From Flavobacterium frigoris (GTDB lineage: Bacteria; Bacteroidota; Bacteroidia; Flavobacteriales; Flavobacteriaceae), in assembly GCF_900111075.1 (NCBI RefSeq), contig NZ_FOFZ01000002.1:248001-312000 (forward strand): DNA of 64,000 nucleotides. Reading direction: 5' to 3'. A program made the translations under genes and the position numbers. Positions 1-64,000 of this stretch are shown here, in pieces; within the stretch, counting starts at the first letter, position 1, and each line of letters starts with the position of its first letter. The notes under the pieces are model-generated. The model was not told where the DNA came from and made no database searches. It saw only the letters and a list, made by a program, of their open reading frames with translations.

Positions 1-1177
1 CCATATCCCGAATCAAATCGGCTTTCTTTATTGGATCATTCTTTGCTTCATTCATCAAAAGCGATGCTTTAAACTGAATGAAATCTTTTGCATTGTTTTC
101 GAGATAAGCGACTAAATCATCATGAGATGTTTTCTTGGCAAAACTGTCTGGATCTTCTCCATCTGGAAAAGTACAAACCTTTACATTCATCCCCTCTTCC
201 AGAATCAAATCGATTCCTCGAACGGAAGCACGCAATCCAGCAGCATCACCATCAAAAAGGACAGTAATATTTTTTGTTAGCCTATTAATTAAACGAATTT
301 GATCTGGTGTCAATGCTGTCCCAGAAGATGCAACTACGTTCTCAATTCCAGATTGATTAAACTGAATAACGTCAGTATAACCTTCGACCAAAAAACAATT
401 ATTAAGTTTGGCAATAGACTGTTTGGCTTGAAAGATCCCGTACAATACCTTACTCTTATGGTAAATATCGCTTTCTGGTGAGTTTAAATATTTGGCTGCC
501 TTTTTATCATTGGTCAATATTCTTCCTCCAAAACCAAGTACCCTTCCTGACATACTTTGTATCGGAAACATAACGCGGCTTTTGAAACGGTCAAAGGGTC
601 TGTCTTCTCTAGCAATTGTTAAACCTGTACTTTCCAGAAACTCTAATTTATAACCTTTTCCAAGTGCTTCTTTCGTAAAGGCATCCCAAGTATCCGGAGA
701 ATATCCAAGACTAAACTTTTCAATGGTTTCATTAGTAAACCCTCTTTCTTTAAAATAAGAAAGACCAATAGCTTTTCCTTCTTCAGATTTTAAAAGTGTT
801 TTATGAAAATAGTCTTTTGCAAATTCAGAAACTAAGTACATACTCTCTCGAATATCTGTATTTGCCTTTTCTTCGTTTGTCTGCTCTGTTTCCTCTATTT
901 CTATATTGTATTTCCAGGCTAAGTACCGAATGGCTTCTGGGTAGGTAAAATGTTCGTGTTCCATCAAGAAAGCAACTGAATTACCCCCTTTTCCAGAACT
1001 AAAATCTTTCCAAATTCCTTTGGCTGGGGAAACCATAAAGGATGGAGAACGCTCGTCAGAGAACGGACTTAGTCCTTTAAAATTACTTCCTGCCCTTTTT
1101 AATTGGACAAAATCACCAATAACCTCCTCTACTCGAGCAGTTTCAAAAACAGTATCTATAGTCGCTTTAGAAATCAA
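1..1177 (-). CDS. dnaG: DNA primase DnaG, N-terminal part (gene runs off the left edge)
   Basis: Synthesises RNA primers for DNA replication. About 392 residues are visible; the C-terminus lies beyond the window. The reading frame opens with TTG at 1177 (MISKATIDTVFE), the only plausible start before an in-frame stop at 1184-1186. The N-terminal CHC2-type region (about residues 30-70) is followed by the primase core and TOPRIM domain, with the EGYTD motif and the DGDAAG metal-binding motif visible. The four expected zinc ligands are absent: SPFS (37-40) replaces C-x2-H and DFSS (58-61) replaces C-x2-C, with the usual spacing kept. I recall other flavobacterial primases being similar, so this is probably lineage-typical rather than a mutation. 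Identity is certain; the absence of bound zinc is inferred. Confidence 0.97.
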   Translation of the reverse strand, partial: MISKATIDTVFETARVEEVIGDFVQLKRAGSNFKGLSPFSDERSPSFMVSPAKGIWKDFSSGKGGNSVAFLMEHEHFTYPEAIRYLAWKYNIEIEETEQTNEEKANTDIRESMYLVSEFAKDYFHKTLLKSEEGKAIGLSYFKERGFTNETIEKFSLGYSPDTWDAFTKEALGKGYKLEFLESTGLTIAREDRPFDRFKSRVMFPIQSMSGRVLGFGGRILTNDKKAAKYLNSPESDIYHKSKVLYGIFQAKQSIAKLNNCFLVEGYTDVIQFNQSGIENVVASSGTALTPDQIRLINRLTKNITVLFDGDAAGLRASVRGIDLILEEGMNVKVCTFPDGEDPDSFAKKTSHDDLVAYLENNAKDFIQFKASLLMNEAKNDPIKKADLIRDM

Positions 1178-1206
1178 TTTAATTTAGGGTAAAAGTTATA
1201 AAGGCT

Positions 1207-1233
1207 CAAAGTTACAAAGTTTTTAAATAGCAA
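1207..1233 (-). promoter_or_regulatory. Putative dnaG promoter
   Basis: On the minus strand TAACTTTG (1207-1214) matches the Bacteroidota -7 consensus TAnnTTTG, with TTG at 1231-1233, 16 bases upstream (shorter than the usual 19-21). It lies 30 bases ahead of the dnaG TTG start. Confidence 0.5.
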
Positions 1234-1269
1234 AAACCCTTTCCTGATTCAATATCTGAAAGGGTTTTT
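1232..1269 (-). terminator. Terminator of the sigma/anti-sigma/OMP operon
   Basis: A 12-bp stem, AAAAACCCTTTC / GAAAGGGTTTTT, lies 20 bases downstream of the stop codon of the minus-strand outer-membrane protein gene and directly abuts the dnaG promoter. Confidence 0.75.
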
Positions 1270-1288
1270 TAACTAACTCAAACTAAAC

Positions 1289-2392
1289 CTAATTAAAATC
1301 AAATCGAACGCCTAACGACACATTATTTTGCTTAACAGCATTGTCTTTGAACAGAGGATTTAAATCATATTTTAAATACAAACTGGTCGCTCCATAACCC
1401 ACATAACCGCTTAATCCATATATAAAACTATCCACATTAAAATCACCTTTAGTTATTTCTCTCGACTTGTATTCATCACTGTCATACTTGATATATTGCT
1501 TCGATTTCAGGTTTGTTCCAACATATCCTCCTAAACCGAATCTAAAACTGTCATGTGTTTTAAAATAAGTCTTCCCATCTCTTAATTTCGGCTTGGTGAA
1601 GTCAAATTCTAAATGCAACGGAAAAACTAAATTCACATTCTTAAAACGAGAATCCTCTTGGCGAATTGGATTTACCTCCAAATTTGTTTGCTTGCCATCT
1701 ATTACAAAACGCCTATTATCAGTAACTCGTAAATTATTGTACATTAACGAAAATCCATATTTGGCATGTAACAAATTGTTGTTTTTAAAAATCCTTGTAT
1801 TGTATGTCAATCCCCATTCGTAGAAATGAGAACCCCAATATCTAAAATCTGATTTAGCTGCAGTACCATCTATAACAACATTATTTAAACCCGTTGCAAG
1901 AACCACTTGAGTTGTCGTTCTTTTTGACTGACGATCTTCTTTTTCACTTTGCCCTTTATAAACCTTCATAGAAGTAAAATTAATCTCCGTTTTATTTTCC
2001 CCAATGGAATCAGTGCTACCTCCTATAATAATCATTGTCCCGCCGGACCGATCTCCATCTGATTCCATATTGCTAATTTTACCCTCCACTTGCGCTTGCA
2101 CTAAATCTTTTAGTTCCTCCTGAGAAACAGCGACTTTGTTTTCAATGATTGTTGCTCTTGCCTGCGCCAATTGTTGCTTTTTTAAATCAGCCTGTTCTTG
2201 TGAAATGCTTCCTTTTTCTAATTGGAGATTTACTTCCTCTACTTCGACTTTTAAGGCTTCTTTTTGCTCCTTAGTAACATTTTCAATTTTTAAAGCAATT
2301 TTTTTCGCTTGCTTTTCAAAGGTCTCTTGCCCTAGCATTTTACTCGCCATAAGGCATAAAAAAATTGCTAAGTAAATGGTGAAATTTCTCAT
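1289..2392 (-). CDS. Predicted outer-membrane beta-barrel protein with N-terminal coiled coil
   Basis: A 367-residue protein with a signal peptide (about 1-21, ending LGQ). A charged Lys/Glu/Gln-rich coiled-coil segment (about 25-110) follows, then a glycine-rich linker. The C-terminal half has alternating polar and hydrophobic strands and ends in a phenylalanine-containing FDFN, as outer-membrane barrels do. It is the last gene of an operon after an ECF sigma factor and a membrane protein, 30 bases after the latter. This order (sigma, membrane protein, barrel) recurs in flavobacteria. Substrate and function are unknown. It resembles the porin-family outer membrane beta-barrel proteins; I cannot name a specific family with certainty. 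Confidence 0.75.
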   Translation of the reverse strand: MRNFTIYLAIFLCLMASKMLGQETFEKQAKKIALKIENVTKEQKEALKVEVEEVNLQLEKGSISQEQADLKKQQLAQARATIIENKVAVSQEELKDLVQAQVEGKISNMESDGDRSGGTMIIIGGSTDSIGENKTEINFTSMKVYKGQSEKEDRQSKRTTTQVVLATGLNNVVIDGTAAKSDFRYWGSHFYEWGLTYNTRIFKNNNLLHAKYGFSLMYNNLRVTDNRRFVIDGKQTNLEVNPIRQEDSRFKNVNLVFPLHLEFDFTKPKLRDGKTYFKTHDSFRFGLGGYVGTNLKSKQYIKYDSDEYKSREITKGDFNVDSFIYGLSGYVGYGATSLYLKYDLNPLFKDNAVKQNNVSLGVRFDFN

Positions 2393-2422
2393 GATGATTT
2401 AATTTTAAAATTGATTGATGAT

Positions 2423-3124
2423 TTATTCTAGATTACGATTGGCAAAGGCCAATTTTACAGTTTGGTAATTTTTACTCACTTTACTAATTACTTTCTCCCT
2501 GAAAGAAAGTTCTAATTCAGTATCAACTTGCGACAATAAATACGATGCATCCACAGTTACCTTGTTACTTTTCATAACGACATCGCTACTTGCTGCAACT
2601 TGAGCAATTATTTCTTCAACAGTAGGCGTTGATTTCTCTGCAATTAACACAGACTTGTTTTTATTGTTTTGCCAATGTGGTGTATTGACTTGATTGATGA
2701 TTGAACGCTCCGTTTTATTATTACTATTATTAGTTACTACTCTTTCTTTCTTTATGGTTTTATCAAGTCGCTTTTCTGATACTACCACTGCTTTTTCGTC
2801 AGGGATTGAAGCTGTATTCATCAATTCTCCTTCTTCTATCACTTTCTCCTCAAGACCTCTTTTTTCATTCTCTTTATGATGTATAACTACTCCATTTCCC
2901 TGCTCTATACTTTTCGTTTCTGTTAGATAACTAAAAACTGTCCCAATCAGTAAAAACCCAAATATACTGGCTGCTATATAAATCCAAGAGAAGTTCTTCT
3001 TCCTTTTTGTGTTTTGATCTTCATCTAACATCAGATCCAGTTTTCCCCAGGCTGCGCTCGAAGGCTGAATAGTGCTACTTTCCAGCTTCTGTTTTATTTG
3101 GCTTTCCAAGTTACTTAGTTCCAT
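2423..3124 (-). CDS. Single-pass membrane protein, probable anti-sigma-factor-like partner of the ECF sigma factor
   Basis: A 233-residue protein. An acidic N-terminal cytoplasmic segment (1-43) includes a W-x-K-L-D-x-M-L-D stretch typical of flavobacterial proteins encoded beside ECF sigma factors. One membrane helix (about 45-66, SWIYIAASIFGFLLIGTVF) is followed by a long periplasmic, Lys/Glu-rich, low-complexity tail. Its start overlaps the end of the upstream sigma gene by 14 bases, which suggests translational coupling. Topology and context suggest it sequesters the sigma factor at the membrane. This is inference, since no zinc-binding anti-sigma motif is visible. Confidence 0.7.
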   Translation of the reverse strand: MELSNLESQIKQKLESSTIQPSSAAWGKLDLMLDEDQNTKRKKNFSWIYIAASIFGFLLIGTVFSYLTETKSIEQGNGVVIHHKENEKRGLEEKVIEEGELMNTASIPDEKAVVVSEKRLDKTIKKERVVTNNSNNKTERSIINQVNTPHWQNNKNKSVLIAEKSTPTVEEIIAQVAASSDVVMKSNKVTVDASYLLSQVDTELELSFREKVISKVSKNYQTVKLAFANRNLE

Positions 3125-3671
3125 ACTCGTAATTTTTTATTGTATTAATCTGCTGCTGCAAAATCTTTCTAGCGTGCGACAATTGCGATTTTGATGTGCC
3201 TTCATTAATCCCTAACATCGTGGCAATTTCCTTATGCTTAAACCCTTCGATGGCATATAAATTAAAAACCATTTTACAACCATCCGGCAGACTATCGATT
3301 AAAAGTTGAATGTCCGCTGTTGAAAATTCACATTCGATTGGATTAAAACTTTCTTCAACATAAATTTCATCTTCGATAAACTTAACCTTCTTATGAGCTC
3401 TAATATAAGAAATGCATTCATTGACCATTATTCGTCTAACCCATCCTTCAAAGCTTCCCTTATGCTGGAACGCTTTTAAATTTGTAAAAACTTTCATAAA
3501 AGCAGCAATCATGACATCTTCTGCTTGTTGCAAGTCTTTAATGTATTGCCTACAAATGCCTAACATTTTAGGAGAAAACCGACTATAAATAAACTGCTGT
3601 GCCTTTCGATTATTCTCGATGGCCAACCGAATCATTTCAGTTTCTTCTTGATGTAAGTTGATTACTTTCAT
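3111..3671 (-). CDS. ECF-type RNA polymerase sigma factor (sigma-70 family)
   Basis: A 186-residue protein with the two-domain ECF layout. Region 2 is at about 25-95 (QYIKDLQQAEDVMIAAFMKV, then GSFEGWVRRIMVNECISYIR), followed by a linker. Region 4 is at about 125-180, with a helix-turn-helix (HKEIATMLGINEGTSKSQLS). It is first in a three-gene operon with an anti-sigma-like membrane protein and an outer-membrane protein. Such sigma factors normally activate their own operon and a small regulon in response to an envelope signal. A dispersed repeat sits only three bases upstream of the start codon. The class is certain; the signal is unknown. Confidence 0.93.
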   Translation of the reverse strand: MKVINLHQEETEMIRLAIENNRKAQQFIYSRFSPKMLGICRQYIKDLQQAEDVMIAAFMKVFTNLKAFQHKGSFEGWVRRIMVNECISYIRAHKKVKFIEDEIYVEESFNPIECEFSTADIQLLIDSLPDGCKMVFNLYAIEGFKHKEIATMLGINEGTSKSQLSHARKILQQQINTIKNYEYGTK

Positions 3672-3673
3672 TG

Positions 3674-3706
3674 TTAGTGTTCAGTGTACAGTTTTTAGTG
3701 TTCAGT
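3674..3706 (+). repeat. Dispersed 33-bp repeat, family B
   Basis: Two copies of TTAGTGTTCAGT separated by GTACAGTTT. A near-identical unit occurs at 48782-48815, and diverged copies occur in both orientations near 45.2 kb. Here it occupies the 5' leader of the ECF sigma gene. Confidence 0.75.
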
Positions 3707-3827
3707 TAAAACACTAATAATAGGCTTCTATATACATAGACGAGAATGGATGCAAAAAGGTTGCATGGAAAAATATAAATTAAAAAAATTAGACGGTCAC
3801 ACACTTGTAATAACAACATTATCAGTC

Positions 3828-3845
3828 ATTTAAATCGATTTAAAT
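3828..3845. promoter_or_regulatory. 18-bp perfect palindrome upstream of the ECF sigma operon
   Basis: ATTTAAATCGATTTAAAT is a perfect palindrome in the 208-base space between the polyprenyl synthase and sigma genes. It has the size and symmetry of a dimeric regulator site. No binding protein can be assigned. Confidence 0.4.
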
Positions 3846-3879
3846 AATTTTACAATTATCTTATTTTCTGACTAACTAA

Positions 3880-4857
3880 TTATTTTTTTCTTTCGATTAC
3901 ATAATTCACCATCAAGATTAAGGCATCTTTGAAATCTGAATTAGGATAATTATCCAATAATAAAAGTGCTTCCTGCTGAAATTCAATCATTTTATTTTCG
4001 GCATAAAGCAATCCGTCATTATTTTTCACAAAAGCAATAACTTCTTTAACGCGTTTTTTGTCTTTGTTGTGATTTTTAATCGAATTAATCAACCATGACT
4101 TTTCTTTAGAAGTACAGGTATTTAGAACATGGATTAGTGGCAAAGTCATTTTTTGTTCCTTAATGTCGATACCTGTGGGTTTCCCAATAGCATCTTCAGT
4201 ATAATCAAACAAATCATCTTTAATTTGAAAAGCCATTCCAATGAGCTCGCCAAACTTTCTCATATTCTCTACCTGAATCTCATCCTCAATAACTGATTTT
4301 GCTCCAAGAGCGCAACAGGCGGCAATAAGTGTAGCCGTTTTTTTTCGAATAATTTCGTAATAAATATCTTCTGTGATATCAAGCCTTCTCGCTTTTTCTA
4401 TTTGGAGTAATTCGCCTTCGCTCATTTCACGAACAGCGATTGAAATTATCTTCAACAAATCAAAATCACCGTTGTCTATAGAAAGTAACAATCCTTTGGA
4501 TAATAAATAGTCGCCAACAAGTACTGCAATTTTATTTTTCCAAAGCGCATTGATAGAGAAAAAACCTCTACGACGATTACTGTCGTCCACTACGTCATCA
4601 TGAACTAAGGTTGCGGTATGAATTAGTTCAATAACACAAGCACCACGATAGGTTCTTTCATTAACTATTCCTGCAGAAACCATCTTAGCGGTTAGAAAAA
4701 CAAACATCGGGCGCATTTGCTTGCCCTTTCGATTCACTATATAGTATGTGATTCTGTTCAACAACGCCACTTGCGAAGTCATCGATTCATAGAACTTTTT
4801 TTCAAAAAGTTCCATTTCTTTAAAGATGGGCTGTTTTATTTGTGAAGTAACATTCAT
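3880..4857 (-). CDS. Polyprenyl diphosphate synthase (octaprenyl/heptaprenyl type)
   Basis: Condenses isopentenyl diphosphate units into a long-chain prenyl diphosphate, here most likely the menaquinone side chain. The 325-residue length is normal for the trans-isoprenyl diphosphate synthase family. Motifs seen: GKQMRP near the N-terminus, the first aspartate-rich motif LVHDDVVDDSNRRRG (about residues 88-102) and the second, QIKDDLFDY (about 213-221). The aromatic residues that set product length cannot be judged by eye, so the chain length is not assigned. It is a single gene with its own probable promoter upstream. Confidence 0.93.
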   Translation of the reverse strand: MNVTSQIKQPIFKEMELFEKKFYESMTSQVALLNRITYYIVNRKGKQMRPMFVFLTAKMVSAGIVNERTYRGACVIELIHTATLVHDDVVDDSNRRRGFFSINALWKNKIAVLVGDYLLSKGLLLSIDNGDFDLLKIISIAVREMSEGELLQIEKARRLDITEDIYYEIIRKKTATLIAACCALGAKSVIEDEIQVENMRKFGELIGMAFQIKDDLFDYTEDAIGKPTGIDIKEQKMTLPLIHVLNTCTSKEKSWLINSIKNHNKDKKRVKEVIAFVKNNDGLLYAENKMIEFQQEALLLLDNYPNSDFKDALILMVNYVIERKK

Positions 4858-4883
4858 TTAGAATTCAAAGTTACACCTTTTAA

Positions 4884-4891
4884 CAAATATA
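4884..4891 (-). promoter_or_regulatory. Putative -7 element for the polyprenyl synthase gene
   Basis: TATATTTG on the minus strand, 26 bases ahead of the start codon. A second match (TAACTTTG, 4866-4873) lies closer. No convincing -33 TTG at the standard distance. Confidence 0.4.
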
Positions 4892-5043
4892 TATAGCCTT
4901 ACCATTAATTTTAATACAATCTGTGTTAAATAATACACATCTTACAAAGCGTCCAAATCAGAAAATTTACACAGCTAACCTATTCTTAATTGTACTGAAT
5001 ACTTTGTTAAACTTAACTTAATCTAACCCGACAATCGGAATTT

Positions 5044-5051
5044 TAAGTTTG
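5044..5051 (+). promoter_or_regulatory. Putative -7 element of the susC operon
   Basis: TAAGTTTG matches TAnnTTTG and lies 25 bases ahead of the susC-like start codon. No TTG is found at the ideal spacing, which would fit a promoter that needs an activator. Confidence 0.4.
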
Positions 5052-5076
5052 CCCAACAAAACAAAACAACAAAAAA

Positions 5077-8000
5077 ATGAAGATTTCAAGAAAAAATTTA
5101 CTCTTTCTTTTACTTTTATTCTGTGTGCATTTAGTGAATGCCCAAACAAAATCAATATCAGGAAAAGTAACAGATTCGTCAGGTTTCCCACTTACCGGTA
5201 CAACTATTTTAGTCAAAGGCACGAAAACTGCAACCATTGCAGACGGAAATGGTAATTACAACATTAAAACTGAAAAAGGAAAAACATTAGTCTTCTCATT
5301 TATGGGCTTTACTTCTAAAGAAGTATTAATTAACAATGAAGAAAACCAAAATATAGTACTTGATGACAATTCAGTATCTCTAGGAGAAGTTGTTGTAACT
5401 GCTCTTGGAATTAAAAGAGATAAACGTGCGTTAGGATATGCGTCACAAGAGTTAAAATCAGATGATATTAATAAAGTGAACTCAGCTAATTTTGTTTCAA
5501 ATCTAACAGGTAAAATATCAGGGGTGCAAATTTCTGGCTCTGGTAATGGAATCGCGAGTTCGTCAAGAATTACGATTCGCGGGGACAAATCATTAAACAT
5601 TAATAACAATGGCCCCTTATTTATTGTAGATGGAATTCCTATTAACAATAACGTCTATGGCGTGGGAGGCTCTTCAACAAGTCAAGCTGATTTACCTACA
5701 GATTATGGAAATGGTGCGTCAGAAATTAATCAAGAAAATATTGAAAGTGTAAATGTACTAAAAGGGGCAGCAGCATCTGCTTTATATGGTTCTCGCGCTG
5801 CTAACGGTGTTATTGTAATTACAACTAAATCAGGCAAGAAAAGCAAAGGTTTAGGGGTTTCAATTTCCTCTTCTTTTATGACAAGCGAAGCATTAAGATT
5901 ACCTGAAATTCAAGGTGTGTATGGCGCTGGTTCTAAACAAATTTACGATGCAGGTGCAGATACAAATTTAGGCCCTCGTTTTGACTCTGGCATTTCATTA
6001 TTACAAAACGGAAGTCCAGGATATTCTGTAGGACAAGGGCAAGTATTACCCTTTGAATTTAGATACAACCTAAATGATTTTTTTAGAAAAGGAAGTTCTA
6101 TTTCAAATTCAGTTTCTGTTTCTGGTTCTGATGAAAAAACGAATTTCAGATTGAGTTACGGAAAAACAACCAGCGAAGACATTGTTCCTAACTCTAATTT
6201 AAAAAGAGAAAACATCAGTTTGAATCTTAATTATAACATTTCAAATAAGTGGAAACTGGCTACTGTAGCTACATATACTAAAAGTTCCAGTGACAATACT
6301 CCGGTTACTGGCTACGGAAGCCAAGGTATCATGTATAATTTACTTTGGAACCATACCAATGTTGACTTAGACTGGCTGAAAGATTATTGGATTGTAAAAG
6401 ATGTAAAACAAAATAGCATGTTTGGCTGGGGAGACAATCCATTCAAGATTGCTTATGAAAACATCAATGCCTTTAAAAAAGGGCGCATTTTTGGAAACAT
6501 TTCCTCTACTTATGAAATCAGCAATGATTTCTCATTCATGGCGAGAATAGGTATGGATAATTCAAATGATTTTAGATGGTCACGCAGACCTATTGGATCG
6601 TCACGATACACACAAGGAATGTACCGCGAGCAAACCATTGCATTTACAGAATACAATGCTGATATGTTGCTTTCTTATGATCATACTTTTGGCGATTTCT
6701 CCTTTAAAATTTCTTACGGAGCAAATAGCATGAATCAATACACGTCTGAAAGTAAAATTGAAGGACAAGGAATTAGTATTCCCGGCATTTACAATTTGCA
6801 AAATATCAATGTGATGCCTATACAATCTCGAAACATTTACAAAAAGCGCATTAATAGTATGTATAGTTTGGTAAATATAGGATATAAAGATTACTTGTAT
6901 TTAGACTTAACAGCTAGAAATGACTGGTCATCAACCCTACCTGCAGACAACAACTCTTATTTTTATCCTTCTGCTTCATTAAGTTTTATTCCAACATCAT
7001 TATTTGAAATGAATGAGAATATTGACTTCTTAAAATTAAGAGTAAATGCTGCCTCTGTAGGGAATGATACTGATCCGTATCGATTAGTAAAAACTTATGA
7101 TAACGGCTCTTTGCCAGGAACATTAACTAATCCTAATACTATTTTAAACAGTAATCTAAAACCTGAAATTGCCACCTCATACGAAGCGGGAATTGAAGCA
7201 CAATTTTTTAAAAAGAGAATAACATTAGATGCAAGTTACTATATCACCAACTCTAAAAACCAAATTGTAGGTTTAGATATTTCTCAGGCTGCAGGTTTTA
7301 ATTCTAATGTGATTAATGCAGGTAAAATTCAAAACAAAGGAATCGAAATCGGTTTAGGACTTACTCCAGTTAGAACCAAAAATTTTGAATGGTCGCTTAA
7401 CGCCAATTTTACTCAAAACCGAGGTACTGTAAAAGAACTAACTCCAGGAATTGATAATTATATTATCGCCCAAGGCCCCAATGGAGGTACTATTGAAGCT
7501 CGTGTAGGAGAACGAATGGGAGATTTATATGGTCGTGGTTATTTAAGAAGTCCAGACAACCAAATTGTGTATGACAATACAGGATCACCAATATTAGATA
7601 CTAAAATAAAAAAAATAGGAAACTATAATCCAGATTGGATGTTAGGACTTGCTACTAATTTAAGATATAAAAACATCAGTTTAAATGCGCTGTTTGACGT
7701 AAGACATGGCGGAAAAATCTATTCAATGACAAATGCTATAGGAATGGAAAGTGGCATACTTGCCGTTTCATTACCAGGCAGAGAAACAGGAATAATAGGC
7801 GAAGGTGTTGTACAAAATACCGACGGATCTTACAGTCCTAATACTACTTCAATAAGCGCTGAAAACTGGTATTACTCTAATGCGTTTCGTAGAGACAACA
7901 TAGAGGCTAATTCATTTGATGCGTCTTATGTCAAATTAAGAGAAGTGAGTTTGAATTATAGATTTTCTGAAAAATGGACTAAAGCCGTAAAAATGCAAAA

Positions 8001-8166
8001 TGTAAGCATTGGTCTAGTAGGGAATAATTTAGCGCTTTGGACGAAAGTACCTAACATTGATCCAGAAACTCAAGCAATAAGCGGCGGTACATTACTACCT
8101 GGATTTGAAGTATTGCAACTGCCTTCATCCAGAAACTACGGAATCAAATTAAATGCTTCATTCTAA
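5077..8166 (+). CDS. SusC/RagA-family TonB-linked outer-membrane transporter
   Basis: Energised import of a bulky nutrient across the outer membrane together with the SusD-like lipoprotein encoded next. The protein has 1029 residues. It has a signal peptide (about 1-22, ending VNAQ), a carboxypeptidase-regulatory-like domain (about 24-100, ISGKVTDSSGFPLTG), and a TonB-dependent plug domain (about 110-245, including VDGIPINN and ALYGSRAANGVIVITTK). A large beta-barrel follows, with the SusC signature NDWSSTLP (about residue 610) and a terminal Phe. The substrate is not visible from the sequence. There is no N-terminal STN domain, so anti-sigma signalling through this receptor is unlikely. Confidence 0.96.
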   Translation: MKISRKNLLFLLLLFCVHLVNAQTKSISGKVTDSSGFPLTGTTILVKGTKTATIADGNGNYNIKTEKGKTLVFSFMGFTSKEVLINNEENQNIVLDDNSVSLGEVVVTALGIKRDKRALGYASQELKSDDINKVNSANFVSNLTGKISGVQISGSGNGIASSSRITIRGDKSLNINNNGPLFIVDGIPINNNVYGVGGSSTSQADLPTDYGNGASEINQENIESVNVLKGAAASALYGSRAANGVIVITTKSGKKSKGLGVSISSSFMTSEALRLPEIQGVYGAGSKQIYDAGADTNLGPRFDSGISLLQNGSPGYSVGQGQVLPFEFRYNLNDFFRKGSSISNSVSVSGSDEKTNFRLSYGKTTSEDIVPNSNLKRENISLNLNYNISNKWKLATVATYTKSSSDNTPVTGYGSQGIMYNLLWNHTNVDLDWLKDYWIVKDVKQNSMFGWGDNPFKIAYENINAFKKGRIFGNISSTYEISNDFSFMARIGMDNSNDFRWSRRPIGSSRYTQGMYREQTIAFTEYNADMLLSYDHTFGDFSFKISYGANSMNQYTSESKIEGQGISIPGIYNLQNINVMPIQSRNIYKKRINSMYSLVNIGYKDYLYLDLTARNDWSSTLPADNNSYFYPSASLSFIPTSLFEMNENIDFLKLRVNAASVGNDTDPYRLVKTYDNGSLPGTLTNPNTILNSNLKPEIATSYEAGIEAQFFKKRITLDASYYITNSKNQIVGLDISQAAGFNSNVINAGKIQNKGIEIGLGLTPVRTKNFEWSLNANFTQNRGTVKELTPGIDNYIIAQGPNGGTIEARVGERMGDLYGRGYLRSPDNQIVYDNTGSPILDTKIKKIGNYNPDWMLGLATNLRYKNISLNALFDVRHGGKIYSMTNAIGMESGILAVSLPGRETGIIGEGVVQNTDGSYSPNTTSISAENWYYSNAFRRDNIEANSFDASYVKLREVSLNYRFSEKWTKAVKMQNVSIGLVGNNLALWTKVPNIDPETQAISGGTLLPGFEVLQLPSSRNYGIKLNASF

Positions 8167-8176
8167 AAAAATTATC

Positions 8177-9583
8177 ATGAAAAAAATCATATTATTTACA
8201 TTATTATTAAGCGTCAGTATTTCTTGTACTGATGGTTTTGAAGAAATAAACACTAATAAAAATCAACCTACTACCTCACAATCTAAGCAGTTACTACCTA
8301 ACGTTATTTTTAACTTAGCAAACACTAACGTTACAAATTCATTCAACTTTGGTGACATTCTTGCTCAATATGGCGGTAACTACGAGTACAACGAACTAGA
8401 CGTTTACAACTGGGGCGCTGACAATCGTTTTTGGGGAATGTACAAATGGCTTAATGATATTTATGACATTAAAAAACAAGCAATCGCATTAAATGATAAG
8501 AACTACGAGGCTATAAGTCTTATTCTTGAAACGTATACTATGAGCATTATTACTGATTCTTATGGTTATGCGCCTTATCTTGAAGCATCAAAAGGAGAAG
8601 AAGGAATTTTGAAACCAAAATACGATTCGCAAGAAGCAATTTACACACAGCTGCTCTTAAATTTAGATCAGGCAAATGCTATCATTGATACCAAAACAAA
8701 GGTTGAAGGCGACTTATTATTTGGTGGAGACATGTTGAAATGGAAAAAATTTGCCAATTCACTTCATTTAAGACTTTTGATGCGCATTTCTAATAAAGTA
8801 AACGTGAGTACTAAACTAAACGAAATCATTTCTAAACCTGCTCAATATCCTGTATTTGCATCTAATGCTGATAATGCTACTTATTTTTATTCAGGAAGTT
8901 ATCCTAATATTTCTCCAATGAGTGATGGTATAAATAGATTGTATGGGTACAATATTGTTATTCCATCTACTAATTTGGTAAACACATTGTTTGCAAATAA
9001 TGACCCAAGACTTGAAGAGTGGATTGATCCAATTGTAGGAACTACAAATCATTTAGGACTTGAGCCAGGACTTACTTTAGACCAAATAGGTGAGCCAAAA
9101 AAATATTCAAGAAGAGCCGAAGATTATTTCTATACCAAAACAAAAATAACGGCAATATTCATGACGTATAGCGAGCTGAATTTCTTGTTAGCAGAAGCAA
9201 GCCAGCGCAATCTTATTACAACGGGATCTGCTCAAGCGTATTACAATACTGCGGTAGAAGCTTCTTTTAAACAATGGAATGTGCTTATTCCTACAGATTA
9301 CTTGACTACTACTGCTCCATATAACGCTACTACTGAAGTTTTATATACTCAAAAATGGTTAGCTTTATATCATACCGGAGTAGAATCATGGTTTGACTGG
9401 AAGAGAACTGGAAAACCTAGTTTTATTAAAGCGGGTCCTGGAGCAAAAAATAATGGCAAAGTTCCAAGACGCATTATGTATCCTAGCTTAGAACAGTCTG
9501 TAAATGCCGAAAACAATAGTGCCGCTTTACAAAAAATGGGTGGCGATGATATTAACGCAAAAGTATGGTGGGATAATTTTTAA
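8177..9583 (+). CDS. SusD/RagB-family nutrient-binding outer-membrane lipoprotein
   Basis: Surface lid protein of the SusCD transporter. The start is placed at the ATG at 8177 because it gives a proper lipoprotein signal (MKKIILFTLLLSVSIS, then Cys); an in-frame ATG at 8153 lies inside the preceding gene. The protein has 468 residues. The helical TPR-like SusD fold is suggested by the W-x-W and Y-rich segments and the typical C-terminus ending VWWDNF. It resembles the SusD-like_2 subfamily. It follows the SusC-like gene after 10 bases. Confidence 0.93.
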   Translation: MKKIILFTLLLSVSISCTDGFEEINTNKNQPTTSQSKQLLPNVIFNLANTNVTNSFNFGDILAQYGGNYEYNELDVYNWGADNRFWGMYKWLNDIYDIKKQAIALNDKNYEAISLILETYTMSIITDSYGYAPYLEASKGEEGILKPKYDSQEAIYTQLLLNLDQANAIIDTKTKVEGDLLFGGDMLKWKKFANSLHLRLLMRISNKVNVSTKLNEIISKPAQYPVFASNADNATYFYSGSYPNISPMSDGINRLYGYNIVIPSTNLVNTLFANNDPRLEEWIDPIVGTTNHLGLEPGLTLDQIGEPKKYSRRAEDYFYTKTKITAIFMTYSELNFLLAEASQRNLITTGSAQAYYNTAVEASFKQWNVLIPTDYLTTTAPYNATTEVLYTQKWLALYHTGVESWFDWKRTGKPSFIKAGPGAKNNGKVPRRIMYPSLEQSVNAENNSAALQKMGGDDINAKVWWDNF

Positions 9584-9600
9584 TTTTAAAAACAACAAAC

Positions 9601-10683
9601 ATGAAAAAAATATTTTTAATTTTGATTCTTTTTAGTGCTATTGTTACAAAAGCACAACAAGCTGAAAACATAATTATCATTACAACCGATGGTTTTAGAT
9701 GGCAAGAGGCCTTCAAGGGAATGGATGAAACATTGGCTAGAGATAAAAAGTTTAATCAAAATGACAGCAGCTATATCTATAAAAAATACTGGGCTGAAAA
9801 CATTAATGAACGCAGGGAAAAACTAATGCCTTTTATGTGGTCTGTATTAGCAAAAAAAGGACAAATTTATGGCAATAGAAGCCTTGGAAACAAGGTTAAT
9901 AATGCCAATCCATACTGGTTTAGCTATCCTGGGTACAACGAAATAATGACTGGTTATGCCGATACATTAATCAATTCTAATCACTATCCTGTAAATCCTA
10001 ATGTTACTATTTTAGAATATTTAAACAAGCAAGCAAAAATAAAAGGAAAAATAGCCGCTTTTGGCGCTTGGGATGCTTTTGATAATATTTTGAATGAAAA
10101 ACGAGCTGGTTTTCCTGTAATCTCAGCATTTGACAATGTAGGTGGTAAAAATCCCACAGAGAAACAAAAACTAATTAATGCCATGCTAGCCGATTCTTTT
10201 AAACCTTTCCACGAAGAAGAATGCCTAGATGTTTACACACATTATGGTGCATTGGAAGAATTAAAAACAACTAAACCACGTGTCCTCTATATTTCTTATG
10301 GAGAAACAGACGAATGGGCGCATGCTGGTTTTTACCGTTCCTATCTAGATGCGGCACATCAAGTGGATGCGTGGATAAGAGAAATTTGGAATTTTGTTCA
10401 AAATGACCCACAATACAAAGACAAAACGGCTTTAGTTTTCACTACTGATCATGGTCGTGGTGATAAAGTAAAAGCAGAATGGACGAGTCATGGTAATAAG
10501 TTTCAAGGATCTGATGAAATATGGTTTGCAGCTATGGGACCAAAAATTGAAGCTAAAGGAGAAATGAAAACAGAATCTCAATTGTACCAAAATCAATTTG
10601 CACAAACAATGGCAAAAATTATGGGATATACCTTTGAAGCGGAGCACCCAATTGCAAAAGAGATTATAGGAGTAGTGCAATAA
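9601..10683 (+). CDS. Secreted alkaline-phosphatase-superfamily phosphodiesterase/hydrolase
   Basis: A 360-residue protein with a signal peptide (about 1-19, ending KAQ). The superfamily metal site is visible: IIIITTDGFRWQE near the N-terminus (Asp and the nucleophilic Thr/Ser position), YGETDEWAH near residue 238, and FTTDHGRG near 283. Members hydrolyse phosphate, sulfate or phosphonate esters. Placed 17 bases after the SusD-like gene, it probably processes the same imported substrate, so an organophosphate or phosphodiester is a reasonable guess. The exact reaction cannot be told. Confidence 0.85.
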   Translation: MKKIFLILILFSAIVTKAQQAENIIIITTDGFRWQEAFKGMDETLARDKKFNQNDSSYIYKKYWAENINERREKLMPFMWSVLAKKGQIYGNRSLGNKVNNANPYWFSYPGYNEIMTGYADTLINSNHYPVNPNVTILEYLNKQAKIKGKIAAFGAWDAFDNILNEKRAGFPVISAFDNVGGKNPTEKQKLINAMLADSFKPFHEEECLDVYTHYGALEELKTTKPRVLYISYGETDEWAHAGFYRSYLDAAHQVDAWIREIWNFVQNDPQYKDKTALVFTTDHGRGDKVKAEWTSHGNKFQGSDEIWFAAMGPKIEAKGEMKTESQLYQNQFAQTMAKIMGYTFEAEHPIAKEIIGVVQ

Positions 10684-10700
10684 AAAAAACACTTATCAAA

Positions 10701-10735
10701 AAAAAGGGTTTGACTAATCAGTCAAACCCTTTTTT
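10701..10735. terminator. Bidirectional terminator between the SusCD operon and rlmN
   Basis: A 15-bp stem AAAAAGGGTTTGACT / AGTCAAACCCTTTTT with a 4-base loop, with A-run and T-run on both sides, between convergent genes. Confidence 0.9.
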
Positions 10736-10765
10736 ATTTCGATTCCCATCCTATATTTGATAAAA

Positions 10766-11809
10766 CTAAGCTTGTTTATTCGCTAGTTGTCCGCAGGCAG
10801 CGTCAATATCTTTTCCTCTACTTCTGCGCACTTTTACCACAATTCCGCTTGCTTCTAATGCTTTAATATAAGCATTTGTCGCTTCCTCTGAAGCTTGCTG
10901 AAATTCGCCGTCATCAATAGGGTTATACTCTATCAAGTTCACTTTACAAGGAACGTATTTACAAAATTTAACTAAGGCATCAATGGACTCTTTATTATCA
11001 TTAATATCCTTCCAAACCACATATTCATAGGAAATTTTGCTTTTGGTTTTTCTGTACCAATATTCCAATGATTCGCGTAAATCAGCCAAAGGGAAATTTT
11101 TACTGAAAGGCATAATTTTAGAACGGATCTCATCAATTGCAGAATGCAGTGACACGGCCAACTTGACTTTCACATCGTCATCTGCTAATTTTTTAATCAT
11201 TTTAGGCACTCCTGAGGTGGAAACCATAATTCGTTTTGGAGACATTCCTAAACCTTCTGATGAAGTAATCATTTCGATTGCTTTCATCATATTATTATAG
11301 TTCATGAGCGGTTCTCCCATTCCCATAAAAACAATATTTGACAAAGGGTGATTGTAATACAAACGACTCTCTTTATCTATCGCCAATACCTGATCGTAAA
11401 TCTCATCTGGCTCTAAATTTCTCATTCTTTTTAATCGTGCTGTAGCACAAAAATTACAATCTAAACTACAACCCACCTGGCTAGAAACACAGGCTGTTGT
11501 TCTGGTATTAGTAGGAATCAAAACAGACTCTACTACTAAACCATCATGCAAACGAACTGCATTTTTTATGGTTCCGTCGTCAGAACGTTGAATTGTATCC
11601 ACCTTAATGTGATTGATAACAAAGTTACTTTCTAACATGGCTCGTGTTTCCTTAGAAATATTAGTCATATCCTCAAAACTGTGAGCCCCCTTGCTCCACA
11701 ACCATTCGTATACTTGATTCCCGCGAAAAGCTTTGTCCCCATGGGTAACAAAAAATTCACGTAATAATTCTTTAGATACGGCTCGAATGTCTTTTTTCTC
11801 AATTTGCAT
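10766..11809 (-). CDS. rlmN: Dual-specificity RNA methyltransferase RlmN
   Basis: Radical-SAM enzyme that methylates C2 of A2503 in 23S rRNA and of A37 in some tRNAs. The 347-residue length is normal. It has an N-terminal accessory domain (FRGNQVYEWLW), and the radical-SAM cluster motif CSLDCNFCATA (Cys-x3-Cys-x2-Cys, about residues 113-123). The conserved GMGEPLMNY and a Cys near the C-terminus (DAACGQL, about 340) fit the methyl-carrying/resolving cysteines of the family. It is a single gene. Confidence 0.97.
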   Translation of the reverse strand: MQIEKKDIRAVSKELLREFFVTHGDKAFRGNQVYEWLWSKGAHSFEDMTNISKETRAMLESNFVINHIKVDTIQRSDDGTIKNAVRLHDGLVVESVLIPTNTRTTACVSSQVGCSLDCNFCATARLKRMRNLEPDEIYDQVLAIDKESRLYYNHPLSNIVFMGMGEPLMNYNNMMKAIEMITSSEGLGMSPKRIMVSTSGVPKMIKKLADDDVKVKLAVSLHSAIDEIRSKIMPFSKNFPLADLRESLEYWYRKTKSKISYEYVVWKDINDNKESIDALVKFCKYVPCKVNLIEYNPIDDGEFQQASEEATNAYIKALEASGIVVKVRRSRGKDIDAACGQLANKQA

Positions 11810-11890
11810 GCTGCAAATTTAATGACTATTTCTTGATTTGTTGTTTTGATAATTTAATAACTTTACACCAAATTGAAAAAACCAGTACAA

Positions 11891-12532
11891 ATGCACTTCA
11901 TTTCCCAAGACTTAGAAGATTATATTGAGCAACACTCTGAAAAAGAGCCTGAATTATTAGCCGCTTTAAATAAAGAAACCTACCAAAAAATTTTATTGCC
12001 TCGCATGTTAAGCGGGCATTTTCAGGGACGCGTTTTGAGCATGCTAGCTAAATTGATTCGCCCAGTGAATATTCTCGAAATCGGAACGTATACGGGCTAT
12101 TCTGCTTTGTGTTTGTGCGAGGGAATGCAAGAAAACGGCATACTACATACCATTGACATCAAAGAAGAACTAATTGATTTCCAAAGAAAGCATTTTGACA
12201 AGTCGCCTTGGGGAAAACAAATAGTTCAGCATCTAGGTGAAGCAGTGGACATTATACCTACATTGGATGTGAAATTTGATTTGGTTTTTATTGACGCTGA
12301 TAAGGAAAACTACATTAATTATTTCAATATCATTTTGCCAAAAATGAATAAAGGAGGGATTATCCTTTCGGACAATGTTTTATGGAGCGGAAAGGTTCTA
12401 GAACCAATTCATCCAAATGATCTGAGCACAAAAATACTGGTAGAATACAATGTATTATTAAAAAATGACCCAAGGGTTGAAACTGTTTTGTTGCCTATTC
12501 GTGATGGATTGACGGTAAGTCGAGTATTGTAA
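11891..12532 (+). CDS. SAM-dependent O-methyltransferase (class I, catechol-OMT-like)
   Basis: A 213-residue protein. It has the motif I LEIGTYTGYSALCL (about 64-77), the metal-binding FIDADKENY (about 134-142) and SDNVLWSGKV (about 166-175), as in cation-dependent O-methyltransferases of the caffeoyl-CoA OMT / YrrM type. I chose the ATG at 11891 (MHFISQDLEDY). A TTG six codons upstream (11873) is also possible. The small-molecule or tRNA substrate is not evident. It stands alone, divergent from rlmN. Confidence 0.9.
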   Translation: MHFISQDLEDYIEQHSEKEPELLAALNKETYQKILLPRMLSGHFQGRVLSMLAKLIRPVNILEIGTYTGYSALCLCEGMQENGILHTIDIKEELIDFQRKHFDKSPWGKQIVQHLGEAVDIIPTLDVKFDLVFIDADKENYINYFNIILPKMNKGGIILSDNVLWSGKVLEPIHPNDLSTKILVEYNVLLKNDPRVETVLLPIRDGLTVSRVL

Positions 12533-12542
12533 TTTTTATTTT

Positions 12543-12686
12543 TAGCCCAGATGGAAATAAAAATCCTTAGGGATAAAAATGAATTTTTTCTAAACAAAAA
12601 AGAGCGACCAACGGAAGCTCCTTTATTGTTATTGAAAAAACCATTTTCATCCCTAAGATTGAAATGAACAGCTGGAATTGCTCCTG
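12543..12686. repeat. Dispersed intergenic hairpin element, family A, copy 1
   Basis: It starts TAGCCCaGATGGAA and ends AGCTGGAATTGCTCCTG, matching the ends of the copies at 47707 and 51468. The inner stem CTTAGGGAT / ATCCCTAAG differs from the other copies but still pairs. This copy is longer because an extra 45-base middle segment is present. It fills the space between the O-methyltransferase and PAP2 genes. Confidence 0.7.
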
Positions 12687-12690
12687 AAAA

Positions 12691-13254
12691 TTAAAGCGGA
12701 AAATATCTTTTTTGGACTACTTGATATATTTTAAAGACTGAATACCCTGAAAATATCCCGAATAAATATCCACAAATAATATCTATCGGATAATGCAAGC
12801 CTAGGTAAATCCTACTATAAGCGAAGACTAGTGGCCATAAAAACAGTAAGTAGCCATATTTGTAATGACGGTATATAACACTATAAATAAATGTGGCAAC
12901 TGCCATACTATTTGCAGCGTGACCTGAGAAAAAACTAAAGGAAGTACGACTTTGAACTACTCGTATTATGGCATTAATTTCAGGGTTACTGCAGGGACGC
13001 AGTCTTTGAAATCCATTTTTAAACAAGTTAGTTACTTGGTCCGTGAATGCAATTAAAACGGCGATAGCTAAAATAAAATAGAGCGTTTGTTTTGCTCCTA
13101 ATTTATTATAAATAAAGTATAAAAGCACGAGAAAAAAAGGAGTCCAATAGAGTTGTTGGGTAATTATTAGCCATAAACCATCATACCTTTCTGAACCTAA
13201 ACTATTCAAGTAGATGAGTAATTCAGTATCCAGAGACAGAATTTTATCGAGCAT
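12691..13254 (-). CDS. PAP2-family membrane phosphatase
   Basis: A 187-residue, mostly hydrophobic protein with five or six membrane helices. The three phosphatase motifs are visible: K-x6-RP (NGFQRLRP, about 85), FSGH (SFFSGHAAN, about 112; Phe replaces the usual Pro/Ser) and SRIYLGLHYPID (about 145). It probably dephosphorylates a lipid pyrophosphate such as undecaprenyl diphosphate, or a phosphatidyl lipid. The start codon overlaps the stop of the tat gene by one base (TAATG), so the two are co-translated. Confidence 0.92.
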   Translation of the reverse strand: MLDKILSLDTELLIYLNSLGSERYDGLWLIITQQLYWTPFFLVLLYFIYNKLGAKQTLYFILAIAVLIAFTDQVTNLFKNGFQRLRPCSNPEINAIIRVVQSRTSFSFFSGHAANSMAVATFIYSVIYRHYKYGYLLFLWPLVFAYSRIYLGLHYPIDIICGYLFGIFSGYSVFKIYQVVQKRYFPL

Positions 13255-13580
13255 TATTTACTGCGTTTTACAGGTCCAGTAATCTCTTCTATATCTTCCT
13301 TAACTTTAGTAGCCTGAGTAATGGAATCACCCATAAGGTCATTCTTAACTTTATCAATCTGGGTATTAAAGTTACCCGTCATATCTGACAAGGATTTTGC
13401 ATCAAGACCATTAGCCTCAACCCCTTTTTGAATTTCACTTTTTATGTCGTTAGTCGCATGTTTTAATTGCGCCATAGCCTTACCCATAGTTCGAGCCATT
13501 TCTGGTACTTTATCTGAACCAAAAAGCATTAGCACAATAAACAGTATAAAAACTAACTCTCCTCCTCCTATACCAAACAT
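13254..13580 (-). CDS. tatA: Twin-arginine translocase subunit TatA/TatE family
   Basis: A 108-residue protein with a single N-terminal membrane helix (about 5-20, GGELVFILFIVLMLFG), an amphipathic helix (KVPEMARTMGKAMAQL) and a charged tail. This is the TatA/B layout. The start is taken at the ATG at 13580 (MFGIGGGE), because a promoter-like TATCTTTG lies at 13602-13609, so a start further upstream would fall in the promoter. TatA and TatB cannot be separated with confidence. It is co-transcribed with the PAP2 phosphatase. Confidence 0.9.
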   Translation of the reverse strand: MFGIGGGELVFILFIVLMLFGSDKVPEMARTMGKAMAQLKHATNDIKSEIQKGVEANGLDAKSLSDMTGNFNTQIDKVKNDLMGDSITQATKVKEDIEEITGPVKRSK

Positions 13581-13601
13581 AACTATTAATTTTAATTGCT
13601 G

Positions 13602-13609
13602 CAAAGATA
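13602..13609 (-). promoter_or_regulatory. Putative -7 element for tatA-PAP2
   Basis: TATCTTTG on the minus strand, 21 bases upstream of the chosen tatA ATG. It decides the start codon. Confidence 0.55.
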
Positions 13610-13644
13610 CCAAATTTAGAATCCCTGACTTTTAAATTTTTCAT

Positions 13645-13677
13645 AAAAAAAAGACTCAAAATTGAGTCTTTTTTTTT
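13645..13677. terminator. Terminator after the M1 peptidase gene
   Basis: Stem AAAAGACTCAA / TTGAGTCTTTT with flanking A and T runs, 12 bases beyond the minus-strand peptidase stop codon. Confidence 0.85.
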
Positions 13678-13688
13678 AAGCTTATTAC

Positions 13689-15929
13689 TTAGTCAAATTT
13701 ACTTTTTACTTCTCCTTTTGGCCAAGTATTATTAGTCACATCAATATCTGCTGTTTCTAATTTAGGATCAATTTGAATTTTTTTGATTGCTTTCTCAGTA
13801 GCATACACCTTTTTAGCACTCTCGTTATTCTTTCTCCAAATTTGAGCTGGATATTTGAAGTTTTCAATTGTACCATCCTCATATGTGATTTCAACTAGTA
13901 TAGGCATAATCATTCCGCCTGGTTTATTGAACTCTACTTCATAAAAGTATTTTGGAGATTTAAGACTTCCTTTTTCTTCAGCTGTAAGTGTACTTACATA
14001 ATCCGAAAGCAATTTTACATCCTCAATTTTAAGCGCTTTCTTTTGATTTGGTTTTAACTCTGCATTGTTCTCTGCAACTAAATAAACAAATGGTCCTTTA
14101 TCCAAACCAAAACGACCTTTTCTTACCTTGGCGTCTTTTAATTCTTTTGTAGCCGTTTCAGAAACATAATATTGTTTTACTTCTTTAATACCAATATCTA
14201 CAAAGTCAGTGGAGTAAAACCACCCTCTAAAGAACCAGTCCAGATCAACAGCAGAAGCGTCTTCCATTGTTCTAAAGAAGTCTTCTGGAGTAGGATGCTT
14301 GAATTTCCAACGGTTTGCATATACTTTAAAAGCATAATCAAACAATTCTCTACCCATTATCGTTTCTCTTAGAATATTCAATCCTGTCGCAGGTTTTCCG
14401 TATGCATTGTTTCCAAACTGTATGATAGTTTCTGAATTTGACATTATAGGTTCCAAGAAATTTTGATCCCCACTCATATACGGTACAATATTTTTTGCAG
14501 GACCACGTCTTGAAGGAAAGTTAGTTCCTAATTCCTGCTCTGCCATGAACTCCATAAAAGAGTTTAATCCTTCATCCATCCATGTCCATTGACGCTCGTC
14601 TGAATTCACAATCATTGGAAAAAAGTTGTGCCCTACTTCGTGAATCACAACACCCATCATCCCATTTTTAATTTGCTCGCTTGTCACTCCATTTTCATCA
14701 GGACGACCAAAATTCCAACAAATCATTGGGTATTCCATTCCTTGATCTTCTGCAGAAACTGAAACTGCTTTCGGATAAGGGTAATCAAAAGTATGTGAAG
14801 AATAGCTTTTTAATGTGTGCGCTACTGTTACTGTTGACGTTTCTCCCCAAAGCGGATTTGCTTCTTTAGGATAAATTGAAACAGCCATCGTAGTTGAATT
14901 ACTTAATTGTACAGCCATTGCATCAAGAATAAATTTTCTTGAAGTTGCTATACCAAAATCTCTAACGTTTTTAGCGCTGAACTTCCATGTTTTTTTCTTG
15001 TCAGAAAACCCTTTTTCAGCTGCTTCAGCTTCCGCCTGCGTAACAATTACTACAGGTTTATCGAATGTTTTTTGAGCTAACTCATATCTTTTTACTTGAG
15101 CCGGTGTAAACACTTCGCTTCTGTTCATCAATTCTCCTGTTGCCTCCATAACGTGATCTGCAGGAACAGTTATGTTAACGTCAAAATTTCCAAAAGGCAC
15201 AGCGAATTCACCACTTCCCCAGAATTGCATATTTTGCCAACCCTCAACATCATTGTAAACTGCCATTCTAGGATAGAATTGTGCAATTACATAAATCTTG
15301 TTTCCTTCTTTTTCGAATAGTTCATATCCAGAACGACCCCCTTCTTTTTGGTAATCATTGATATTATACCACCATTTAACTGAAAATGAAATTGAAGTAC
15401 CCGGTTTCAATGGAGAAGCCAAATCTATCCTCATCATCGTATGATTGATAGTATAAGTCATTAGAGCTCCTTTGACATCTTTAACGTACTCAATATTAAA
15501 CCCACGATCTAAATCTTTCTTTAAAAATTTATCAGCAAAACCAGAAGCTGGAAAAGTTTGTGTAATTCTCTCGCTTTCAGCTAGAGGAGATTCAGAATCT
15601 TTAGCCGCTTGATTTTGATCCAATTGAACCCATAAATAATCTAGATTATCTGGCGAATTGTTATAATAAGTAACCGTTTCAGAACCACTTAATTTAGCGT
15701 TTTTATCATCTAACTCAATGTCTATTTTATAATCTGCTTGTTGTTGGTAATAAGCTGGACCGGGAGCACCTGCAGCATTACGAAACATATTAGGCGTGGC
15801 TAATAAATCGTACATCTGACTGAACTTATTTGTATCGTACTTACCTGATTGCTTTGGAGTTACCGTTGTTGCTTTTTCTTGAGCAAATAACATTGCCGGA
15901 AGAATAAAAAATAATGTGATTTTTTTCAT
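13689..15929 (-). CDS. M1-family zinc metallopeptidase (aminopeptidase N-like), secreted
   Basis: A 746-residue protein with a signal peptide (about 1-16, ending LFAQ). The gluzincin site HEVGH (430-434) is followed after 18 residues by the third ligand, Glu453 (TWMDEGLNSF), the HExxH-x18-E pattern of family M1. The upstream N-terminal domain is rich in beta strands. The usual M1 GxMEN motif is seen as DQGMEYPM. It probably acts in the periplasm on peptides. It lies 64 bases after a DUF6702-like gene, a pairing I recall from other flavobacteria. Confidence 0.94.
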   Translation of the reverse strand: MKKITLFFILPAMLFAQEKATTVTPKQSGKYDTNKFSQMYDLLATPNMFRNAAGAPGPAYYQQQADYKIDIELDDKNAKLSGSETVTYYNNSPDNLDYLWVQLDQNQAAKDSESPLAESERITQTFPASGFADKFLKKDLDRGFNIEYVKDVKGALMTYTINHTMMRIDLASPLKPGTSISFSVKWWYNINDYQKEGGRSGYELFEKEGNKIYVIAQFYPRMAVYNDVEGWQNMQFWGSGEFAVPFGNFDVNITVPADHVMEATGELMNRSEVFTPAQVKRYELAQKTFDKPVVIVTQAEAEAAEKGFSDKKKTWKFSAKNVRDFGIATSRKFILDAMAVQLSNSTTMAVSIYPKEANPLWGETSTVTVAHTLKSYSSHTFDYPYPKAVSVSAEDQGMEYPMICWNFGRPDENGVTSEQIKNGMMGVVIHEVGHNFFPMIVNSDERQWTWMDEGLNSFMEFMAEQELGTNFPSRRGPAKNIVPYMSGDQNFLEPIMSNSETIIQFGNNAYGKPATGLNILRETIMGRELFDYAFKVYANRWKFKHPTPEDFFRTMEDASAVDLDWFFRGWFYSTDFVDIGIKEVKQYYVSETATKELKDAKVRKGRFGLDKGPFVYLVAENNAELKPNQKKALKIEDVKLLSDYVSTLTAEEKGSLKSPKYFYEVEFNKPGGMIMPILVEITYEDGTIENFKYPAQIWRKNNESAKKVYATEKAIKKIQIDPKLETADIDVTNNTWPKGEVKSKFD

Positions 15930-15993
15930 GGATAGAATTCGAATTATTTAAGTGCGTGAAAATACTGTTTTTTACCAAATAACGGTTATTTAA

Positions 15994-16497
15994 TCAGAAT
16001 TTTAACATTCGTTTAGTTGAAGAAGCGGTGAAAAGAAAACTCTGTTTCGTCCCTAAAACAGTGAAGTGAGCAATGTTTTGCTGCTCTGAATCCCAATCAA
16101 CTAAAATAGCGTTATACACTTCTAGTGATTTTAATTTAGGAATGTCTTTTATACTTGAATAGCAAATAAGAACATCCCCTTCTAATTCTTTACTTAAGAA
16201 ATTAACAGGCCTAGATTGCCCGTTGACTTTTACTGTAAAGTATTCAGATAAATACTTTTTGAGCAAAACCAGATCTTCAGGAGATTCTTTGTCTGTACCG
16301 ATATAAAGCTTCTTCTTGTACTTTTTTTCCAGGGCTTTATTCAAGTCATCTACAAAAATTCTGGAGGTAATTTGTAACATTTCCTTTTCAGGCGCATAAT
16401 TAATTTGATACACCGCTACATAAAATTTATGAAATCCAAAAGAAGTTAAGCTCAGGAAGAAGATTCCGAAAAAGAGATATAATATTGTTTTTTTCAT
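15994..16497 (-). CDS. Exported protein of the DUF6702-like type
   Basis: A 167-residue protein with an N-terminal signal peptide or anchor (about 1-21). The mature part begins HKFYVAVYQINYAPEKEMLQITSRIF, a pattern found in the small DUF6702 proteins that precede M1 peptidases in flavobacteria. No catalytic motif is seen. It is co-directional with the downstream peptidase gene and probably in the same transcript. Function unknown. Confidence 0.7.
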   Translation of the reverse strand: MKKTILYLFFGIFFLSLTSFGFHKFYVAVYQINYAPEKEMLQITSRIFVDDLNKALEKKYKKKLYIGTDKESPEDLVLLKKYLSEYFTVKVNGQSRPVNFLSKELEGDVLICYSSIKDIPKLKSLEVYNAILVDWDSEQQNIAHFTVLGTKQSFLFTASSTKRMLKF

Positions 16498-16632
16498 TTT
16501 ACAAAAATAGCAATTCTTTTGTACCCCTAGTTTACTGTAGCAAGAAAATCAATAAGTTGAAATGAATTCCCCTTACTAAAAGCAAAATCTGATTTGGAAG
16601 TACACATAAAAAAGTATATCCTCTACATTTAC

Positions 16633-17382
16633 CTAAAAAGTGGTGATTTTTTTATATTCTTTATTTTTTGTGATTAGAAAATCCATAAGTTGAAATTCTT
16701 CACTGGGTTGCATTAACATTCTTGATTTAGGGTCGTTCTCACAAAAAACAAGAAAGAGTTTAATCTCATCATCTTTTAAATTCAACGTATTAGCAAAAAA
16801 AGAATAATTAACTTTTTTCAAAACAAGCTCTGAGAAGCTTGTATCTTTGTAAAAGTCGATTTTTTCAGGATTGTTTCTTCGCAGTATTTTTACAACATCT
16901 TTGTATATTCTAACAAAGTCCGTCCCGTACTCAATACTTCCATCTCGCGGCATCGCTGTATTTTTTAGCGCAGACTTCTCATCACCAAAATACATCAAAT
17001 CGACATATTTTTGAGAGCCTCCATTAACTGGATTAAGTTCTTTTTTGGCTGCGATTAACACTTCCTTCAATTCATTTGTAAACACTTCAAGTGTTACAAC
17101 AAATTGAGGGGTAATGAAATCTTTTTCAGAAAGCACAATTTTTTTTGATTTAAATGTCAAACTCGAAAAAACCAGTGTGTCATTCACTTTAGCCATAACA
17201 GTAAAAAAACCGTATTGATTGACAACGGCACCCGTTTTTGAATTAGCATCAAAAACAATTACATTTTCGACTGGCGCCAAATCATTTCTAACCTGACCTT
17301 TCAATGTTTTTCTAGATTCATTCTGCCCAAAGCAAAACTGGCAAAACAAAGAGAATAATAAGATTCCAATTTTAGTTTTCAT
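16633..17382 (-). CDS. Carboxypeptidase-regulatory-like domain protein, third of three tandem paralogues
   Basis: A 249-residue exported protein (signal about 1-19, ending CFGQ). An N-terminal Greek-key domain (about 25-100, LKGQVRNDLAPVENVIVFD) of the CarboxypepD_reg-like type carries no downstream TonB barrel. The C-terminal half differs from its two neighbours: it lacks their A-E-R-K-Y signature. The start overlaps the preceding paralogue by 11 bases. Function unknown; the family is common in flavobacterial envelopes. Confidence 0.75.
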   Translation of the reverse strand: MKTKIGILLFSLFCQFCFGQNESRKTLKGQVRNDLAPVENVIVFDANSKTGAVVNQYGFFTVMAKVNDTLVFSSLTFKSKKIVLSEKDFITPQFVVTLEVFTNELKEVLIAAKKELNPVNGGSQKYVDLMYFGDEKSALKNTAMPRDGSIEYGTDFVRIYKDVVKILRRNNPEKIDFYKDTSFSELVLKKVNYSFFANTLNLKDDEIKLFLVFCENDPKSRMLMQPSEEFQLMDFLITKNKEYKKITTF

Positions 17383-18115
17383 TTGATATAATTTTATTGT
17401 ATTTCTTGGCTAAAGTAATAATTAGGAATTGAGATAATGTTTTATTCCTTGAATTCAAAGACGCAACTAAATCGCTATCCTCAACACAATAATATTGAAA
17501 TCCCCGGATGTACTCTTCAGGGATATTTAATGTTTCCGTATAATATTCAGCTAAAAAAAGGTAGTCTAACTTGACTAACATTTGTTCTTTATATTCCACT
17601 GCAACTTCTTTTTTAAGCATGGCTTTTCGTCCTGAAATCGCATTCAAAAGTCCGTCGATACCTCCACCAGAGGTCGCAGTATAATACTTTCTTTCGGCAG
17701 CAGTGTATTTTTTTTGTCCAAAAGGGATAATCCCTAAATTCTCTGCGCTTATCTGAGTATTTTTATCAACGACAACCTCTTTTAAGTCAATACTTTCAAC
17801 AATCATTTGAAATTGAACAATCTCAGCGGACAAATCTAGTTTACTAACTCGTCTACGTAAAGTTACGAGATTTACAGCAGAAAAAACTAAAATATCCCCT
17901 TCTTTTACAAAAAGAAAAAACAATCCTTCTTTATCAGAAGCTGTCGACCGCTCTGTCGTTAAGTTTAAAATATTCACACCTTCTACAGCAATTGAAACAA
18001 AACTAATTTTTCCATGAATTCTTTTAGAATCCACACCTTGCCCTGAAACAACTTGAACAAGTAAAATCAGAAAGAAGATAAAAGTATTATTCGTTTTCAC
18101 AGGCAATGATTTCAT
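17372..18115 (-). CDS. Carboxypeptidase-regulatory-like domain protein, second of three tandem paralogues
   Basis: A 247-residue exported protein (hydrophobic signal about 10-25, ending VSGQ). The regulatory-like beta-domain covers about 30-110. The C-terminal half carries KKYTAAERKYYTATSGG and a KAMLKKE segment, both shared with the first paralogue. Its start overlaps the end of that gene by 29 bases, so translation is likely coupled. No catalytic residues are evident. Confidence 0.75.
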   Translation of the reverse strand: MKSLPVKTNNTFIFFLILLVQVVSGQGVDSKRIHGKISFVSIAVEGVNILNLTTERSTASDKEGLFFLFVKEGDILVFSAVNLVTLRRRVSKLDLSAEIVQFQMIVESIDLKEVVVDKNTQISAENLGIIPFGQKKYTAAERKYYTATSGGGIDGLLNAISGRKAMLKKEVAVEYKEQMLVKLDYLFLAEYYTETLNIPEEYIRGFQYYCVEDSDLVASLNSRNKTLSQFLIITLAKKYNKIISNEN

Positions 18116-18824
18116 TATATTTTACAGCTAATTCCCCTAATAAGAATTCAGTGATTACTTTGTTTTTTGATTCTAAAATTACGGTGAATCTATCGTTATC
18201 TACAGCATAATATTCAAACCCTTTAACGTAGTCTGCTGGAATCTTCAGCTTATCTACAAAATGACTCCTGTCAAACATAGATTCTAGCTCCTTTATAAAA
18301 AACTCCTTCTTCTCCACCTTCATTTCTTTTTTTAGCATCGCCGTCCTGCCGCTCAGAAAATTAATCAATGGATCAAATCCCATCGGATTCATTTTACCGG
18401 AACTTGCAGTTGCATATTTACGTTCCGCAGGCGTATAGGATATTTGGTTTTCCGGAATAATACCTAGTGAAACTGCATTGATGTTATCATATCGCCGAAT
18501 TACCACTTCATTTAACTGATTCATTATTGGCGTCATTTTTACAAAAAAAAGTCCTTTTGCAAAATCCTCTTCCATTAATACAATTCGTCTGCTTTTATAC
18601 TGCACCGACGAAAACAACAATGTATCCCCAGCTAACCCAGGTATCACAAAATACCCTTCTCCATCTGTAATTGCTGCTTTTTCAGTGGCTAGATTAATAA
18701 TATAAATTCCGTCGACGTTAAATCCATCCCCATTTACCATCCCCTTTAATTCAGGAGAAACAGATCCGTGTGCCACAGCAGCAGTCGTAAAAACTAGTAA
18801 AAAAAGAAACCTCAACCTTACCAT
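18087..18824 (-). CDS. Carboxypeptidase-regulatory-like domain protein, first of three tandem paralogues
   Basis: A 245-residue exported protein with a signal peptide (about 1-20). The N-terminal beta-domain begins LKGMVNGDGFNVDGIYIINL. The C-terminal half has ISYTPAERKYATASSG and TAMLKKEMKVEKKE, matching the second paralogue. It leads a three-gene minus-strand cluster. Possibly an envelope structural or ligand-binding protein; function unknown. Confidence 0.75.
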   Translation of the reverse strand: MVRLRFLFLLVFTTAAVAHGSVSPELKGMVNGDGFNVDGIYIINLATEKAAITDGEGYFVIPGLAGDTLLFSSVQYKSRRIVLMEEDFAKGLFFVKMTPIMNQLNEVVIRRYDNINAVSLGIIPENQISYTPAERKYATASSGKMNPMGFDPLINFLSGRTAMLKKEMKVEKKEFFIKELESMFDRSHFVDKLKIPADYVKGFEYYAVDNDRFTVILESKNKVITEFLLGELAVKYNEIIACENE

Positions 18825-18988
18825 AATAATTATTTATATCACCCAACTATTGTTAAGCAGTAAAAGTATCTTAATCCGTTCCAAATTAATTACTAAGGAC
18901 TTGGTAAAAAAAAGTTAATAAAAAACGAAAAATACAAAAATAAGAAACCCGATTTTATACCTTTAGCCGGAATAAAACAACACAAAAA

Positions 18989-19696
18989 ATGAAAAACATT
19001 ATCATTGCAAGCACATCTACACTGCACGGAAGTGACTATTTAGAATACCTATTACCCGAGTTAAAAATCCATTTTAAACATTGTACAACGGTACTTTTTA
19101 TTCCATACGCAAGACCTAGTGGCATTTCGCATGAAGAATACACTGCAAAGGCTGCTTCGGCTTTCGCCAAAATAAATATAGCGATAAAAGGAATTCATGA
19201 ATATGATGATGCCGCATCAGCCGTCGAAAGCGCAGAAGGGATTTTTACAGGCGGAGGAAATACTTTTGTATTGGTATCTCAATTGTACAAAAACAACATC
19301 ATGATCGCTCTTGCAGAAACCGTAAAAAAAGGAACTCCTTATCTAGGGACCAGCGCGGGAAGCGTTATTTGCGGGCTAAGTATGCAAACTACTAATGACA
19401 TGCCTATTGTTTATCCACCAAGTTTTAAAACCTTAGGACTAATTCCTTTTGACATTAACGCACATTTTTTAGACGCAGACTTACAATCTAAACATATGGG
19501 CGAAACACGCGACACCAGAATAAAAGAATTTCATGCCTACAACAACATTCCTGTTTTAGGATTGCGAGAAGGAAGTTGGCTAAAAGTAGATGGCGATAAA
19601 ATAATAGTAAAAGGAGAACTGTCAGCCAAACTTTTTATACAAAATCAGATGCCTGAAGAACTTCAAACCGGAACTGACATCAGTTATGTCAAATAA
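18989..19696 (+). CDS. pepE: Dipeptidase E (alpha-aspartyl dipeptidase, family S51)
   Basis: Hydrolyses dipeptides with an N-terminal aspartate. The 235-residue length is normal. The nucleophile Ser122 lies in LGTSAGSVICG, and the glycine-rich GIFTGGGNTF (85-94) and FDINAHFLD (about 151-159, with the catalytic His) are present. Cytoplasmic; no signal. It is a single gene ending directly at a shared terminator. Confidence 0.94.
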   Translation: MKNIIIASTSTLHGSDYLEYLLPELKIHFKHCTTVLFIPYARPSGISHEEYTAKAASAFAKINIAIKGIHEYDDAASAVESAEGIFTGGGNTFVLVSQLYKNNIMIALAETVKKGTPYLGTSAGSVICGLSMQTTNDMPIVYPPSFKTLGLIPFDINAHFLDADLQSKHMGETRDTRIKEFHAYNNIPVLGLREGSWLKVDGDKIIVKGELSAKLFIQNQMPEELQTGTDISYVK

Positions 19697-19725
19697 AAAA
19701 GCCGAAACAATTAAGTTTCGGCTTT
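19695..19725. terminator. Terminator shared by pepE and tRNA-Gly copy 1
   Basis: GCCGAAAC / GTTTCGGC hairpin with an A-run on one side and TTT on the other. The pepE stop codon overlaps it. The same hairpin is repeated at 19954-19984. Confidence 0.85.
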
Positions 19726-19729
19726 AAAG

Positions 19730-19802
<73 letters not shown>

Positions 19803-19814
19803 ATTAACAGGGTG

Positions 19815-19845
19815 CAAATATACAAACTAATTCGAACCAACGCAA
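19815..19845 (-). promoter_or_regulatory. Promoter of tRNA-Gly copy 1
   Basis: On the minus strand TTG (19843-19845), 20-base spacer, TATATTTG (19815-19822), 13 bases from the tRNA 5' end. A close match to the Bacteroidota consensus. Confidence 0.8.
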
Positions 19846-19953
19846 GTTTTATTTAAAAAAAATTAAAAACCTTTATTTTGCGAAATTAAGAATGATCCAG
19901 TACTATTTTCAACCCTCTTCGAAATGTATAAAAACAGGGCTATTGTACCAATA

Positions 19954-19984
19954 AAAAAAGCCGAAACAATTAAGTTTCGGCTTT
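19954..19984 (-). terminator. Terminator of tRNA-Gly copy 2
   Basis: Hairpin GCCGAAAC / GTTTCGGC with a T-run on the minus strand, the same as the one after copy 1. Confidence 0.85.
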
Positions 19985-19988
19985 GAAG

Positions 19989-20061
<73 letters not shown>

Positions 20062-20480
20062 ATTACTATGGTGCAAATATAAATAATAAGTTGGCTTTGA
20101 AACAAGTTTTTTGATGAAAATTTTACAAAAAAAATACAGTTAAATTATAACCGTTTTAAAATTAAATTGTTACAACTTATATTTTTTTACGACAGGATGC
20201 CTTTTCTTAAAAAAGTAACATTCACAACCCTATTTTTAGTCCCATAAGAAGTGTTAAGACATAGCAAGCTCATCTAAAATGGTACATTCCATCGTGATGA
20301 TTTAGAAACAACGTCCCGTTTTTCGCCTGTTGTTCAATCAAGATTCAACAGAAATACTTCTTAACACACAAAAAAACTATTTATTCGAAGAAAATAATCA
20401 ATCTCAAATTTAAGGAATGACCATTTTAGAAACGTGAAGGAATAAAAATTTAATACTCACTCCCCTCCAAATCTTGTTAT
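20062..20480. other. Intergenic stretch without a protein gene; candidate structured RNA
   Basis: No supported coding frame in about 420 bases. It holds the promoter of tRNA-Gly copy 2 and then AT-rich sequence. At 20251-20367 a set of complementary segments occurs: GTGTTAAG (20251) with CTTAACAC (20360), TCTAAA with TTTAGA, and two mutually exclusive hairpins (20307/20329 and 20327/20346). This could be a small RNA or chance. Confidence 0.35.
20074..20105 (-). promoter_or_regulatory. Promoter of tRNA-Gly copy 2
   Basis: TTG (20103-20105), 21-base spacer, TATATTTG (20074-20081) on the minus strand, 12 bases from the tRNA 5' end. Confidence 0.75.
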
Positions 20481-20524
20481 AAAAAAAGACGCCGTTTGTA
20501 GCTTTACAAACGGCGTCTTTTTTT
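20481..20524. terminator. Strong terminator after the L,D-transpeptidase gene
   Basis: Stem AAAGACGCCGTTTGTA / TACAAACGGCGTCTTT with a 4-base loop and A/T tails on both sides. Confidence 0.92.
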
Positions 20525-20538
20525 GTGCTTAAACAAGT

Positions 20539-21252
20539 TTACGAAACTAACTTGGAAGCTATTTTATAGCTATCTGAAGGATAATAAATAAACAAACAGG
20601 ACTTGTCTTTAATTGTTTGTATTATATCGGAAGCAAGATTCAAGGGAATTGCAGGGCAACCCAAACTTCTCCCTAGTCGTTTATTGTTTTGTATAAAAGA
20701 ACTAGAAACATAATCAGCGCCATGAATAACAACTGCTCTGTCTCTGGCATTACTATTAATTCCTTTTTCTAAGCCATCTAATCTTAGTGATTTACCGTGC
20801 TTTCCACTATATATTTCACCTGTTGCATAAAACCCTAGACTGCTTTTAAAAGATTCAGCTGAATTTGAAAAACTAGTAGCAAATTCATCTCCAGTATTTC
20901 TACCGTGAGCGACTAAAGAATTATATAAAATTGTATTAGTGGTCAGGTCAATCACCCAAAGTCTTTTAGAATTGGACGACATACTAAAGTCAATAAGAGT
21001 CAGTATATTTTTACTAACTAATCCTTTCTCTTTTAATAAGTAGAACCCTTTAAGTGCTTCTGTGAAACTTTCTTTTTGTGGTAAAGGATATTGGTCAGAG
21101 TGTAGGTTGCTGTAAACGGTCTCTTCATTGGTGTCTGAACTCGATTTGACTACTTCAATTCGGGCGACCTTTTTGGCTTCCGGAAAGAATAATTTACTTG
21201 AGGTTAATGAAATAAACAATAATAATAGAGCTGGGGAAATTTTATAAATCAT
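20539..21252 (-). CDS. Murein L,D-transpeptidase catalytic domain family protein (YkuD_2 type)
   Basis: A 237-residue exported protein (hydrophobic N-terminus about 1-20). The catalytic part has VVIHGADYVS (His) and RLGRSLGCPAIP (Cys), the HG..D and S-x-GCPA pattern of the L,D-transpeptidase subfamily. Cross-linking or modification of peptidoglycan is expected; the exact activity of this subfamily is not firmly established. Single gene with its own promoter and terminator. Confidence 0.88.
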   Translation of the reverse strand: MIYKISPALLLLFISLTSSKLFFPEAKKVARIEVVKSSSDTNEETVYSNLHSDQYPLPQKESFTEALKGFYLLKEKGLVSKNILTLIDFSMSSNSKRLWVIDLTTNTILYNSLVAHGRNTGDEFATSFSNSAESFKSSLGFYATGEIYSGKHGKSLRLDGLEKGINSNARDRAVVIHGADYVSSSFIQNNKRLGRSLGCPAIPLNLASDIIQTIKDKSCLFIYYPSDSYKIASKLVS

Positions 21253-21290
21253 TGATTTTTATTACGTTATAAACTTAAATTCTAAGATTG

Positions 21291-21298
21291 CAAATATA
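21291..21298 (-). promoter_or_regulatory. Putative -7 element for the L,D-transpeptidase gene
   Basis: TATATTTG on the minus strand, 38 bases before the start codon. No TTG at standard spacing. Confidence 0.45.
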
Positions 21299-21388
21299 GA
21301 ACTAAAAACAAGTTTTTTTAAAAAAAGAACGCTAAAAAGCTAATATTTAAGACCTTTGTAATTTTATTACTACATTAAAAACCTTGAT

Positions 21389-21396
21389 TATATTTG
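21389..21396 (+). promoter_or_regulatory. Putative -7 element for the first DUF5916 gene
   Basis: TATATTTG, 47 bases ahead of the ATG at 21444. It is divergent from the previous promoter. Confidence 0.45.
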
Positions 21397-21443
21397 CTTT
21401 AGATGTTAATTATATTATTTTTGCTTAAACATACTACTAAATT

Positions 21444-23840
21444 ATGCATAAATCAACCTATTTACCAATATTATTTTTATTTATTTTCAATTTTACTGCC
21501 AATAGTCAAAAAAAGAGCCTTATAGCGAAATCTACTACAGAAATTATTACTATCGATGGTAAATTTAGTGAGAATTCTTGGATAACAAATACTGAAGTAG
21601 CCACTGATTTTGTGATGTTTGAACCCGACAATGGTAAGCAAATAAGCGCTGACAAAAAAACAGATATAAAAGTACTTTATGACAATGAAGCACTTTACAT
21701 TCTGGCAGTAATGCATGACAATGCTCCTGAAAAAATACAAAAAGAAGTTACCAAGCGAGATGTCTTTGGGGTATCTGATCACTTTTCAGTTTCTATAAAT
21801 GGATTTAATGACGGGCAACAAGATTTTAGATTTTATGTGAGTGCCGCGGGAGTACAAATGGATTGTTTAGCAACCGAAGACAATGAAGATTTTTCCTGGG
21901 ATGGCATTTGGGAAAGTAAAGTGGGCTTGACGGACTTTGGATGGGTAGTAGAAATGAAAATTCCATACGCCGCTCTACGTTTTTCCAATGCACAAAAACA
22001 AACTTGGGGTTTGAATTTCATGCGGGAAATAAAACGCGATGTTCAAAAGTACACTTGGAATCGTGTTGACACAAAAATTGGAGCCGTAATTGCGCAAGAA
22101 GGAACGCTCGAAGGAATTGAGAATATAAAACCACCCATACGTCTTTTCTTTATACCTTATACTTCTGCCTATTACCAAGAAGATGATTTTACAGCCGACA
22201 GAACTGTTAAAGCTGGACTTGACATAAAGTATGGTATTAGTGACTCTTTTACACTAGACGCGATTTTAGTGCCGGATTTTGGACAAACAAAATTCGACAA
22301 TGCTATTTTAAACTTAGAACCATTCGAACAAAAACTAGCGGAAAATAGACCTTTTTTTACAGAAGGAACAAATCTATTTAATATTGGAAATATATTCTAT
22401 TCGAGAAGAATAGGAGGTTCACCTAGCACCGAACCGACAATAGCAGCCAATGAGGAAATTACTAAATACCCAAGCTCAGTCGATTTAATCAATGCTGTAA
22501 AAGTATCTGGCCGAACCGAGAACGGCTTAGGGATTGGGTTCTTGAATGGAATTACCGAAAAAACATATGCCACAATTCTTAACAATGACACCAAACAGAC
22601 TAGAAAAGAAGTAATACAACCTTTGACTAATTATAATGTCCTCGTTTTTGATCAACGTTTCAGACAAAATTCATCAATCTCATTTGTAAACACAAACACA
22701 ACCCAAAATGGTAGTTTTAGAGATGCAAATGTCTCTGCTTTATTATTTGATCTTAGCACTAAGGCAAATTCATATAATTTGTATGGAGACTTTAAATACA
22801 GTGCAATAAACGATATAGAGGATTACAATGGTTTTAAATCCTCATTAAATTTTGCCAAAACGATTGGGAAATATCGCTACGCATTTTCTGGAAGATACAC
22901 CTCTAAAGAATACGATAACAACGACTTAGGTATAAATTTTTATACAAATTACTACAATTTTTACACCAATCTAAGTTACCGAATACTAAACCCAACAAAA
23001 ACTTTCAATACTTTCAAGTTTTTTAATGAATTCAGTGTACTATATGACATTACTACTGGCAAACTTCAAGAGGGATACTATAAACCAACGATTAAAGCGA
23101 CCTCAAAGCGAAATCATTATTATGAACTAAGTTTTAATATAAGTCCATTTGAAACATTTGATTTTTATGAACCCAGAAGCTACGGTCGATATTTACAAGT
23201 ACCTAAAAGTATAGGTGGCTACTTAGGTGTCGAATTTAATCGAAACAACGCCTTTACTTTCGATTTTACGCCAAGTTTTACAAAATATGACCAAGGAGGA
23301 AGAATTAATTACGGACTTGCAATTGGCCCAAAATACAGAGTAAATGACAAGTTCTCTGTCCTTTTAGTAATCGACTATCTTCATAAAAAAAATGATATTG
23401 GATGGGTTGATTTTAAAAATTCGGATATCATAATCGCTAACCGAAATAGAGAAATTTTACAAAATGATCTTACAGGTAAATATGCCATCAATAATAAAAT
23501 GACTCTTAATCTAACGGCTCGTTATTACTGGTCGTACTCTGATAACCAAGCTTTTTTTACTCTGCAAGACAATGGTGATTTATCACAAAATGACACCTAC
23601 ACTTTAAATCGAAACAGAAATTTTAACTCATGGAATTTTGATTTATCCTACTCCTGGTGGTTTGCACCAGGAAGTGAATTATCTGTCTTATACCGCAATT
23701 ATGCACAAGAAGGCAGTCGTAATGTCGAAAAAAGATTGAACACCAACCTGAAAAATGTGTTTGATAGTAATATGACTAATATACTGTCAGTAAGCGTTCG
23801 CTATTTCATCGATTATAATGTTATAAAAAACAAATTTTGA
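21444..23840 (+). CDS. Exported DUF5916 protein with N-terminal CBM9-like domain, paralogue 1
   Basis: A 798-residue protein with a signal peptide (about 1-21, ending NSQ). An N-terminal domain (about 30-225), with TIDGKFSENSWI and WGLNFMREIKRD, resembles carbohydrate-binding family 9. The remaining part (DUF5916) has many aromatic-rich alternating strands, as an outer-membrane barrel has. It ends VSVRYFIDYNVIKNKF, a C-terminus almost identical to that of the next gene. Ligand and function are unknown. The two copies are separated by 137 bases. Confidence 0.85.
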   Translation: MHKSTYLPILFLFIFNFTANSQKKSLIAKSTTEIITIDGKFSENSWITNTEVATDFVMFEPDNGKQISADKKTDIKVLYDNEALYILAVMHDNAPEKIQKEVTKRDVFGVSDHFSVSINGFNDGQQDFRFYVSAAGVQMDCLATEDNEDFSWDGIWESKVGLTDFGWVVEMKIPYAALRFSNAQKQTWGLNFMREIKRDVQKYTWNRVDTKIGAVIAQEGTLEGIENIKPPIRLFFIPYTSAYYQEDDFTADRTVKAGLDIKYGISDSFTLDAILVPDFGQTKFDNAILNLEPFEQKLAENRPFFTEGTNLFNIGNIFYSRRIGGSPSTEPTIAANEEITKYPSSVDLINAVKVSGRTENGLGIGFLNGITEKTYATILNNDTKQTRKEVIQPLTNYNVLVFDQRFRQNSSISFVNTNTTQNGSFRDANVSALLFDLSTKANSYNLYGDFKYSAINDIEDYNGFKSSLNFAKTIGKYRYAFSGRYTSKEYDNNDLGINFYTNYYNFYTNLSYRILNPTKTFNTFKFFNEFSVLYDITTGKLQEGYYKPTIKATSKRNHYYELSFNISPFETFDFYEPRSYGRYLQVPKSIGGYLGVEFNRNNAFTFDFTPSFTKYDQGGRINYGLAIGPKYRVNDKFSVLLVIDYLHKKNDIGWVDFKNSDIIIANRNREILQNDLTGKYAINNKMTLNLTARYYWSYSDNQAFFTLQDNGDLSQNDTYTLNRNRNFNSWNFDLSYSWWFAPGSELSVLYRNYAQEGSRNVEKRLNTNLKNVFDSNMTNILSVSVRYFIDYNVIKNKF

Positions 23841-23977
23841 TTTTTTTCACAATAAACTGTAACAATCTGTTTTGGAATTAGTCTATTATCTAAAGTCATT
23901 TATAGTACAATTTTGGCAGCATGCTAAACATAAAAAAATGGCTTTCGACTACCTTCATTTCATCAACAGATAATTAC

Positions 23978-26392
23978 ATGAAAAACCTTTTTTTGATCTT
24001 ATGCGTTTTAGTATACACTTTTGGCTACAGCCAAAAAAAAGTTTTACAAACTAAGTTCATAACTGACAACATTACAATAGACGGAAAAATAGATGAAGAA
24101 ATATGGAAGTCAGCACCTATCGCCACTGATTTCATTATGTATCAACCCGATAATGGCAAAGTTATCCCTGAAAATAAAAGAACCGAAGTAAAGGTTTTAT
24201 ATGACAATGACGCGATTTATATCGCTGCTTTACTGTATGACAATGAGCCTACTAAAATCTTACGCGAAATCACAAAAAGAGATGACTTTGGTACATCAGA
24301 TTTTTTCGGAATTTTTATTAATGGATATAATGATGGACAACAGAATTTTCAATTTTTTGTTTCAGCATCAGATGGACAAGCGGATTGTATCTCAACTGAA
24401 AGTACTGGGGAAGACTATTCATGGGATGCAATCTGGAAAAGTAAAGCGATAATAACTGATTTTGGTTGGGTTGTAGAAATGAGGATTCCTTATGCTGCAT
24501 TGCGTTTCTCAGCTGAAGACAAACAAACTTGGGGGCTTAACTTTTTTAGAGAAATTAGACGTGACCGTCAAAAATATACTTGGAATTTCATTGATTCAAA
24601 AGTAGGTAGCTTTATACAGCAATCTGGAGTTCTTGAAGGAATTAAAAACATCAAGCCTCCTACTCGATTATTTCTTTTGCCCTATACTTCCTTTTATCTA
24701 AATTCAAATTCTAGCCAAAAAACAACAGGCACCTTGAAAGGAGGATTAGATATAAAATATGGAATTAATGATGCTTTCACCTTAGATGCTATGCTAATAC
24801 CTGATTTTGGACAAACAAAATATGATGATAAACTATTAATTCTAGGTCCATTTGAACAGCAATTTAATGAGAATCGATCGTTTTTTACTGAAGGCACCGA
24901 CTTATTTAGTAAAGGGAATTTATTGTATTCAAGAAGAATTGGCGGAAGACCTTCAATATACCCAACGACTACTGATAAGGAAACAATCACCGACAACCCA
25001 TCAAGTGTGAACCTAATCAACGCTTTAAAAATTTCAGGGAGAACAAAAGGAGGGTTAGGAATTGGAATTTTAAATGCAGTAACCGAAAAAACCTATGCCA
25101 CTATTGAGAATACAATAACAAAAGAAACTCGTAGGGAAGAAGTCGCGCCTTTAACTAATTATAATGTACTAGTTTTAGATCAACGCTTTAGAAAGAACTC
25201 CTCCATATCCTTTATTAATACCAATGTCACTAGAAACGCGCAATTTCGCGATGCAAATGTATCAGCCTTAGTTTGGGATTTAAACACAAAGAAAAATACT
25301 TATAACCTTTCTGGTAATTTTAAATATAGTTATATCAATGCTTTGGAAGAAAAAAAAGGTTTTTCCACCACAATGAATTTTGCGGAAACTAGCGGAAAAT
25401 ACAGATATAGTTTTGGTGCTGATCTAGTCACTAAAAAGTATGACAACAACGACTTGGGTATCAATTTCGAGACTAACTACTACTCAATTTATGGAAATGC
25501 GAATTATAGGATTTTAAACCCAACAAAACACTTTAACACGTTTAGAGTTAACTACAATTTATATACACAGTTTCATAAGGAAACGGGTAAAACTCAAGGA
25601 AACAACATCAACATAAACGTAAATATTGACACCAAAAAAAATCATTATGTAGGATTTGGAACCAATATAAGTCCAATTAAATCTTACGATTTCTACGAAG
25701 CCAGAGATAATAATAGATACGTAATTCTCCCTGAAAGATATAATGCTTGGCTTTATATCTCGACTAATTATAATAACAAATTCGCATTTGACTTTAATCC
25801 TTATTATGCCATCTTTAATGAAACGAATAGAAACACTTTTGAAATTTCACTAGGGCCTAGATATCGTTTTAATAACAAGTTTTCTTTAAACTACAATTTT
25901 TATTTCGAAAGAAAAAACAACGATAAAGGATTTGTAGATCGCATTGCTGATCTAAACACAACTAATCCACAAATAATAATTTTCGCTAATAGAAAAGTAG
26001 CCACCTACTCCAATACTCTTTCAGGGAAATACTCCATTAGCAGCCGAATGAATTTTGATTTAGCTATTCGTCAATATTGGTCTTATGCCGAAAATAAAAA
26101 CTACTTATCATTAGAACAAAACGGAAAACTAGTCGATTATACCAATTACGCTACTAATAAAAACTCTAATTTTTATTCTTGGAATTTTGATTTATCATAC
26201 TCTTGGTGGTTTGCCCCCGGTAGTCAAATTTCTGTTTTATATCGAAATAATGGAGCTAATTTTGAAAGAGAAATCAATAAAAAATTTGGCGAAAAATTCA
26301 CTAATTTACTGAACAATGAGGCCTTGAATCATACCTTTTCAATAAGTGTCAAATACTTCATTGATTATAATACCATAAAAAACAAATTCTAA
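23978..26392 (+). CDS. Exported DUF5916 protein with N-terminal CBM9-like domain, paralogue 2
   Basis: An 804-residue protein, colinear with the previous protein and clearly similar along its whole length (e.g. ITIDGKIDEEIW, FALDAMLIPDFGQTK-like and LSYSWWFAPGS segments). The start is set at 23978 because MKNLFLILCVLVYTFGYSQ is a good signal peptide. An upstream in-frame ATG (23921) would add 19 residues and lies next to a promoter-like box. Function unknown; tandem duplication is evident. Confidence 0.85.
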   Translation: MKNLFLILCVLVYTFGYSQKKVLQTKFITDNITIDGKIDEEIWKSAPIATDFIMYQPDNGKVIPENKRTEVKVLYDNDAIYIAALLYDNEPTKILREITKRDDFGTSDFFGIFINGYNDGQQNFQFFVSASDGQADCISTESTGEDYSWDAIWKSKAIITDFGWVVEMRIPYAALRFSAEDKQTWGLNFFREIRRDRQKYTWNFIDSKVGSFIQQSGVLEGIKNIKPPTRLFLLPYTSFYLNSNSSQKTTGTLKGGLDIKYGINDAFTLDAMLIPDFGQTKYDDKLLILGPFEQQFNENRSFFTEGTDLFSKGNLLYSRRIGGRPSIYPTTTDKETITDNPSSVNLINALKISGRTKGGLGIGILNAVTEKTYATIENTITKETRREEVAPLTNYNVLVLDQRFRKNSSISFINTNVTRNAQFRDANVSALVWDLNTKKNTYNLSGNFKYSYINALEEKKGFSTTMNFAETSGKYRYSFGADLVTKKYDNNDLGINFETNYYSIYGNANYRILNPTKHFNTFRVNYNLYTQFHKETGKTQGNNININVNIDTKKNHYVGFGTNISPIKSYDFYEARDNNRYVILPERYNAWLYISTNYNNKFAFDFNPYYAIFNETNRNTFEISLGPRYRFNNKFSLNYNFYFERKNNDKGFVDRIADLNTTNPQIIIFANRKVATYSNTLSGKYSISSRMNFDLAIRQYWSYAENKNYLSLEQNGKLVDYTNYATNKNSNFYSWNFDLSYSWWFAPGSQISVLYRNNGANFEREINKKFGEKFTNLLNNEALNHTFSISVKYFIDYNTIKNKF

Positions 26393-26508
26393 GGTGCATT
26401 AATTTTAAAAAAAGACACATTAAGTAGCAAAATTAACATTATTTGGGTACGTTCTTTCCTGAATGTATAATAGTGATTTTGTTCGCTTCGAAGATTTTAG
26501 AAATACTT

Positions 26509-26516
26509 TATCTTTG
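26509..26516 (+). promoter_or_regulatory. Putative -7 element for gpmI
   Basis: TATCTTTG, 16 bases ahead of the start codon. TTC, a near-match, lies at the -33 position. Confidence 0.5.
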
Positions 26517-26532
26517 TTTAAAATAAATTATA

Positions 26533-28050
26533 ATGAACAAAAAAGTAATACTTATGATATTAGATGGTTGGGGAAAATCCCCTGACCCTAAAGTATCTGC
26601 AATCGACAATGCTAATATTCCGTTTATAAATAGTCTTTATAAAAATTACCCAAGCGCCCAACTTCGCACCGATGGCTTAAATGTAGGTTTGCCAGATGGA
26701 CAAATGGGAAATAGTGAAGTAGGACACATGAACCTTGGTGCGGGAAGAATCGTTTATCAGGATTTAGCCAAAATAAATCTGGCTGTTGCCAATAAAACAT
26801 TGGCCAAAGAGCAAGTCCTTAAGGATGCCTTCCAATATGCAAAAGACAATCATAAAAAAGTGCATTTTTTAGGATTGGTTTCAGATGGAGGAGTGCATTC
26901 TCATACCTCCCATTTAAGAGGATTGATTGACGCAACCCAAGATTACGGATTGAAAGAAGTTTTTGTACATGCTTTCACTGATGGTCGTGATGTTGATCCA
27001 AAATCAGGAAAAAAATACATCCAAGATCTTGAAAATTATATCGCAAACACTACTGTAAAAATAGCCTCCATAATAGGTAGATATTACGCCATGGATCGTG
27101 ATAAGCGCTGGGAAAGAGTAAAACTAGCCTACGACCTATTGGTAAACGGAAAAGGAACACCATCAAAAAACGCAGTGGTGAGTATCGAAGAAAGCTATGC
27201 AAACAATGTGACAGATGAATTTATTCATCCCATTGTAGTGACCGATTCAAATGATGAACCATTGGCGACTATTGAAGAAGATGATGTTGTTATTTTCTTT
27301 AACTTTAGAACTGACAGAGGTAGAGAATTGACAGAAGCCCTTTCTCAGCAAGATTTTCACGAAGAGAACATGCACAAATTAAATTTGTATTATGTAACCT
27401 TGACTAATTATGATGAATCGTATAACAATGTAAAAGTTGTCTATAACAAAGACAATATTACCGAAACTTTGGGAGAAGTTTTAGAAAAGGCAAACAAGAC
27501 TCAAATTAGAATTGCTGAAACAGAGAAATATCCTCACGTTACATTTTTCTTTTCAGGTGGTAGAGAAATTCCATTTAGAGGCGAAAAAAGGATATTGAAA
27601 AATTCTCCAAAAGTGGCTACTTACGATTTACAGCCAGAGATGAGTGCTTTTGAATTAACTGATGCCTTAGTTCCAGAACTTGAAAAAGGAGATGTCGATT
27701 TTGTATGCCTTAATTTTGCTAATGGCGACATGGTGGGTCATACCGGAATTATGAGTGCAGCAATCAAAGCATGTGAAGCAGTTGACAAATGTGTCGAAAG
27801 AGTAGTTACAGCGGCATTAGCTAATGATTACACCACAATCGTAATTGCAGATCACGGAAACTGTGAAACGATGATCAACCCTGACGGTAGCCCAAATACG
27901 GCACATACTACCAACCCTGTCCCTATTATTTTAGTAGACAAAGAATTAAAACAAATTCAAAATGGAGTTCTAGGTGATATTGCTCCAACTATTTTAGAAT
28001 TAATGGGAATTGAAAAACCCGCAGTGATGACGCAACATTCGTTGATTTAA
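26533..28050 (+). CDS. gpmI: 2,3-bisphosphoglycerate-independent phosphoglycerate mutase
   Basis: Interconverts 3- and 2-phosphoglycerate in glycolysis and gluconeogenesis, manganese-dependent. The 505-residue length is normal. It has the N-terminal metal site MILDGWG, the phospho-acceptor serine in GNSEVGHMNLG (about residues 60-70), HAFTDGRDVDP, and the C-terminal metal cluster NFANGDMVGHTG and IADHGNCE. Cytoplasmic. Single gene followed by a terminator. Confidence 0.98.
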   Translation: MNKKVILMILDGWGKSPDPKVSAIDNANIPFINSLYKNYPSAQLRTDGLNVGLPDGQMGNSEVGHMNLGAGRIVYQDLAKINLAVANKTLAKEQVLKDAFQYAKDNHKKVHFLGLVSDGGVHSHTSHLRGLIDATQDYGLKEVFVHAFTDGRDVDPKSGKKYIQDLENYIANTTVKIASIIGRYYAMDRDKRWERVKLAYDLLVNGKGTPSKNAVVSIEESYANNVTDEFIHPIVVTDSNDEPLATIEEDDVVIFFNFRTDRGRELTEALSQQDFHEENMHKLNLYYVTLTNYDESYNNVKVVYNKDNITETLGEVLEKANKTQIRIAETEKYPHVTFFFSGGREIPFRGEKRILKNSPKVATYDLQPEMSAFELTDALVPELEKGDVDFVCLNFANGDMVGHTGIMSAAIKACEAVDKCVERVVTAALANDYTTIVIADHGNCETMINPDGSPNTAHTTNPVPIILVDKELKQIQNGVLGDIAPTILELMGIEKPAVMTQHSLI

Positions 28051-28076
28051 GCCATTATTATAACTACCTGGTTTTA

Positions 28077-28106
28077 AGGGCTATTCATATCGAATAGCCT
28101 TTTTTA
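28077..28106 (+). terminator. gpmI terminator
   Basis: GGCTATTC / GAATAGCC hairpin with 5-base loop and a T6 tail. Confidence 0.88.
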
Positions 28107-28120
28107 TAAAAATAATCTAG

Positions 28121-28151
28121 GTATTACTATTATTTTCGATAGTAATACTAT
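28121..28151. promoter_or_regulatory. Inverted-repeat operator, probably for the TetR-family regulator
   Basis: GTATTACTAT (28121-28130), 8-base spacer, ATAGTAATAC (28139-28148): a perfect 10-bp inverted repeat. The right half is also part of the palindrome ATAGT-AAT-ACTAT (28139-28151). It abuts the -7 box at 28152, so a bound repressor would block the promoter of the operon that encodes the regulator. Confidence 0.7.
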
Positions 28152-28159
28152 TATATTTG
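28152..28159 (+). promoter_or_regulatory. -7 element of the LRR/TetR/export operon
   Basis: TATATTTG, directly after the operator and 28 bases before the GTG start. It excludes a TTG start at 28157. Confidence 0.65.
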
Positions 28160-28186
28160 CGCTTATTAATCTCAAAAAAAAATGCT

Positions 28187-28795
28187 GTGAAAAATTTACT
28201 TCTTCAATGTTTGATTATAACGCTACTATTTAATAGCAATAGTAATGCTCAAAATACTACTTCACTCTCAAACCCTGAGACGATTATTCGTCTTGATTTA
28301 AGCAACAACAAAATTGATTTAGAAAAAGTAGACTTCTCTAAGTTTGTTAATTTAGAATATCTAAGTTTAAAGGATGATCATTTAAAAGAACTACCTAAAG
28401 AATTGTTCTTGCTGAAAAAATTAAAAACATTAGATTTAAGTGGAAACGATTTTAAGGTGCTACCTAAAGACTTTTCAAGACTTAAAACCCTAGAAAATTT
28501 GTATTTAAATGATGAGGAAAACTTAGACTTACCTCAATCATTAAACATTTTAGCAAAGTTGCCAAATCTAAAATCGTTATATCTCGATAATGATCGAATC
28601 AATTATATGCCTAGTGAAATGTTAAAACTTCAAAATTTAGAGTATTTGAGTTTGCGTCAAAATGAATTAAAGGAATTCCCGAAAAACATTAATTCTTTAT
28701 CTCACTTAAAGCATTTATATTTGAATGAAAATAGCGTACCGCTTGACAACGTCGAACTTAAAAATATTAATTTTGGTTTTGAAATCGATTTTTAA
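28187..28795 (+). CDS. Secreted leucine-rich-repeat protein
   Basis: A 202-residue protein starting at GTG 28187, with a signal peptide (about 1-22, MKNLLLQCLIITLLFNSNSNAQ). The mature part consists of about six to seven leucine-rich repeats of 22-25 residues (pattern L-x-x-L-x-L-x-x-N-x-L/F-x-x-L-P), e.g. LKTLDLSGNDFKVLP and LEYLSLRQNELKEFP. No anchor, T9SS sorting domain or enzyme domain is seen. It leads the operon with a TetR regulator and type-I-like export genes, and lies 15 bases ahead of the TetR gene. It may be exported or act as a binding protein; its role is unknown. Confidence 0.8.
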   Translation: MKNLLLQCLIITLLFNSNSNAQNTTSLSNPETIIRLDLSNNKIDLEKVDFSKFVNLEYLSLKDDHLKELPKELFLLKKLKTLDLSGNDFKVLPKDFSRLKTLENLYLNDEENLDLPQSLNILAKLPNLKSLYLDNDRINYMPSEMLKLQNLEYLSLRQNELKEFPKNINSLSHLKHLYLNENSVPLDNVELKNINFGFEIDF

Positions 28796-28810
28796 ACGTA
28801 AACAATTCAA

Positions 28811-29494
28811 ATGCATAGTTTAATCACAAATATAAAAATTCAAATTTCAGATAAAATCTTTGTAAAAGATCCTGAAACATCAGTTCTTGGAAAAAAGATA
28901 ATTAAAGAAAGTATCATTTTAATAGATGAGATAGGGTTTGATAACTTTACTTTTAAAAAATTAGGTGCAAAAATTAATTCTAACGAAAGTTCAATCTATC
29001 GATACTTTGAAAACAAACATAAATTATTGTTGTATCTTTCTTCATGGTATTGGAGTTGGATTGAGTACAAATTATTTTTTGCCACAACCAACGTTGACGA
29101 TTCATTTGAAAAATTAAAAAAAGCGATAACTGTAGTAACAGAGAAAATTGAAGATGATCTGGCTACAGAACATATAAACGAATCCGTTTTAAATAAAATA
29201 GTCATTACCGAATTCACAAAAACGCTCCATACTAAAGAGGTTGACGAAGAAAACAAGGAAGGATTCTTTTTAATTTACAAACGAGTAATTACTCGATTAG
29301 TAGAATTAATAACTGAAGTAAATCCTGAATATCAATATGCTAGAAGTCTTGCGTCTTCGATCATTGAAGGGGCACTTCATCAGCATTTTTTAAGAGATCA
29401 TTTAAAAACAATTACTAATTGTAACGAGGAAATCAGTCCAACTGCATTTTACCTTAACCTTATTTTAACTTTACTAAAAAAAAATAGATCATGA
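28811..29494 (+). CDS. TetR/AcrR-family transcriptional regulator
   Basis: A 227-residue protein. The N-terminal helix-turn-helix domain (about 25-75) has LIDEIGFDNFTFKKLGAKINSNESSIYRYFENKHKLL, the typical TetR pattern ending in YRYFxNK. The C-terminal ligand domain has no recognisable ligand signature. It sits inside the operon it probably represses, downstream of a matching inverted-repeat operator. The stop overlaps the start of the ABC gene (ATGA). Confidence 0.9.
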   Translation: MHSLITNIKIQISDKIFVKDPETSVLGKKIIKESIILIDEIGFDNFTFKKLGAKINSNESSIYRYFENKHKLLLYLSSWYWSWIEYKLFFATTNVDDSFEKLKKAITVVTEKIEDDLATEHINESVLNKIVITEFTKTLHTKEVDEENKEGFFLIYKRVITRLVELITEVNPEYQYARSLASSIIEGALHQHFLRDHLKTITNCNEEISPTAFYLNLILTLLKKNRS

Positions 29495-31149
29495 CCCCTC
29501 TAAAACGACTTTACAACTTATTAGAGCTCGATAAGAAAGATTTAACCCAATTGTTCTTTTATGCTATCATAGCAGGATTAATAAGCTTATCATTACCTCT
29601 AGGAATTCAAGCAATTATTAATTTTATTCAATCAGGCAGAGTGAGTGTTTCATGGATTGTCCTTGTCATTCTTGTGGTTGTTGGGGTTGCTTTAGTAGGC
29701 CTACTATCCTTAATGCAATTAAGAATTACTGAAAATCTACAACAAAAAATATTTGTACGTTCTTCCTTTGAGTTTGCAGCACGGTTACCCAAAATAAAAT
29801 TTGAAGAGCTATACAACCACTATCCCCCAGAATTAGCAAATCGCTTTTTTGATACGCTTACAATTCAAAAAGGGGCTTCAAAATTATTATTAGATTTTCC
29901 TGCAGCAATACTGCAAATAGCTTTCGGAATCATTCTATTATCTTTATATCACCCCTTTTTCCTTGCATTAGGAGCGCTTTTATTTTTTCTTTTATATTTT
30001 ATTTTTAAATTTTCATTCAATCCAGGAGTACAAACCAGCCTAAATGAATCTAAATACAAATATAAAGTGGCAAGCTGGCTTCAAGAAATAGGCCGTAATA
30101 ATTATAGTTTTAGAGACGAGCTGAATTTTAAATACGCCTTACAAAAAAATGATAATCTAGTGGGTATTTATCTAAACAACAGAGAACAGCATTTTAATAT
30201 TATAAAGAGACAATTTACACAGTTAATTTTTTTCAAAATAATTATTACAGCGAGTTTATTGTCGGTGGGAGGGTATTTAGTGCTCAACCAATTAATGAAT
30301 ATTGGACAATTTGTTGCCTCTGAAATCATTATTTTGTTACTGATCAATTCAGTTGAAAAAATAATTATTGGGCTAGAAACCTTTTATGATGTTTTAACTG
30401 CTGTTGAAAAAATTGGACAAATCACAGACCTAGAGTTAGAAGAAGAATCAAAAACTAATGTTTTAAATTGTTTAACGAGTATCACCTTAGCGACAAATAA
30501 TCTGCGATTCAAATTTCCAGATTCGAAAGACAACATTTTGAAAAACTTAAACTTGAAAATTGAACAAGGGGAAAAAATACTTCTTGAAGGAGAGAACGCT
30601 TCTGGCAAAACAACCCTAATTAGATTGTTATCCGGGTTGATACAGCCTACTTCTGGTTCTTTTTATATCAATGACGAGACCTTTCAAAAACTTGATTTAC
30701 AACACTATAGATCCCATACAGGAACAATTATTAAAGGTGAAACGCCCTTTGAAGGAACGATTCTAGAAAACATTACTTTCAATGATAGTTCCATAAGTCA
30801 AGAAGATTTAAAATGGGCTTTAGATGGTGTCCAGTTAACCTCCTTTATTAAAACGTTGCCTAATGGATTAAACACCTTATTATTTCCAGAAGGCAGACAA
30901 CTGTCATCGTCAAATGCACAAAAAATACTATTAGCCCGCAGTATTATTCACAAACCAAAGATCTTGTTTTATGAAGATCCTACAGATGCAATGGATGAAA
31001 AAGTCGCTAATGAAATAATTGATTTTATAACCTCTGATAAAAATAAGTGGACCATTATTACTTCGTCGAAAAATCCATATTGGAATGTGAATTGCACCCG
31101 AAAAATAATCATGCACGAAGGACAAGTACTTTTAGACACTAAAAAATAG
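29491..31149 (+). CDS. ABC transporter (membrane plus ATPase domain), type I secretion-like, with degenerate ATPase motifs
   Basis: A 552-residue protein. An exporter-type membrane domain (about 15-310, five to six helices) is followed by a nucleotide-binding domain (about 330-552). Walker A is intact (GENASGKTT, about 366-374). The other motifs depart from consensus: the signature reads LSSSNAQ instead of LSGGQ (about 473), Walker B ends LFYEDP rather than LLDEP (about 492), and the switch histidine is replaced in ITSSKNP (about 525). The Q-loop region lacks an obvious Gln. There is no C39 peptidase domain. It is encoded with HlyD- and TolC-like partners, so export is expected, but with an atypical or weak ATPase. 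Confidence 0.85.
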   Translation: MTPLKRLYNLLELDKKDLTQLFFYAIIAGLISLSLPLGIQAIINFIQSGRVSVSWIVLVILVVVGVALVGLLSLMQLRITENLQQKIFVRSSFEFAARLPKIKFEELYNHYPPELANRFFDTLTIQKGASKLLLDFPAAILQIAFGIILLSLYHPFFLALGALLFFLLYFIFKFSFNPGVQTSLNESKYKYKVASWLQEIGRNNYSFRDELNFKYALQKNDNLVGIYLNNREQHFNIIKRQFTQLIFFKIIITASLLSVGGYLVLNQLMNIGQFVASEIIILLLINSVEKIIIGLETFYDVLTAVEKIGQITDLELEEESKTNVLNCLTSITLATNNLRFKFPDSKDNILKNLNLKIEQGEKILLEGENASGKTTLIRLLSGLIQPTSGSFYINDETFQKLDLQHYRSHTGTIIKGETPFEGTILENITFNDSSISQEDLKWALDGVQLTSFIKTLPNGLNTLLFPEGRQLSSSNAQKILLARSIIHKPKILFYEDPTDAMDEKVANEIIDFITSDKNKWTIITSSKNPYWNVNCTRKIIMHEGQVLLDTKK

Positions 31150-31153
31150 AAAA

Positions 31154-32503
31154 ATGCTTAATATATCTGACAATAATAAAACTCAGCTTCAATCTTTGGA
31201 TAAATACAAAACCATCCAAAATTTGAGTAATAAAGTACCGTATAAAATCCTAAATCGAATAATTACGCTAATTTCAATACTTGGATTTGCTATACTTTTC
31301 TTGCCTTGGACACAAAATATCTCTGGTACTGGTGCCGTTACAACTTTGAAGCCCAACCAAAGACCGCAATCAATTCAAAGTGTAATATCTGGTCGTTTAG
31401 AAAAATGGTATGTTCAAGAAGGAGACTTTGTAAATAAAGGGGACACAATCCTTTATATCTCTGAAATTAAAGAGGATTATATGGATCCAAATTTAGTAGA
31501 AAATACCAAAAACCAAGTGAATGCAAAAAAGCAATCTTTAGAGTCTTACGGTTTTAAAGTAACTACCCTTTCTAATCAAATTCAATCTATTAAAAATGAA
31601 CAAAAATTAAAAATCGAACAGGCTCAAAATAAAATTAAACAATCTGTTCTAAAAATAAAAAGCGACAGTATCGACCTAGTAGCTGTAAAAACAACCGTGA
31701 AAATTGCAAACACGCAATACAATAGATCGCTTCAACTCAATAATGAAGGTCTTAAACCCTTATCTGATGTAGAGGAAAAACGTTTAAAGCTTCAAGAAGC
31801 TGATGCAAAAATCATAACCCAAGAAAATAAGCTACTCACAAGTAAAAACGAGTACATCAATTCTAAAGTCGAAATCAATAGAATTAATGCCGAGTATGCC
31901 GAAAAGATTGCCAAAACACAAAGTGATCAATACACGGCATTAAGCAATCAGTTCGATACTGAGGCGCAGGTAAGTAAACTGGAAAACCAATACGTAAATT
32001 ATAGTATTCGAAATGGTCTCTATTACATTAAAGCAGCACAAAGTGGCTATATCAATAGAGCATTGCAATCTGGTATAGGAGAAACTATTAAGGAGGGAAC
32101 TCCCATTGTAACGATAATGCCCGCTGAGTATGACATCGCTGTTGAAACCTATGTCAACCCTATCGATCTTCCTTTACTGAGCACAGGCACAAAAGTTAGA
32201 GTGTGGTTTGATGGATGGCCAACGATCGTGTTTTCAGGATGGCCTGACATTTCATACGGTACCTTTGGTGGAAAAATTGTCGCAATAGGTAATTTTATAA
32301 GCCCGAACGGCCGATACAGAGTGTTGATTGCGCCAGATCAAAGCGAGGCAAAATGGCCAAAACAACTTAGCATTGGTTCAGGAGCACAAACAATTGCCTT
32401 GTTAAAAACTGTTCCTATCTGGTTTGAAGTTTGGAGAAATTTAAATGGATTCCCCCCTAATTATTACACAACAACAACTACAGAAACTAACCCAAAGAAA
32501 TAA
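31154..32503 (+). CDS. HlyD-family membrane fusion (periplasmic adaptor) protein
   Basis: A 449-residue protein with one N-terminal membrane helix (about 36-54, IITLISILGFAILFLPW). Two half-lipoyl segments (SGRLEKWYVQEGDFVNKGD near 77, and QSGYINRALQSGIGETIKEG near 295) flank a long coiled-coil hairpin (about 120-270). It links the inner-membrane ABC protein with the TolC-like channel. It is 4 bases after the ABC gene and overlaps the next start (TAATG). Confidence 0.92.
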   Translation: MLNISDNNKTQLQSLDKYKTIQNLSNKVPYKILNRIITLISILGFAILFLPWTQNISGTGAVTTLKPNQRPQSIQSVISGRLEKWYVQEGDFVNKGDTILYISEIKEDYMDPNLVENTKNQVNAKKQSLESYGFKVTTLSNQIQSIKNEQKLKIEQAQNKIKQSVLKIKSDSIDLVAVKTTVKIANTQYNRSLQLNNEGLKPLSDVEEKRLKLQEADAKIITQENKLLTSKNEYINSKVEINRINAEYAEKIAKTQSDQYTALSNQFDTEAQVSKLENQYVNYSIRNGLYYIKAAQSGYINRALQSGIGETIKEGTPIVTIMPAEYDIAVETYVNPIDLPLLSTGTKVRVWFDGWPTIVFSGWPDISYGTFGGKIVAIGNFISPNGRYRVLIAPDQSEAKWPKQLSIGSGAQTIALLKTVPIWFEVWRNLNGFPPNYYTTTTTETNPKK

Positions 32504-33891
32504 TGAAATACGTACTTCTCCTTTTTCTGTTGGTAGGATTTTCTGTCTTCGGACAAAAAAACAACGCAAGTGAATTCACCTATAATGAATATCTTGCCTA
32601 TGTGAAAAAATACCATCCACTAGTAAAAAATGCCAATTTAGAAATTAGTAAAGCACAGGCGAACCTCCTGATGGCTCGTGGTGGTTTTGACCCTAAAATC
32701 GAAGTTGATTTTAATAAAAAACAATTTAAAGGCACCGAGTATTATTCGATTTTGAACAGCAGCTTTAAGATCCCCACCTGGTATGGAATTGAGATTAAAG
32801 CTGGTTTTGACAATAACGAAGGGATTTACTTGAACCCTGAAAATACAGTTCCGAATAAAGGATTAACATCACTAGGAATAAGTGTTCCATTAGGACAAGG
32901 TTTGCTAATCAACCAAAGAATGGCTGATGTAAGAAAAGCCAAAATACAAATCCAACTGAGCCAAGCAGAGCGAAAACTACAAGCTATTGCTGTTTTATAT
33001 GATGCTTCTCTATCTTATTTTAATTGGAAAAAAGCCCACAATGAAGTTAAATTGTATGAAAATTATAAAGTAAATGCAGAAACTCGATATAAAGGAATTC
33101 AATCTTTAATTAAACAAGGTGACAAACCGGCAATTGACAGTATAGAAGCTGGAATCATTGTGAAAAATAGATTGCTTAGTTTAGAAGATGCCCAACTTAA
33201 ATTAAACAAAGCAAAACTGGAATTATCTAATTTTCTTTGGTTAGAGAACAATATTCCGCTAGAACTTTCAGATGCGCTAATTCCAGAAAGCCAATTGGAA
33301 TTCACTATTCAAGAAACTTTAAAAACAAATGATTTAGTAAATCAGGACTTTGACATTGCTAATCATCCAAAAATAAACGCTCTTACTTCCAAAATCGATA
33401 TTTTAACTATTGAAAAGAAATTAAAAGCGAATATGTTATTGCCCAAAATTGATATTGGTTATACTTATTTGTCTGAACCAAGCTATATTGACAACTATCA
33501 ATTTCAAGATTACAAAATTGGTTTGGATTTTTATTTTCCTCTGTTTTTAAGAAAAGAGCGTGGAAGTTTAAAATTGGCCAAGTACAAAATACAGGAAACT
33601 GAGTTCGTTTTGAATTTAGAGAAAGTTCAGTTAACCAATAAAATCAATGCTCAAAAATTTGAAATCGAATCACTTTCGAAACAGAAAGCATTAATTAAGG
33701 CTCTGGTTAAAGACAATGGTACCATGCTTAATGCCGAAGAACGCTTGTTTTCTATTGGCGAAAGCTCGCTTTTTTTAATCAACACTCGCGAAAACAATTT
33801 GGTTAGCGCACAGCTTGCACAAATAATATTAGAGAATCGTTTTTACGTTTCCAATTCGGAACTTTTTAAAATCATGGCCAATCCTGATTAA
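32503..33891 (+). CDS. TolC-family outer-membrane channel protein
   Basis: A 462-residue protein with a signal peptide (about 1-17, ending VFGQ). Two helical repeats have the usual TolC composition (e.g. EYLAYVKKYHPLVKNANLEISKAQANLL, and a second half from about 255). It supplies the outer-membrane exit duct for the ABC/HlyD pair. It is last in the operon; no clear terminator hairpin follows before map. Confidence 0.9.
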   Translation: MKYVLLLFLLVGFSVFGQKNNASEFTYNEYLAYVKKYHPLVKNANLEISKAQANLLMARGGFDPKIEVDFNKKQFKGTEYYSILNSSFKIPTWYGIEIKAGFDNNEGIYLNPENTVPNKGLTSLGISVPLGQGLLINQRMADVRKAKIQIQLSQAERKLQAIAVLYDASLSYFNWKKAHNEVKLYENYKVNAETRYKGIQSLIKQGDKPAIDSIEAGIIVKNRLLSLEDAQLKLNKAKLELSNFLWLENNIPLELSDALIPESQLEFTIQETLKTNDLVNQDFDIANHPKINALTSKIDILTIEKKLKANMLLPKIDIGYTYLSEPSYIDNYQFQDYKIGLDFYFPLFLRKERGSLKLAKYKIQETEFVLNLEKVQLTNKINAQKFEIESLSKQKALIKALVKDNGTMLNAEERLFSIGESSLFLINTRENNLVSAQLAQIILENRFYVSNSELFKIMANPD

Positions 33892-33906
33892 ATAATTTTA
33901 AAATCG

Positions 33907-33914
33907 TACTTTTG
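33907..33914 (+). promoter_or_regulatory. Putative -7 element for map
   Basis: TACTTTTG, 20 bases ahead of the map start. CTG, a near-match to TTG, lies 20 bases upstream. Confidence 0.5.
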
Positions 33915-33934
33915 CCAACTGAAAATAAGAAAGT

Positions 33935-34753
33935 ATGATTATAGTTAAATCTCGTGAAGAAATAGAATTAATGCGCGAAAGTGCTTTAATAGTATCGAAA
34001 ACATTAGGAATGATTGCTTCTGAAATTAAAGAAGGAGTTACTACATTACATTTAGATAAATTAGCAGAAGAATTCATTCGTGACCATGGTGCTGTTCCTA
34101 GTTTCCTTGGTTTATATGGGTTCCCAAACTCTTTATGCATGAGTCCAAATGCGCAAGTGGTACACGGAATTCCAAACAATACGCCTCTTAAGAGTGGTGA
34201 TGTTATATCAGTAGATTGTGGCGCTTACAAAAATGGATACCATGGAGATCATGCCTATTCATTCGAAATTGGCGAAGTAGATCCGGAAACAAAAAAACTA
34301 TTGCAAATTACCAAAGAATCCTTGTACGTAGGTATCCGCGAATTTAAAGCTGGAAATCGCGTAGAAGATGTTGGTAATGCCATTCAAAAATATACAGAAT
34401 CGTACGGATACGGAGTAGTTCGCGAATTAGTTGGACATGGACTTGGGCAAAAAATGCACGAAGATCCAGAGATGCCTAATTACGGAAAGCGCGGTCGTGG
34501 TAAACTTTTTGTCGAGGGTATGGTTGTAGCTATAGAGCCTATGATCAATCTGGGAACTAAAAACATCAAACAGCACAAGGACGGCTGGACAATAACCACC
34601 GCTGATAATAAACCAAGTGCTCATTTTGAACACGACGTAGCACTTATTAACGGCAAACCGGAAATATTATCCACATTTGCTTATGTGTATCAAGCCTTAG
34701 GAATTGTGAGTACTGAAGAGGATGAATTTAGAAAAGTGCCGTTAGTTTTATAG
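33935..34753 (+). CDS. map: Methionine aminopeptidase, type I
   Basis: Removes the initiator methionine from nascent proteins. The 272-residue length is normal. The metal ligands are visible in SVDCGAYKNGYHGDHAYSF (two Asp), GHGLGQKMHEDP (His), AIEPM (Glu) and the late HFEHDVALIN (Glu). Cytoplasmic. In many genomes it sits with ribosomal genes; here it is alone. Confidence 0.97.
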   Translation: MIIVKSREEIELMRESALIVSKTLGMIASEIKEGVTTLHLDKLAEEFIRDHGAVPSFLGLYGFPNSLCMSPNAQVVHGIPNNTPLKSGDVISVDCGAYKNGYHGDHAYSFEIGEVDPETKKLLQITKESLYVGIREFKAGNRVEDVGNAIQKYTESYGYGVVRELVGHGLGQKMHEDPEMPNYGKRGRGKLFVEGMVVAIEPMINLGTKNIKQHKDGWTITTADNKPSAHFEHDVALINGKPEILSTFAYVYQALGIVSTEEDEFRKVPLVL

Positions 34754-34773
34754 AATTTCGCAAAGCAGCACTA

Positions 34774-34785
34774 AGATTCGCTAAG
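34774..34785 (+). repeat. Left inverted repeat of the GxxExxY cassette
   Basis: AGATTCGCTAAG, the exact reverse complement of CTTAGCGAATCT at 35241-35252. It lies between map and the GxxExxY frame. Confidence 0.6.
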
Positions 34786-34801
34786 TTTTAAAAGTGATTT
34801 T

Positions 34802-35216
34802 ATGGAAAATAGCCCTCTAGAATTAAGCGAAGAGTTAAATGCGCTTTCCTATAAAGTTATAGGATTAGCTATTGAAGTACATCGCACTTTAGGGCAAGGA
34901 CTTTTAGAATCAGCTTATCAAGCGTGTTTGATTTATGAACTTCAAAAAGCCGGATTAAAGGTTGAAAAAGAAATACCACTTCCTATCAACTATAAACAAA
35001 TCAAACTAGAACAAGGCTATCGAATCGACTTACTGCATAGAAGGCAAGTTGGTTATTGAATTAAAAACTGTTGAAGAATTTACTTCAGTTCATTTTGCAC
35101 AAATACTCACATATTTAAAATTAGGCAATTATTCATTAGGGTTATTGATTAATTTTAATTCTAAAACATTAAAAAATAACATAAAACGATTCATTAATTC
35201 ACAAAATAATTTTTAA
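34802..35216 (+). pseudogene. GxxExxY-family protein gene, broken by a +1 frameshift
   Basis: The first frame (34802-35059) encodes LSYKVIGLAIEVHRTLGQGLLESAYQ, the G-x-x-E-x-x-Y hallmark (GLLESAY), and ends early after YRIDLL. Deleting one base near 35036 restores IEGKLVIELKTVEEFTSVHFAQ..., the family's conserved C-terminal half with its D-x(n)-E-x-K nuclease-like pattern, up to a stop at 35214-35216. A full product would be about 137 residues. The family is abundant in Bacteroidota and without established function. It is flanked by inverted repeats and short reiterated GAAT-CTxTGTG units. A genuine programmed shift or a sequencing error are the alternatives. Confidence 0.8.
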
Positions 35217-35218
35217 TT

Positions 35219-35258
35219 ACTTTGTGAATTTCTGTGAATCCTTAGCGAATCTCTGTGT
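35219..35258 (+). repeat. Right flank of the GxxExxY cassette: short degenerate tandem units and inverted repeat
   Basis: Units TTTGTGAATT, TCTGTGAATC, CTTAGCGAAT and CTCTGTGTAA follow each other. CTTAGCGAATCT (35241-35252) is the inverted partner of 34774-34785. Confidence 0.6.
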
Positions 35259-35266
35259 AACAACTT

Positions 35267-36037
35267 ATGAAAAAACTGTTTAAATTAATACTCAATACCA
35301 TCCCACGCCCATTGCTTATTCGTTTAAGTTATGTCGCTAGACCTGTTTTAGCTTTAGCTTTAAAAGGAGATAAATTTACCGATCCTATTGACGGAAAAAG
35401 TTTTAAAACGTTCTTGCCTTATGGCTACGGAACGCAAAGAAACAATGTACTATCACCAAGTACACTTTCTTTAGAAAGACATCGTTTACTTTGGCTGTTT
35501 CTAAATAACGAATCTGATTTTTTTACTTCCAATGTAAAAAAGAAAGTACTTCACTTCGCTCCTGAGCAGGCATTCTATAAATTATTTAGAACCCAGAAAA
35601 ATCTGGATTACACGACCACTGATTTATTCTCTCCGTTAGCAGATGTAAAAGCAGATATTTGCGATTTACCATTTGAAGACAATCAGTACGACGTTATTTT
35701 GTGTAATCATGTTTTAGAGCACATCCCAGATGACACTAAAGCAATGCAAGAACTATATCGTGTTTTAAAACCTGGCGGAATGGCGATTTTACAAATTCCA
35801 CAAGACCTATCAAGAGCGACTACTTTTTCTGATGACACCATTACGGATCAAAAAGAACGCGCTAAAATATTTGGACAATACGATCATGTTCGCATATATG
35901 GCCGTGATTATTTTGATAAACTAAGAAGCATCGGATTTAAAGTAATCGAAGAAGATTATACTAATAAAATTGCTCCAGAATTAGTCGAAAAGTACTGTTT
36001 GGCAAAAGGGGAAGTCATCCCTGTTTGTTTTAAATAG
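35267..36037 (+). CDS. Class I SAM-dependent methyltransferase
   Basis: A 256-residue protein. The SAM site is atypical at motif I (KVLHFAPEQAF), but the downstream ILCNHVLEHIPDDTKAMQELYRVLKPGGMAILQIP (about 144-178) is the classical Methyltransf_11 pattern. It has no signal peptide; an N-terminal basic amphipathic helix is present. The substrate is unknown. Twenty-four bases of intergenic repeat separate it from the GxxExxY remnant. Confidence 0.88.
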   Translation: MKKLFKLILNTIPRPLLIRLSYVARPVLALALKGDKFTDPIDGKSFKTFLPYGYGTQRNNVLSPSTLSLERHRLLWLFLNNESDFFTSNVKKKVLHFAPEQAFYKLFRTQKNLDYTTTDLFSPLADVKADICDLPFEDNQYDVILCNHVLEHIPDDTKAMQELYRVLKPGGMAILQIPQDLSRATTFSDDTITDQKERAKIFGQYDHVRIYGRDYFDKLRSIGFKVIEEDYTNKIAPELVEKYCLAKGEVIPVCFK

Positions 36038-36119
36038 CACATTTAAAACTCGGCAAGTAATTGGCATAATAATGGTGTTGCATAATTCGTTATATTTACC
36101 ATTCCGCAATTTAATAATT

Positions 36120-37376
36120 ATGCTTCATTCCTTTTTTCGAAAAATAATACTGCTATTCATTATCACTTCAGCTTCTGCACAAGTAGAAAATGAAATTGCA
36201 CCTCCATTTAACATCAAGACCGTTTCGTTTATTCAGAACAATCAAAATGTTGTTCCGATATTTCAATTAGGCAGCGGATTCCAATTGCAATTTGATGATT
36301 TATATGGAAATGAAGCAGATTATTATTACGAAATCATTCATTGTGACTACAACTGGAAACATTCTGAAATCCCTAAAAACGAATACTTGCAAGGTTTTGA
36401 CAACCAAAGAATTCAGAATTACACCAACTCCTTTAATACGTTACAGATTTATTCGCATTATACCTTATCTATCCCAAATCAATTTACACAACAGCTACGT
36501 TTGAGTGGGAATTACATCCTGAAAATTTTAAACAACGATAAAGAAGTTGTGTTTACAAGAAAATTCATTTTGTATGAAGACTTGGTCACGGTTCCCATTC
36601 AAGTAAAACGAGCAAGAACGGTAAGCAATTTAGAATACAAACACAACCTAGATTTTTCTATAAAATCGAATACCATTACTTTTCAAAACCCTTTAAAAAA
36701 TGTAAAAGTGGTATTGCTACAAAATGGAAAGTTCAATAGTGAAATAAAAAATATTCCACCGCAATACACTATTGGTAATGATTTAATATACAAATACGAT
36801 ACTGAAACTCAATACTGGGCAGGCAATGAATTTTTGTATTTTGAAAATAAAGATGTTAGAGCCGCCAATAATAACATATCACGAGTTGATTCAAGTACAG
36901 AAATCTATAATTCCTCTTTATACACAAATAATGCTCGTGCAAATTTCCCTTATTCCGTTTACGAAGATGTAAATGGTAATTTTGTCGTTCGCAATTTAAA
37001 CGCTGCTAATAGTGCCATTGAAGCTGATTACGCTTGGGTTTATTTTAGCCTCTCTGCTCCTGCTTTTAATAACGACAACGAAATCTACATTAACGGGATG
37101 TTTAATAATTACAGTCTGACTCCTGAATTCAAGATGGATTATAATCCAAAAAAAGGGATTTATGAAAAAGCCCTTTTGATAAAACAAGGATTTACAAATT
37201 TTGAATACGTAGTTGTTGACCGTAAAGGAGCTATCGATAATGAAAACGCAATAGACGGCAATTTTTATCAAACTGAAAATGATTATTCAATTTTAGTCTA
37301 CTATCGCGAAAATACAGATCGATATGACAGAGTAGTTGGAAAAGGAAACGCTAACTCCTTAAACATCATCAATTAA
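36120..37376 (+). CDS. DUF5103 protein, type IX secretion system plug protein
   Basis: A 418-residue exported protein. The start is set at ATG 36120, giving the signal peptide MLHSFFRKIILLFIITSASAQ; a longer frame from 36072 would cross a TATATTTA box. DUF5103 features: DYYYEIIHCDYNW near residue 65 and the C-terminal INGMFNNYSLTPEFKMDY with a Y-R-E-N end. In Flavobacterium johnsoniae the protein of this family was found closing the periplasmic side of the SprA translocon, so it probably gates T9SS export here. No other T9SS gene is in the window. Confidence 0.85.
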   Translation: MLHSFFRKIILLFIITSASAQVENEIAPPFNIKTVSFIQNNQNVVPIFQLGSGFQLQFDDLYGNEADYYYEIIHCDYNWKHSEIPKNEYLQGFDNQRIQNYTNSFNTLQIYSHYTLSIPNQFTQQLRLSGNYILKILNNDKEVVFTRKFILYEDLVTVPIQVKRARTVSNLEYKHNLDFSIKSNTITFQNPLKNVKVVLLQNGKFNSEIKNIPPQYTIGNDLIYKYDTETQYWAGNEFLYFENKDVRAANNNISRVDSSTEIYNSSLYTNNARANFPYSVYEDVNGNFVVRNLNAANSAIEADYAWVYFSLSAPAFNNDNEIYINGMFNNYSLTPEFKMDYNPKKGIYEKALLIKQGFTNFEYVVVDRKGAIDNENAIDGNFYQTENDYSILVYYRENTDRYDRVVGKGNANSLNIIN

Positions 37377-37457
37377 AAAAATAGTTCGAAAAGCCTCGAT
37401 ACAAAGTCAAAATTTTGTAAATTTGTTATCTAATAGACACTTAACTACTATTTTATA

Positions 37458-37844
37458 ATGGTATCTCAAATAACAAGAGGAATAAAAATTTCGGTATTGA
37501 CTAGTTTTGAAGGCACATACTTCAAGAACTATAAGATCCACTTTGCCTTTAGTTATCAGGTAACAATAGAGAACCATAGTAAAGATTCTGTTCAACTAAC
37601 TTCTCGTCATTGGGAAATTTATGATTCTTTAAACAATATCGAAGTAGTTGATGGTGAAGGGATTATTGGAAAAAAACCAGTTTTAAAACCTGGTGAACTT
37701 CATACTTATAGTTCTGGATGTCTTTTATCTTCTCCTTATGGCGCTATGAAAGGTTATTTTAATATGATTAACTTCACGAGTACAAAAAACTTTAAAGTTT
37801 TTATACCCACATTTAAATTATGTGCTCCGTTTGCATTGAATTAA
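37458..37844 (+). CDS. apaG: ApaG family protein
   Basis: A 128-residue all-beta, FN3-like protein. Conserved ApaG features: YQVTIENHSKDSVQLTSRHWEI (about 34-55), VVDGEGIIGKKPVLKPGE (about 64-81) and YSSGCLLSSPYGAMKGYF (about 84-101). The family is linked to Co2+ resistance and Mg2+ efflux in enterobacteria, but the biochemical role is unsettled. Single gene. Confidence 0.95.
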   Translation: MVSQITRGIKISVLTSFEGTYFKNYKIHFAFSYQVTIENHSKDSVQLTSRHWEIYDSLNNIEVVDGEGIIGKKPVLKPGELHTYSSGCLLSSPYGAMKGYFNMINFTSTKNFKVFIPTFKLCAPFALN

Positions 37845-37911
37845 TCTTTGCTCTGCTGAATATATTTCTCTTTCTTATCCTTTATTTACCATATTTTTAA
37901 ATTATCCTTTG

Positions 37912-37919
37912 TACTTTTG
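37912..37919 (+). promoter_or_regulatory. Putative -7 element for pruA
   Basis: TACTTTTG, followed by a leader of about 90 bases that contains an inverted repeat (37931-37954). Confidence 0.45.
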
Positions 37920-37930
37920 TTGTGAAATAA

Positions 37931-37954
37931 ATTATTCGTAATATTTCGAATAAT
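37931..37954. promoter_or_regulatory. Inverted repeat in the pruA leader
   Basis: ATTATTCG, 8-base spacer, CGAATAAT. It lies just after the predicted transcription start of pruA, where a repressor of proline catabolism could bind. The regulator is not in this window. Confidence 0.4.
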
Positions 37955-38013
37955 ATATTTATTCAATTGTCTAATCTTATCTGTAAACTAACAGATTAAC
38001 AAATTACAATATC

Positions 38014-39642
38014 ATGCTAAAAGGATTTTTTCACGTACCAAAAGCGGTAAACGAACCAGTAAAAGGGTATGCACCAAATTCACCTGAAAAAGCAGCCGTT
38101 CAAGCAGCTTATACTAAAATGTGGAATTCTAAAATTGACGTACCTCTATATATTGGAAGCGAAGAAATTAGAACTGGAAACACTAAAAACATGTCGGCAC
38201 CACACGACCATAAACATATCGTAGGGACTTATCATCTTGCTGAAAAATCGCATGTTGAGAAAGCCATTGCAAATGCATTGGAATCTAGAACTGCATGGGC
38301 TAATATGGCTTGGGAACAACGCGCAGCTATTTTCTTAAAAGCAGCTGAATTGATCGCAGGGCCTTACAGAGCTAGAATAAATGCTGCAACAATGATTGCA
38401 CAATCTAAAAATGTACACCAAGCAGAAATTGACGCTTCTTGTGAGCTAATTGATTTTTTACGTTTTAACGTAGAATTCATGACACAAATTTATGGTGATC
38501 AACCAACGTCTACTTCAGATATGTGGAACCGTTTAGAGTACAGACCTCTTGAAGGATTTGTATATGCGATCACTCCATTTAACTTTACAGCAATTGCTGC
38601 TAATCTTCCTGCAAGTGCAGCGATGATGGGTAACGTTGTAATTTGGAAACCAAGTGATAGCCAAGTATTCTCAGCACAAATTATTATTGAAGTATTCAAA
38701 GAAGCAGGTGTTCCTGATGGAGTTATCAATGTGGTTTTTGGAGATGCTCAAATGATTACTGACACTGTTTTGGCAAGTCGTGATTTTGCCGGATTGCACT
38801 TTACAGGATCAACTCATGTATTTAAAGATATCTGGGCTAAAATAGGAACAAACATCCATCACTATAAAACATACCCAAGAATCGTAGGAGAAACTGGAGG
38901 AAAAGATTTTATTATCGCTCACTCTAGCGCTAATCCAAAACAAGTTTCTACAGGAATTGTGCGTGGTGCTTTTGAATTTCAAGGTCAAAAATGTTCAGCA
39001 GCTTCAAGAGCTTACGTACCAAAAAGTATATGGCCAGCTGTAAAAGAGCAAATTATTACTGATGTAAAATCAATGAAAATGGGATCTCCTGAAGACTTTG
39101 GTAATTTTATTACTGCAGTGATTCACGAAGGTTCATTTGATAAACTAGTTAGTTTTATTGACCAAGCTAAAAAAGATACTGACGCTGAAATCATCGTTGG
39201 AGGAAACTACGACAAATCAGTAGGATACTTTATTGAGCCTACAGTTATCGTAACTACAAACCCTCATTACTCTACAATGGAAACTGAATTATTCGGACCA
39301 GTAATGACTATTTTTGTTTACGAAGATGCTAAATGGGAAGAAACATTAGAATTGCTTGACGCTACTTCACCATATGCATTAACAGGAGCTGTTTTCAGTC
39401 AAGATCGTTATGCTATTGAAGTAGCAACTGTAAAATTACAAAACGCCGCTGGTAACTTCTATATCAATGATAAACCAACAGGTGCTGTGGTAGGACAACA
39501 ACCATTTGGTGGGGCAAGAGCTTCTGGAACGAATGACAAAGCAGGTTCACCATTGAACTTATTGCGTTGGGCTTCACCTAGAACTATTAAAGAAACTTTT
39601 GTAACTCCAGTTGATTACAGATACCCATTTTTGGGAGAATAG
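38014..39642 (+). CDS. pruA: 1-pyrroline-5-carboxylate dehydrogenase (L-glutamate gamma-semialdehyde dehydrogenase)
   Basis: Oxidises the proline/arginine catabolic intermediate to glutamate with NAD+. The 542-residue length matches the single-domain PruA form used in Bacteroidota and eukaryotes. The catalytic Glu is in VGETGGKDF (about 291-299) and the catalytic Cys in FQGQKCSAASR (about 325-335). The FTGSTHVFK segment belongs to the coenzyme fold. No PutA domain is fused and no putA lies adjacent. Confidence 0.97.
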   Translation: MLKGFFHVPKAVNEPVKGYAPNSPEKAAVQAAYTKMWNSKIDVPLYIGSEEIRTGNTKNMSAPHDHKHIVGTYHLAEKSHVEKAIANALESRTAWANMAWEQRAAIFLKAAELIAGPYRARINAATMIAQSKNVHQAEIDASCELIDFLRFNVEFMTQIYGDQPTSTSDMWNRLEYRPLEGFVYAITPFNFTAIAANLPASAAMMGNVVIWKPSDSQVFSAQIIIEVFKEAGVPDGVINVVFGDAQMITDTVLASRDFAGLHFTGSTHVFKDIWAKIGTNIHHYKTYPRIVGETGGKDFIIAHSSANPKQVSTGIVRGAFEFQGQKCSAASRAYVPKSIWPAVKEQIITDVKSMKMGSPEDFGNFITAVIHEGSFDKLVSFIDQAKKDTDAEIIVGGNYDKSVGYFIEPTVIVTTNPHYSTMETELFGPVMTIFVYEDAKWEETLELLDATSPYALTGAVFSQDRYAIEVATVKLQNAAGNFYINDKPTGAVVGQQPFGGARASGTNDKAGSPLNLLRWASPRTIKETFVTPVDYRYPFLGE

Positions 39643-39683
39643 TTTTTTAAGTACCAAGTTAGTTTACGAAGTACGTCAAATAT

Positions 39684-39730
39684 AAAAACCCACAAGATTC
39701 AAATTAGTTTGAAATCTTGTGGGTTTTTTC
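39684..39730. terminator. Bidirectional terminator between pruA and rsmG
   Basis: Stem AAAAACCCACAAGATT / AATCTTGTGGGTTTTT between convergent genes. Confidence 0.9.
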
Positions 39731-39752
39731 TATAAATAGGAATTCTAATTCC

Positions 39753-40382
39753 CTAACTCGTAAACTTCAACGGTACATGCACCACTTTTTTCGTTTCAAA
39801 GAATTCATCTTCGAAGAAATCAGCCAAATCATATTGTGTCGCTTTTGGAAAATCTTTCAACTCTTCCGTTAAATCACCTCCTTTTAAATATAGAATACCA
39901 TTTCTTAGCTCGTGCTTGCTTTTCTTCTTGACTTTGTCTTTTATCCAAGACACAAAATCCGGCATATTAGTCACCGCGCGACTTACAATAAAATCAAAAT
40001 CACCTTTCACTAATTCTGCTCTTAACTGATCTGCCTTAACATTTTCAAGTCCTAATCCATCAACTACAGCCTGAACTACTTTAATTTTTTTAGCAATGAT
40101 ATCGATCAGATGAAAACGCGTTTCTGGAAAAAGAATCGCCAATGGAATTCCAGGAAATCCACCACCAGTTCCCACGTCAAGAACATACGTACCTGGCACA
40201 AAATCTATGATTTTTGCAATCCCCAACGAATGCAAAATATGCTTTGTATATAAAGCGTCAATATCTTTTCTCGAAATAACATTTATTTTTTCGTTCCAAT
40301 CGTGATATAAAAAGTCTAATTTTTTGAATTGCTCCTTTTGGACATCAGTCAAATTAGGAAAATACTTAAGAATCTCGTCCAT
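39753..40382 (-). CDS. rsmG: 16S rRNA (guanine527-N7)-methyltransferase
   Basis: A 209-residue GidB/RsmG protein. It has the N-terminal FYHDWNEKINVISRKD-like motif (LYHDWNEKINVISRKDID, about 27-44), the SAM motif LDVGTGGGFPGIPLAILFP (about 70-88) and VSRAVTNMPDF (about 133-143). It methylates G527 of 16S rRNA. It is divergent from the desaturase, with facing promoters. Confidence 0.97.
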   Translation of the reverse strand: MDEILKYFPNLTDVQKEQFKKLDFLYHDWNEKINVISRKDIDALYTKHILHSLGIAKIIDFVPGTYVLDVGTGGGFPGIPLAILFPETRFHLIDIIAKKIKVVQAVVDGLGLENVKADQLRAELVKGDFDFIVSRAVTNMPDFVSWIKDKVKKKSKHELRNGILYLKGGDLTEELKDFPKATQYDLADFFEDEFFETKKVVHVPLKFTS

Positions 40383-40398
40383 CGTTCAAATTTTTTAA

Positions 40399-40406
40399 CA
40401 AAAGTA
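40399..40406 (-). promoter_or_regulatory. Putative -7 element for rsmG
   Basis: TACTTTTG on the minus strand, only 16 bases before the rsmG ATG, which implies a very short leader. Confidence 0.45.
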
Positions 40407-40437
40407 CTGTTTTTAACTCTGAAATATTTAACTCAAT

Positions 40438-40471
40438 TTGGCATACTTAAAATTTATAATAATTATCTTTG
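40438..40471 (+). promoter_or_regulatory. Promoter of the fatty-acid desaturase gene
   Basis: TTG (40438-40440), 23-base spacer, TATCTTTG (40464-40471), 19 bases ahead of the ATG at 40491. Confidence 0.6.
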
Positions 40472-40490
40472 GAACTTATTACATTTTTAT

Positions 40491-41582
40491 ATGACCAAAA
40501 CACCTCCTACATTTGCAAAGCAAGATAAATTAAAGTTCTTTAGAACACTTAACTCTCGCGTAAACAATTACTTCAAGGAAAATAATATCAAGAAAACCGG
40601 AAACTGGAAACTCCATTTGAAAACCGTTATTTTGATAACCGTTTTTCTTGCGCCTTACTTTTTAATTCTAACTCTTGATATGCCTTTCTGGGCTCACCTT
40701 CTGCTGACAATCGTTATGGGTATAGGTATGGCTGGAGTAGGTATGAATGTAATGCATGATGGAAATCATGGTTCGTATTCTAATAAAAACTGGGTAAACA
40801 AATTCATGGGCGGTACCATATACATTCTTGCTGGAAACGTACATAACTGGCAAGTACAACATAATGTATTGCACCACACTTACACGAATATCCCTGGCCA
40901 TGATGAAGATCTGGATGCTGGACGTATCATACGATTTACAAAAGATGCAAAATGGCATTCTTTCCATCGCTTTCAACAATATTATTCTGTGTTTTTATAT
41001 GGTTTATTAACTTTCAATTGGGCTATCACAACCGATTTTAAGCAAATGAAAAACTACCTAAAAAGAAAATTATCCTACGGTGAAGCTAAAAGTCCAAAGA
41101 TACTTTGGACGACTTTGATAATCACTAAAGTAATTTACGTTTCTATTTGGATCGTATTACCAATAGTTATTGGTATCGCTTGGTGGAAAGTATTAATCGG
41201 TTTCTTTATCATGCACTACACTGCAGGATTGATTCTGAGTATCGTATTTCAATTGGCACACGTTGTCGAAGAAACAGATAACCCATCTCCAAACGAATTA
41301 GGAGAAATGGGCAACACTTGGGCAATTCACCAACTATTTACCACGACTAATTTTGCTCCAAAAAACAAAATAGTAAACTGGTACACCGGTGGTTTGAATC
41401 ACCAAATTGAACATCATATTTTTCCAAATATCAGCCATATACATTATGGTAATATTGCGAAAATCGTTAAGGAAACTGCAGCTGAATGTAATTTGCCTTA
41501 TTACGAATACAAAACAATGCGAAGCGCCGTTATTGCTCATTTTAAACATTTGAAAGAATTAGGAATGAAACCGGCAATGTAA
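40491..41582 (+). CDS. Membrane fatty-acid (acyl-CoA/acyl-lipid) desaturase
   Basis: A 363-residue protein starting at ATG 40491 (MTKTPPTFAKQ); longer frames cross the promoter. The three histidine boxes of the di-iron desaturases are present: HDGNHGS (about 92-98), HNVLHHTY (about 126-133) and NHQIEHHIFP (about 306-315). Four or so membrane helices. The HQIEHH form of the last box resembles delta-5/delta-6 'front-end'-like desaturases, but no cytochrome b5 domain is fused. It probably adjusts membrane fluidity; regiospecificity cannot be read. Confidence 0.93.
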   Translation: MTKTPPTFAKQDKLKFFRTLNSRVNNYFKENNIKKTGNWKLHLKTVILITVFLAPYFLILTLDMPFWAHLLLTIVMGIGMAGVGMNVMHDGNHGSYSNKNWVNKFMGGTIYILAGNVHNWQVQHNVLHHTYTNIPGHDEDLDAGRIIRFTKDAKWHSFHRFQQYYSVFLYGLLTFNWAITTDFKQMKNYLKRKLSYGEAKSPKILWTTLIITKVIYVSIWIVLPIVIGIAWWKVLIGFFIMHYTAGLILSIVFQLAHVVEETDNPSPNELGEMGNTWAIHQLFTTTNFAPKNKIVNWYTGGLNHQIEHHIFPNISHIHYGNIAKIVKETAAECNLPYYEYKTMRSAVIAHFKHLKELGMKPAM

Positions 41583-41673
41583 GAACACAGTTACAATGCA
41601 TCAACACATAAACAACTAAATAATTAACCTCCCTTATTTTCTATTACAAATTAGGGCAATCAACACTTTTTTA

Positions 41674-42861
41674 ATGAATCATTTACTTTCAGACAGAATC
41701 AACAACCTTGCTACATCACAAACATTAGCAATGGCAGCTTTGGCTAGAGAACTAAAAGCACAAGGGAAAGACATCATCAGCTTAAGTTTAGGAGAACCTG
41801 ATTTCAATACTCCTGACTTTATCAAAGAAGCGGCTAAAAAAGCGATCGATGAAAATTACAGCACCTATTCTCCAGTAGATGGATATGTTGAATTAAAAGA
41901 AGCTATTTGCAGAAAATTCAAAAGAGATAATGATTTAGATTATAAACCATCACAAATTGTAGTTTCTACAGGAGCAAAACAATCTTTATACAACATTGCA
42001 CAAGTAATGTTAAACGATGGTGACGAAGTGATTTTACCAGCTCCTTACTGGGTTTCTTATTTCGAAATCGTAAAACTTTCAGGTGGAGTTCCAGTTGAAG
42101 TTCCTACTTCTATTGACACTGATTTTAAAATCACGCCAGCACAATTAGAAGCAGCGATCACACCAAAAACAAAAATGATGTGGTTCAGTTCTCCTTGTAA
42201 TCCAAGTGGTTCTGTTTACAACAGAGAAGAACTAACAGCATTAGCTAAAGTATTAGAAAAATATCCTAACATAATTGTGGTTGCAGATGAAATCTACGAA
42301 CACATCAATTTCTCTGGAACTTTTTGCAGTATTGCATCTATCCCAGGAATGTTAGAAAAAACAATTACCGTAAACGGAGTTGCAAAAGCATTTGCAATGA
42401 CAGGATGGAGAATTGGCTATATCGGAGCACCCGAATTTATCACTAAAGCGTGTACAAAAATCCAAGGTCAAGTAACTTCTGGTGCAAATAGTATTGCGCA
42501 ACGTGCTACTATCACCGCCGTAGATGCTGACCCATCAGTATTAAACGAAATGGTTCAAGCTTTCCACAGCCGTAGAGATTTAGTAGTAGGATTAATCAAA
42601 GAAATTCCAGGAATGAAAATCAACGTTCCAGAAGGTGCATTTTATGTATTTCCTGACGTATCTTCTTTCTTCGGAAAAACGCTAAGAGGAACCTTAATTA
42701 AAGACGCTAACGATTTCTCAATGTATCTTTTAGGCGAAGCAAATGTAGCAACCGTAACTGGTGACGCTTTTGGAAATCCAAATTGCATCCGTTTCTCTTA
42801 CGCAACTAGCGAAGACATCTTGAAAGAAGCTTTAAAAAGAATAAAAGAAGCGGTGGCTTAA
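41674..42861 (+). CDS. PLP-dependent aminotransferase, class I (aspartate aminotransferase-like)
   Basis: A 395-residue fold-type I enzyme. It has the substrate loop LSLGEPDFNTPDF (about 37-49), the conserved SSPCNPSGSVY (about 170-180), the Asp that pairs with the PLP pyridine nitrogen in VVADEIYEH, and the PLP lysine in NGVAKAFAMTGWRIGY (about 232-247). It resembles the subgroup I-beta aspartate/prephenate aminotransferases. Exact amino-acid specificity is uncertain. Confidence 0.93.
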   Translation: MNHLLSDRINNLATSQTLAMAALARELKAQGKDIISLSLGEPDFNTPDFIKEAAKKAIDENYSTYSPVDGYVELKEAICRKFKRDNDLDYKPSQIVVSTGAKQSLYNIAQVMLNDGDEVILPAPYWVSYFEIVKLSGGVPVEVPTSIDTDFKITPAQLEAAITPKTKMMWFSSPCNPSGSVYNREELTALAKVLEKYPNIIVVADEIYEHINFSGTFCSIASIPGMLEKTITVNGVAKAFAMTGWRIGYIGAPEFITKACTKIQGQVTSGANSIAQRATITAVDADPSVLNEMVQAFHSRRDLVVGLIKEIPGMKINVPEGAFYVFPDVSSFFGKTLRGTLIKDANDFSMYLLGEANVATVTGDAFGNPNCIRFSYATSEDILKEALKRIKEAVA

Positions 42862-42884
42862 TTAACACACCCTTTCCATTTTTT

Positions 42885-42935
42885 AAAATAGTTTAAGGTT
42901 CAGAGTTTCATAACTTTGAATTTTAAACTATTTTT
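42885..42935 (+). terminator. Terminator after the aminotransferase gene
   Basis: Stem AAAATAGTTTAA / TTAAACTATTTT with a 26-base loop and T tail. Confidence 0.65.
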
Positions 42936-42940
42936 GTTTT

Positions 42941-43037
42941 TGGGCGTGACCACAAGGGTCGGGCTATACGTTGCAATCTTTTATTCATTCCGCTAGCGCT
43001 ACATGATAAAAGGATTTCCACTACCATCCCTCACGCA
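42941..43037. repeat. Dispersed-type intergenic element (family C)
   Basis: GC-richer segment that begins GGGCGTGACC and ends CCATCCCTCACGC, with GCGTGA/TCACGC at the two ends as short inverted repeats and GATAAAAGGATTTCC inside. The sequence resembles an interspersed element I recall from flavobacterial intergenic regions. Only one copy is present in this window. Confidence 0.45.
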
Positions 43038-43064
43038 AAAAACATCATATACATACAATCATAT

Positions 43065-43092
43065 GTACGGACAGGTCATCTCTTGTCCCTAC
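43065..43092. repeat. 28-bp imperfect palindrome in the purT leader
   Basis: GTAcGGACA...TGTCCcTAC with matching ends of nine bases (one mismatch). It lies 14 bases before the purT ATG and could form a hairpin in the mRNA leader. Confidence 0.5.
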
Positions 43093-43106
43093 GAAAAACA
43101 TAACAA

Positions 43107-44267
43107 ATGAAAATACTCTTACTAGGCTCAGGCGAATTAGGGAAAGAATTTACAATTGCCGCACAACGCATTGGTCAAACTATAATTGCGGTAGACAGTT
43201 ATGAAAATGCTCCGGCTATGCAAGTCGCTCACGGTTTTGAAGTGATCAACATGCTTGATGGAGAAGCTTTGGATCGCATTGTAGCCAAGCACAATCCTGA
43301 TTTTATAGTGCCTGAAATAGAAGCTATTCGAACTGAACGTTTTTATGATTATGAAAAACAAGGCATTACTGTCGTTCCCTCTGCAAAAGCAGCAAACTTT
43401 ACGATGAATAGAAAAGCAATCCGTGATTTGGCTGCCAAAGAATTAGGTCTAAAAACGGCCGCTTATCGATACGCCACCACTGCCGATGAATTACGAAAAG
43501 GAGTTGAAGCCGTGGGAATGCCTTGCGTAGTAAAACCATTAATGAGTTCGTCAGGAAAAGGACAATCAACCATAAAAACAGCAGCCGATATCGAGAAAGC
43601 ATGGAATTATGCCGTAGAAGGTTCTCGCGGTGATGTCGTGGAAGTGATTGTAGAAGCCTTTGTCAAATTCAATTCGGAGATTACATTGTTGACCGTTGTT
43701 CAAAATAACAATCCTACTTTATTTTGTGCGCCTATTGGTCACCGACAAGAGCGAGGCGATTATCAGGAAAGCTGGCAACCTGCCCGAATTTCAGACAAAG
43801 AATTATACGAAGCACAAGACATGGCCGAAAAAGTGACCGAAGCCCTTGGCGGCGCCGGACTTTTCGGAGTCGAATTTTTCCTTGCTGATGATGGTGTTTA
43901 TTTCTCAGAACTCTCCCCTCGCCCACATGATACCGGAATGGTAACTTTGGCTGGAACACAAAACTTTAACGAGTTTGAACTGCATTTGCGCGCCATCTTA
44001 AGTCTGCCTATATTTGAAATTACCTTAGAAAAAGCGGGGGCCAGTGCCGTAATTGCGGCTTTTGAAAACTCCGCAAATCCAAGTTTTTCGGGAATAGAAA
44101 AAATCGCGTCTCTCCCTAAAACCGATTTCAGAATCTTTGGTAAACCCACTTCAAGACCGTACCGAAGAATGGGAGTTGCATTAGTCAATGATACACTAGA
44201 AACGCCAATCGAAGAAATTGTAGAAAGAGCTAAAGCAGCTGCTGCCTTAATTAAAGTAAATTCGTAA
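43107..44267 (+). CDS. purT: Formate-dependent phosphoribosylglycinamide formyltransferase (GAR transformylase 2)
   Basis: Purine synthesis step 3 using formate and ATP instead of formyl-THF. The 386-residue length is normal. The ATP-grasp fold is shown by [19 protein letters not shown] at the N-terminus, the substrate loop [25 protein letters not shown] (about 138-152) and the metal site [25 protein letters not shown]. Start of a short operon: the next gene begins 2 bases later. Confidence 0.97.
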
Positions 44268-44269
44268 TC

Positions 44270-44605
44270 ATGAAAAAAATAATTTTAGCAACATTTTTAT
44301 TCGTTACAGCCATAGTAAGTGCGCAAGACAAAAAAGAACAATCAAAATCTCAAATAGTAGAGGCTGCCTGTGGACAATGCCAGTTTGCAATGGAAGGGTA
44401 CGGTTGCGAATTAGCAGTACGCATAGACGGAAAATCGTATTTTGTAGATGGTACTAGCCTCGATTCTCATGGTGATGCTCATGCCAGCGATGGCTTTTGC
44501 GCCGCTATTAGAAAAGCAGCAGTTGTAGGTGAAATAAAAAACAATCGTTTTGTAGTTTCATCATTCAAATTACTTCCTGAGGAAAAGAAAACACCGCAGA
44601 AATAG
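44270..44605 (+). CDS. Small exported cysteine-containing protein (DUF6370-like)
   Basis: A 111-residue protein with a signal peptide (about 1-18, ending VSAQ). The mature part has EAACGQCQFAMEGYGCELAV (three Cys, one C-x2-C pair), then HGDAHASDGFCAAIRKA. The Cys/His pattern suggests metal binding or a structural disulfide. The family resembles DUF6370, of unknown function. It lies between purT and the Crp/Fnr-type regulator; the next GTG start overlaps its stop by one base. Confidence 0.75.
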   Translation: MKKIILATFLFVTAIVSAQDKKEQSKSQIVEAACGQCQFAMEGYGCELAVRIDGKSYFVDGTSLDSHGDAHASDGFCAAIRKAAVVGEIKNNRFVVSSFKLLPEEKKTPQK

Positions 44606-45180
44606 TGTCACTAATCATTCAAAATATCACAAAACATATAACACTTACTCCAGAAGAACAACTATTGTTTCTATCTAAAACTGAAACGCATACTTTTAAA
44701 GCCAAAACTATTTTATTAAATTCCGGACAAATTTGCAAACATTCCTATTTCATTAATTCGGGGATCTTAAGAAGTTTTAATATCAATGATAATATCGTCG
44801 AATATGTTTTAAGTTTCGCCTGTGAAGGTTGGTGGATTGGTGACATGTACAGCTTAATTTCGCAAAAGCCAGGCAATCTTTTTATCGAAGTTTTAGAAGA
44901 TGCCGAAATTGTTACACTTTCCAAAGAAAATCAAGAGTATCTCTATGCAGCGATACCAAAACTGGAACGTTTTTTTAGAATTCTAACCGAAAATTCCTTG
45001 GTTGCAAACCAAGAACGGCTTATGGATAATTTAAGTTTATCCGCAGAAGAACGCTTTGAAAAATTTCGCAGAAAATATCCTACGCTACTTCAAAAAATAC
45101 CTCAAAAACAAATTGCTTCTTATATTGGTGTTACACCAGAATTTTTTAGTAAGATGAAATCGAAGTTACTCAGAAAGTAG
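44605..45180 (+). CDS. Crp/Fnr-family transcriptional regulator
   Basis: A 191-residue protein starting at GTG 44605. An N-terminal cyclic-nucleotide-binding-like beta-roll (about 20-120) and a C-terminal helix-turn-helix (IPQKQIASYIGVTPEFFSKMKSKL, about 165-188) are visible. No Fnr-type cysteine cluster. The likely ligand is unknown. It precedes a pirin/OsmC/FMN-reductase cluster with 210 bases between, so control of that cluster is possible but unproven. Confidence 0.9.
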   Translation: MSLIIQNITKHITLTPEEQLLFLSKTETHTFKAKTILLNSGQICKHSYFINSGILRSFNINDNIVEYVLSFACEGWWIGDMYSLISQKPGNLFIEVLEDAEIVTLSKENQEYLYAAIPKLERFFRILTENSLVANQERLMDNLSLSAEERFEKFRRKYPTLLQKIPQKQIASYIGVTPEFFSKMKSKLLRK

Positions 45181-45183
45181 TAG

Positions 45184-45312
45184 ACAGTGATCAGTTTGAA
45201 TTAGTGATTAGAATTGTCTCAACGATCAAAAATCCCGAAATAAATTACGATTTAAAAAATATGCACCAAACCAAACTGAATACTAAAAAACTATAAACTG
45301 ATCACTGAGTAC
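45184..45312. repeat. Inverted pair of family B repeats
   Basis: CAGTGATCAGTTT (near 45186) and AAACTGATCACTG (near 45296) are exact reverse complements. The right arm read on the minus strand continues into TTAGTATTCAGTTT, as in the copies at 3674 and 48782. About 85 bases separate the arms. Confidence 0.65.
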
Positions 45313-45353
45313 TTTCTTAATCTACATTAAGTGCCCTCTTCATTCAATGGTTG

Positions 45354-45361
45354 TAAATTTG
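45354..45361 (+). promoter_or_regulatory. Putative -7 element for the pirin gene
   Basis: TAAATTTG, 29 bases ahead of the ATG at 45391. No TTG at standard distance. Confidence 0.45.
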
Positions 45362-45390
45362 CATTATAATAATCATTAAATAATTTCAAC

Positions 45391-46107
45391 ATGTCAACTA
45401 CAGTTTTACATAAAGCAGATACAAGAGGACACGCAGATCACGGCTGGTTGAATGCGTATCATAGTTTTAGTTTTGCCAGCTGGTACAATCCAGAAAGAGT
45501 TCAATTTGGCGCTTTGCGCGTATTGAATGATGATACCGTTGCTGCCGGAATGGGTTTTGGTACGCATCCACATGATAACATGGAAATTATCACCATTCCG
45601 CTGGAAGGAGATTTGGCTCACAAAGACAGCATGGGAAATACGGAAATTATCAAAAATGGTGACGTACAAGTCATGAGTGCTGGAACTGGAGTAAAGCATA
45701 GCGAATTCAATCCAAACGAAGACCAAAGAACGAAATTGTTGCAAATTTGGGTTTTCCCAAATAAAAGAGACGTAGAACCGAGATACCAACAAGTCACTTT
45801 AAACCCCGAAGAAAGAAAAAACAAACTACAACAAATTCTTTCGCCAAACGCAGAAGATGAAGGCGTTTGGATTCATCAGGATGCTTGGTTTCATTTGGGT
45901 AAATTCGATAAAGGAGTAACAGCAACTTACGATTTAAAAAAAGAAGGCAATGGTGTTTATGCATTTATACTTTCTGGGAACCTAACGATTAACGGACAAG
46001 AATTAGAAACTAGAGATGGCTTCGGAATTTGGGATGTTACTGCTCTGGATATTGAAGCAACTTCAGATGCTGAGTTTTTATTAATGGAAATCCCAATGAA
46101 ACACTAA
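45391..46107 (+). CDS. Pirin-family bicupin protein
   Basis: A 238-residue protein. The N-terminal cupin has the metal ligands HPHDNMEIITIPLEGDLAHKDSMGN (about 57-81) and the GTGVKHSEFN segment (about 97-106), and a second cupin follows. Related proteins act as quercetin dioxygenases or as redox-sensing proteins; which applies here is unknown. First gene of a five-gene plus-strand cluster with stress-type functions. Confidence 0.93.
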   Translation: MSTTVLHKADTRGHADHGWLNAYHSFSFASWYNPERVQFGALRVLNDDTVAAGMGFGTHPHDNMEIITIPLEGDLAHKDSMGNTEIIKNGDVQVMSAGTGVKHSEFNPNEDQRTKLLQIWVFPNKRDVEPRYQQVTLNPEERKNKLQQILSPNAEDEGVWIHQDAWFHLGKFDKGVTATYDLKKEGNGVYAFILSGNLTINGQELETRDGFGIWDVTALDIEATSDAEFLLMEIPMKH

Positions 46108-46120
46108 TAAAAATCCAATT

Positions 46121-46405
46121 ATGGCTGAAACAATAGAATTAGAACACAATAATCAAAAGGGGACGTTTTATTTTAAAGTAGATAATAAAACCGAAGCAAA
46201 AATGACATTTGTCTTTGCGGGTGCAACTCAAATTATCATTGACCACACTGAAGTAAATCCGGGGAACAACGGCAAAGGTTTTGGAAAGAAAATGATTCTG
46301 AAAGCAGTTGAATTTGCCCGAGAAAATGGAATTACAATTCTGCCCTTATGTCCATTTGCGAAGAGCATTTTTGACAAAACCCCTGAATACAAAGACGTTT
46401 TGTAA
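46121..46405 (+). CDS. Small GNAT-like N-acetyltransferase (YjdJ type)
   Basis: A 94-residue single-domain protein. The acetyl-CoA loop is visible in VNPGNNGKGFGKKMILKAVEFARENG (R/Q-x-x-G-x-G/A type), and it ends PFAKSIFDKTPEYKDVL, like other COG2388 proteins. The substrate is unknown. Thirteen bases after the pirin gene. Confidence 0.88.
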   Translation: MAETIELEHNNQKGTFYFKVDNKTEAKMTFVFAGATQIIIDHTEVNPGNNGKGFGKKMILKAVEFARENGITILPLCPFAKSIFDKTPEYKDVL

Positions 46406-46440
46406 TCTAGCCCGAAAGACCTAATTTTAAAAATTAAAGT

Positions 46441-46848
46441 ATGGAAAATGTATTAGAAAAAGATATTACGGGACACATAGGCACTCAAAAGTATTTGTGT
46501 ACTATCACTTGGAGAAACGGCCAACTTATTATGGATGAACCAGAGAGTATTGAAGGAAAAGACCTTGGCCCAGATCCTTTTTCTACACTCCTAGCCTCTT
46601 TGGCGGCGTGTACGCTCTCTACTTTGAGAATGTATATTGATCGAAAAGGATGGGATATTCCTGAAATAAACATTTCTTTGAATTTTTACCAAGAAAGCGA
46701 TCCTGAACTCACTACAACAATTTCGAGATCAATTAGTTTTCCAGCAGAAATTGAAGACGACATAAAGAAGCGATTATTAATTATTGCCGAAAAATGTCCG
46801 GTGTCAAAACTATTAAAAAATAATATTGTAATTAACACAATGCTATAA
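46441..46848 (+). CDS. OsmC-family protein
   Basis: A 135-residue protein. The family's reactive cysteines are visible at LASLAACTLSTLRMY (about residue 59) and AEKCPVSKLL (about residue 121), together with the conserved Glu. OsmC proteins reduce organic hydroperoxides with lipoylated or thiol partners. Part of the pirin/FMN-reductase cluster; its stop lies 2 bases before the next start. Confidence 0.92.
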   Translation: MENVLEKDITGHIGTQKYLCTITWRNGQLIMDEPESIEGKDLGPDPFSTLLASLAACTLSTLRMYIDRKGWDIPEINISLNFYQESDPELTTTISRSISFPAEIEDDIKKRLLIIAEKCPVSKLLKNNIVINTML

Positions 46849-46850
46849 TT

Positions 46851-47075
46851 ATGGACGCTAAAGACATTAAAAAGGAATATACCAATGGTGAAGTTACCGT
46901 AATATGGCAATCTGCCAAATGCGTTCATTCAGGAAACTGTGTTCGCAACAATCCTGATGTGTTCCAACCCAAAGAAAAGCCTTGGATAAAAATTGATGCT
47001 TCTTCGACGGAAAAAATTATAGATACCGTAAATAAATGCCCTTCGGGTGCATTAACCTATTTTAAAAATAAATAA
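46851..47075 (+). CDS. (4Fe-4S) mono-cluster protein, YjdI/Fer4_19 type
   Basis: A 74-residue small ferredoxin-like protein: K-x-C-V-H-x-G-x-C (about 25-31) and NKCPSGAL (about 63-70) supply a four-ligand site. No usual 2[4Fe-4S] pattern. A role in electron transfer to the adjacent FMN reductase or OsmC is plausible but inferred. Confidence 0.88.
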   Translation: MDAKDIKKEYTNGEVTVIWQSAKCVHSGNCVRNNPDVFQPKEKPWIKIDASSTEKIIDTVNKCPSGALTYFKNK

Positions 47076-47077
47076 AA

Positions 47078-47605
47078 ATGAAAAAAATTATCGCTTTTGG
47101 TGCTTCATCCAGTACAGACTCTATCAATAAACAATTAGCAACTTATGCTGCCGGACAATTTGAAAATGCGTCAGTAGAAGTTTTAGACTTGAATGATTAT
47201 GAAATGCCAATTTTCTCAACAGACAAAGAAACAGCAACTGGAATTCCAACATTAGCCACTGATTTTTATGCTAAATTAGGAACTGCAGACTTACTTGTGA
47301 TCTCTTTTGCTGAACATAACGGTGCCTATTCTACTGCTTTTAAAAATATATTTGACTGGATTTCGAGAATTCACGCTAAAACATTCCAAGAAAAACAAAC
47401 CCTCATATTAGCCACATCACCAGGGCCAAGAGGAGGAAGTTCTGTTTTAGAAATTGCAAAAAATCGTTTTCCTTTTCAAGGTGCTGTAGTCAAAGGAAGC
47501 TTCTCGTTACCGAGCTTCAATGAAAATTTTGATGCAAAGAATGGAATCACTAATGTCGATTTAAACAATCAGTTATTAGAAATCATCAATTCCATCGAAT
47601 TGTAA
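47078..47605 (+). CDS. NAD(P)H-dependent FMN reductase family protein
   Basis: A 175-residue flavodoxin-like protein. FMN phosphate loop GASSSTDSINKQLA (about 8-21), then SFAEHNGAYSTAFKNIFDWIS (about 76-96) and ATSPGPRGG (about 112-120). It probably reduces FMN, quinones or azo compounds with NADPH. Last gene of the cluster, 2 bases after the ferredoxin-like gene, and followed by a terminator. Confidence 0.93.
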   Translation: MKKIIAFGASSSTDSINKQLATYAAGQFENASVEVLDLNDYEMPIFSTDKETATGIPTLATDFYAKLGTADLLVISFAEHNGAYSTAFKNIFDWISRIHAKTFQEKQTLILATSPGPRGGSSVLEIAKNRFPFQGAVVKGSFSLPSFNENFDAKNGITNVDLNNQLLEIINSIEL

Positions 47606-47646
47606 TTGACAACTACATACCTAGGATTTATTCCAATTTTATAGAC

Positions 47647-47678
47647 AAAAGTGTTGTTATAAGCACAACGCTTTTTTT
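47647..47678 (+). terminator. Terminator after the FMN reductase gene
   Basis: AAAAGTGTTGT / ACAACGCTTTT stem with 7-base loop and T7 tail. Confidence 0.85.
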
Positions 47679-47706
47679 ATTTATTGAAAACCCTACTGTT
47701 TCTCTC

Positions 47707-47800
47707 TAGCCCTGATGGAAGTGAAAATCCTTTTTATCCTGTCTCGTTTTAAAACGAGACAGGATAAAAAGATTGTAGCGCACAGCAGGACGACTGTTGA
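47707..47800. repeat. Dispersed intergenic hairpin element, family A, copy 2
   Basis: Begins TAGCCCTGATGGAAGTG and ends GTAGCGCACAGCAGGA. The centre (47730-47771) is a perfect 42-bp palindrome without a loop, CTTTTTATCCTGTCTCGTTTT joined to its reverse complement. It lies between the FMN reductase terminator and the fabD promoter. Confidence 0.8.
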
Positions 47801-47815
47801 TTAGAAGAACAAAAG

Positions 47816-47845
47816 TTGCTGCTCCTAAAAAAAATAGTATTTTTG
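47816..47845 (+). promoter_or_regulatory. fabD promoter
   Basis: TTG (47816-47818), exactly 19 bases, TATTTTTG (47838-47845): the textbook Bacteroidota promoter. It rules out translation starting at TTG 47816 and supports ATG 47906. Confidence 0.85.
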
Positions 47846-47905
47846 CAGACGGTTTTATTTCAATCATCAGATAAACTTGAAACCTTAAACTTTAAACAAC
47901 TTTTT

Positions 47906-48781
47906 ATGAAAGCATATGTATTTCCAGGTCAAGGCGCGCAATTCACAGGAATGGGTAAAGACTTATACGAAAGCTCTGCATTAGCAAAGGACTTATTTGA
48001 AAAAGCAAACGAAATATTAGGTTTCCGCATCACAGACATCATGTTTGAAGGTACTGCCGAAGAATTGAAAGAAACCAAAGTAACGCAACCAGCGGTATTT
48101 TTACATTCGGTGATTTTAGCTAAAACTTTAGGTGATGATTTCAAACCAGAAATGGTAGCGGGACATTCATTAGGAGAATTTTCGGCATTAGTTGCCAACG
48201 GTGCTTTATCGTTTGAAGACGGATTGAAATTAGTTTCGCAACGTGCTCTTGCAATGCAAAAAGCGTGCGAAATAACACCTTCCACAATGGCGGCCGTTTT
48301 AGGACTTGCTGACACTATTGTAGAAGAAGTTTGTGCTTCGATCGACGGTATTGTTGTGGCTGCAAACTACAACTGTCCTGGACAATTAGTGATTTCAGGA
48401 GAAACTACAGCTGTTGAAGCGGCTTGTGTTGCTATGAAGGAAGCGGGTGCAAAACGTGCTTTGTTATTACCGGTAGGTGGCGCATTTCACTCACCAATGA
48501 TGGAGCCGGCAAGAGAAGAACTAGCAGCAGCTATTGAAGCAACTACTTTCTCTACTCCTATTTGCCCAGTATATCAAAATGTAACGGCAACTGCAGTATC
48601 CTCTCCAGAAGAGATTAAGAAAAACCTAATTATCCAATTGACAGCTCCTGTAAAATGGACACAATCTGTACAGCAAATGATTGCTGATGGTGCGACTTTG
48701 TTTACTGAAGTTGGCCCAGGAAAAGTATTAGCTGGATTGATTGGAAAAATTGACAGAGAAGCAGTCACTGCAAATGCATAA
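47906..48781 (+). CDS. fabD: Malonyl-CoA:acyl-carrier-protein transacylase
   Basis: Loads malonyl units onto ACP for fatty-acid synthesis. A 291-residue protein from ATG 47906 (MKAYVFPGQGAQFTGMG). Nucleophile Ser in AGHSLGEFSAL (about 90-100), the Arg after it in SQRALAMQ, and the catalytic His in VGGAFHSPMM (about 195-204). No fab neighbours. A family B repeat starts immediately after the stop codon. Confidence 0.97.
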   Translation: MKAYVFPGQGAQFTGMGKDLYESSALAKDLFEKANEILGFRITDIMFEGTAEELKETKVTQPAVFLHSVILAKTLGDDFKPEMVAGHSLGEFSALVANGALSFEDGLKLVSQRALAMQKACEITPSTMAAVLGLADTIVEEVCASIDGIVVAANYNCPGQLVISGETTAVEAACVAMKEAGAKRALLLPVGGAFHSPMMEPAREELAAAIEATTFSTPICPVYQNVTATAVSSPEEIKKNLIIQLTAPVKWTQSVQQMIADGATLFTEVGPGKVLAGLIGKIDREAVTANA

Positions 48782-48815
48782 TTAGTATTCAGTCGCAGTT
48801 TTTAGTATTCAGTTT
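48782..48815 (+). repeat. Dispersed repeat, family B
   Basis: TTAGTATTCAGT, CGCAGTTT, TTAGTATTCAGT; about 90 percent the same as the unit at 3674-3706. It begins at the base after the fabD stop codon. Confidence 0.75.
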
Positions 48816-48828
48816 CAAAGATAAAAAT

Positions 48829-48860
48829 AATCCTCACAACGAAAATTTGTGGGGATTTTT
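48829..48860 (+). terminator. fabD terminator
   Basis: AATCCTCACAA / TTGTGGGGATT hairpin with T5 tail, with one G-T pair. Confidence 0.75.
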
Positions 48861-48920
48861 CATTTATCTTTATACAAGGAATGAATACACTCCAATCAAT
48901 AATTTATAAAATACACAAAC

Positions 48921-49175
48921 ATGAAAAAAACACTTTTAGGATTAGCAGTTGTTGCAACTTTAACATTAGTTTCTTGTAAGCAGGAAACTAAAGATCAAGT
49001 GGGTGAAGCTACTGATGCAATAGGAACAGAAATGGGTGACGCAGTAGACACAGCAGCCGTTAAAGTTGATGCAGCAGTGGACTCAACCAAAGTAAAAATG
49101 GGTGAATCTCTAAAAAAAGGCGCTGAAAAAATGAGTGCTGCAGGCGAAAAAATGAAAGAAGCTGCAGAAAATTAA
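48921..49175 (+). CDS. Small lipoprotein with amphipathic repeat region
   Basis: An 84-residue protein. Lipoprotein signal MKKTLLGLAVVATLTLVS then Cys20. The mature 65 residues are rich in Ala, Lys, Glu, Asp and Met, with a VDAAVDSTKVKMGESLKKG pattern and a lysine-rich end, and are predicted to form amphipathic helix. The signal resembles that of the small lipoprotein at 54635. No family recognised; its own terminator follows. Confidence 0.75.
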   Translation: MKKTLLGLAVVATLTLVSCKQETKDQVGEATDAIGTEMGDAVDTAAVKVDAAVDSTKVKMGESLKKGAEKMSAAGEKMKEAAEN

Positions 49176-49184
49176 TATTCTTAG

Positions 49185-49216
49185 AATAGACTGTCAATTG
49201 GCAGTCTATTTTTTTA
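49185..49216 (+). terminator. Terminator of the small lipoprotein gene
   Basis: AATAGACTG / CAGTCTATT hairpin with T7 tail, just before the convergent GlpQ-like stop codon. Confidence 0.85.
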
Positions 49217-49217
49217 G

Positions 49218-50417
49218 CTAAAAGTTTCTATTTCTTGCTTTTACCGCTGTATCAGTAAAGTCAGAGAAAACTCCATCGATTCCTAATTTATAAAAAGCTT
49301 GGTATTCTAAAATTGGGTCATTATTGTAATCGCTGAGCAAACGGTGGCTTTCGTTTCTAAAAGTATAGGTATGTACTTGCAATCCTCTTTTATGCGCTTC
49401 TGATATTAAATTTGTAGGTGATAAAGCTGTTTTATCTGCGTCATCTACTTTTCCATCCTTATTGACATCGTCTGCCTTGCCATCCTTATCTGCATCCATT
49501 CCTTTGTACGGAATAATAAAGGGTTTCCATGGAGAAATTCCTGTTGCATAGGTTTTAGCAAAATCTAATCCCGCTGCTGTTCTAAAAAAACCAAAATCTC
49601 TTTTATCGCCTTTTAAATACCAATCATAAGGCATTCCGTCCGAAATAAATTCGCCTTCAGGAACGGTGAAAATCAAATCCCCGTTTAGCGCCGCATCATA
49701 ACAACTCAATAACTGGATGGTTTTTACGGTAGATTTAGACCGAATGTATTGCAAGTTTGTAACCTCAAAAGATTGTACAAAAACAGGTGCCTCTTGATTA
49801 TTCCAGCCAGCAGCTGTTAATTCTTCTAATAATTTATCGGTAATGTGTAAATTTTGCGCTTCATGAAAAGAAGGATGCTTTGTTTCGGGGTAAATCCCGA
49901 TGGTGCGTCTTAGTTCTTCTGATTTTTGTTTTGCCAAAGCAATCACTTCTCCAAAAGTCACTATTGCATATTGGTTGTTGTATTGTTGCGGCCTTTCGGC
50001 GAAAGCCTGTTTTGCTCGCAACTGCTTTATTTCTACTAACGTAAAATCAGACACAAACCAATCTGTAACTGCTTTACCATCTAGATTTTTGGTTGTTTTT
50101 TTTGCCGCAAATTCAGGAATCTCAGAAACATTAGTCGTGCCAGACAACATAGGCTCATGCCGCACTACTAGAAAACCATCATTTGTCATCACCAAATCAG
50201 GTTCAATGAAATCAGCGCCCATTTTTATGGCGTTAGCGTAACTTTCAATCGTATGCTCAGGCAAATAGCCTGGCGTACCGCGGTGTCCAATAATTAGGGG
50301 TTGCTCACCACTTAAAGTACGCTGTTTTTGAGTTGTAGCTATTGTTCTATTCACATCATAACTTTTGCACGACACTATTAAAATCAGACTCAAAAACAGC
50401 ACACTTTTCTTTATCAT
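49218..50417 (-). CDS. glpQ: Glycerophosphodiester phosphodiesterase, lipoprotein form
   Basis: A 399-residue protein with a lipoprotein signal (MIKKSVLFLSLILIVS then Cys17). It has the GDPD catalytic core LIIGHRGTPGYLPEHT (about 41-56), FIEPDLVMTNDGFLVVRHEP with Glu/Asp metal ligands and the second His, and a C-terminal VHTYTFRNE. It hydrolyses glycerophosphodiesters to glycerol-3-phosphate and an alcohol. Odd point: an inserted DADKDGKADDVNKDGKVDD stretch (about 305-323) resembles tandem calcium-binding DxDxDG loops. The galE stop overlaps its start by one base. Confidence 0.93.
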   Translation of the reverse strand: MIKKSVLFLSLILIVSCKSYDVNRTIATTQKQRTLSGEQPLIIGHRGTPGYLPEHTIESYANAIKMGADFIEPDLVMTNDGFLVVRHEPMLSGTTNVSEIPEFAAKKTTKNLDGKAVTDWFVSDFTLVEIKQLRAKQAFAERPQQYNNQYAIVTFGEVIALAKQKSEELRRTIGIYPETKHPSFHEAQNLHITDKLLEELTAAGWNNQEAPVFVQSFEVTNLQYIRSKSTVKTIQLLSCYDAALNGDLIFTVPEGEFISDGMPYDWYLKGDKRDFGFFRTAAGLDFAKTYATGISPWKPFIIPYKGMDADKDGKADDVNKDGKVDDADKTALSPTNLISEAHKRGLQVHTYTFRNESHRLLSDYNNDPILEYQAFYKLGIDGVFSDFTDTAVKARNRNF

Positions 50418-51436
50418 TATTTTGCTTTTCTAACTTTTTGCTCCCATTTCCAGGCACTCGCTATAGCTTCTTCAAGTGTAGATTGCGCTTTCCAACCTAA
50501 AACCGTATTGGCTTTATATGTATTAGCATAAGCCGAAGTAACATCTCCTTCTCTGCGCGTTACAATTTTATAAGGTAATTTTTGTTCGCTTACTTTTTCA
50601 AAAGCTTTAATCACTTCCAATACTGAACTTCCTGTTCCTGTACCTAAGTTGAACGTTTCCACTTTAGCAACATTCTTTTTATTTAACAATCTTTGCAAAG
50701 CGATGACATGGGCTTTCGCCAAATCAACTACGTGAATATAATCCCGTACTGCTGTTCCGTCAGGCGTACGATAATCATCTCCGTAAACTGAAAGTTCTTT
50801 TCGCAATCCAAAACCAGTTTGCGTAATAAACGGAACCAAGTTTTGAGGTACGCCAATAGGCAATTCACCAATTTCGGCTGAAGGATGCGCTCCTATCGGG
50901 TTGAAATAACGCAATAAAATAGCGTTTATATTAGATACTTTAGCAACGTCAGTAATGATTTCCTCCCCTATTTGCTTGGTATTTCCATAAGGGGACATCG
51001 CAATTTGAATCGATGCATCTTCAGTAATCGGCATTTTTTCGGCTTGACCATAAACAGTGCAGGAAGAACTAAAAATAAAGTTAGCTTCTGTCATTTTCTG
51101 CAACTCTTTCAGCACATAGACCAAGGCATTGATATTGTTTTCATAATACAACAACGGATTCTCAACACTTTCACCTACCGCTTTAGAAGCTGCAAAATGG
51201 ATTACGCCTGAAATATCGTGGTGTCTTTTGAAAAAATCCTGTACTTTATCTTTATCCCGTAAATCCAGTTTCTCGAATGCAGGAATTTTTCCCGTAATAG
51301 CATCGATACCGTCTAATACTTTTAATGACGTATTAGAAAGATCGTCTACAATTATCACCTCAAAGCCTTCGTTTTGCAATTCGACAACCGTGTGAGATCC
51401 TATAAAACCTAAACCTCCTGTTACTAGTATTTTCAT
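50417..51436 (-). CDS. galE: UDP-glucose 4-epimerase
   Basis: A 339-residue extended SDR enzyme: NAD-binding GGLGFIGSHT (about 7-16), catalytic Ser/Tyr/Lys in SSSCTVYG and SPYGNTKQIGEE (about 124-158), and the substrate-binding RYFNPIGAHPS. It interconverts UDP-glucose and UDP-galactose for surface polysaccharides. It is co-translated with the GlpQ-like gene (TAATG overlap); a family A element separates it from the DegT aminotransferase. Confidence 0.96.
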   Translation of the reverse strand: MKILVTGGLGFIGSHTVVELQNEGFEVIIVDDLSNTSLKVLDGIDAITGKIPAFEKLDLRDKDKVQDFFKRHHDISGVIHFAASKAVGESVENPLLYYENNINALVYVLKELQKMTEANFIFSSSCTVYGQAEKMPITEDASIQIAMSPYGNTKQIGEEIITDVAKVSNINAILLRYFNPIGAHPSAEIGELPIGVPQNLVPFITQTGFGLRKELSVYGDDYRTPDGTAVRDYIHVVDLAKAHVIALQRLLNKKNVAKVETFNLGTGTGSSVLEVIKAFEKVSEQKLPYKIVTRREGDVTSAYANTYKANTVLGWKAQSTLEEAIASAWKWEQKVRKAK

Positions 51437-51467
51437 TTTAATTTTTTATTAATCGGACTCGTTTTTA

Positions 51468-51571
51468 TAGCCCTGATTGAAACGGCATCCTTTTTATCCT
51501 GAACTTGTTTCCAGATTCTGAAACAAGTTCAGTATAAAAAGATATAGTGGAAAGCAGGAAATAGCTCCTGG
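51468..51571. repeat. Dispersed intergenic hairpin element, family A, copy 3
   Basis: Begins TAGCCCTGATTGAA and ends GGAAAGCAGGAAATAGCTCCTGG. A 22-bp stem (51490-51511 with 51520-51541) has one mismatch and is different in sequence from copy 2 past the first 12 bases. Confidence 0.8.
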
Positions 51572-51576
51572 AAAAA

Positions 51577-52707
51577 TTATTTAAAAAACTCTAAAACGCT
51601 ATCCGTTATAAATTTTATTTGTTCATCATCCAATTCTGTATGCATAGGAAGCGAAATCACTTCTTTTACCAACTGATTTGTTACTGGAAAATCCTCCTCT
51701 TTGTATCTGGTATCCAAATATGCTTTTTGTGAGTGTAACGGAATTGGGTAATAAATCGCACATGGAATATCTTTACTCAACAGGTGTTTCATCAAACCAT
51801 CTCTGTCTGCATCTAAAATACGCAAGGTATATTGATGAAAGACATGGCAGTCGCAGATGTCACAAATAGTTGGCGCTACGATATTTTTATGTCCTTCAAA
51901 TGCTGCTGAATATTTGCGTGCTGCATCCTGTCTGGCTTTGCCATATTGATCCAACAAAGGTAATTTAGCGTTCAAAACTGCTGCTTGAATACTATCCAAA
52001 CGAGAGTTTACTCCTACCACATCATGATGGTAGCGCTCATACATTCCGTGATTTACAATTCCGCGAAGTTTGTGAGCCAATGCATCATCATTAGTAAAAA
52101 TGGCTCCACCATCTCCATAACATCCTAAATTTTTAGAAGGAAAAAAGGAAGTTGACCCTACATGACCAATAGTCCCGGCTTTCTTTTTGGTTCCATCAGA
52201 AAATTTACAATTGGCTCCAATGGCTTGCGCATTATCTTCGATTACATATAAATTATACTCTTTGGCAATTGCCATAATCGCCTCCATATTAGCCGCACGA
52301 CCAAATAAGTGAACGGGGACGATTGCTTTTGTTTTTGGTGTAATTGCTTTCCTAATTGCATCAATGGAAATATTCATATTGTACAGATCTACATCGACCA
52401 AAACGGGAGTCAATTGCAATAAAGCAATTACCTCAACTGTTGCAGCAAAAGTAAAATCAGCAGTAATTACTTCGTCGCCTGGTTTTAAATCTAATCCCAT
52501 CATCGCAATTTGCAAGGCATCCGTTCCGTTTGCACAAGGAATCACATGCTTAACATCAAGATACTCTTCTAAAGATTTTTGGAATTGGTGAACCTTTGGC
52601 CCATTGATATACGTATTGGTATCTAAAACTTCTTGAATTGAAACATTAACCGTTTCTTTTATTTTTTCGTATTGACTTTTTAGGTCAACCATTTGGATTT
52701 TTTTCAT
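51577..52707 (-). CDS. DegT/DnrJ/EryC1/StrS-family sugar aminotransferase
   Basis: A 376-residue PLP enzyme of sugar-nucleotide metabolism. It has the N-terminal MVDLKSQYEKIKETV, the NGTDALQIAM loop (about 59-68), EDNAQAIGA (about 157-165) and the PLP lysine in TSFFPSKNLGCYGDGGAI (about 186-203). It resembles UDP-4-amino-sugar or dTDP-3-amino-sugar aminotransferases that feed O-antigen or glycan synthesis; the exact sugar is unknown. Confidence 0.93.
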   Translation of the reverse strand: MKKIQMVDLKSQYEKIKETVNVSIQEVLDTNTYINGPKVHQFQKSLEEYLDVKHVIPCANGTDALQIAMMGLDLKPGDEVITADFTFAATVEVIALLQLTPVLVDVDLYNMNISIDAIRKAITPKTKAIVPVHLFGRAANMEAIMAIAKEYNLYVIEDNAQAIGANCKFSDGTKKKAGTIGHVGSTSFFPSKNLGCYGDGGAIFTNDDALAHKLRGIVNHGMYERYHHDVVGVNSRLDSIQAAVLNAKLPLLDQYGKARQDAARKYSAAFEGHKNIVAPTICDICDCHVFHQYTLRILDADRDGLMKHLLSKDIPCAIYYPIPLHSQKAYLDTRYKEEDFPVTNQLVKEVISLPMHTELDDEQIKFITDSVLEFFK

Positions 52708-52928
52708 TTATATTTAATTTAAACCAATTAACCTACTTGTTCAAAAAAGATACAAAACACGCAAAAGAGGCAGATTGCTGTTTTACGATTCAGTTGTAGC
52801 GCTTTTAAAAATCGAAGTAATTTTTTTAGACTTTATTAAAACTCTTACTTGCAAAAATATGAATTTAAGCACTAAGATTTAAATGATAAACAAAAGAAAC
52901 TGTATTTTAGCGAAATAAAAATTCCGGT

Positions 52929-54161
52929 ATGTATTTTCTTTATAACATAGTAATTCAAATTACTGGTTCATTACTCAACTTCATTGCGCTGTTCAATTCA
53001 AAAATCAAGCTTTTTGTCGATGGTCGAAAAATTGTTTTCACCACTTTAGAACAAAAAATAAAGTCTTCAGATAAAACGATTTGGTTTCACGCCGCTTCAT
53101 TAGGGGAATACGAGCAAGGTTTACCTGTAATAGAGAAAATCAAAGAAGAATATCCGCTGCACAAAATAGTAATCACTTTTTTCTCACCGTCTGGATATGA
53201 AGTCCGCAAAAACAACACCGCTGCAGACGCGACAGTGTATTTACCGTTAGACACCAAAAAAAATGCAAAACGATTCCTAGAACTAGTCCATCCTGATATG
53301 GTATTTTTTATCAAGTATGAATTCTGGTTGAATTATTTAAATGAACTGAGTAAACTAAACACACCTACCTATTTAATCTCTGGGATTTTTAGAGAAAAAC
53401 AAATGTTCTTTAAATGGTACGGAGGCTTTTACAGAAAAGCATTAGATACTTTCAGCTACTTTTTTGTTCAAAATGAAGGCTCCAAAAAATTACTACAGCA
53501 GTTAGGAAAAACGAATGTGGCCGTTTCTGGTGACACCCGTTTTGACCGCGTTGCTGCTATTTTAGAGAAAGACAATGATTTAGATTATATTTCCCAATTC
53601 AAAAATAACACCCTAACCATTGTTGTAGGGAGTTCTTGGCCCAAAGACGAAGCCCTATTGTTGGACTTTATAAATACCAATACATTAAAGGCGAAATTTA
53701 TTATCGCTCCTCACAACATCAAGGGCGACCAAATTGAACAGTTAAAAAACAGCATCACAAAAAAAACAGTCTTGTTCTCAGAAAAACAGCATAAAAATCT
53801 GGCTGATTATGATGTTTTTATCATTGACACCGTTGGTATCCTTACCAAAATATATAGTTATGCCGATATCGCGTATGTAGGCGGCGGATTCGGGAATCCT
53901 GGCGTCCACAACTTACTGGAACCGGCTACTTTTGGAGTTCCAATCGTAATTGGTCCAAATTATTCTCATTTTGCAGAAGCAACTGCTTTGGTCAATATGG
54001 GAGGATGCATCTCTGTTTCCGAAAAAACAGAATTAATTGCCGCTTTTAAAGATTTAATTGTAGATGCCAACTTCCGCAGCGAAAAAGGTCATATCTGCAG
54101 CACTTTTGTTCAGATGAATAAAGGGGCAACAAATATCATCATGAAAAATATTGCTCAATAG
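52929..54161 (+). CDS. waaA: 3-deoxy-D-manno-octulosonic acid (Kdo) transferase
   Basis: Adds Kdo to lipid A precursors during LPS synthesis. The 410-residue length is normal for family GT30. It has one N-terminal membrane helix (about 3-22), the catalytic ASLGEYEQGLPVIEKIK (Glu, about 57-73), KYEFWLNYL, and the C-terminal nucleotide-binding VGSSWPKDE and YVGGGFGNPGVHNLLEPA (about 318-335). Single gene, divergent from the DegT aminotransferase. Confidence 0.96.
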   Translation: MYFLYNIVIQITGSLLNFIALFNSKIKLFVDGRKIVFTTLEQKIKSSDKTIWFHAASLGEYEQGLPVIEKIKEEYPLHKIVITFFSPSGYEVRKNNTAADATVYLPLDTKKNAKRFLELVHPDMVFFIKYEFWLNYLNELSKLNTPTYLISGIFREKQMFFKWYGGFYRKALDTFSYFFVQNEGSKKLLQQLGKTNVAVSGDTRFDRVAAILEKDNDLDYISQFKNNTLTIVVGSSWPKDEALLLDFINTNTLKAKFIIAPHNIKGDQIEQLKNSITKKTVLFSEKQHKNLADYDVFIIDTVGILTKIYSYADIAYVGGGFGNPGVHNLLEPATFGVPIVIGPNYSHFAEATALVNMGGCISVSEKTELIAAFKDLIVDANFRSEKGHICSTFVQMNKGATNIIMKNIAQ

Positions 54162-54634
54162 CTTTCAAATGCCCCCTATTCTTAATTAAATAAACGATTA
54201 TTAGGAGCTTAATTTTCTTACAATTCGAGACGAGTAGTTACTCTTTTTGTGAGAGCAATAATTTTAACCATTCAACATTGAAAAATTACCATTTCTAAAA
54301 TGAAAACAATCTATTAAAAAAGACACACCGGACTAATACCACTTTGTTCACTAGTAATATAATTTACTAACAATCAAATAATTAAAAAAACAAATACTTT
54401 TCAATCCTAAGAAAAAGCCTTTTATTAAATGAAAAAACAAATCGCTAAAAAAATAATATCATAATTGAAAATAACTTAACATATGGTCCTTATCACTCAG
54501 TACTACGACTGTGAAAATGACCCCTCCAAAAAAAAAGTGAAAAAAAAGTAAAAAAAAAACGAAAATATATTTTACATATCAAATATTTTATATCTTTGCG
54601 ACGAATTAATAATTAACCTTTATATTAAATTAAG
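54162..54634. other. AT-rich intergenic stretch without a gene
   Basis: About 470 bases, very AT-rich, no supported coding frame. It contains A-tracts (54528-54560, runs of 7-10 A) spaced by G or TG, then TATCTTTG at 54591-54598, the likely -7 box for the following lipoprotein gene. The A-tracts may bend DNA or act as an upstream element. I see nothing else. Confidence 0.6.
54591..54598 (+). promoter_or_regulatory. -7 element for the small lipoprotein gene at 54635
   Basis: TATCTTTG, followed by a 36-base leader; preceded by A-tracts. Confidence 0.6.
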
Positions 54635-54826
54635 ATGAAAAAAGTATTTTTAAGTTTAGCTGTTGTTGCTGTTTTAACTGTTGTATCTTGTAAAAAATCT
54701 GACGCTGCTGCTGAAGAAACTGTTGCTGTTGACACTACTGCTGTAGCTGTTGATTCAGTAGCTGTTGATACTACTGCATTAGCTGTTGATTCTGCTGCTG
54801 TTGTTACAGAAACTCCTGCTGAGTAA
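54635..54826 (+). CDS. Small Ala/Val/Thr/Asp-rich lipoprotein
   Basis: A 63-residue protein. Lipoprotein signal MKKVFLSLAVVAVLTVVS then Cys19. The mature 44 residues are almost entirely Ala, Val, Asp, Thr and Ser in a repeated pattern AVDTTAV / AVDSVAV / DTTALAV / DSAAV. It contains no aromatic residue after the signal. Such tiny repetitive lipoproteins recur in flavobacteria without known function. It has a strong-looking promoter region and its own terminator, so abundant expression is plausible. Confidence 0.75.
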   Translation: MKKVFLSLAVVAVLTVVSCKKSDAAAEETVAVDTTAVAVDSVAVDTTALAVDSAAVVTETPAE

Positions 54827-54849
54827 TTTTAAATTACATCAAAAAAATC

Positions 54850-54882
54850 AAAGCCATCCGCGTAAGCGAGATGGCTTTTTTC
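54850..54882 (+). terminator. Terminator of the small lipoprotein gene
   Basis: AAAGCCATC / GATGGCTTT hairpin with T6 tail, 24 bases after the stop codon. Confidence 0.85.
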
Positions 54883-54898
54883 ATTTTTGATAATTTCT

Positions 54899-54939
54899 AA
54901 AAAAAGGTCTTTGAATTAATTAATTCAAAGACCTTTTTT
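54899..54939. terminator. Second terminator, serving the DUF1508 gene
   Basis: The 28-bp perfect palindrome 54906-54933 (GGTCTTTGAATTAA and its complement) flanked by A6 and T7; acts in either direction. Confidence 0.85.
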
Positions 54940-54963
54940 TATCACGCTATTAAAACATCATAG

Positions 54964-55311
54964 TCAATCTTCAAAAAGAAAATTATTATTCGAAAAATCT
55001 AATATCTCTGCTTTTGAGCCATATTTAGTGATTTCAAGAATCCCTTTTTGAACCATCAACTCCGTACTATATTTTCTACTTGTCGCTACCACCTCATTTT
55101 CGACCACTACCCTAAAGAAAAACTTCCCCTTAGTGGTTTTAAACTTTACGTAAGAACACGTCTCTAAAACCGATCGTATATGCTCTACCGCTGCTTCACA
55201 ATCCATACGTAGCTCATATGCATTACTCGTGAAAATTGTCTTTCCCTTTCTGGAAGTAAATTCAAACTTATAATCACCACTAAATCTTTTACTAATTACA
55301 AAAGTCGCCAT
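54964..55311 (-). CDS. DUF1508 (YegP-like) protein
   Basis: A 115-residue protein with two repeats of the YegP fold: FVISKRFSGDYKFEFTSRKGKTIFTSNAYE (about 4-33) and FKTTKGKFFFRVVVENEVVATSRKYST (about 57-83). No signal peptide, no catalytic residues. Function unknown, although the family is widespread. Single gene with its own terminator. Confidence 0.88.
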   Translation of the reverse strand: MATFVISKRFSGDYKFEFTSRKGKTIFTSNAYELRMDCEAAVEHIRSVLETCSYVKFKTTKGKFFFRVVVENEVVATSRKYSTELMVQKGILEITKYGSKAEILDFSNNNFLFED

Positions 55312-55454
55312 AAATAATTATTAAAATAACAAACACCATCAGAGTTAAAGACTAGCTAGACTTCCCTTTGCAAAAAAACTAATCACAGAAAAATCAATTT
55401 CTCTAAAATACAATCTTAAATTAACGCCACCCTAAAGAAAGTTCAGTTTTAGAC

Positions 55455-55490
55455 AAAAAAAAAGCTCCAAACATAGTTTGAAGCTTTCTT
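55455..55490 (-). terminator. Terminator of the tRNA-Gly/tRNA-Leu operon
   Basis: AGCTTCAAAC / GTTTGGAGCT hairpin (one G-T pair) with a T9 run on the minus strand. Confidence 0.8.
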
Positions 55491-55492
55491 AG

Positions 55493-55578
55493 TACTCAGA
55501 GCGGGACTTGAACCCGCACGAACATTGCTGTTCACTGGATTTTAAGTCCAGCGTGTCTACCAATTTCACCATCCGAGC
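55493..55578 (-). tRNA. tRNA-Leu (anticodon UAA)
   Basis: 86 nt with a long variable arm, as expected for Leu. The acceptor GCTCGGA pairs with TCTGAGT (two G-T pairs), anticodon loop ACTTAAAAT (TAA), T-loop TTCAAGT. Fourteen bases downstream of tRNA-Gly on the same strand. Confidence 0.95.
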
Positions 55579-55592
55579 ATTATATGGTGTCG

Positions 55593-55665
55593 AGCGAAAA
55601 ACGGGGCTCGAACCCGCGACCTCGACCTTGGCAAGGTCGCGCTCTACCAACTGAGCTATTTTCGC
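55593..55665 (-). tRNA. tRNA-Gly (anticodon GCC)
   Basis: 73 nt; acceptor GCGAAAA / TTTTCGC, anticodon stem CGACC/GGTCG with loop TTGCCAA, T-loop TTCGAGC. Very similar outside the anticodon arm to the two tRNA-Gly(UCC) genes at 19.7-20.1 kb. Confidence 0.96.
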
Positions 55666-55714
55666 ATTTTCAATCCTTAAAAAGAACCGCGATACTTGTT
55701 CTGTATTGCGAGTG

Positions 55715-55744
55715 CAAATTTAAGACATTTATTGAATTACACAA
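55715..55744 (-). promoter_or_regulatory. Promoter of the tRNA-Gly(GCC)/tRNA-Leu operon
   Basis: TTG (55742-55744), exactly 19 bases, TAAATTTG (55715-55722) on the minus strand. Confidence 0.8.
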
Positions 55745-55814
55745 GCCTTTTTTACAAAAAAATTCAATAAAAAAGCTAACCTTTTGATAACCTAAACTTT
55801 AAAAACAGAAAAAA

Positions 55815-58451
55815 TTACTTTCGAGTCAACATTCTCTTTATTTCATTAAGCTTCATCAGTGCTTCTACGGGAGTTATTGTATTTATATCTAAATTTAGTA
55901 TTTCTTCTTTGATTTCTTCCAGTAACGGATCGTCTAAATTAAAGAAACTCATCTGCATTCGCTCCGCCTGTTCGCCTTTCAGGCTCGAGCCGTCTTTTTC
56001 AGATTTGATTCCGTTTAACATATCGCTAGAATGATTCTTCTCTAATTTTTTCAAGAGCTTTTGCGCTTTCAAAATCACGATTTGTGGCATCCCGGCCATT
56101 TTTGCTACATGAATTCCGAAGCTGTGAGCACTTCCTCCTTTTACCAGTTTTCTAATAAAAAGAACAGTGTCCTTTAACTCCTTTACCGCTACATTATAAT
56201 TCTGGATCCTAGGTAATGATTCACTCATCTCATTTAATTCATGGTAATGCGTTGCAAATAGGGTTTTAGGTTTTGATGGATGCTCATGCAAGAACTCCGC
56301 AATTGCCCAAGCAATGGATATTCCATCGTAAGTACTAGTCCCTCTTCCTATCTCGTCTAACAATACTAAACTCCTATCTGAAATATTATTCAAGATAGAA
56401 GCTGTTTCATTCATTTCGACCATAAAGGTAGACTCTCCCATCGAAATATTATCACTGGCTCCTACTCTAGTAAAAATTTTATCAACTACTCCCATTCTAA
56501 CACTCTCCGCAGGAACAAAGCTCCCCATTTGAGCCAAGAGTACAATTAAAGCCGTTTGTCGTAAAATAGCTGACTTCCCAGACATATTGGGTCCAGTAAT
56601 CATAATCAGTTGCTGTGTTTCTCTGTCTAAAAAAACATCATTGGCAATATAAGGCATTCCTACTGCTAGTTGTTTTTCAATAACCGGATGCCTTCCGTTC
56701 TGTATTTCCAGTTCGAACGTTTCATCTAGTTCAGGGCAGACGTATCTATTCTCGATTGCCAGCTGGGTAAAAGAACACAAACAATCCAACTGCGCCACTA
56801 AATTAGCATTTAGCTGAACCGGTTTAATATAAGTTGCAATCCAAGCAACTAATTGCTCAAACAACTCTGCTTCTATTTTTTGTATTTTCTCCTCAGCACC
56901 TAGAATCTTAGTTTCATATTCCTTTAACTCCTCGGTAATATAGCGCTCCGCATTCACTAAGGTTTGTTTTCGGATCCAGTCCGCAGGAACTTTATCTTTA
57001 TGCAAGTTTCTAACTTCAATATAGTACCCAAAAACATTATTAAAGGAAATTTTTAAAGAAGAAATCCCTGTCAATTGAGACTCTCGCTTTTCGATTCCAT
57101 CCAAGAATTCTTTCCCAGACGTTGAAATAGCACGCAAATCATCTAATTCAGCATTAACACCCTTTGCAATGGCATTCCCTTTAACAATAGCAACTGGCGC
57201 ATCTTGATTTAAGGTAGTTTTGATTTTTTCTCTCAATAAATCGCAGCTATGCAAACTATCACCAATAATCTTCACTGCCTCTTGCGGACTTTCTAACGCC
57301 AATGTTTTTATGGGAATAATAGCGTCTAATGACTCTTTCAGATAAACCACTTCGCGTGGCGACACTTTTCCGGCTGCTATTTTGGAAATAAGCCGCTCTA
57401 AGTCAGAAATTTGCTTAATTTGATATTGCATTTTTTGCAACACTTCTTGATTTTCTTGTAAATAAGAAACAACCTGATGGCGGCTTCGTATTTTGTTGCT
57501 GTCTTTTAAAGGCAATGCAAGCCAGCGTTTCAGTAAACGACCACCCATTGGCGAAAGCGTTTTATCGATCACATCCAGCAGCGTAACTGCATTTGGATTA
57601 TAACTGTGGTACAATTCAAGATTCCGAATCGTAAATCGATCCATCCATACATAAGCGTCTTCTGCTATTCGTTGAATCGCTGTGATATGTTGGACTCTAT
57701 TGTGTTGTGTTTCGGACAGATAATATAAAATAGCTCCTGATGCTATAATTCCTTCTTTCAAATCAGCAATACCAAATCCCTTTAAAGAGACTGTTTGAAA
57801 ATGCTTAGTTAGGATTTCGAGTGCGTAATCTTCTTTATAAATCCAGTCTTCTAAATAGAAGCAATGATAGTCGTGTCCGAAGTTTTCTTTGAAATCATTT
57901 TTATTGTTTTTCTGAATCAAAACCTCGCTAGGGCTAAAGTTTTGCAATAACTTGTCTATGTATTCCGCATTTCCCTGAGCAGTAAGAAACTCACCGGTTG
58001 AAACGTCTAAAAAAGAAATCCCGATTGATTTATTAGCAAAAAAAACGGAAGCTAAAAAATTATTTGTCTTTGATTGTAAAACCTCATCATTCATAGAAAC
58101 TCCCGGCGTCACAAGCTCAGTCACTCCTCTTTTTACAATTGTTTTAGTCATTTTAGGATCTTCGAGCTGGTCACAAATTGCAACACGAAGTCCTGCTTTT
58201 ACTAATTTTGGCAGATAAGTATTTATCGAATGATGTGGAAAACCAGCTAAGGCGGTCTCAGTAGCCGAACCTGCACCGCGTTTTGTAAGCGTTATCCCCA
58301 ATATTTTTGAAGCCCTCACGGCATCGTCTCCAAATGTCTCGTAAAAATCACCCACTCTGAACAACAAACAAGCATCAGGATACTTCCTTTTGATTTCATT
58401 ATACTGCTTCATTAATGGTGTTTCCTTAACCTCTTTATCTTTAGATGCCAA
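55815..58451 (-). CDS. mutS: DNA mismatch repair protein MutS
   Basis: Recognises mismatches and small loops and starts repair. The 878-residue length is normal. It has the N-terminal mismatch-recognition motif GDFYETFGDDA (about 33-43, Phe and Glu), core and clamp domains, and a C-terminal ATPase with Walker A GPNMSGKSAILRQ (about 616), Walker B SLVLLDEIGRGTSTYDG (about 694) and FATHYHEL (about 738). Oddity: around residues 819-833 the protein contains GSSLKGEQAERMQ, encoded by a locally GC-rich stretch (55956-55995), possibly an in-frame insertion in the tail. Confidence 0.97.
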   Translation of the reverse strand: MASKDKEVKETPLMKQYNEIKRKYPDACLLFRVGDFYETFGDDAVRASKILGITLTKRGAGSATETALAGFPHHSINTYLPKLVKAGLRVAICDQLEDPKMTKTIVKRGVTELVTPGVSMNDEVLQSKTNNFLASVFFANKSIGISFLDVSTGEFLTAQGNAEYIDKLLQNFSPSEVLIQKNNKNDFKENFGHDYHCFYLEDWIYKEDYALEILTKHFQTVSLKGFGIADLKEGIIASGAILYYLSETQHNRVQHITAIQRIAEDAYVWMDRFTIRNLELYHSYNPNAVTLLDVIDKTLSPMGGRLLKRWLALPLKDSNKIRSRHQVVSYLQENQEVLQKMQYQIKQISDLERLISKIAAGKVSPREVVYLKESLDAIIPIKTLALESPQEAVKIIGDSLHSCDLLREKIKTTLNQDAPVAIVKGNAIAKGVNAELDDLRAISTSGKEFLDGIEKRESQLTGISSLKISFNNVFGYYIEVRNLHKDKVPADWIRKQTLVNAERYITEELKEYETKILGAEEKIQKIEAELFEQLVAWIATYIKPVQLNANLVAQLDCLCSFTQLAIENRYVCPELDETFELEIQNGRHPVIEKQLAVGMPYIANDVFLDRETQQLIMITGPNMSGKSAILRQTALIVLLAQMGSFVPAESVRMGVVDKIFTRVGASDNISMGESTFMVEMNETASILNNISDRSLVLLDEIGRGTSTYDGISIAWAIAEFLHEHPSKPKTLFATHYHELNEMSESLPRIQNYNVAVKELKDTVLFIRKLVKGGSAHSFGIHVAKMAGMPQIVILKAQKLLKKLEKNHSSDMLNGIKSEKDGSSLKGEQAERMQMSFFNLDDPLLEEIKEEILNLDINTITPVEALMKLNEIKRMLTRK

Positions 58452-58577
58452 CTTATATTGTGTTTAATTAATGTAAAATGTGACAGCGAATTTAAATATT
58501 TTATAGCGAATAAACATCACTTCAAAAATTAAAACCTTTTTTAAGGAAAATTTAAGTAATTGGCACGATTTTTTCTT

Positions 58578-58585
58578 TAAGTTTG
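58578..58585 (+). promoter_or_regulatory. Putative -7 element for the DUF1573 gene
   Basis: TAAGTTTG, 27 bases before the start codon; TTG at 58560 is somewhat too close. Confidence 0.45.
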
Positions 58586-58612
58586 TTGTACTAATCATAA
58601 AAAACGAATAAA

Positions 58613-59056
58613 ATGAAGAAAATATTTTTGCTTGCGATGCTAACTGTTCTTGGAGCAGCTACTTCTAATGCACAAGAAACAACAAAAAAAATGAAAGCAA
58701 CGGCTGCTAAAGTTGCTAAAGTAAACGGAGCCGGAATAGTTTTTGCTTCCGAAACAATTGATTACGGGACAATTGCACACAATGCAGACGGAAAACGCGA
58801 ATTTGTTTTTACTAACAATGGTACCAAACCATTAATTATTACAAATACTCAAGGTTCATGCGGTTGTACTGTTCCTACTTCTCCAAAAGAGCCAATTGCT
58901 CCGGGAGCAAAAGGAATTATTGGTGTCAAATATGCAACTGACAGAATTGGAGCGTTCACTAAAACAGTGACAGTAACTTCAAATGCGGAAGGACAACCAA
59001 CTAAGATCCTTACTATAAAAGGTACTGTTTTAGGTGATGATGCTCCAAAAAGCTAA
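58613..59056 (+). CDS. Exported DUF1573 protein
   Basis: A 147-residue protein with a signal peptide (about 1-20, ending SNAQ). One immunoglobulin-like DUF1573 domain (about 45-145): IDYGTIAHNADGKREFVFTNNGTKPL, then GSCGCTVP (about 83-90) and PGAKGIIGVKY. Common in Bacteroidota envelopes; function not established. Single gene with terminator. Confidence 0.9.
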   Translation: MKKIFLLAMLTVLGAATSNAQETTKKMKATAAKVAKVNGAGIVFASETIDYGTIAHNADGKREFVFTNNGTKPLIITNTQGSCGCTVPTSPKEPIAPGAKGIIGVKYATDRIGAFTKTVTVTSNAEGQPTKILTIKGTVLGDDAPKS

Positions 59057-59075
59057 ATTTTAATTACAGTATTAT

Positions 59076-59110
59076 AAAAAAAGCTTCCCTAATTTCGGAA
59101 GCTTTTTTTT
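59076..59110. terminator. Terminator after the DUF1573 gene
   Basis: AAAAAAAGCTTCC / GGAAGCTTTTTTT hairpin with 8-base loop. Confidence 0.88.
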
Positions 59111-59131
59111 ATTTGAATAAACCCCGAAGAA

Positions 59132-59662
59132 ATGAGAAAGTTAGAAAACAGCGAATTAGAAAGAAAATCTGTTGAAGATTTTAAAAACTCAGAAAAGACC
59201 TCGATTATTATCGTCTTAGATGATGTTCGTAGTTTACACAACATTGGTTCCGTATTTAGAACTGCCGACGCCTTTTTAATTGAAAAAATATATTTGTGCG
59301 GCATTACTGCAACACCTCCAAATAAAGAAATCCATAAAACAGCACTTGGAGCGACCGAAACCGTAACGTGGGAGCATAATGAAAATGTTCTTGAAGTAAT
59401 TGAAAAATTAAAAAAAGAAGCTGTTACTACACTCGCAATCGAGCAAGTAGAAAGTGCCATCTTTCTCCAGGATTTTAAAGTCGATAAAAATAAAAAATAT
59501 GCTTTGGTGTTTGGGAACGAAGTTCATGGCGTTTCTCAGGAAGCAGTTGCATTATGTGACGGTTGCATCGAAATCCCACAGTTAGGAACTAAGCATTCTT
59601 TAAACATCTCTGTGAGTGCAGGAATTGTAATTTGGGATTTGTTTGTCAAAATTAGAAAATAG
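59132..59662 (+). CDS. TrmH/SpoU-family RNA 2'-O-methyltransferase
   Basis: A 176-residue SPOUT enzyme: motif 1 VLDDVRSLHNIGSVFRTADAF (Asn-Ile-Gly-x3-Arg), motif 2 ALVFGNEVHGVSQE (about 126-139) and motif 3 CIEIPQLGTKHSLNISVSAGI (about 147-167). No N-terminal RNA-binding extension. It modifies rRNA or tRNA; the target base is unknown. Confidence 0.93.
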   Translation: MRKLENSELERKSVEDFKNSEKTSIIIVLDDVRSLHNIGSVFRTADAFLIEKIYLCGITATPPNKEIHKTALGATETVTWEHNENVLEVIEKLKKEAVTTLAIEQVESAIFLQDFKVDKNKKYALVFGNEVHGVSQEAVALCDGCIEIPQLGTKHSLNISVSAGIVIWDLFVKIRK

Positions 59663-59789
59663 GATAATAGCAATTACAGATACAATACAGATTGCTCAAT
59701 TTTAATACTATATCAGTATTACAGCAGGAAGATTCTTAATTGATATAATTAGCTGAATCTCTTTTTTAATTGACTAATTGAACCATTTT

Positions 59790-60926
59790 CTAATTGTTAA
59801 TTTTTTTTCTAATCTCCTCTAAAACAAAAAGATAATCTTCTTGATTTTTTACGAAATCTTTATCAGAAACATCAATAATTAAAACGTTCAAATCTGTTTG
59901 TGATTTAATATAATCCAAGTAGCCGCTGTTGATTTTGTCCAAATAATCCGCTGGAATTTTTTGTTCATAGTTTCTGCCCCTTTTCTTTATATTCTGTAAA
60001 AGACGTTCTGAATTTTGGTACAAATAAATATACAAGTCCGGCTTAGGCATTTCTCTATACACAATATCAAACAGATTGCGGTATAACCTGTATTCATCTT
60101 CTGCTAAAGTTATTTTAGCAAAAATTAAGGATTTAAAAATATGATAATCTGCCACCAAAAAATCTTTAAATAAATCAAATTGTGCCAAATCATCTGATAA
60201 TTGCTGATACCTATCAGCCAGAAAAGACATTTCAAGCGGAAAAGCATATCGATTTTGATCTTTATAGAATTTTGGTAAAAACGGATTATCCGCAAAGCGC
60301 TCTAACACGGTTTTAGCATTAAAATCTTCCGCAATTTTGATTGCTAAAGTTGTTTTCCCTGCTCCAATATTTCCTTCTAAAGCAACATAATTGAATTGTT
60401 CCAATGCAATACTTTGCAATGGACTTTCTACCGTTTCTATCGCTTCGCACTCACTATGATCTGAAGAAACCTCTAATAACTCAGAAATATTTTTTTTTAT
60501 AACAGGATGCTTCCAATCCAAATTTAAATCTTGGATCGGCAACAGCACGAATTTTCTGTCTTGCATCAATGGATGCGGAACTTGCAGCTTTTCGGAATCA
60601 ATTATTTCTTCATCAAAAGCAATCAGGTCAATATCTATAATTCGAGATTGGTATCCTTTTTTGTCACTGCGAATACGCCCTAATTCCTTTTCAACCTTCA
60701 AGGCTTGAGTAAGAATCTTGTGTGGCGCACTAAAGGTGTGTAAAACTAACGCACAATTATAGAAGGCGTCACTATCAAAACCCCAAGAGGGAGTTTCAAA
60801 TATCCGAGAAACTTTAATTACCGTACCAATTTTTTGATGGATTAATTCTATACAATGCTTCACGTTTTCAAGCCGATTCCCTTGATTACTGCCTATCGAT
60901 AAAATAACCTGATGTTGTGATTTCAT
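59790..60926 (-). CDS. folK: Bifunctional HPPK (FolK) fused to a deoxynucleoside kinase
   Basis: A 378-residue protein (ATG 60926; a GTG three codons upstream is possible). The N-terminal half (about 1-160) is hydroxymethyldihydropterin pyrophosphokinase: LSIGSNQGNRLENV, TPSWGFDSDAFYNCAL, and RIIDIDLIAFD with the metal Asp residues, then VPHPLMQDRKFVLLP. The C-terminal half (about 170-378) is a deoxynucleoside kinase: P-loop ALEGNIGAGKTTLA, NPFLPKFYKD and RGRNYEQKI lid. I recall such fusions in marine flavobacteria, where the kinase favoured deoxyadenosine. The folate and nucleoside-salvage activities may be physically linked. Confidence 0.93.
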   Translation of the reverse strand: MKSQHQVILSIGSNQGNRLENVKHCIELIHQKIGTVIKVSRIFETPSWGFDSDAFYNCALVLHTFSAPHKILTQALKVEKELGRIRSDKKGYQSRIIDIDLIAFDEEIIDSEKLQVPHPLMQDRKFVLLPIQDLNLDWKHPVIKKNISELLEVSSDHSECEAIETVESPLQSIALEQFNYVALEGNIGAGKTTLAIKIAEDFNAKTVLERFADNPFLPKFYKDQNRYAFPLEMSFLADRYQQLSDDLAQFDLFKDFLVADYHIFKSLIFAKITLAEDEYRLYRNLFDIVYREMPKPDLYIYLYQNSERLLQNIKKRGRNYEQKIPADYLDKINSGYLDYIKSQTDLNVLIIDVSDKDFVKNQEDYLFVLEEIRKKINN

Positions 60927-60966
60927 ATTAAGCACAAATTAACTAAAAGAATTTTAGAATTAGCGA

Positions 60967-60974
60967 TATATTTG
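60967..60974 (+). promoter_or_regulatory. Putative -7 element for sppA
   Basis: TATATTTG; the leader to the sppA ATG would be about 85 bases. No clear TTG at standard distance. Confidence 0.35.
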
Positions 60975-61063
60975 TACAAAGTGTCAGCAACTAAATTCAG
61001 TTTTTTCAAATGTAAATCTGTAACATTCCACACTTTTCACTACTAATAAATAAAAATATAATT

Positions 61064-62824
61064 ATGAAGTTTTTAGGAAATGTATTGGCGACCATCATTG
61101 GTCTATTTATTTTTTTCATGCTGTTCTTTTTTGGAGTACTAATTATCGGGGCAATCTTTGGAGGCGATAGCGAAGCAATAACAGTCAAAAATAATTCTGT
61201 AATCGAATTAAATCTCGAAGACATAAAATACGACTATGCTGGAAAATACGAAGACCCATGGATCACTATTTTTACAGATAAAAAAAGCGTCGGACTCACT
61301 GATGTTATCAAAGCGATAGAAGAAGCTAAAACGGACAATGATATCAAAGGGATATCCATCTTGAATAACGAATCTACACTAGGGATGGCGCAAAGTAAAG
61401 CCTTGAGAGATGAATTAGAAAGTTTTAAGAAGTCAGGGAAGTTTGTAATGGCCTACGCCAATTCCTACACCCAGAAAGAATACTACCTGAATTCAGTTGC
61501 CAATCCTATCTATATAAATCCTGTAGGAGATATGGATTTCAAAGGATTATCTGCTGAACTCATGTTTTTTAAGGACTTTCAGGAAAAAACTGGAGTAAAA
61601 ATGGAAGTAATACGCCACGGAAAATACAAAAGTGCGGTAGAACCTTTTCTTGAAAATGAAATGAGTGACGCTAACAGAGAGCAGGTCACTGCACTGTTAA
61701 ATTCAGTTTGGAATTCAGTGACAGCAGATATTTCAAAAAGTAGAAATATCTCCATTGCTAAACTAAATGAAATTGCAAACGGTCTGCTTGCCCGAACTCC
61801 AGAAATGGCAAAAGAGCAAAAACTCGTTGACATTATAGCCTATGAAGATGTCTATCATGATGCCATCAGAAAAGCGTTAAAAGTAGAAAAAGACGAAGAC
61901 TACAACAAAGTCAGCATCTTTGATTACACTAAAAAGATGACAACTACCAGCGTAAGTACAGATTCTAAAAATCAAATTGCCGTTATCTATGCACAAGGAG
62001 AAATTCAAAGTGGCGAAGGAGATGTTAACACTATTGGGGAAGGATCAATGAGACGTTCTTTACAAGAAGCAAGAAAAAACAAAGATGTAAAAGCGATTGT
62101 ACTTCGTATTGATAGTCCGGGTGGAAGCGCACTTACATCCGATTTAATTTGGAGAGAAATAGAATTAACTAAAAAAGTAAAACCTATCGTTGTTTCTATG
62201 GGTAATTATGCCGCTTCTGGAGGGTATTACATTGCTTGTAATGCTAATACTATTTTTGCCCAAAACAATACCATAACTGGCTCGATAGGCGTTTTTGGAA
62301 TACTACCTAATTTTAGTCAACTAACAACTAAACTTGGTATCCACACAGAGCAAGTAAATACACATGAGAATTCTGCTCGATATAGCCCATTTGTACCACT
62401 AGACGAAAAATTTAAGGCAGTGACTCTGGAAGGCGTAGAACATATTTACAAAACGTTCGTAACCCATGTCGCCGAAGGACGAAAAATGACTTTCGCACAA
62501 GTAGACTCTATTGCTCAAGGAAGAGTTTGGGCAGGTTCAGAAGCCATAAAGATTGGTCTTATTGATAAAATTGGAGGTCTGGACGATGCAATAAAGGAAG
62601 CAGCCGCTTTAGCAAAAGTAAAAACCTACAAAACACAAAACTATCCTGAATATAAAAAAGATTTAAATGATCTTTTGGCCAACTTCCCTTTTGCACAGTC
62701 TAAAGAAGCTTTTATAAAAGAGGAAATAGGAGAAGAAAACTACAAATTATTGCAAGAAATAAAAAAAATAAAATCTCAAAAAGGAGTCCAAATGGCGATG
62801 CCATTTGAAATAAATATACAATAG
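61064..62824 (+). CDS. sppA: Signal peptide peptidase SppA, long (67K) type
   Basis: A 586-residue membrane-bound serine protease that degrades cleaved signal peptides. N-terminal membrane helix (about 7-30). It has two S49 repeats: the catalytic Lys in the first half (IRHGKYKSAVEP, about 184-195) and the Ser in the second (SMGNYAASGGYYIACNA, about 379-395), as in E. coli SppA. It also has LRIDSPGGSALTSDLI (about 347-362). Divergent from folK-dNK; ends at a strong terminator. Confidence 0.96.
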   Translation: MKFLGNVLATIIGLFIFFMLFFFGVLIIGAIFGGDSEAITVKNNSVIELNLEDIKYDYAGKYEDPWITIFTDKKSVGLTDVIKAIEEAKTDNDIKGISILNNESTLGMAQSKALRDELESFKKSGKFVMAYANSYTQKEYYLNSVANPIYINPVGDMDFKGLSAELMFFKDFQEKTGVKMEVIRHGKYKSAVEPFLENEMSDANREQVTALLNSVWNSVTADISKSRNISIAKLNEIANGLLARTPEMAKEQKLVDIIAYEDVYHDAIRKALKVEKDEDYNKVSIFDYTKKMTTTSVSTDSKNQIAVIYAQGEIQSGEGDVNTIGEGSMRRSLQEARKNKDVKAIVLRIDSPGGSALTSDLIWREIELTKKVKPIVVSMGNYAASGGYYIACNANTIFAQNNTITGSIGVFGILPNFSQLTTKLGIHTEQVNTHENSARYSPFVPLDEKFKAVTLEGVEHIYKTFVTHVAEGRKMTFAQVDSIAQGRVWAGSEAIKIGLIDKIGGLDDAIKEAAALAKVKTYKTQNYPEYKKDLNDLLANFPFAQSKEAFIKEEIGEENYKLLQEIKKIKSQKGVQMAMPFEINIQ

Positions 62825-62844
62825 ATAAAGACACTTTAAAAATT

Positions 62845-62880
62845 AAATCCGTTTGATCTCTTTTTCAAACGGATTTTTTA
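62845..62880 (+). terminator. sppA terminator
   Basis: AAATCCGTTTG / CAAACGGATTT hairpin with T6 tail. Confidence 0.9.
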
Positions 62881-62988
62881 TGCTTTTTAAAATCGGAAGT
62901 ACAAGGGAATTTATCTCTATATTCGATAAAAAAATAAGCAATCTATCATTTATGAAAACTTTAGAGTCTGACTAATTCATTAAAATGG

Positions 62989-62996
62989 TATTTTTG
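62989..62996 (+). promoter_or_regulatory. Putative -7 element for the AsmA-like gene
   Basis: TATTTTTG, 57 bases before the ATG at 63054. Confidence 0.4.
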
Positions 62997-63053
62997 TAAT
63001 AAATTACGGCAACATATTTGCTATATAACCAGTAAACAAAACATCTAAAACAT

Positions 63054-64000
63054 ATGTTAAGTAAAATTTTAAAAATAGTTGGAAGTATACTTATTCTACT
63101 AGCAGTAACCTTATTTGCAGTTCCTTATTTTTTCAAAGATCAAATAAAAGCAAAAATTACAGAGGCGATAAATAAAAAAGTAGATGCCAACGTCAGTTTT
63201 ATAGATGCTGATTTGAGTCTCTTTAAAAACTTCCCCAATGCTAATGTTACTTTATACCAGTTGAACATTATAAATAAAGCACCTTTTAAAGGTGACACTT
63301 TAGTATCAATCGAAGAAATAGATTTGAAAATGTCTATTAAAGAACTTTTTAAAGGGAAAGACGAAGCCATGGACATTCAAGGAATAGCCACAAAAAACGG
63401 TATGATAAATATTCTTTTCAATAAAGACGGAATAGGAAATTATGACATTGCTATAAAAAACGAAGAGACTAGTGCAGGCAAACCCTTAAAATTAAATATT
63501 CAAAAGTATGAAATTGAGAACTTCAAGTTCAAGTACTTTGACGAAAGTTCAAAAATAAAAATGGTGATTGACAGTATAAACCATGAAGGAACTGGCGACT
63601 TTGCAGCATCAAAATTAGATTTGGTCACAAAATCAACTGCAAAAATCACCCTTGACATGGATAAAGTCAACTACATGAAAAATGTTCCGGTAACATTAGA
63701 CGCCGTTTTAGGTATTGATTTAGACAAAAGCAAATATACTTTCAAAGAAAACAAAGCATTAATCAATCAATTACCGCTAGAATTTGATGGGTTTATTCAA
63801 CTTGTTGAGGCTGGTCAGGAATATGATTTAAAATTTAAAACACCTACATCGTCCTTTAAAAATTTCCTTGGAATTATCCCGGCAGTTTACGCCGCAAATT
63901 TAGATAACGTAAAGACAACAGGTGATTTTACCGTTGTTGGTTTCGCAAAAGGATTGTATTCAGATACAACGGTACCAAAATTCAATATCGACATCGCTTC
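63054..64000 (+). CDS. AsmA-family outer-membrane biogenesis/lipid transport protein (partial, runs off the right edge)
   Basis: The first 315 residues are visible, starting MLSKILKIVGSILILLAVTL. One N-terminal membrane helix (about 6-26) is followed by AsmA N-domain features: KITEAINKKVDANVSFIDADLSLFKNFPNANVTL (about 34-67), then repeated beta strands with INILFNKDGIGNYDI. AsmA-like proteins are thought to bridge the envelope and move phospholipids. The C-terminal part is outside the window. Confidence 0.85.
   Translation, partial: MLSKILKIVGSILILLAVTLFAVPYFFKDQIKAKITEAINKKVDANVSFIDADLSLFKNFPNANVTLYQLNIINKAPFKGDTLVSIEEIDLKMSIKELFKGKDEAMDIQGIATKNGMINILFNKDGIGNYDIAIKNEETSAGKPLKLNIQKYEIENFKFKYFDESSKIKMVIDSINHEGTGDFAASKLDLVTKSTAKITLDMDKVNYMKNVPVTLDAVLGIDLDKSKYTFKENKALINQLPLEFDGFIQLVEAGQEYDLKFKTPTSSFKNFLGIIPAVYAANLDNVKTTGDFTVVGFAKGLYSDTTVPKFNIDIA

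Follow-up and report, generated by a model that had tools for sequence, protein, structure and literature searches.

A putatively TetR-controlled operon in Flavobacterium frigoris encodes a pseudo-ABC protein with HlyD- and TolC-type partners and an optional leucine-rich repeat protein

Results

Gene order and junctions

The window analyzed here is a stretch of 64,000 nucleotides of Flavobacterium frigoris DNA, and its + strand carries five consecutive genes at positions 28187-33891 in the order LRR, TetR, ABC, HlyD, TolC. A leucine-rich repeat (LRR) protein of 202 amino acids is encoded from a GTG start at 28187-28795 and is followed, after a gap of 15 bp, by a TetR-family regulator (28811-29494; Pfam PF00440). 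Next come a protein of the ABC exporter fold with degenerate ATPase motifs, hereafter a pseudo-ABC protein (29491-31149; Pfam and structure model), a HlyD-type periplasmic adaptor (31154-32503; Pfam, NCBIfam and PDB sequence search) and a TolC-type outer-membrane channel with a Sec-type N-terminus (32503-33891; Pfam and NCBIfam). The tetR and ABC genes meet in an ATGA overlap, 4 bp separate the ABC and HlyD genes, and the HlyD and TolC genes share a TAATG overlap. Upstream of the run, 3’ of a phosphoglycerate mutase gene, a terminator-like inverted repeat on the + strand (GGCTATTC...GAATAGCC followed by a T run; 28079..28105) can be read from the sequence.

The gene order and coordinates bear out a preliminary description of this DNA as a five-gene run with overlaps or short gaps behind a single putative operator. 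That description had recognized no named system and had seen no C39 peptidase and no RTX or double-glycine substrate; our literature search likewise gave no name for the combination, a Pfam scan of the ABC protein gave no C39 match, and no such substrate was visible by eye among ORFs of at least 60 amino acids near the operon. No small exported peptide was seen by eye among ORFs of that length or in the gaps between the genes. Literature surveyed by titles and the beginnings of abstracts held nothing relevant among the matches listed.

A putative TetR operator precedes the LRR gene

The regulator carries a TetR_N domain (PF00440; E 2.1e-7, 31.1 bits against a cut-off of 24). Pattern searches and comparison with relatives place a putative TetR operator at 28122..28151 on the + strand, with arms TATTACTAT and ATAGTAATA and the palindrome ATAGTAATACTAT at 28139-28151. 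Adjoining the palindrome is a candidate Bacteroidota-type -7 box (TATATTTG; 28152..28159, + strand), labeled by its match to the consensus TAnnTTTG. Positions 28139-28159, upstream of the LRR gene, match the pattern ATAGTANTACTATTANNTTTG exactly, and this is the only exact match in the genome. With up to 3 mismatches the pattern matches once in the window, as compared to a mean of 0.22 in shuffled windows (at least one match in 17/100 shuffles), and genome-wide it matches 41 places as compared to 19 for a reversed control. No second regulon member was indicated by a further exact genomic site for the long pattern; a candidate at C28, found with a shorter pattern, lies inside a coding ORF and was rejected as chance.

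The site recurs among 79 fetched loci of family and genus homologues (set 1). In 23 of the 24 loci that have an LRR gene, an operator-like site (up to 3 mismatches) lies within 1.1 kb upstream of it, preceding either that gene or the one before it. An operator-like site with up to 2 mismatches lies upstream of tetR in 47/48 LRR-lacking loci with an adjacent tetR. In a sample across the phylum, only 2/6 loci with an adjacent tetR had the site at up to 3 mismatches, and in the F. johnsoniae-like clade neither TetR nor operator was seen beside the cassette. Two features expected of a TetR-autoregulated operon are present: a TetR helix-turn-helix domain and, at the first gene's promoter, a conserved palindrome. 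Because the LRR gene sits between the operator/promoter and tetR, the LRR and exporter genes would lie behind one shared, putative TetR switch, to which TetR presumably binds.

Exporter architecture of the ABC, HlyD and TolC proteins

The ABC protein contains an ABC_tran domain (Pfam, E 6.4e-21), and its ABC_membrane match falls slightly below the cut-off (26.3 vs 28 bits). Its AF2 model (pLDDT 84.7) comprises a membrane domain and a nucleotide-binding domain (NBD) in an ABC exporter fold and matches HlyB (8dck) with a TM score of 0.90; TM287/288 and TmrAB are also among the fold matches. A PDB sequence search returned many ABC transporter chains, and the best NCBIfam match, TIGR03375, scored 174.5 bits against a cut-off of 693.1. 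The HlyD protein matches Biotin_lipoyl_2 (E 1.4e-9) and HlyD_3 (E 2.9e-9), gave one PDB sequence match (EmrA, E 6.7e-6) and reached 88 bits with TIGR01843, under the cut-off of 208.65. The TolC protein matches OEP (E 2.8e-38). A HlyD-type adaptor and a TolC-type channel are thus assigned by Pfam matches above cut-off, with the NCBIfam type I models below cut-off.

The ATPase domain is degenerate or missing

The NBD (residues 330-552; 30478..31146, + strand) retains a Walker A motif, GENASGKT. At the signature position LSSSN replaces LSGGQ, at the Walker-B position ED replaces DE, and at the switch position Ser replaces His. The Q-loop Gln position is Lys, and is variable among relatives, some of which retain Gln. 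Of the motifs of a competent ATPase (Walker A, signature, Walker-B DE, switch His), only Walker A is recognizable in the sequence.

The check covered 182 sequences with an NBD. Walker A was present in 78/79 proteins of set 1, whereas signature, DE and switch His were each found in 0/79 (a signature regex match in L094 was a false positive and was scored as absent). The 80 named loci of set 3, which shares species with set 1 and is not independent of it, gave 78, 0, 0 and 0, and the seven sequences with an NBD in set 4 gave 7, 0, 0 and 0. Six further ABC exporters from this genome, used as controls, gave Walker A in 6, signature in 6, DE in 5 and His in 6. Relatives outside the 93-row clade (SH-aLRT 100) have DE in 7/7 and His in 6/7 and served as the canonical reference, yet their signatures are loose (e.g. 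LPYGV, LPGGL), with S-x-G-[EQ] only in L192 and L195. Because these outside signatures are loose and the ABC tree is midpoint-rooted, the order of motif loss is unproved.

The NBD of the relatives is under purifying selection, with dN/dS of 0.02-0.09 in 10 of 11 pairs, the remaining pair being saturated. In a related clade the NBD is missing altogether, with 15/46 matches of one family and 2 further genomes without it. In 17/17 of these loci, in which only the transmembrane domain (TMD) remains, HlyD and TolC genes lie directly downstream, and one of the loci has an NBD-like ORF (L179, E 7.9e-5, opposite strand).

As judged from its motifs, the ABC-HlyD-TolC set does not qualify as a type I secretion system of the ordinary, ATP-driven kind. 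The preliminary description of a type-I-like export machine fits the architecture and fold but does not extend to the motor, as the signature, catalytic and switch residues are missing from the ABC protein. ATPase activity has presumably been lost; a degenerate NBD with an intact Walker A is not proof that hydrolysis has ceased.

As a side observation, small proteins ending in PPP[ND] precede the TMD-only gene in 11/17 loci, and one locus (L180) has a CusB-type adaptor. Three of these small proteins were scanned and none had a match at the Pfam cut-off. The small proteins and the CusB-type adaptor suggest metal efflux as a candidate function.

Spread of the cassette and its accessory slot

The ABC gene was found in 198/299 genomes of the family and 143/199 of the genus, the latter including three distant matches (G403, G320 and G470; 36-37% identity) and three partial ones (G319, G382 and G445). 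Across Bacteroidota, 588 stretches encode relatives. HlyD and TolC genes lie 3’ of the ABC gene in all 79 loci of set 1; L116, a guessed region without an ABC gene, is excluded from all counts. The conserved unit is TetR-ABC-HlyD-TolC with interchangeable accessory genes. A viral origin was discarded, as a single protein query, which reaches close relatives only, found no relative in viral contigs.

The LRR protein of the window has a Sec-type N-terminus, judged by eye, and LRR_8 and LRR_4 matches above the Pfam cut-off (LRR_8, E 2.5e-19). Its model (pLDDT 83.5) has eight strands about 23 residues apart; consensus repeats and a solenoid fold are supported by Pfam, the model and Foldseek. A C-terminal NFGFxIxF is conserved in orthologues. 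Type III effectors and internalins were rejected as identities, with NCBIfam matches far under cut-off.

A neighborhood survey, as proposed in the preliminary description, found that the LRR/exporter pairing recurs: 27/199 genus genomes have an LRR orthologue and 26 of these adjoin the ABC gene, matches at E 3.5e-18 or weaker being treated as generic LRR proteins. In the exception, G319, the two genes are on different contigs of a broken assembly. In 24/24 fetched loci the LRR gene lies 669-2112 bp upstream of the ABC gene on the same strand; these do not include the fragmented G319 or G445, whose LRR gene has internal stops. For alignment, the LRR proteins of L038, L041, L057 and L218 were taken from a start inside the longest ORF, as was L218 in the structure alignment A4. 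The data do not support the LRR protein as a constant or defining partner, with no orthologue detected in 116/143 ABC-bearing genus genomes; its gene is optional cargo. Between operator/promoter and tetR, relatives hold TerC, DUF2490, MscS-like or carbonic anhydrase (CA) genes. In the named set, L228 has TerC but no LRR gene. Both TerC and DUF2490 are widespread in general (51/51 and 47/51 genomes), and an excerpt of one paper describes DUF2490 as a putative porin family whose function has yet to be established.

Inorganic-carbon genes adjoin the cassette in some relatives

SbtA, SulP or carbonic anhydrase genes adjoin the cassette in a minority of relatives. In 67 genomes, 9 of 35 SbtA genes lie at most 10 kb from the ABC gene, where simple arithmetic predicts about 0.2. 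Within 6 kb of the ABC gene in set 1, SbtA was found at 8/79 and CA at 3/79 loci, many of them in related lineages. At L085, SbtA-CA-ABC-HlyD-TolC form one run, and CA or SulP is also near the cassette at L303, L291, L238 and L182; a bicarbonate transporter or CA belongs to the operon itself at L085, L182, L303 and L048. At L309, a sister TetR (E 2.2e-79), accompanied by the palindrome GATAGTAATACTATC, faces a SulP-CA-DUF2490 cluster. The window contains no such transporter or CA, nor any relative of the SbtA, SulP, CA, TerC, DUF2490, MscS or LysR representatives; the SbtA gene of this genome is broken and lies on another contig. Two further candidates were discarded: a 106-amino-acid protein beside SbtA at L079, considered SbtB-like, has no Pfam match, and neighbors at L088 taken by length for SbtA/SbtB were shown not to be. 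A literature search joining SbtA, CA, Flavobacteri, TolC and TetR found nothing relevant. The carbon-gene company and the sister TetR with the same palindrome point to a role in inorganic-carbon, pH or envelope homeostasis.

Discussion

We propose, with about even confidence, that the locus is a TetR-autoregulated operon for a motorless, pseudo-ABC tripartite envelope complex with the LRR protein as a co-regulated add-on. The complex would descend from type I secretion systems, and the pseudo-ABC membrane domain would still organize HlyD and TolC. Its NBD would no longer hydrolyze ATP in the usual way but may still bind it as a structural or gating signal, so that the complex would act as a conduit, or as a secondary exporter powered by an ion gradient and not by ATP. 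A motorless envelope conduit is possible because the ATP motor appears to be lost and carbon genes adjoin the cassette in some relatives. The LRR protein would be a periplasmic add-on, one among TerC, DUF2490 barrel, MscS-like and carbonic anhydrase accessories. A bolder version, which we offer as speculation and think unlikely in full, is a natural ATPase-free tripartite transporter whose gated or ion-driven conduit probably carries bicarbonate or another small anion, with LRR, DUF2490, TerC and CA proteins as periplasmic or outer-membrane partners under one TetR switch.

The operon could instead encode an ordinary TetR-repressed efflux or peptide pump, in which an ABC homodimer hydrolyzes ATP at an unusual site and exports a toxic compound by way of HlyD-TolC, and to which the LRR protein is incidental. 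The exporter fold, the adjoining TetR, the near-universal Walker A (78/79) and purifying selection on the NBD agree with such a pump, but 79/79 homologues are without the signature, the Walker-B pair and the switch His, and the NBD-free relatives retain HlyD and TolC in every locus, and we consider it improbable. It is improbable, too, that the motor comes in trans from another locus, as a canonical half-transporter or stand-alone ATPase that partners the degenerate protein. Other ABC proteins are plentiful in the genome, where 33 places were matched, counting this gene, and the fold search also matched the heterodimeric TM287/288 and TmrAB. Against this, degeneracy affects not only the protein's own Walker B and His but also the signature that it would offer a partner, 16/17 TMD-only loci are without an NBD-like ORF, and a second ABC gene beside the cassette is not the rule: the window locus has a single ABC gene, and one extra ABC-like ORF adjoins the cassette at L248.

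For the LRR protein, it is doubtful, though far from negligible, that it is a mere passenger, one of several genes that have entered the position after the operator/promoter and are expressed there with no functional tie to the exporter. Its patchy spread (a minimum of 14 changes over the ABC tree, with the later-found LRR genes of L182 and L185 coded as absent), its rarity among ABC-bearing genomes and the other occupants of the slot favor a passenger. Yet the genus orthologues occur only in cassette-bearing genomes (27/27), and LRR divergence tracks that of TetR, ABC and HlyD (Spearman 0.64, 0.48 and 0.48; 25 rows, 0/2000 permutations each), much of which is explained by shared ancestry because the LRR-iPGM correlation is 0.58 over 20 rows. 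Short TerC genes are found at 14/24 loci with LRR as compared to 0/55 without (set 1), TerC is fused to LRR at L057, and in another family a CA-LRR-DUF2490 cluster lies divergent from TetR-ABC-HlyD-TolC, all of which argues against a passenger. That the LRR protein is itself the substrate of a type I system is very unlikely; it shares the operon, but a Sec-type signal of its own and the lack of an LRR gene in most cassettes speak against this.

From their domain names, such genes are assigned to type I secretion or drug efflux powered by ATP, an annotation that would mislead in many Bacteroidota should the motor be dead. A motorless complex would be a natural experiment on an ABC exporter membrane domain functioning without ATP hydrolysis. 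The single operator and interchangeable slot offer a simple genetic handle on function, and because carbon genes accompany the cassette in some relatives, a specific phenotype could be tested at little cost.

Compared with known systems, the locus resembles type I secretion (HlyB-HlyD-TolC; LssB-type, TIGR03375) in its consecutive ABC, HlyD and TolC genes and exporter fold, but it has lost the ATPase signature, Walker-B pair and switch His, gives no C39 match, and is joined by TetR and optional LRR, TerC, DUF2490 or CA genes. Heterodimeric ABC exporters (TM287/288, TmrAB) also have a degenerate NBD within the exporter fold. In those transporters one site is degenerate, whereas here both faces are, with a single ABC gene at the locus and relatives that are free of the NBD. 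SbtA (PF05982), SulP (PF00916) and beta-carbonic anhydrase (PF00484), absent from the window, are encoded near the cassette in certain relatives. The LRR protein is a solenoid of similar size to the Leptospira LRR protein LIC12234 (4tzh; 34% identity over the alignment), the best E-value in the structure search being that of LIC10831 (4u06); unlike the secreted Leptospira proteins, it is encoded within a putatively TetR-controlled export operon and has a conserved NFGFxIxF end. The NBD-free relatives resemble LmrA without its NBD (LmrA-MD), an ABC exporter membrane domain reported as a secondary-active translocator (PMC6155054). In the excerpted text of that report, one ion current depended on the binding of ATP and, under one condition, LmrA-MD did not show it. 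LmrA-MD is a laboratory truncation, whereas here the loss of the NBD is natural and the HlyD and TolC genes remain adjacent.

Organization of the operon

The five genes occupy 28187–33891 on the plus strand, and ORF and sequence reading confirmed the coordinates first given for them. The LRR gene starts with a GTG at 28187 and encodes a 202-aa protein with a Sec-type N-terminus. The TetR gene follows after a 15-bp gap and is joined by an ATGA overlap to the ABC gene (552 aa); the HlyD adaptor gene (449 aa) begins after a further 4 bp, and the TolC channel gene (462 aa) is linked to it by a TAATG overlap. Pfam agreed with the names of all five proteins. Members of the LRR family share a conserved C-terminal NFGFxIxF (window 28760–28795), which we take to resemble an outer-membrane beta-signal. 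Upstream lies a phosphoglycerate mutase gene with a terminator-like hairpin seen by eye at 28079–28105, and downstream a methionine aminopeptidase gene. The closest named relatives are Flavobacterium species. The window also carries four Flavo-1 RNAs (RF01705) above the gathering score, at 12540–12682, 42953–43041, 47704–47796 and 51465–51565.

Loss of ATPase motifs from the ABC protein

The nucleotide-binding domain (NBD) of the window's ABC protein retains a Walker A motif (GENASGKT) but reads LSSSN at the LSGGQ position, ED at the Walker-B DE position and Ser at the switch-His position. Lys stands at the Q-loop Gln position, which varies among relatives, some of which have Gln. Across 79 family/genus loci, Walker A was found in 78 and the signature (one regular-expression match, L094, being a false positive), the DE pair and the switch His in 0/79 each, as compared to 6, 6, 5 and 6 for Walker A, signature, DE and His among six further ABC exporters encoded in the window's genome. 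By sequence, then, the protein is no normal ATPase. The NBD is not junk: of 11 pairs compared, one was saturated and the other ten had dN/dS values of 0.02–0.09. An AF2 model of the window protein (pLDDT 84.7) has a normal exporter fold, with a TM score of 0.90 to HlyB (8dck).

A tree of membrane-domain columns, built by a quick method with SH-aLRT only and a midpoint root, groups the degenerate proteins in a single clade of 93 rows with support of 100. Seven rows fall outside this clade; DE is present in all seven and His in six, and their signatures are loose too. Within the clade, one protein (L183) has lost Walker A and four (L178–L181) lack the NBD entirely. A survey of one family (121 genomes, 46 matches) gave 15 such TMD-only proteins, 30 of full length and one cut by a contig end; the phylum sample adds two, for a total of 17. 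These proteins are 332–339 aa as called, and HlyD and TolC genes lie directly downstream in 17/17 loci (L178–L181, L287–L299). A profile of cassette-family NBDs found no NBD-like ORF within 16 of the 17 loci. Before 11 of the 17 stands a small protein whose C-terminus is PPP[ND] followed by a few residues.

The LRR gene and the putative operator

A putative operator/promoter, ATAGTAATACTATTATATTTG, a palindrome joined to a -7 box, lies at 28139–28159. It is the sole match in the window at ≤3 mismatches (shuffles average 0.22) and the sole exact match genome-wide. The 79 family/genus loci comprise 24 with the LRR gene, 48 with tetR and no LRR, and 7 without a detected tetR. The site precedes tetR at ≤2 mismatches in 47/48 LRR-negative loci. 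At ≤3 mismatches it precedes the LRR gene within 200 bp in 21/24 LRR-positive loci and within 1.1 kb in 23/24, including two (L039, L040) in which a DUF2490 gene stands between site and LRR; the remaining locus, L044, begins at a contig end and is the only one of the 24 with a site (≤3 mismatches) in the LRR–tetR gap. As background, 4000 random draws of 260 bp from these loci, true sites among them, gave 50 with ≤3 mismatches. Among 80 named loci that share species with the first set (18 without detected tetR, 10 LRR-positive, 52 LRR-negative), the site was found before LRR in 10/10 and before tetR at ≤2 mismatches in 47/52. Outside the family it is weaker (≤3 mismatches in 2/6 loci of the phylum set and 3/4 of set 4). 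Because the site precedes LRR when present and tetR otherwise, the LRR gene fills a slot between operator and tetR, and these positions bear out the proposal that LRR and export genes share a single, putative operator.

The slot holds TerC, DUF2490 or MscS-like genes at other loci; F. aquatile (L228) has TerC and F. paronense (L232) DUF2490, both without LRR. The loci of F. gillisiae (L240) and F. micromati (L226) are LRR-positive. At L052, a carbonic anhydrase (CA) gene follows a second copy of the site. A chimeric-looking gene behind the operator at L040 (10168–10917) has a CA-like start, as in the CA of neighbouring genomes, running into a DUF2490 barrel. In an F. johnsoniae-like clade (L251, L252, L254–L266, L269), neither tetR nor operator was seen adjoining ABC-HlyD-TolC. 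A protein of ~134 aa stands before the ABC gene there instead (sequence read in L251, L255 and L258); a Pfam scan of the L258 copy gave no match.

The preliminary description proposed surveying the ABC gene for a constant LRR partner. The ABC gene is present in 198/299 family and 143/199 genus genomes. LRR orthologues (E 8.3e-34 or better; next matches 3.5e-18 or weaker) occur in 27 of the 199, every one ABC-bearing. Of these, 26/27 adjoin the ABC gene, one of them (G445) with internal stops; in the fragmented assembly of G319, LRR and ABC genes sit on different contigs. The LRR gene lies 669–2112 bp upstream of ABC on the same strand in 24/24 fetched loci. LRR presence requires at least 14 changes on the ABC tree. 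LRR divergence correlates with that of TetR, ABC and HlyD (Spearman 0.64, 0.48 and 0.48; 0/2000 permutations each) and also of the neighbouring phosphoglycerate mutase (0.58; 1/2000), so vertical descent accounts for much of the LRR–cassette correlation. Recurrent adjacency, the shared putative operator and patchy presence together identify LRR as a real but optional, co-regulated accessory.

Other arrangements were also seen. In another family of the same order, one locus (L182) has a CA-LRR-DUF2490 cluster divergent from TetR-ABC-HlyD-TolC, with two operator-like sites between them by eye, both missed by the regular expression; LRR relatives with E values of 1e-25 or better occur in 9/148 genomes of that family, L182 being the case examined for adjacency. 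At L185 an LRR gene shares the strand of tetR and lies ~3.6 kb upstream of it, and at L057 (7650–9008) an in-frame fusion of TerC and LRR makes one 453-aa ORF adjoining the cassette. A short TerC occurs at 14/24 LRR-positive versus 0/55 LRR-negative family/genus loci.

Inorganic-carbon genes near the cassette

By Pfam, SbtA-type bicarbonate permeases, SulP transporters and beta-CAs adjoin the cassette in relatives, as in the run SbtA-CA-ABC-HlyD-TolC at L085. Within 6 kb of ABC we counted SbtA at 8 and CA at 3 of the 79 family/genus loci, CA at 1/20 phylum loci, CA at 3, SulP at 1 and SbtA at 3 of the 80 named loci, and CA at 2, SulP at 1 and SbtA at 1 of the 20 in set 4. In 67 genomes (of 80 with fetched loci, the window's own included), 9/35 SbtA genes lie ≤10 kb from ABC versus ~0.2 expected by simple arithmetic, although several of the nine are mutually related and the 35 include the window genome's broken copy and a fragment in G451. 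In G334 (L309 8311–12277), a sister TetR (E 2.2e-79 to the cassette TetR-family profile) is divergent from a SulP-CA-DUF2490 cluster, and between them lies a perfect palindrome, GATAGTAATACTATC, the same as that of the cassette. Against a carbon-gene link, a search across the window found no SbtA, SulP, CA, TerC, DUF2490 or MscS-like relative; the genome's SbtA-type permease lies elsewhere (C15:73366–74251, L311), broken into two pieces with internal stops; and TerC and DUF2490 genes are commonplace, being present in 51/51 and 47/51 genomes. LysR- and TerC-type genes are found near the broken SbtA gene.

Proposed mechanism and comparison with known systems

The layout of the operon and the lost motifs come from computation; for the rest of the mechanism, we infer that TetR most likely represses a single LRR-TetR-ABC-HlyD-TolC transcript and lets go on a signal that may relate to CO2/bicarbonate, pH or stress on the envelope. 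A dimer of the ABC-fold protein would hold HlyD and TolC in a conduit across the envelope that turns over no ATP; ATP binding would at most gate it, or an ion gradient would drive it. The LRR protein could be a periplasmic partner that binds or acts as a scaffold. LmrA-MD, an exporter lacking its NBD, is reported to transport and so sets a precedent, although the same study saw no current from it under one condition (PMC6155054).

No paper on such a cassette was found in the open-access literature, searched mostly through listings. The operon had been described as a type-I-like export machine. The ABC/HlyD/TolC set and the exporter fold uphold that likeness, but the ATPase motifs expected of a type I secretion system are degenerate here, and the cassette should not be filed as one because the ATPase feature, tested by sequence, was not found. 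Its parts are of known kinds; within the reach of these searches, HlyD-TolC systems with a natural pseudo-ABC or TMD-only protein are a new variation on them.
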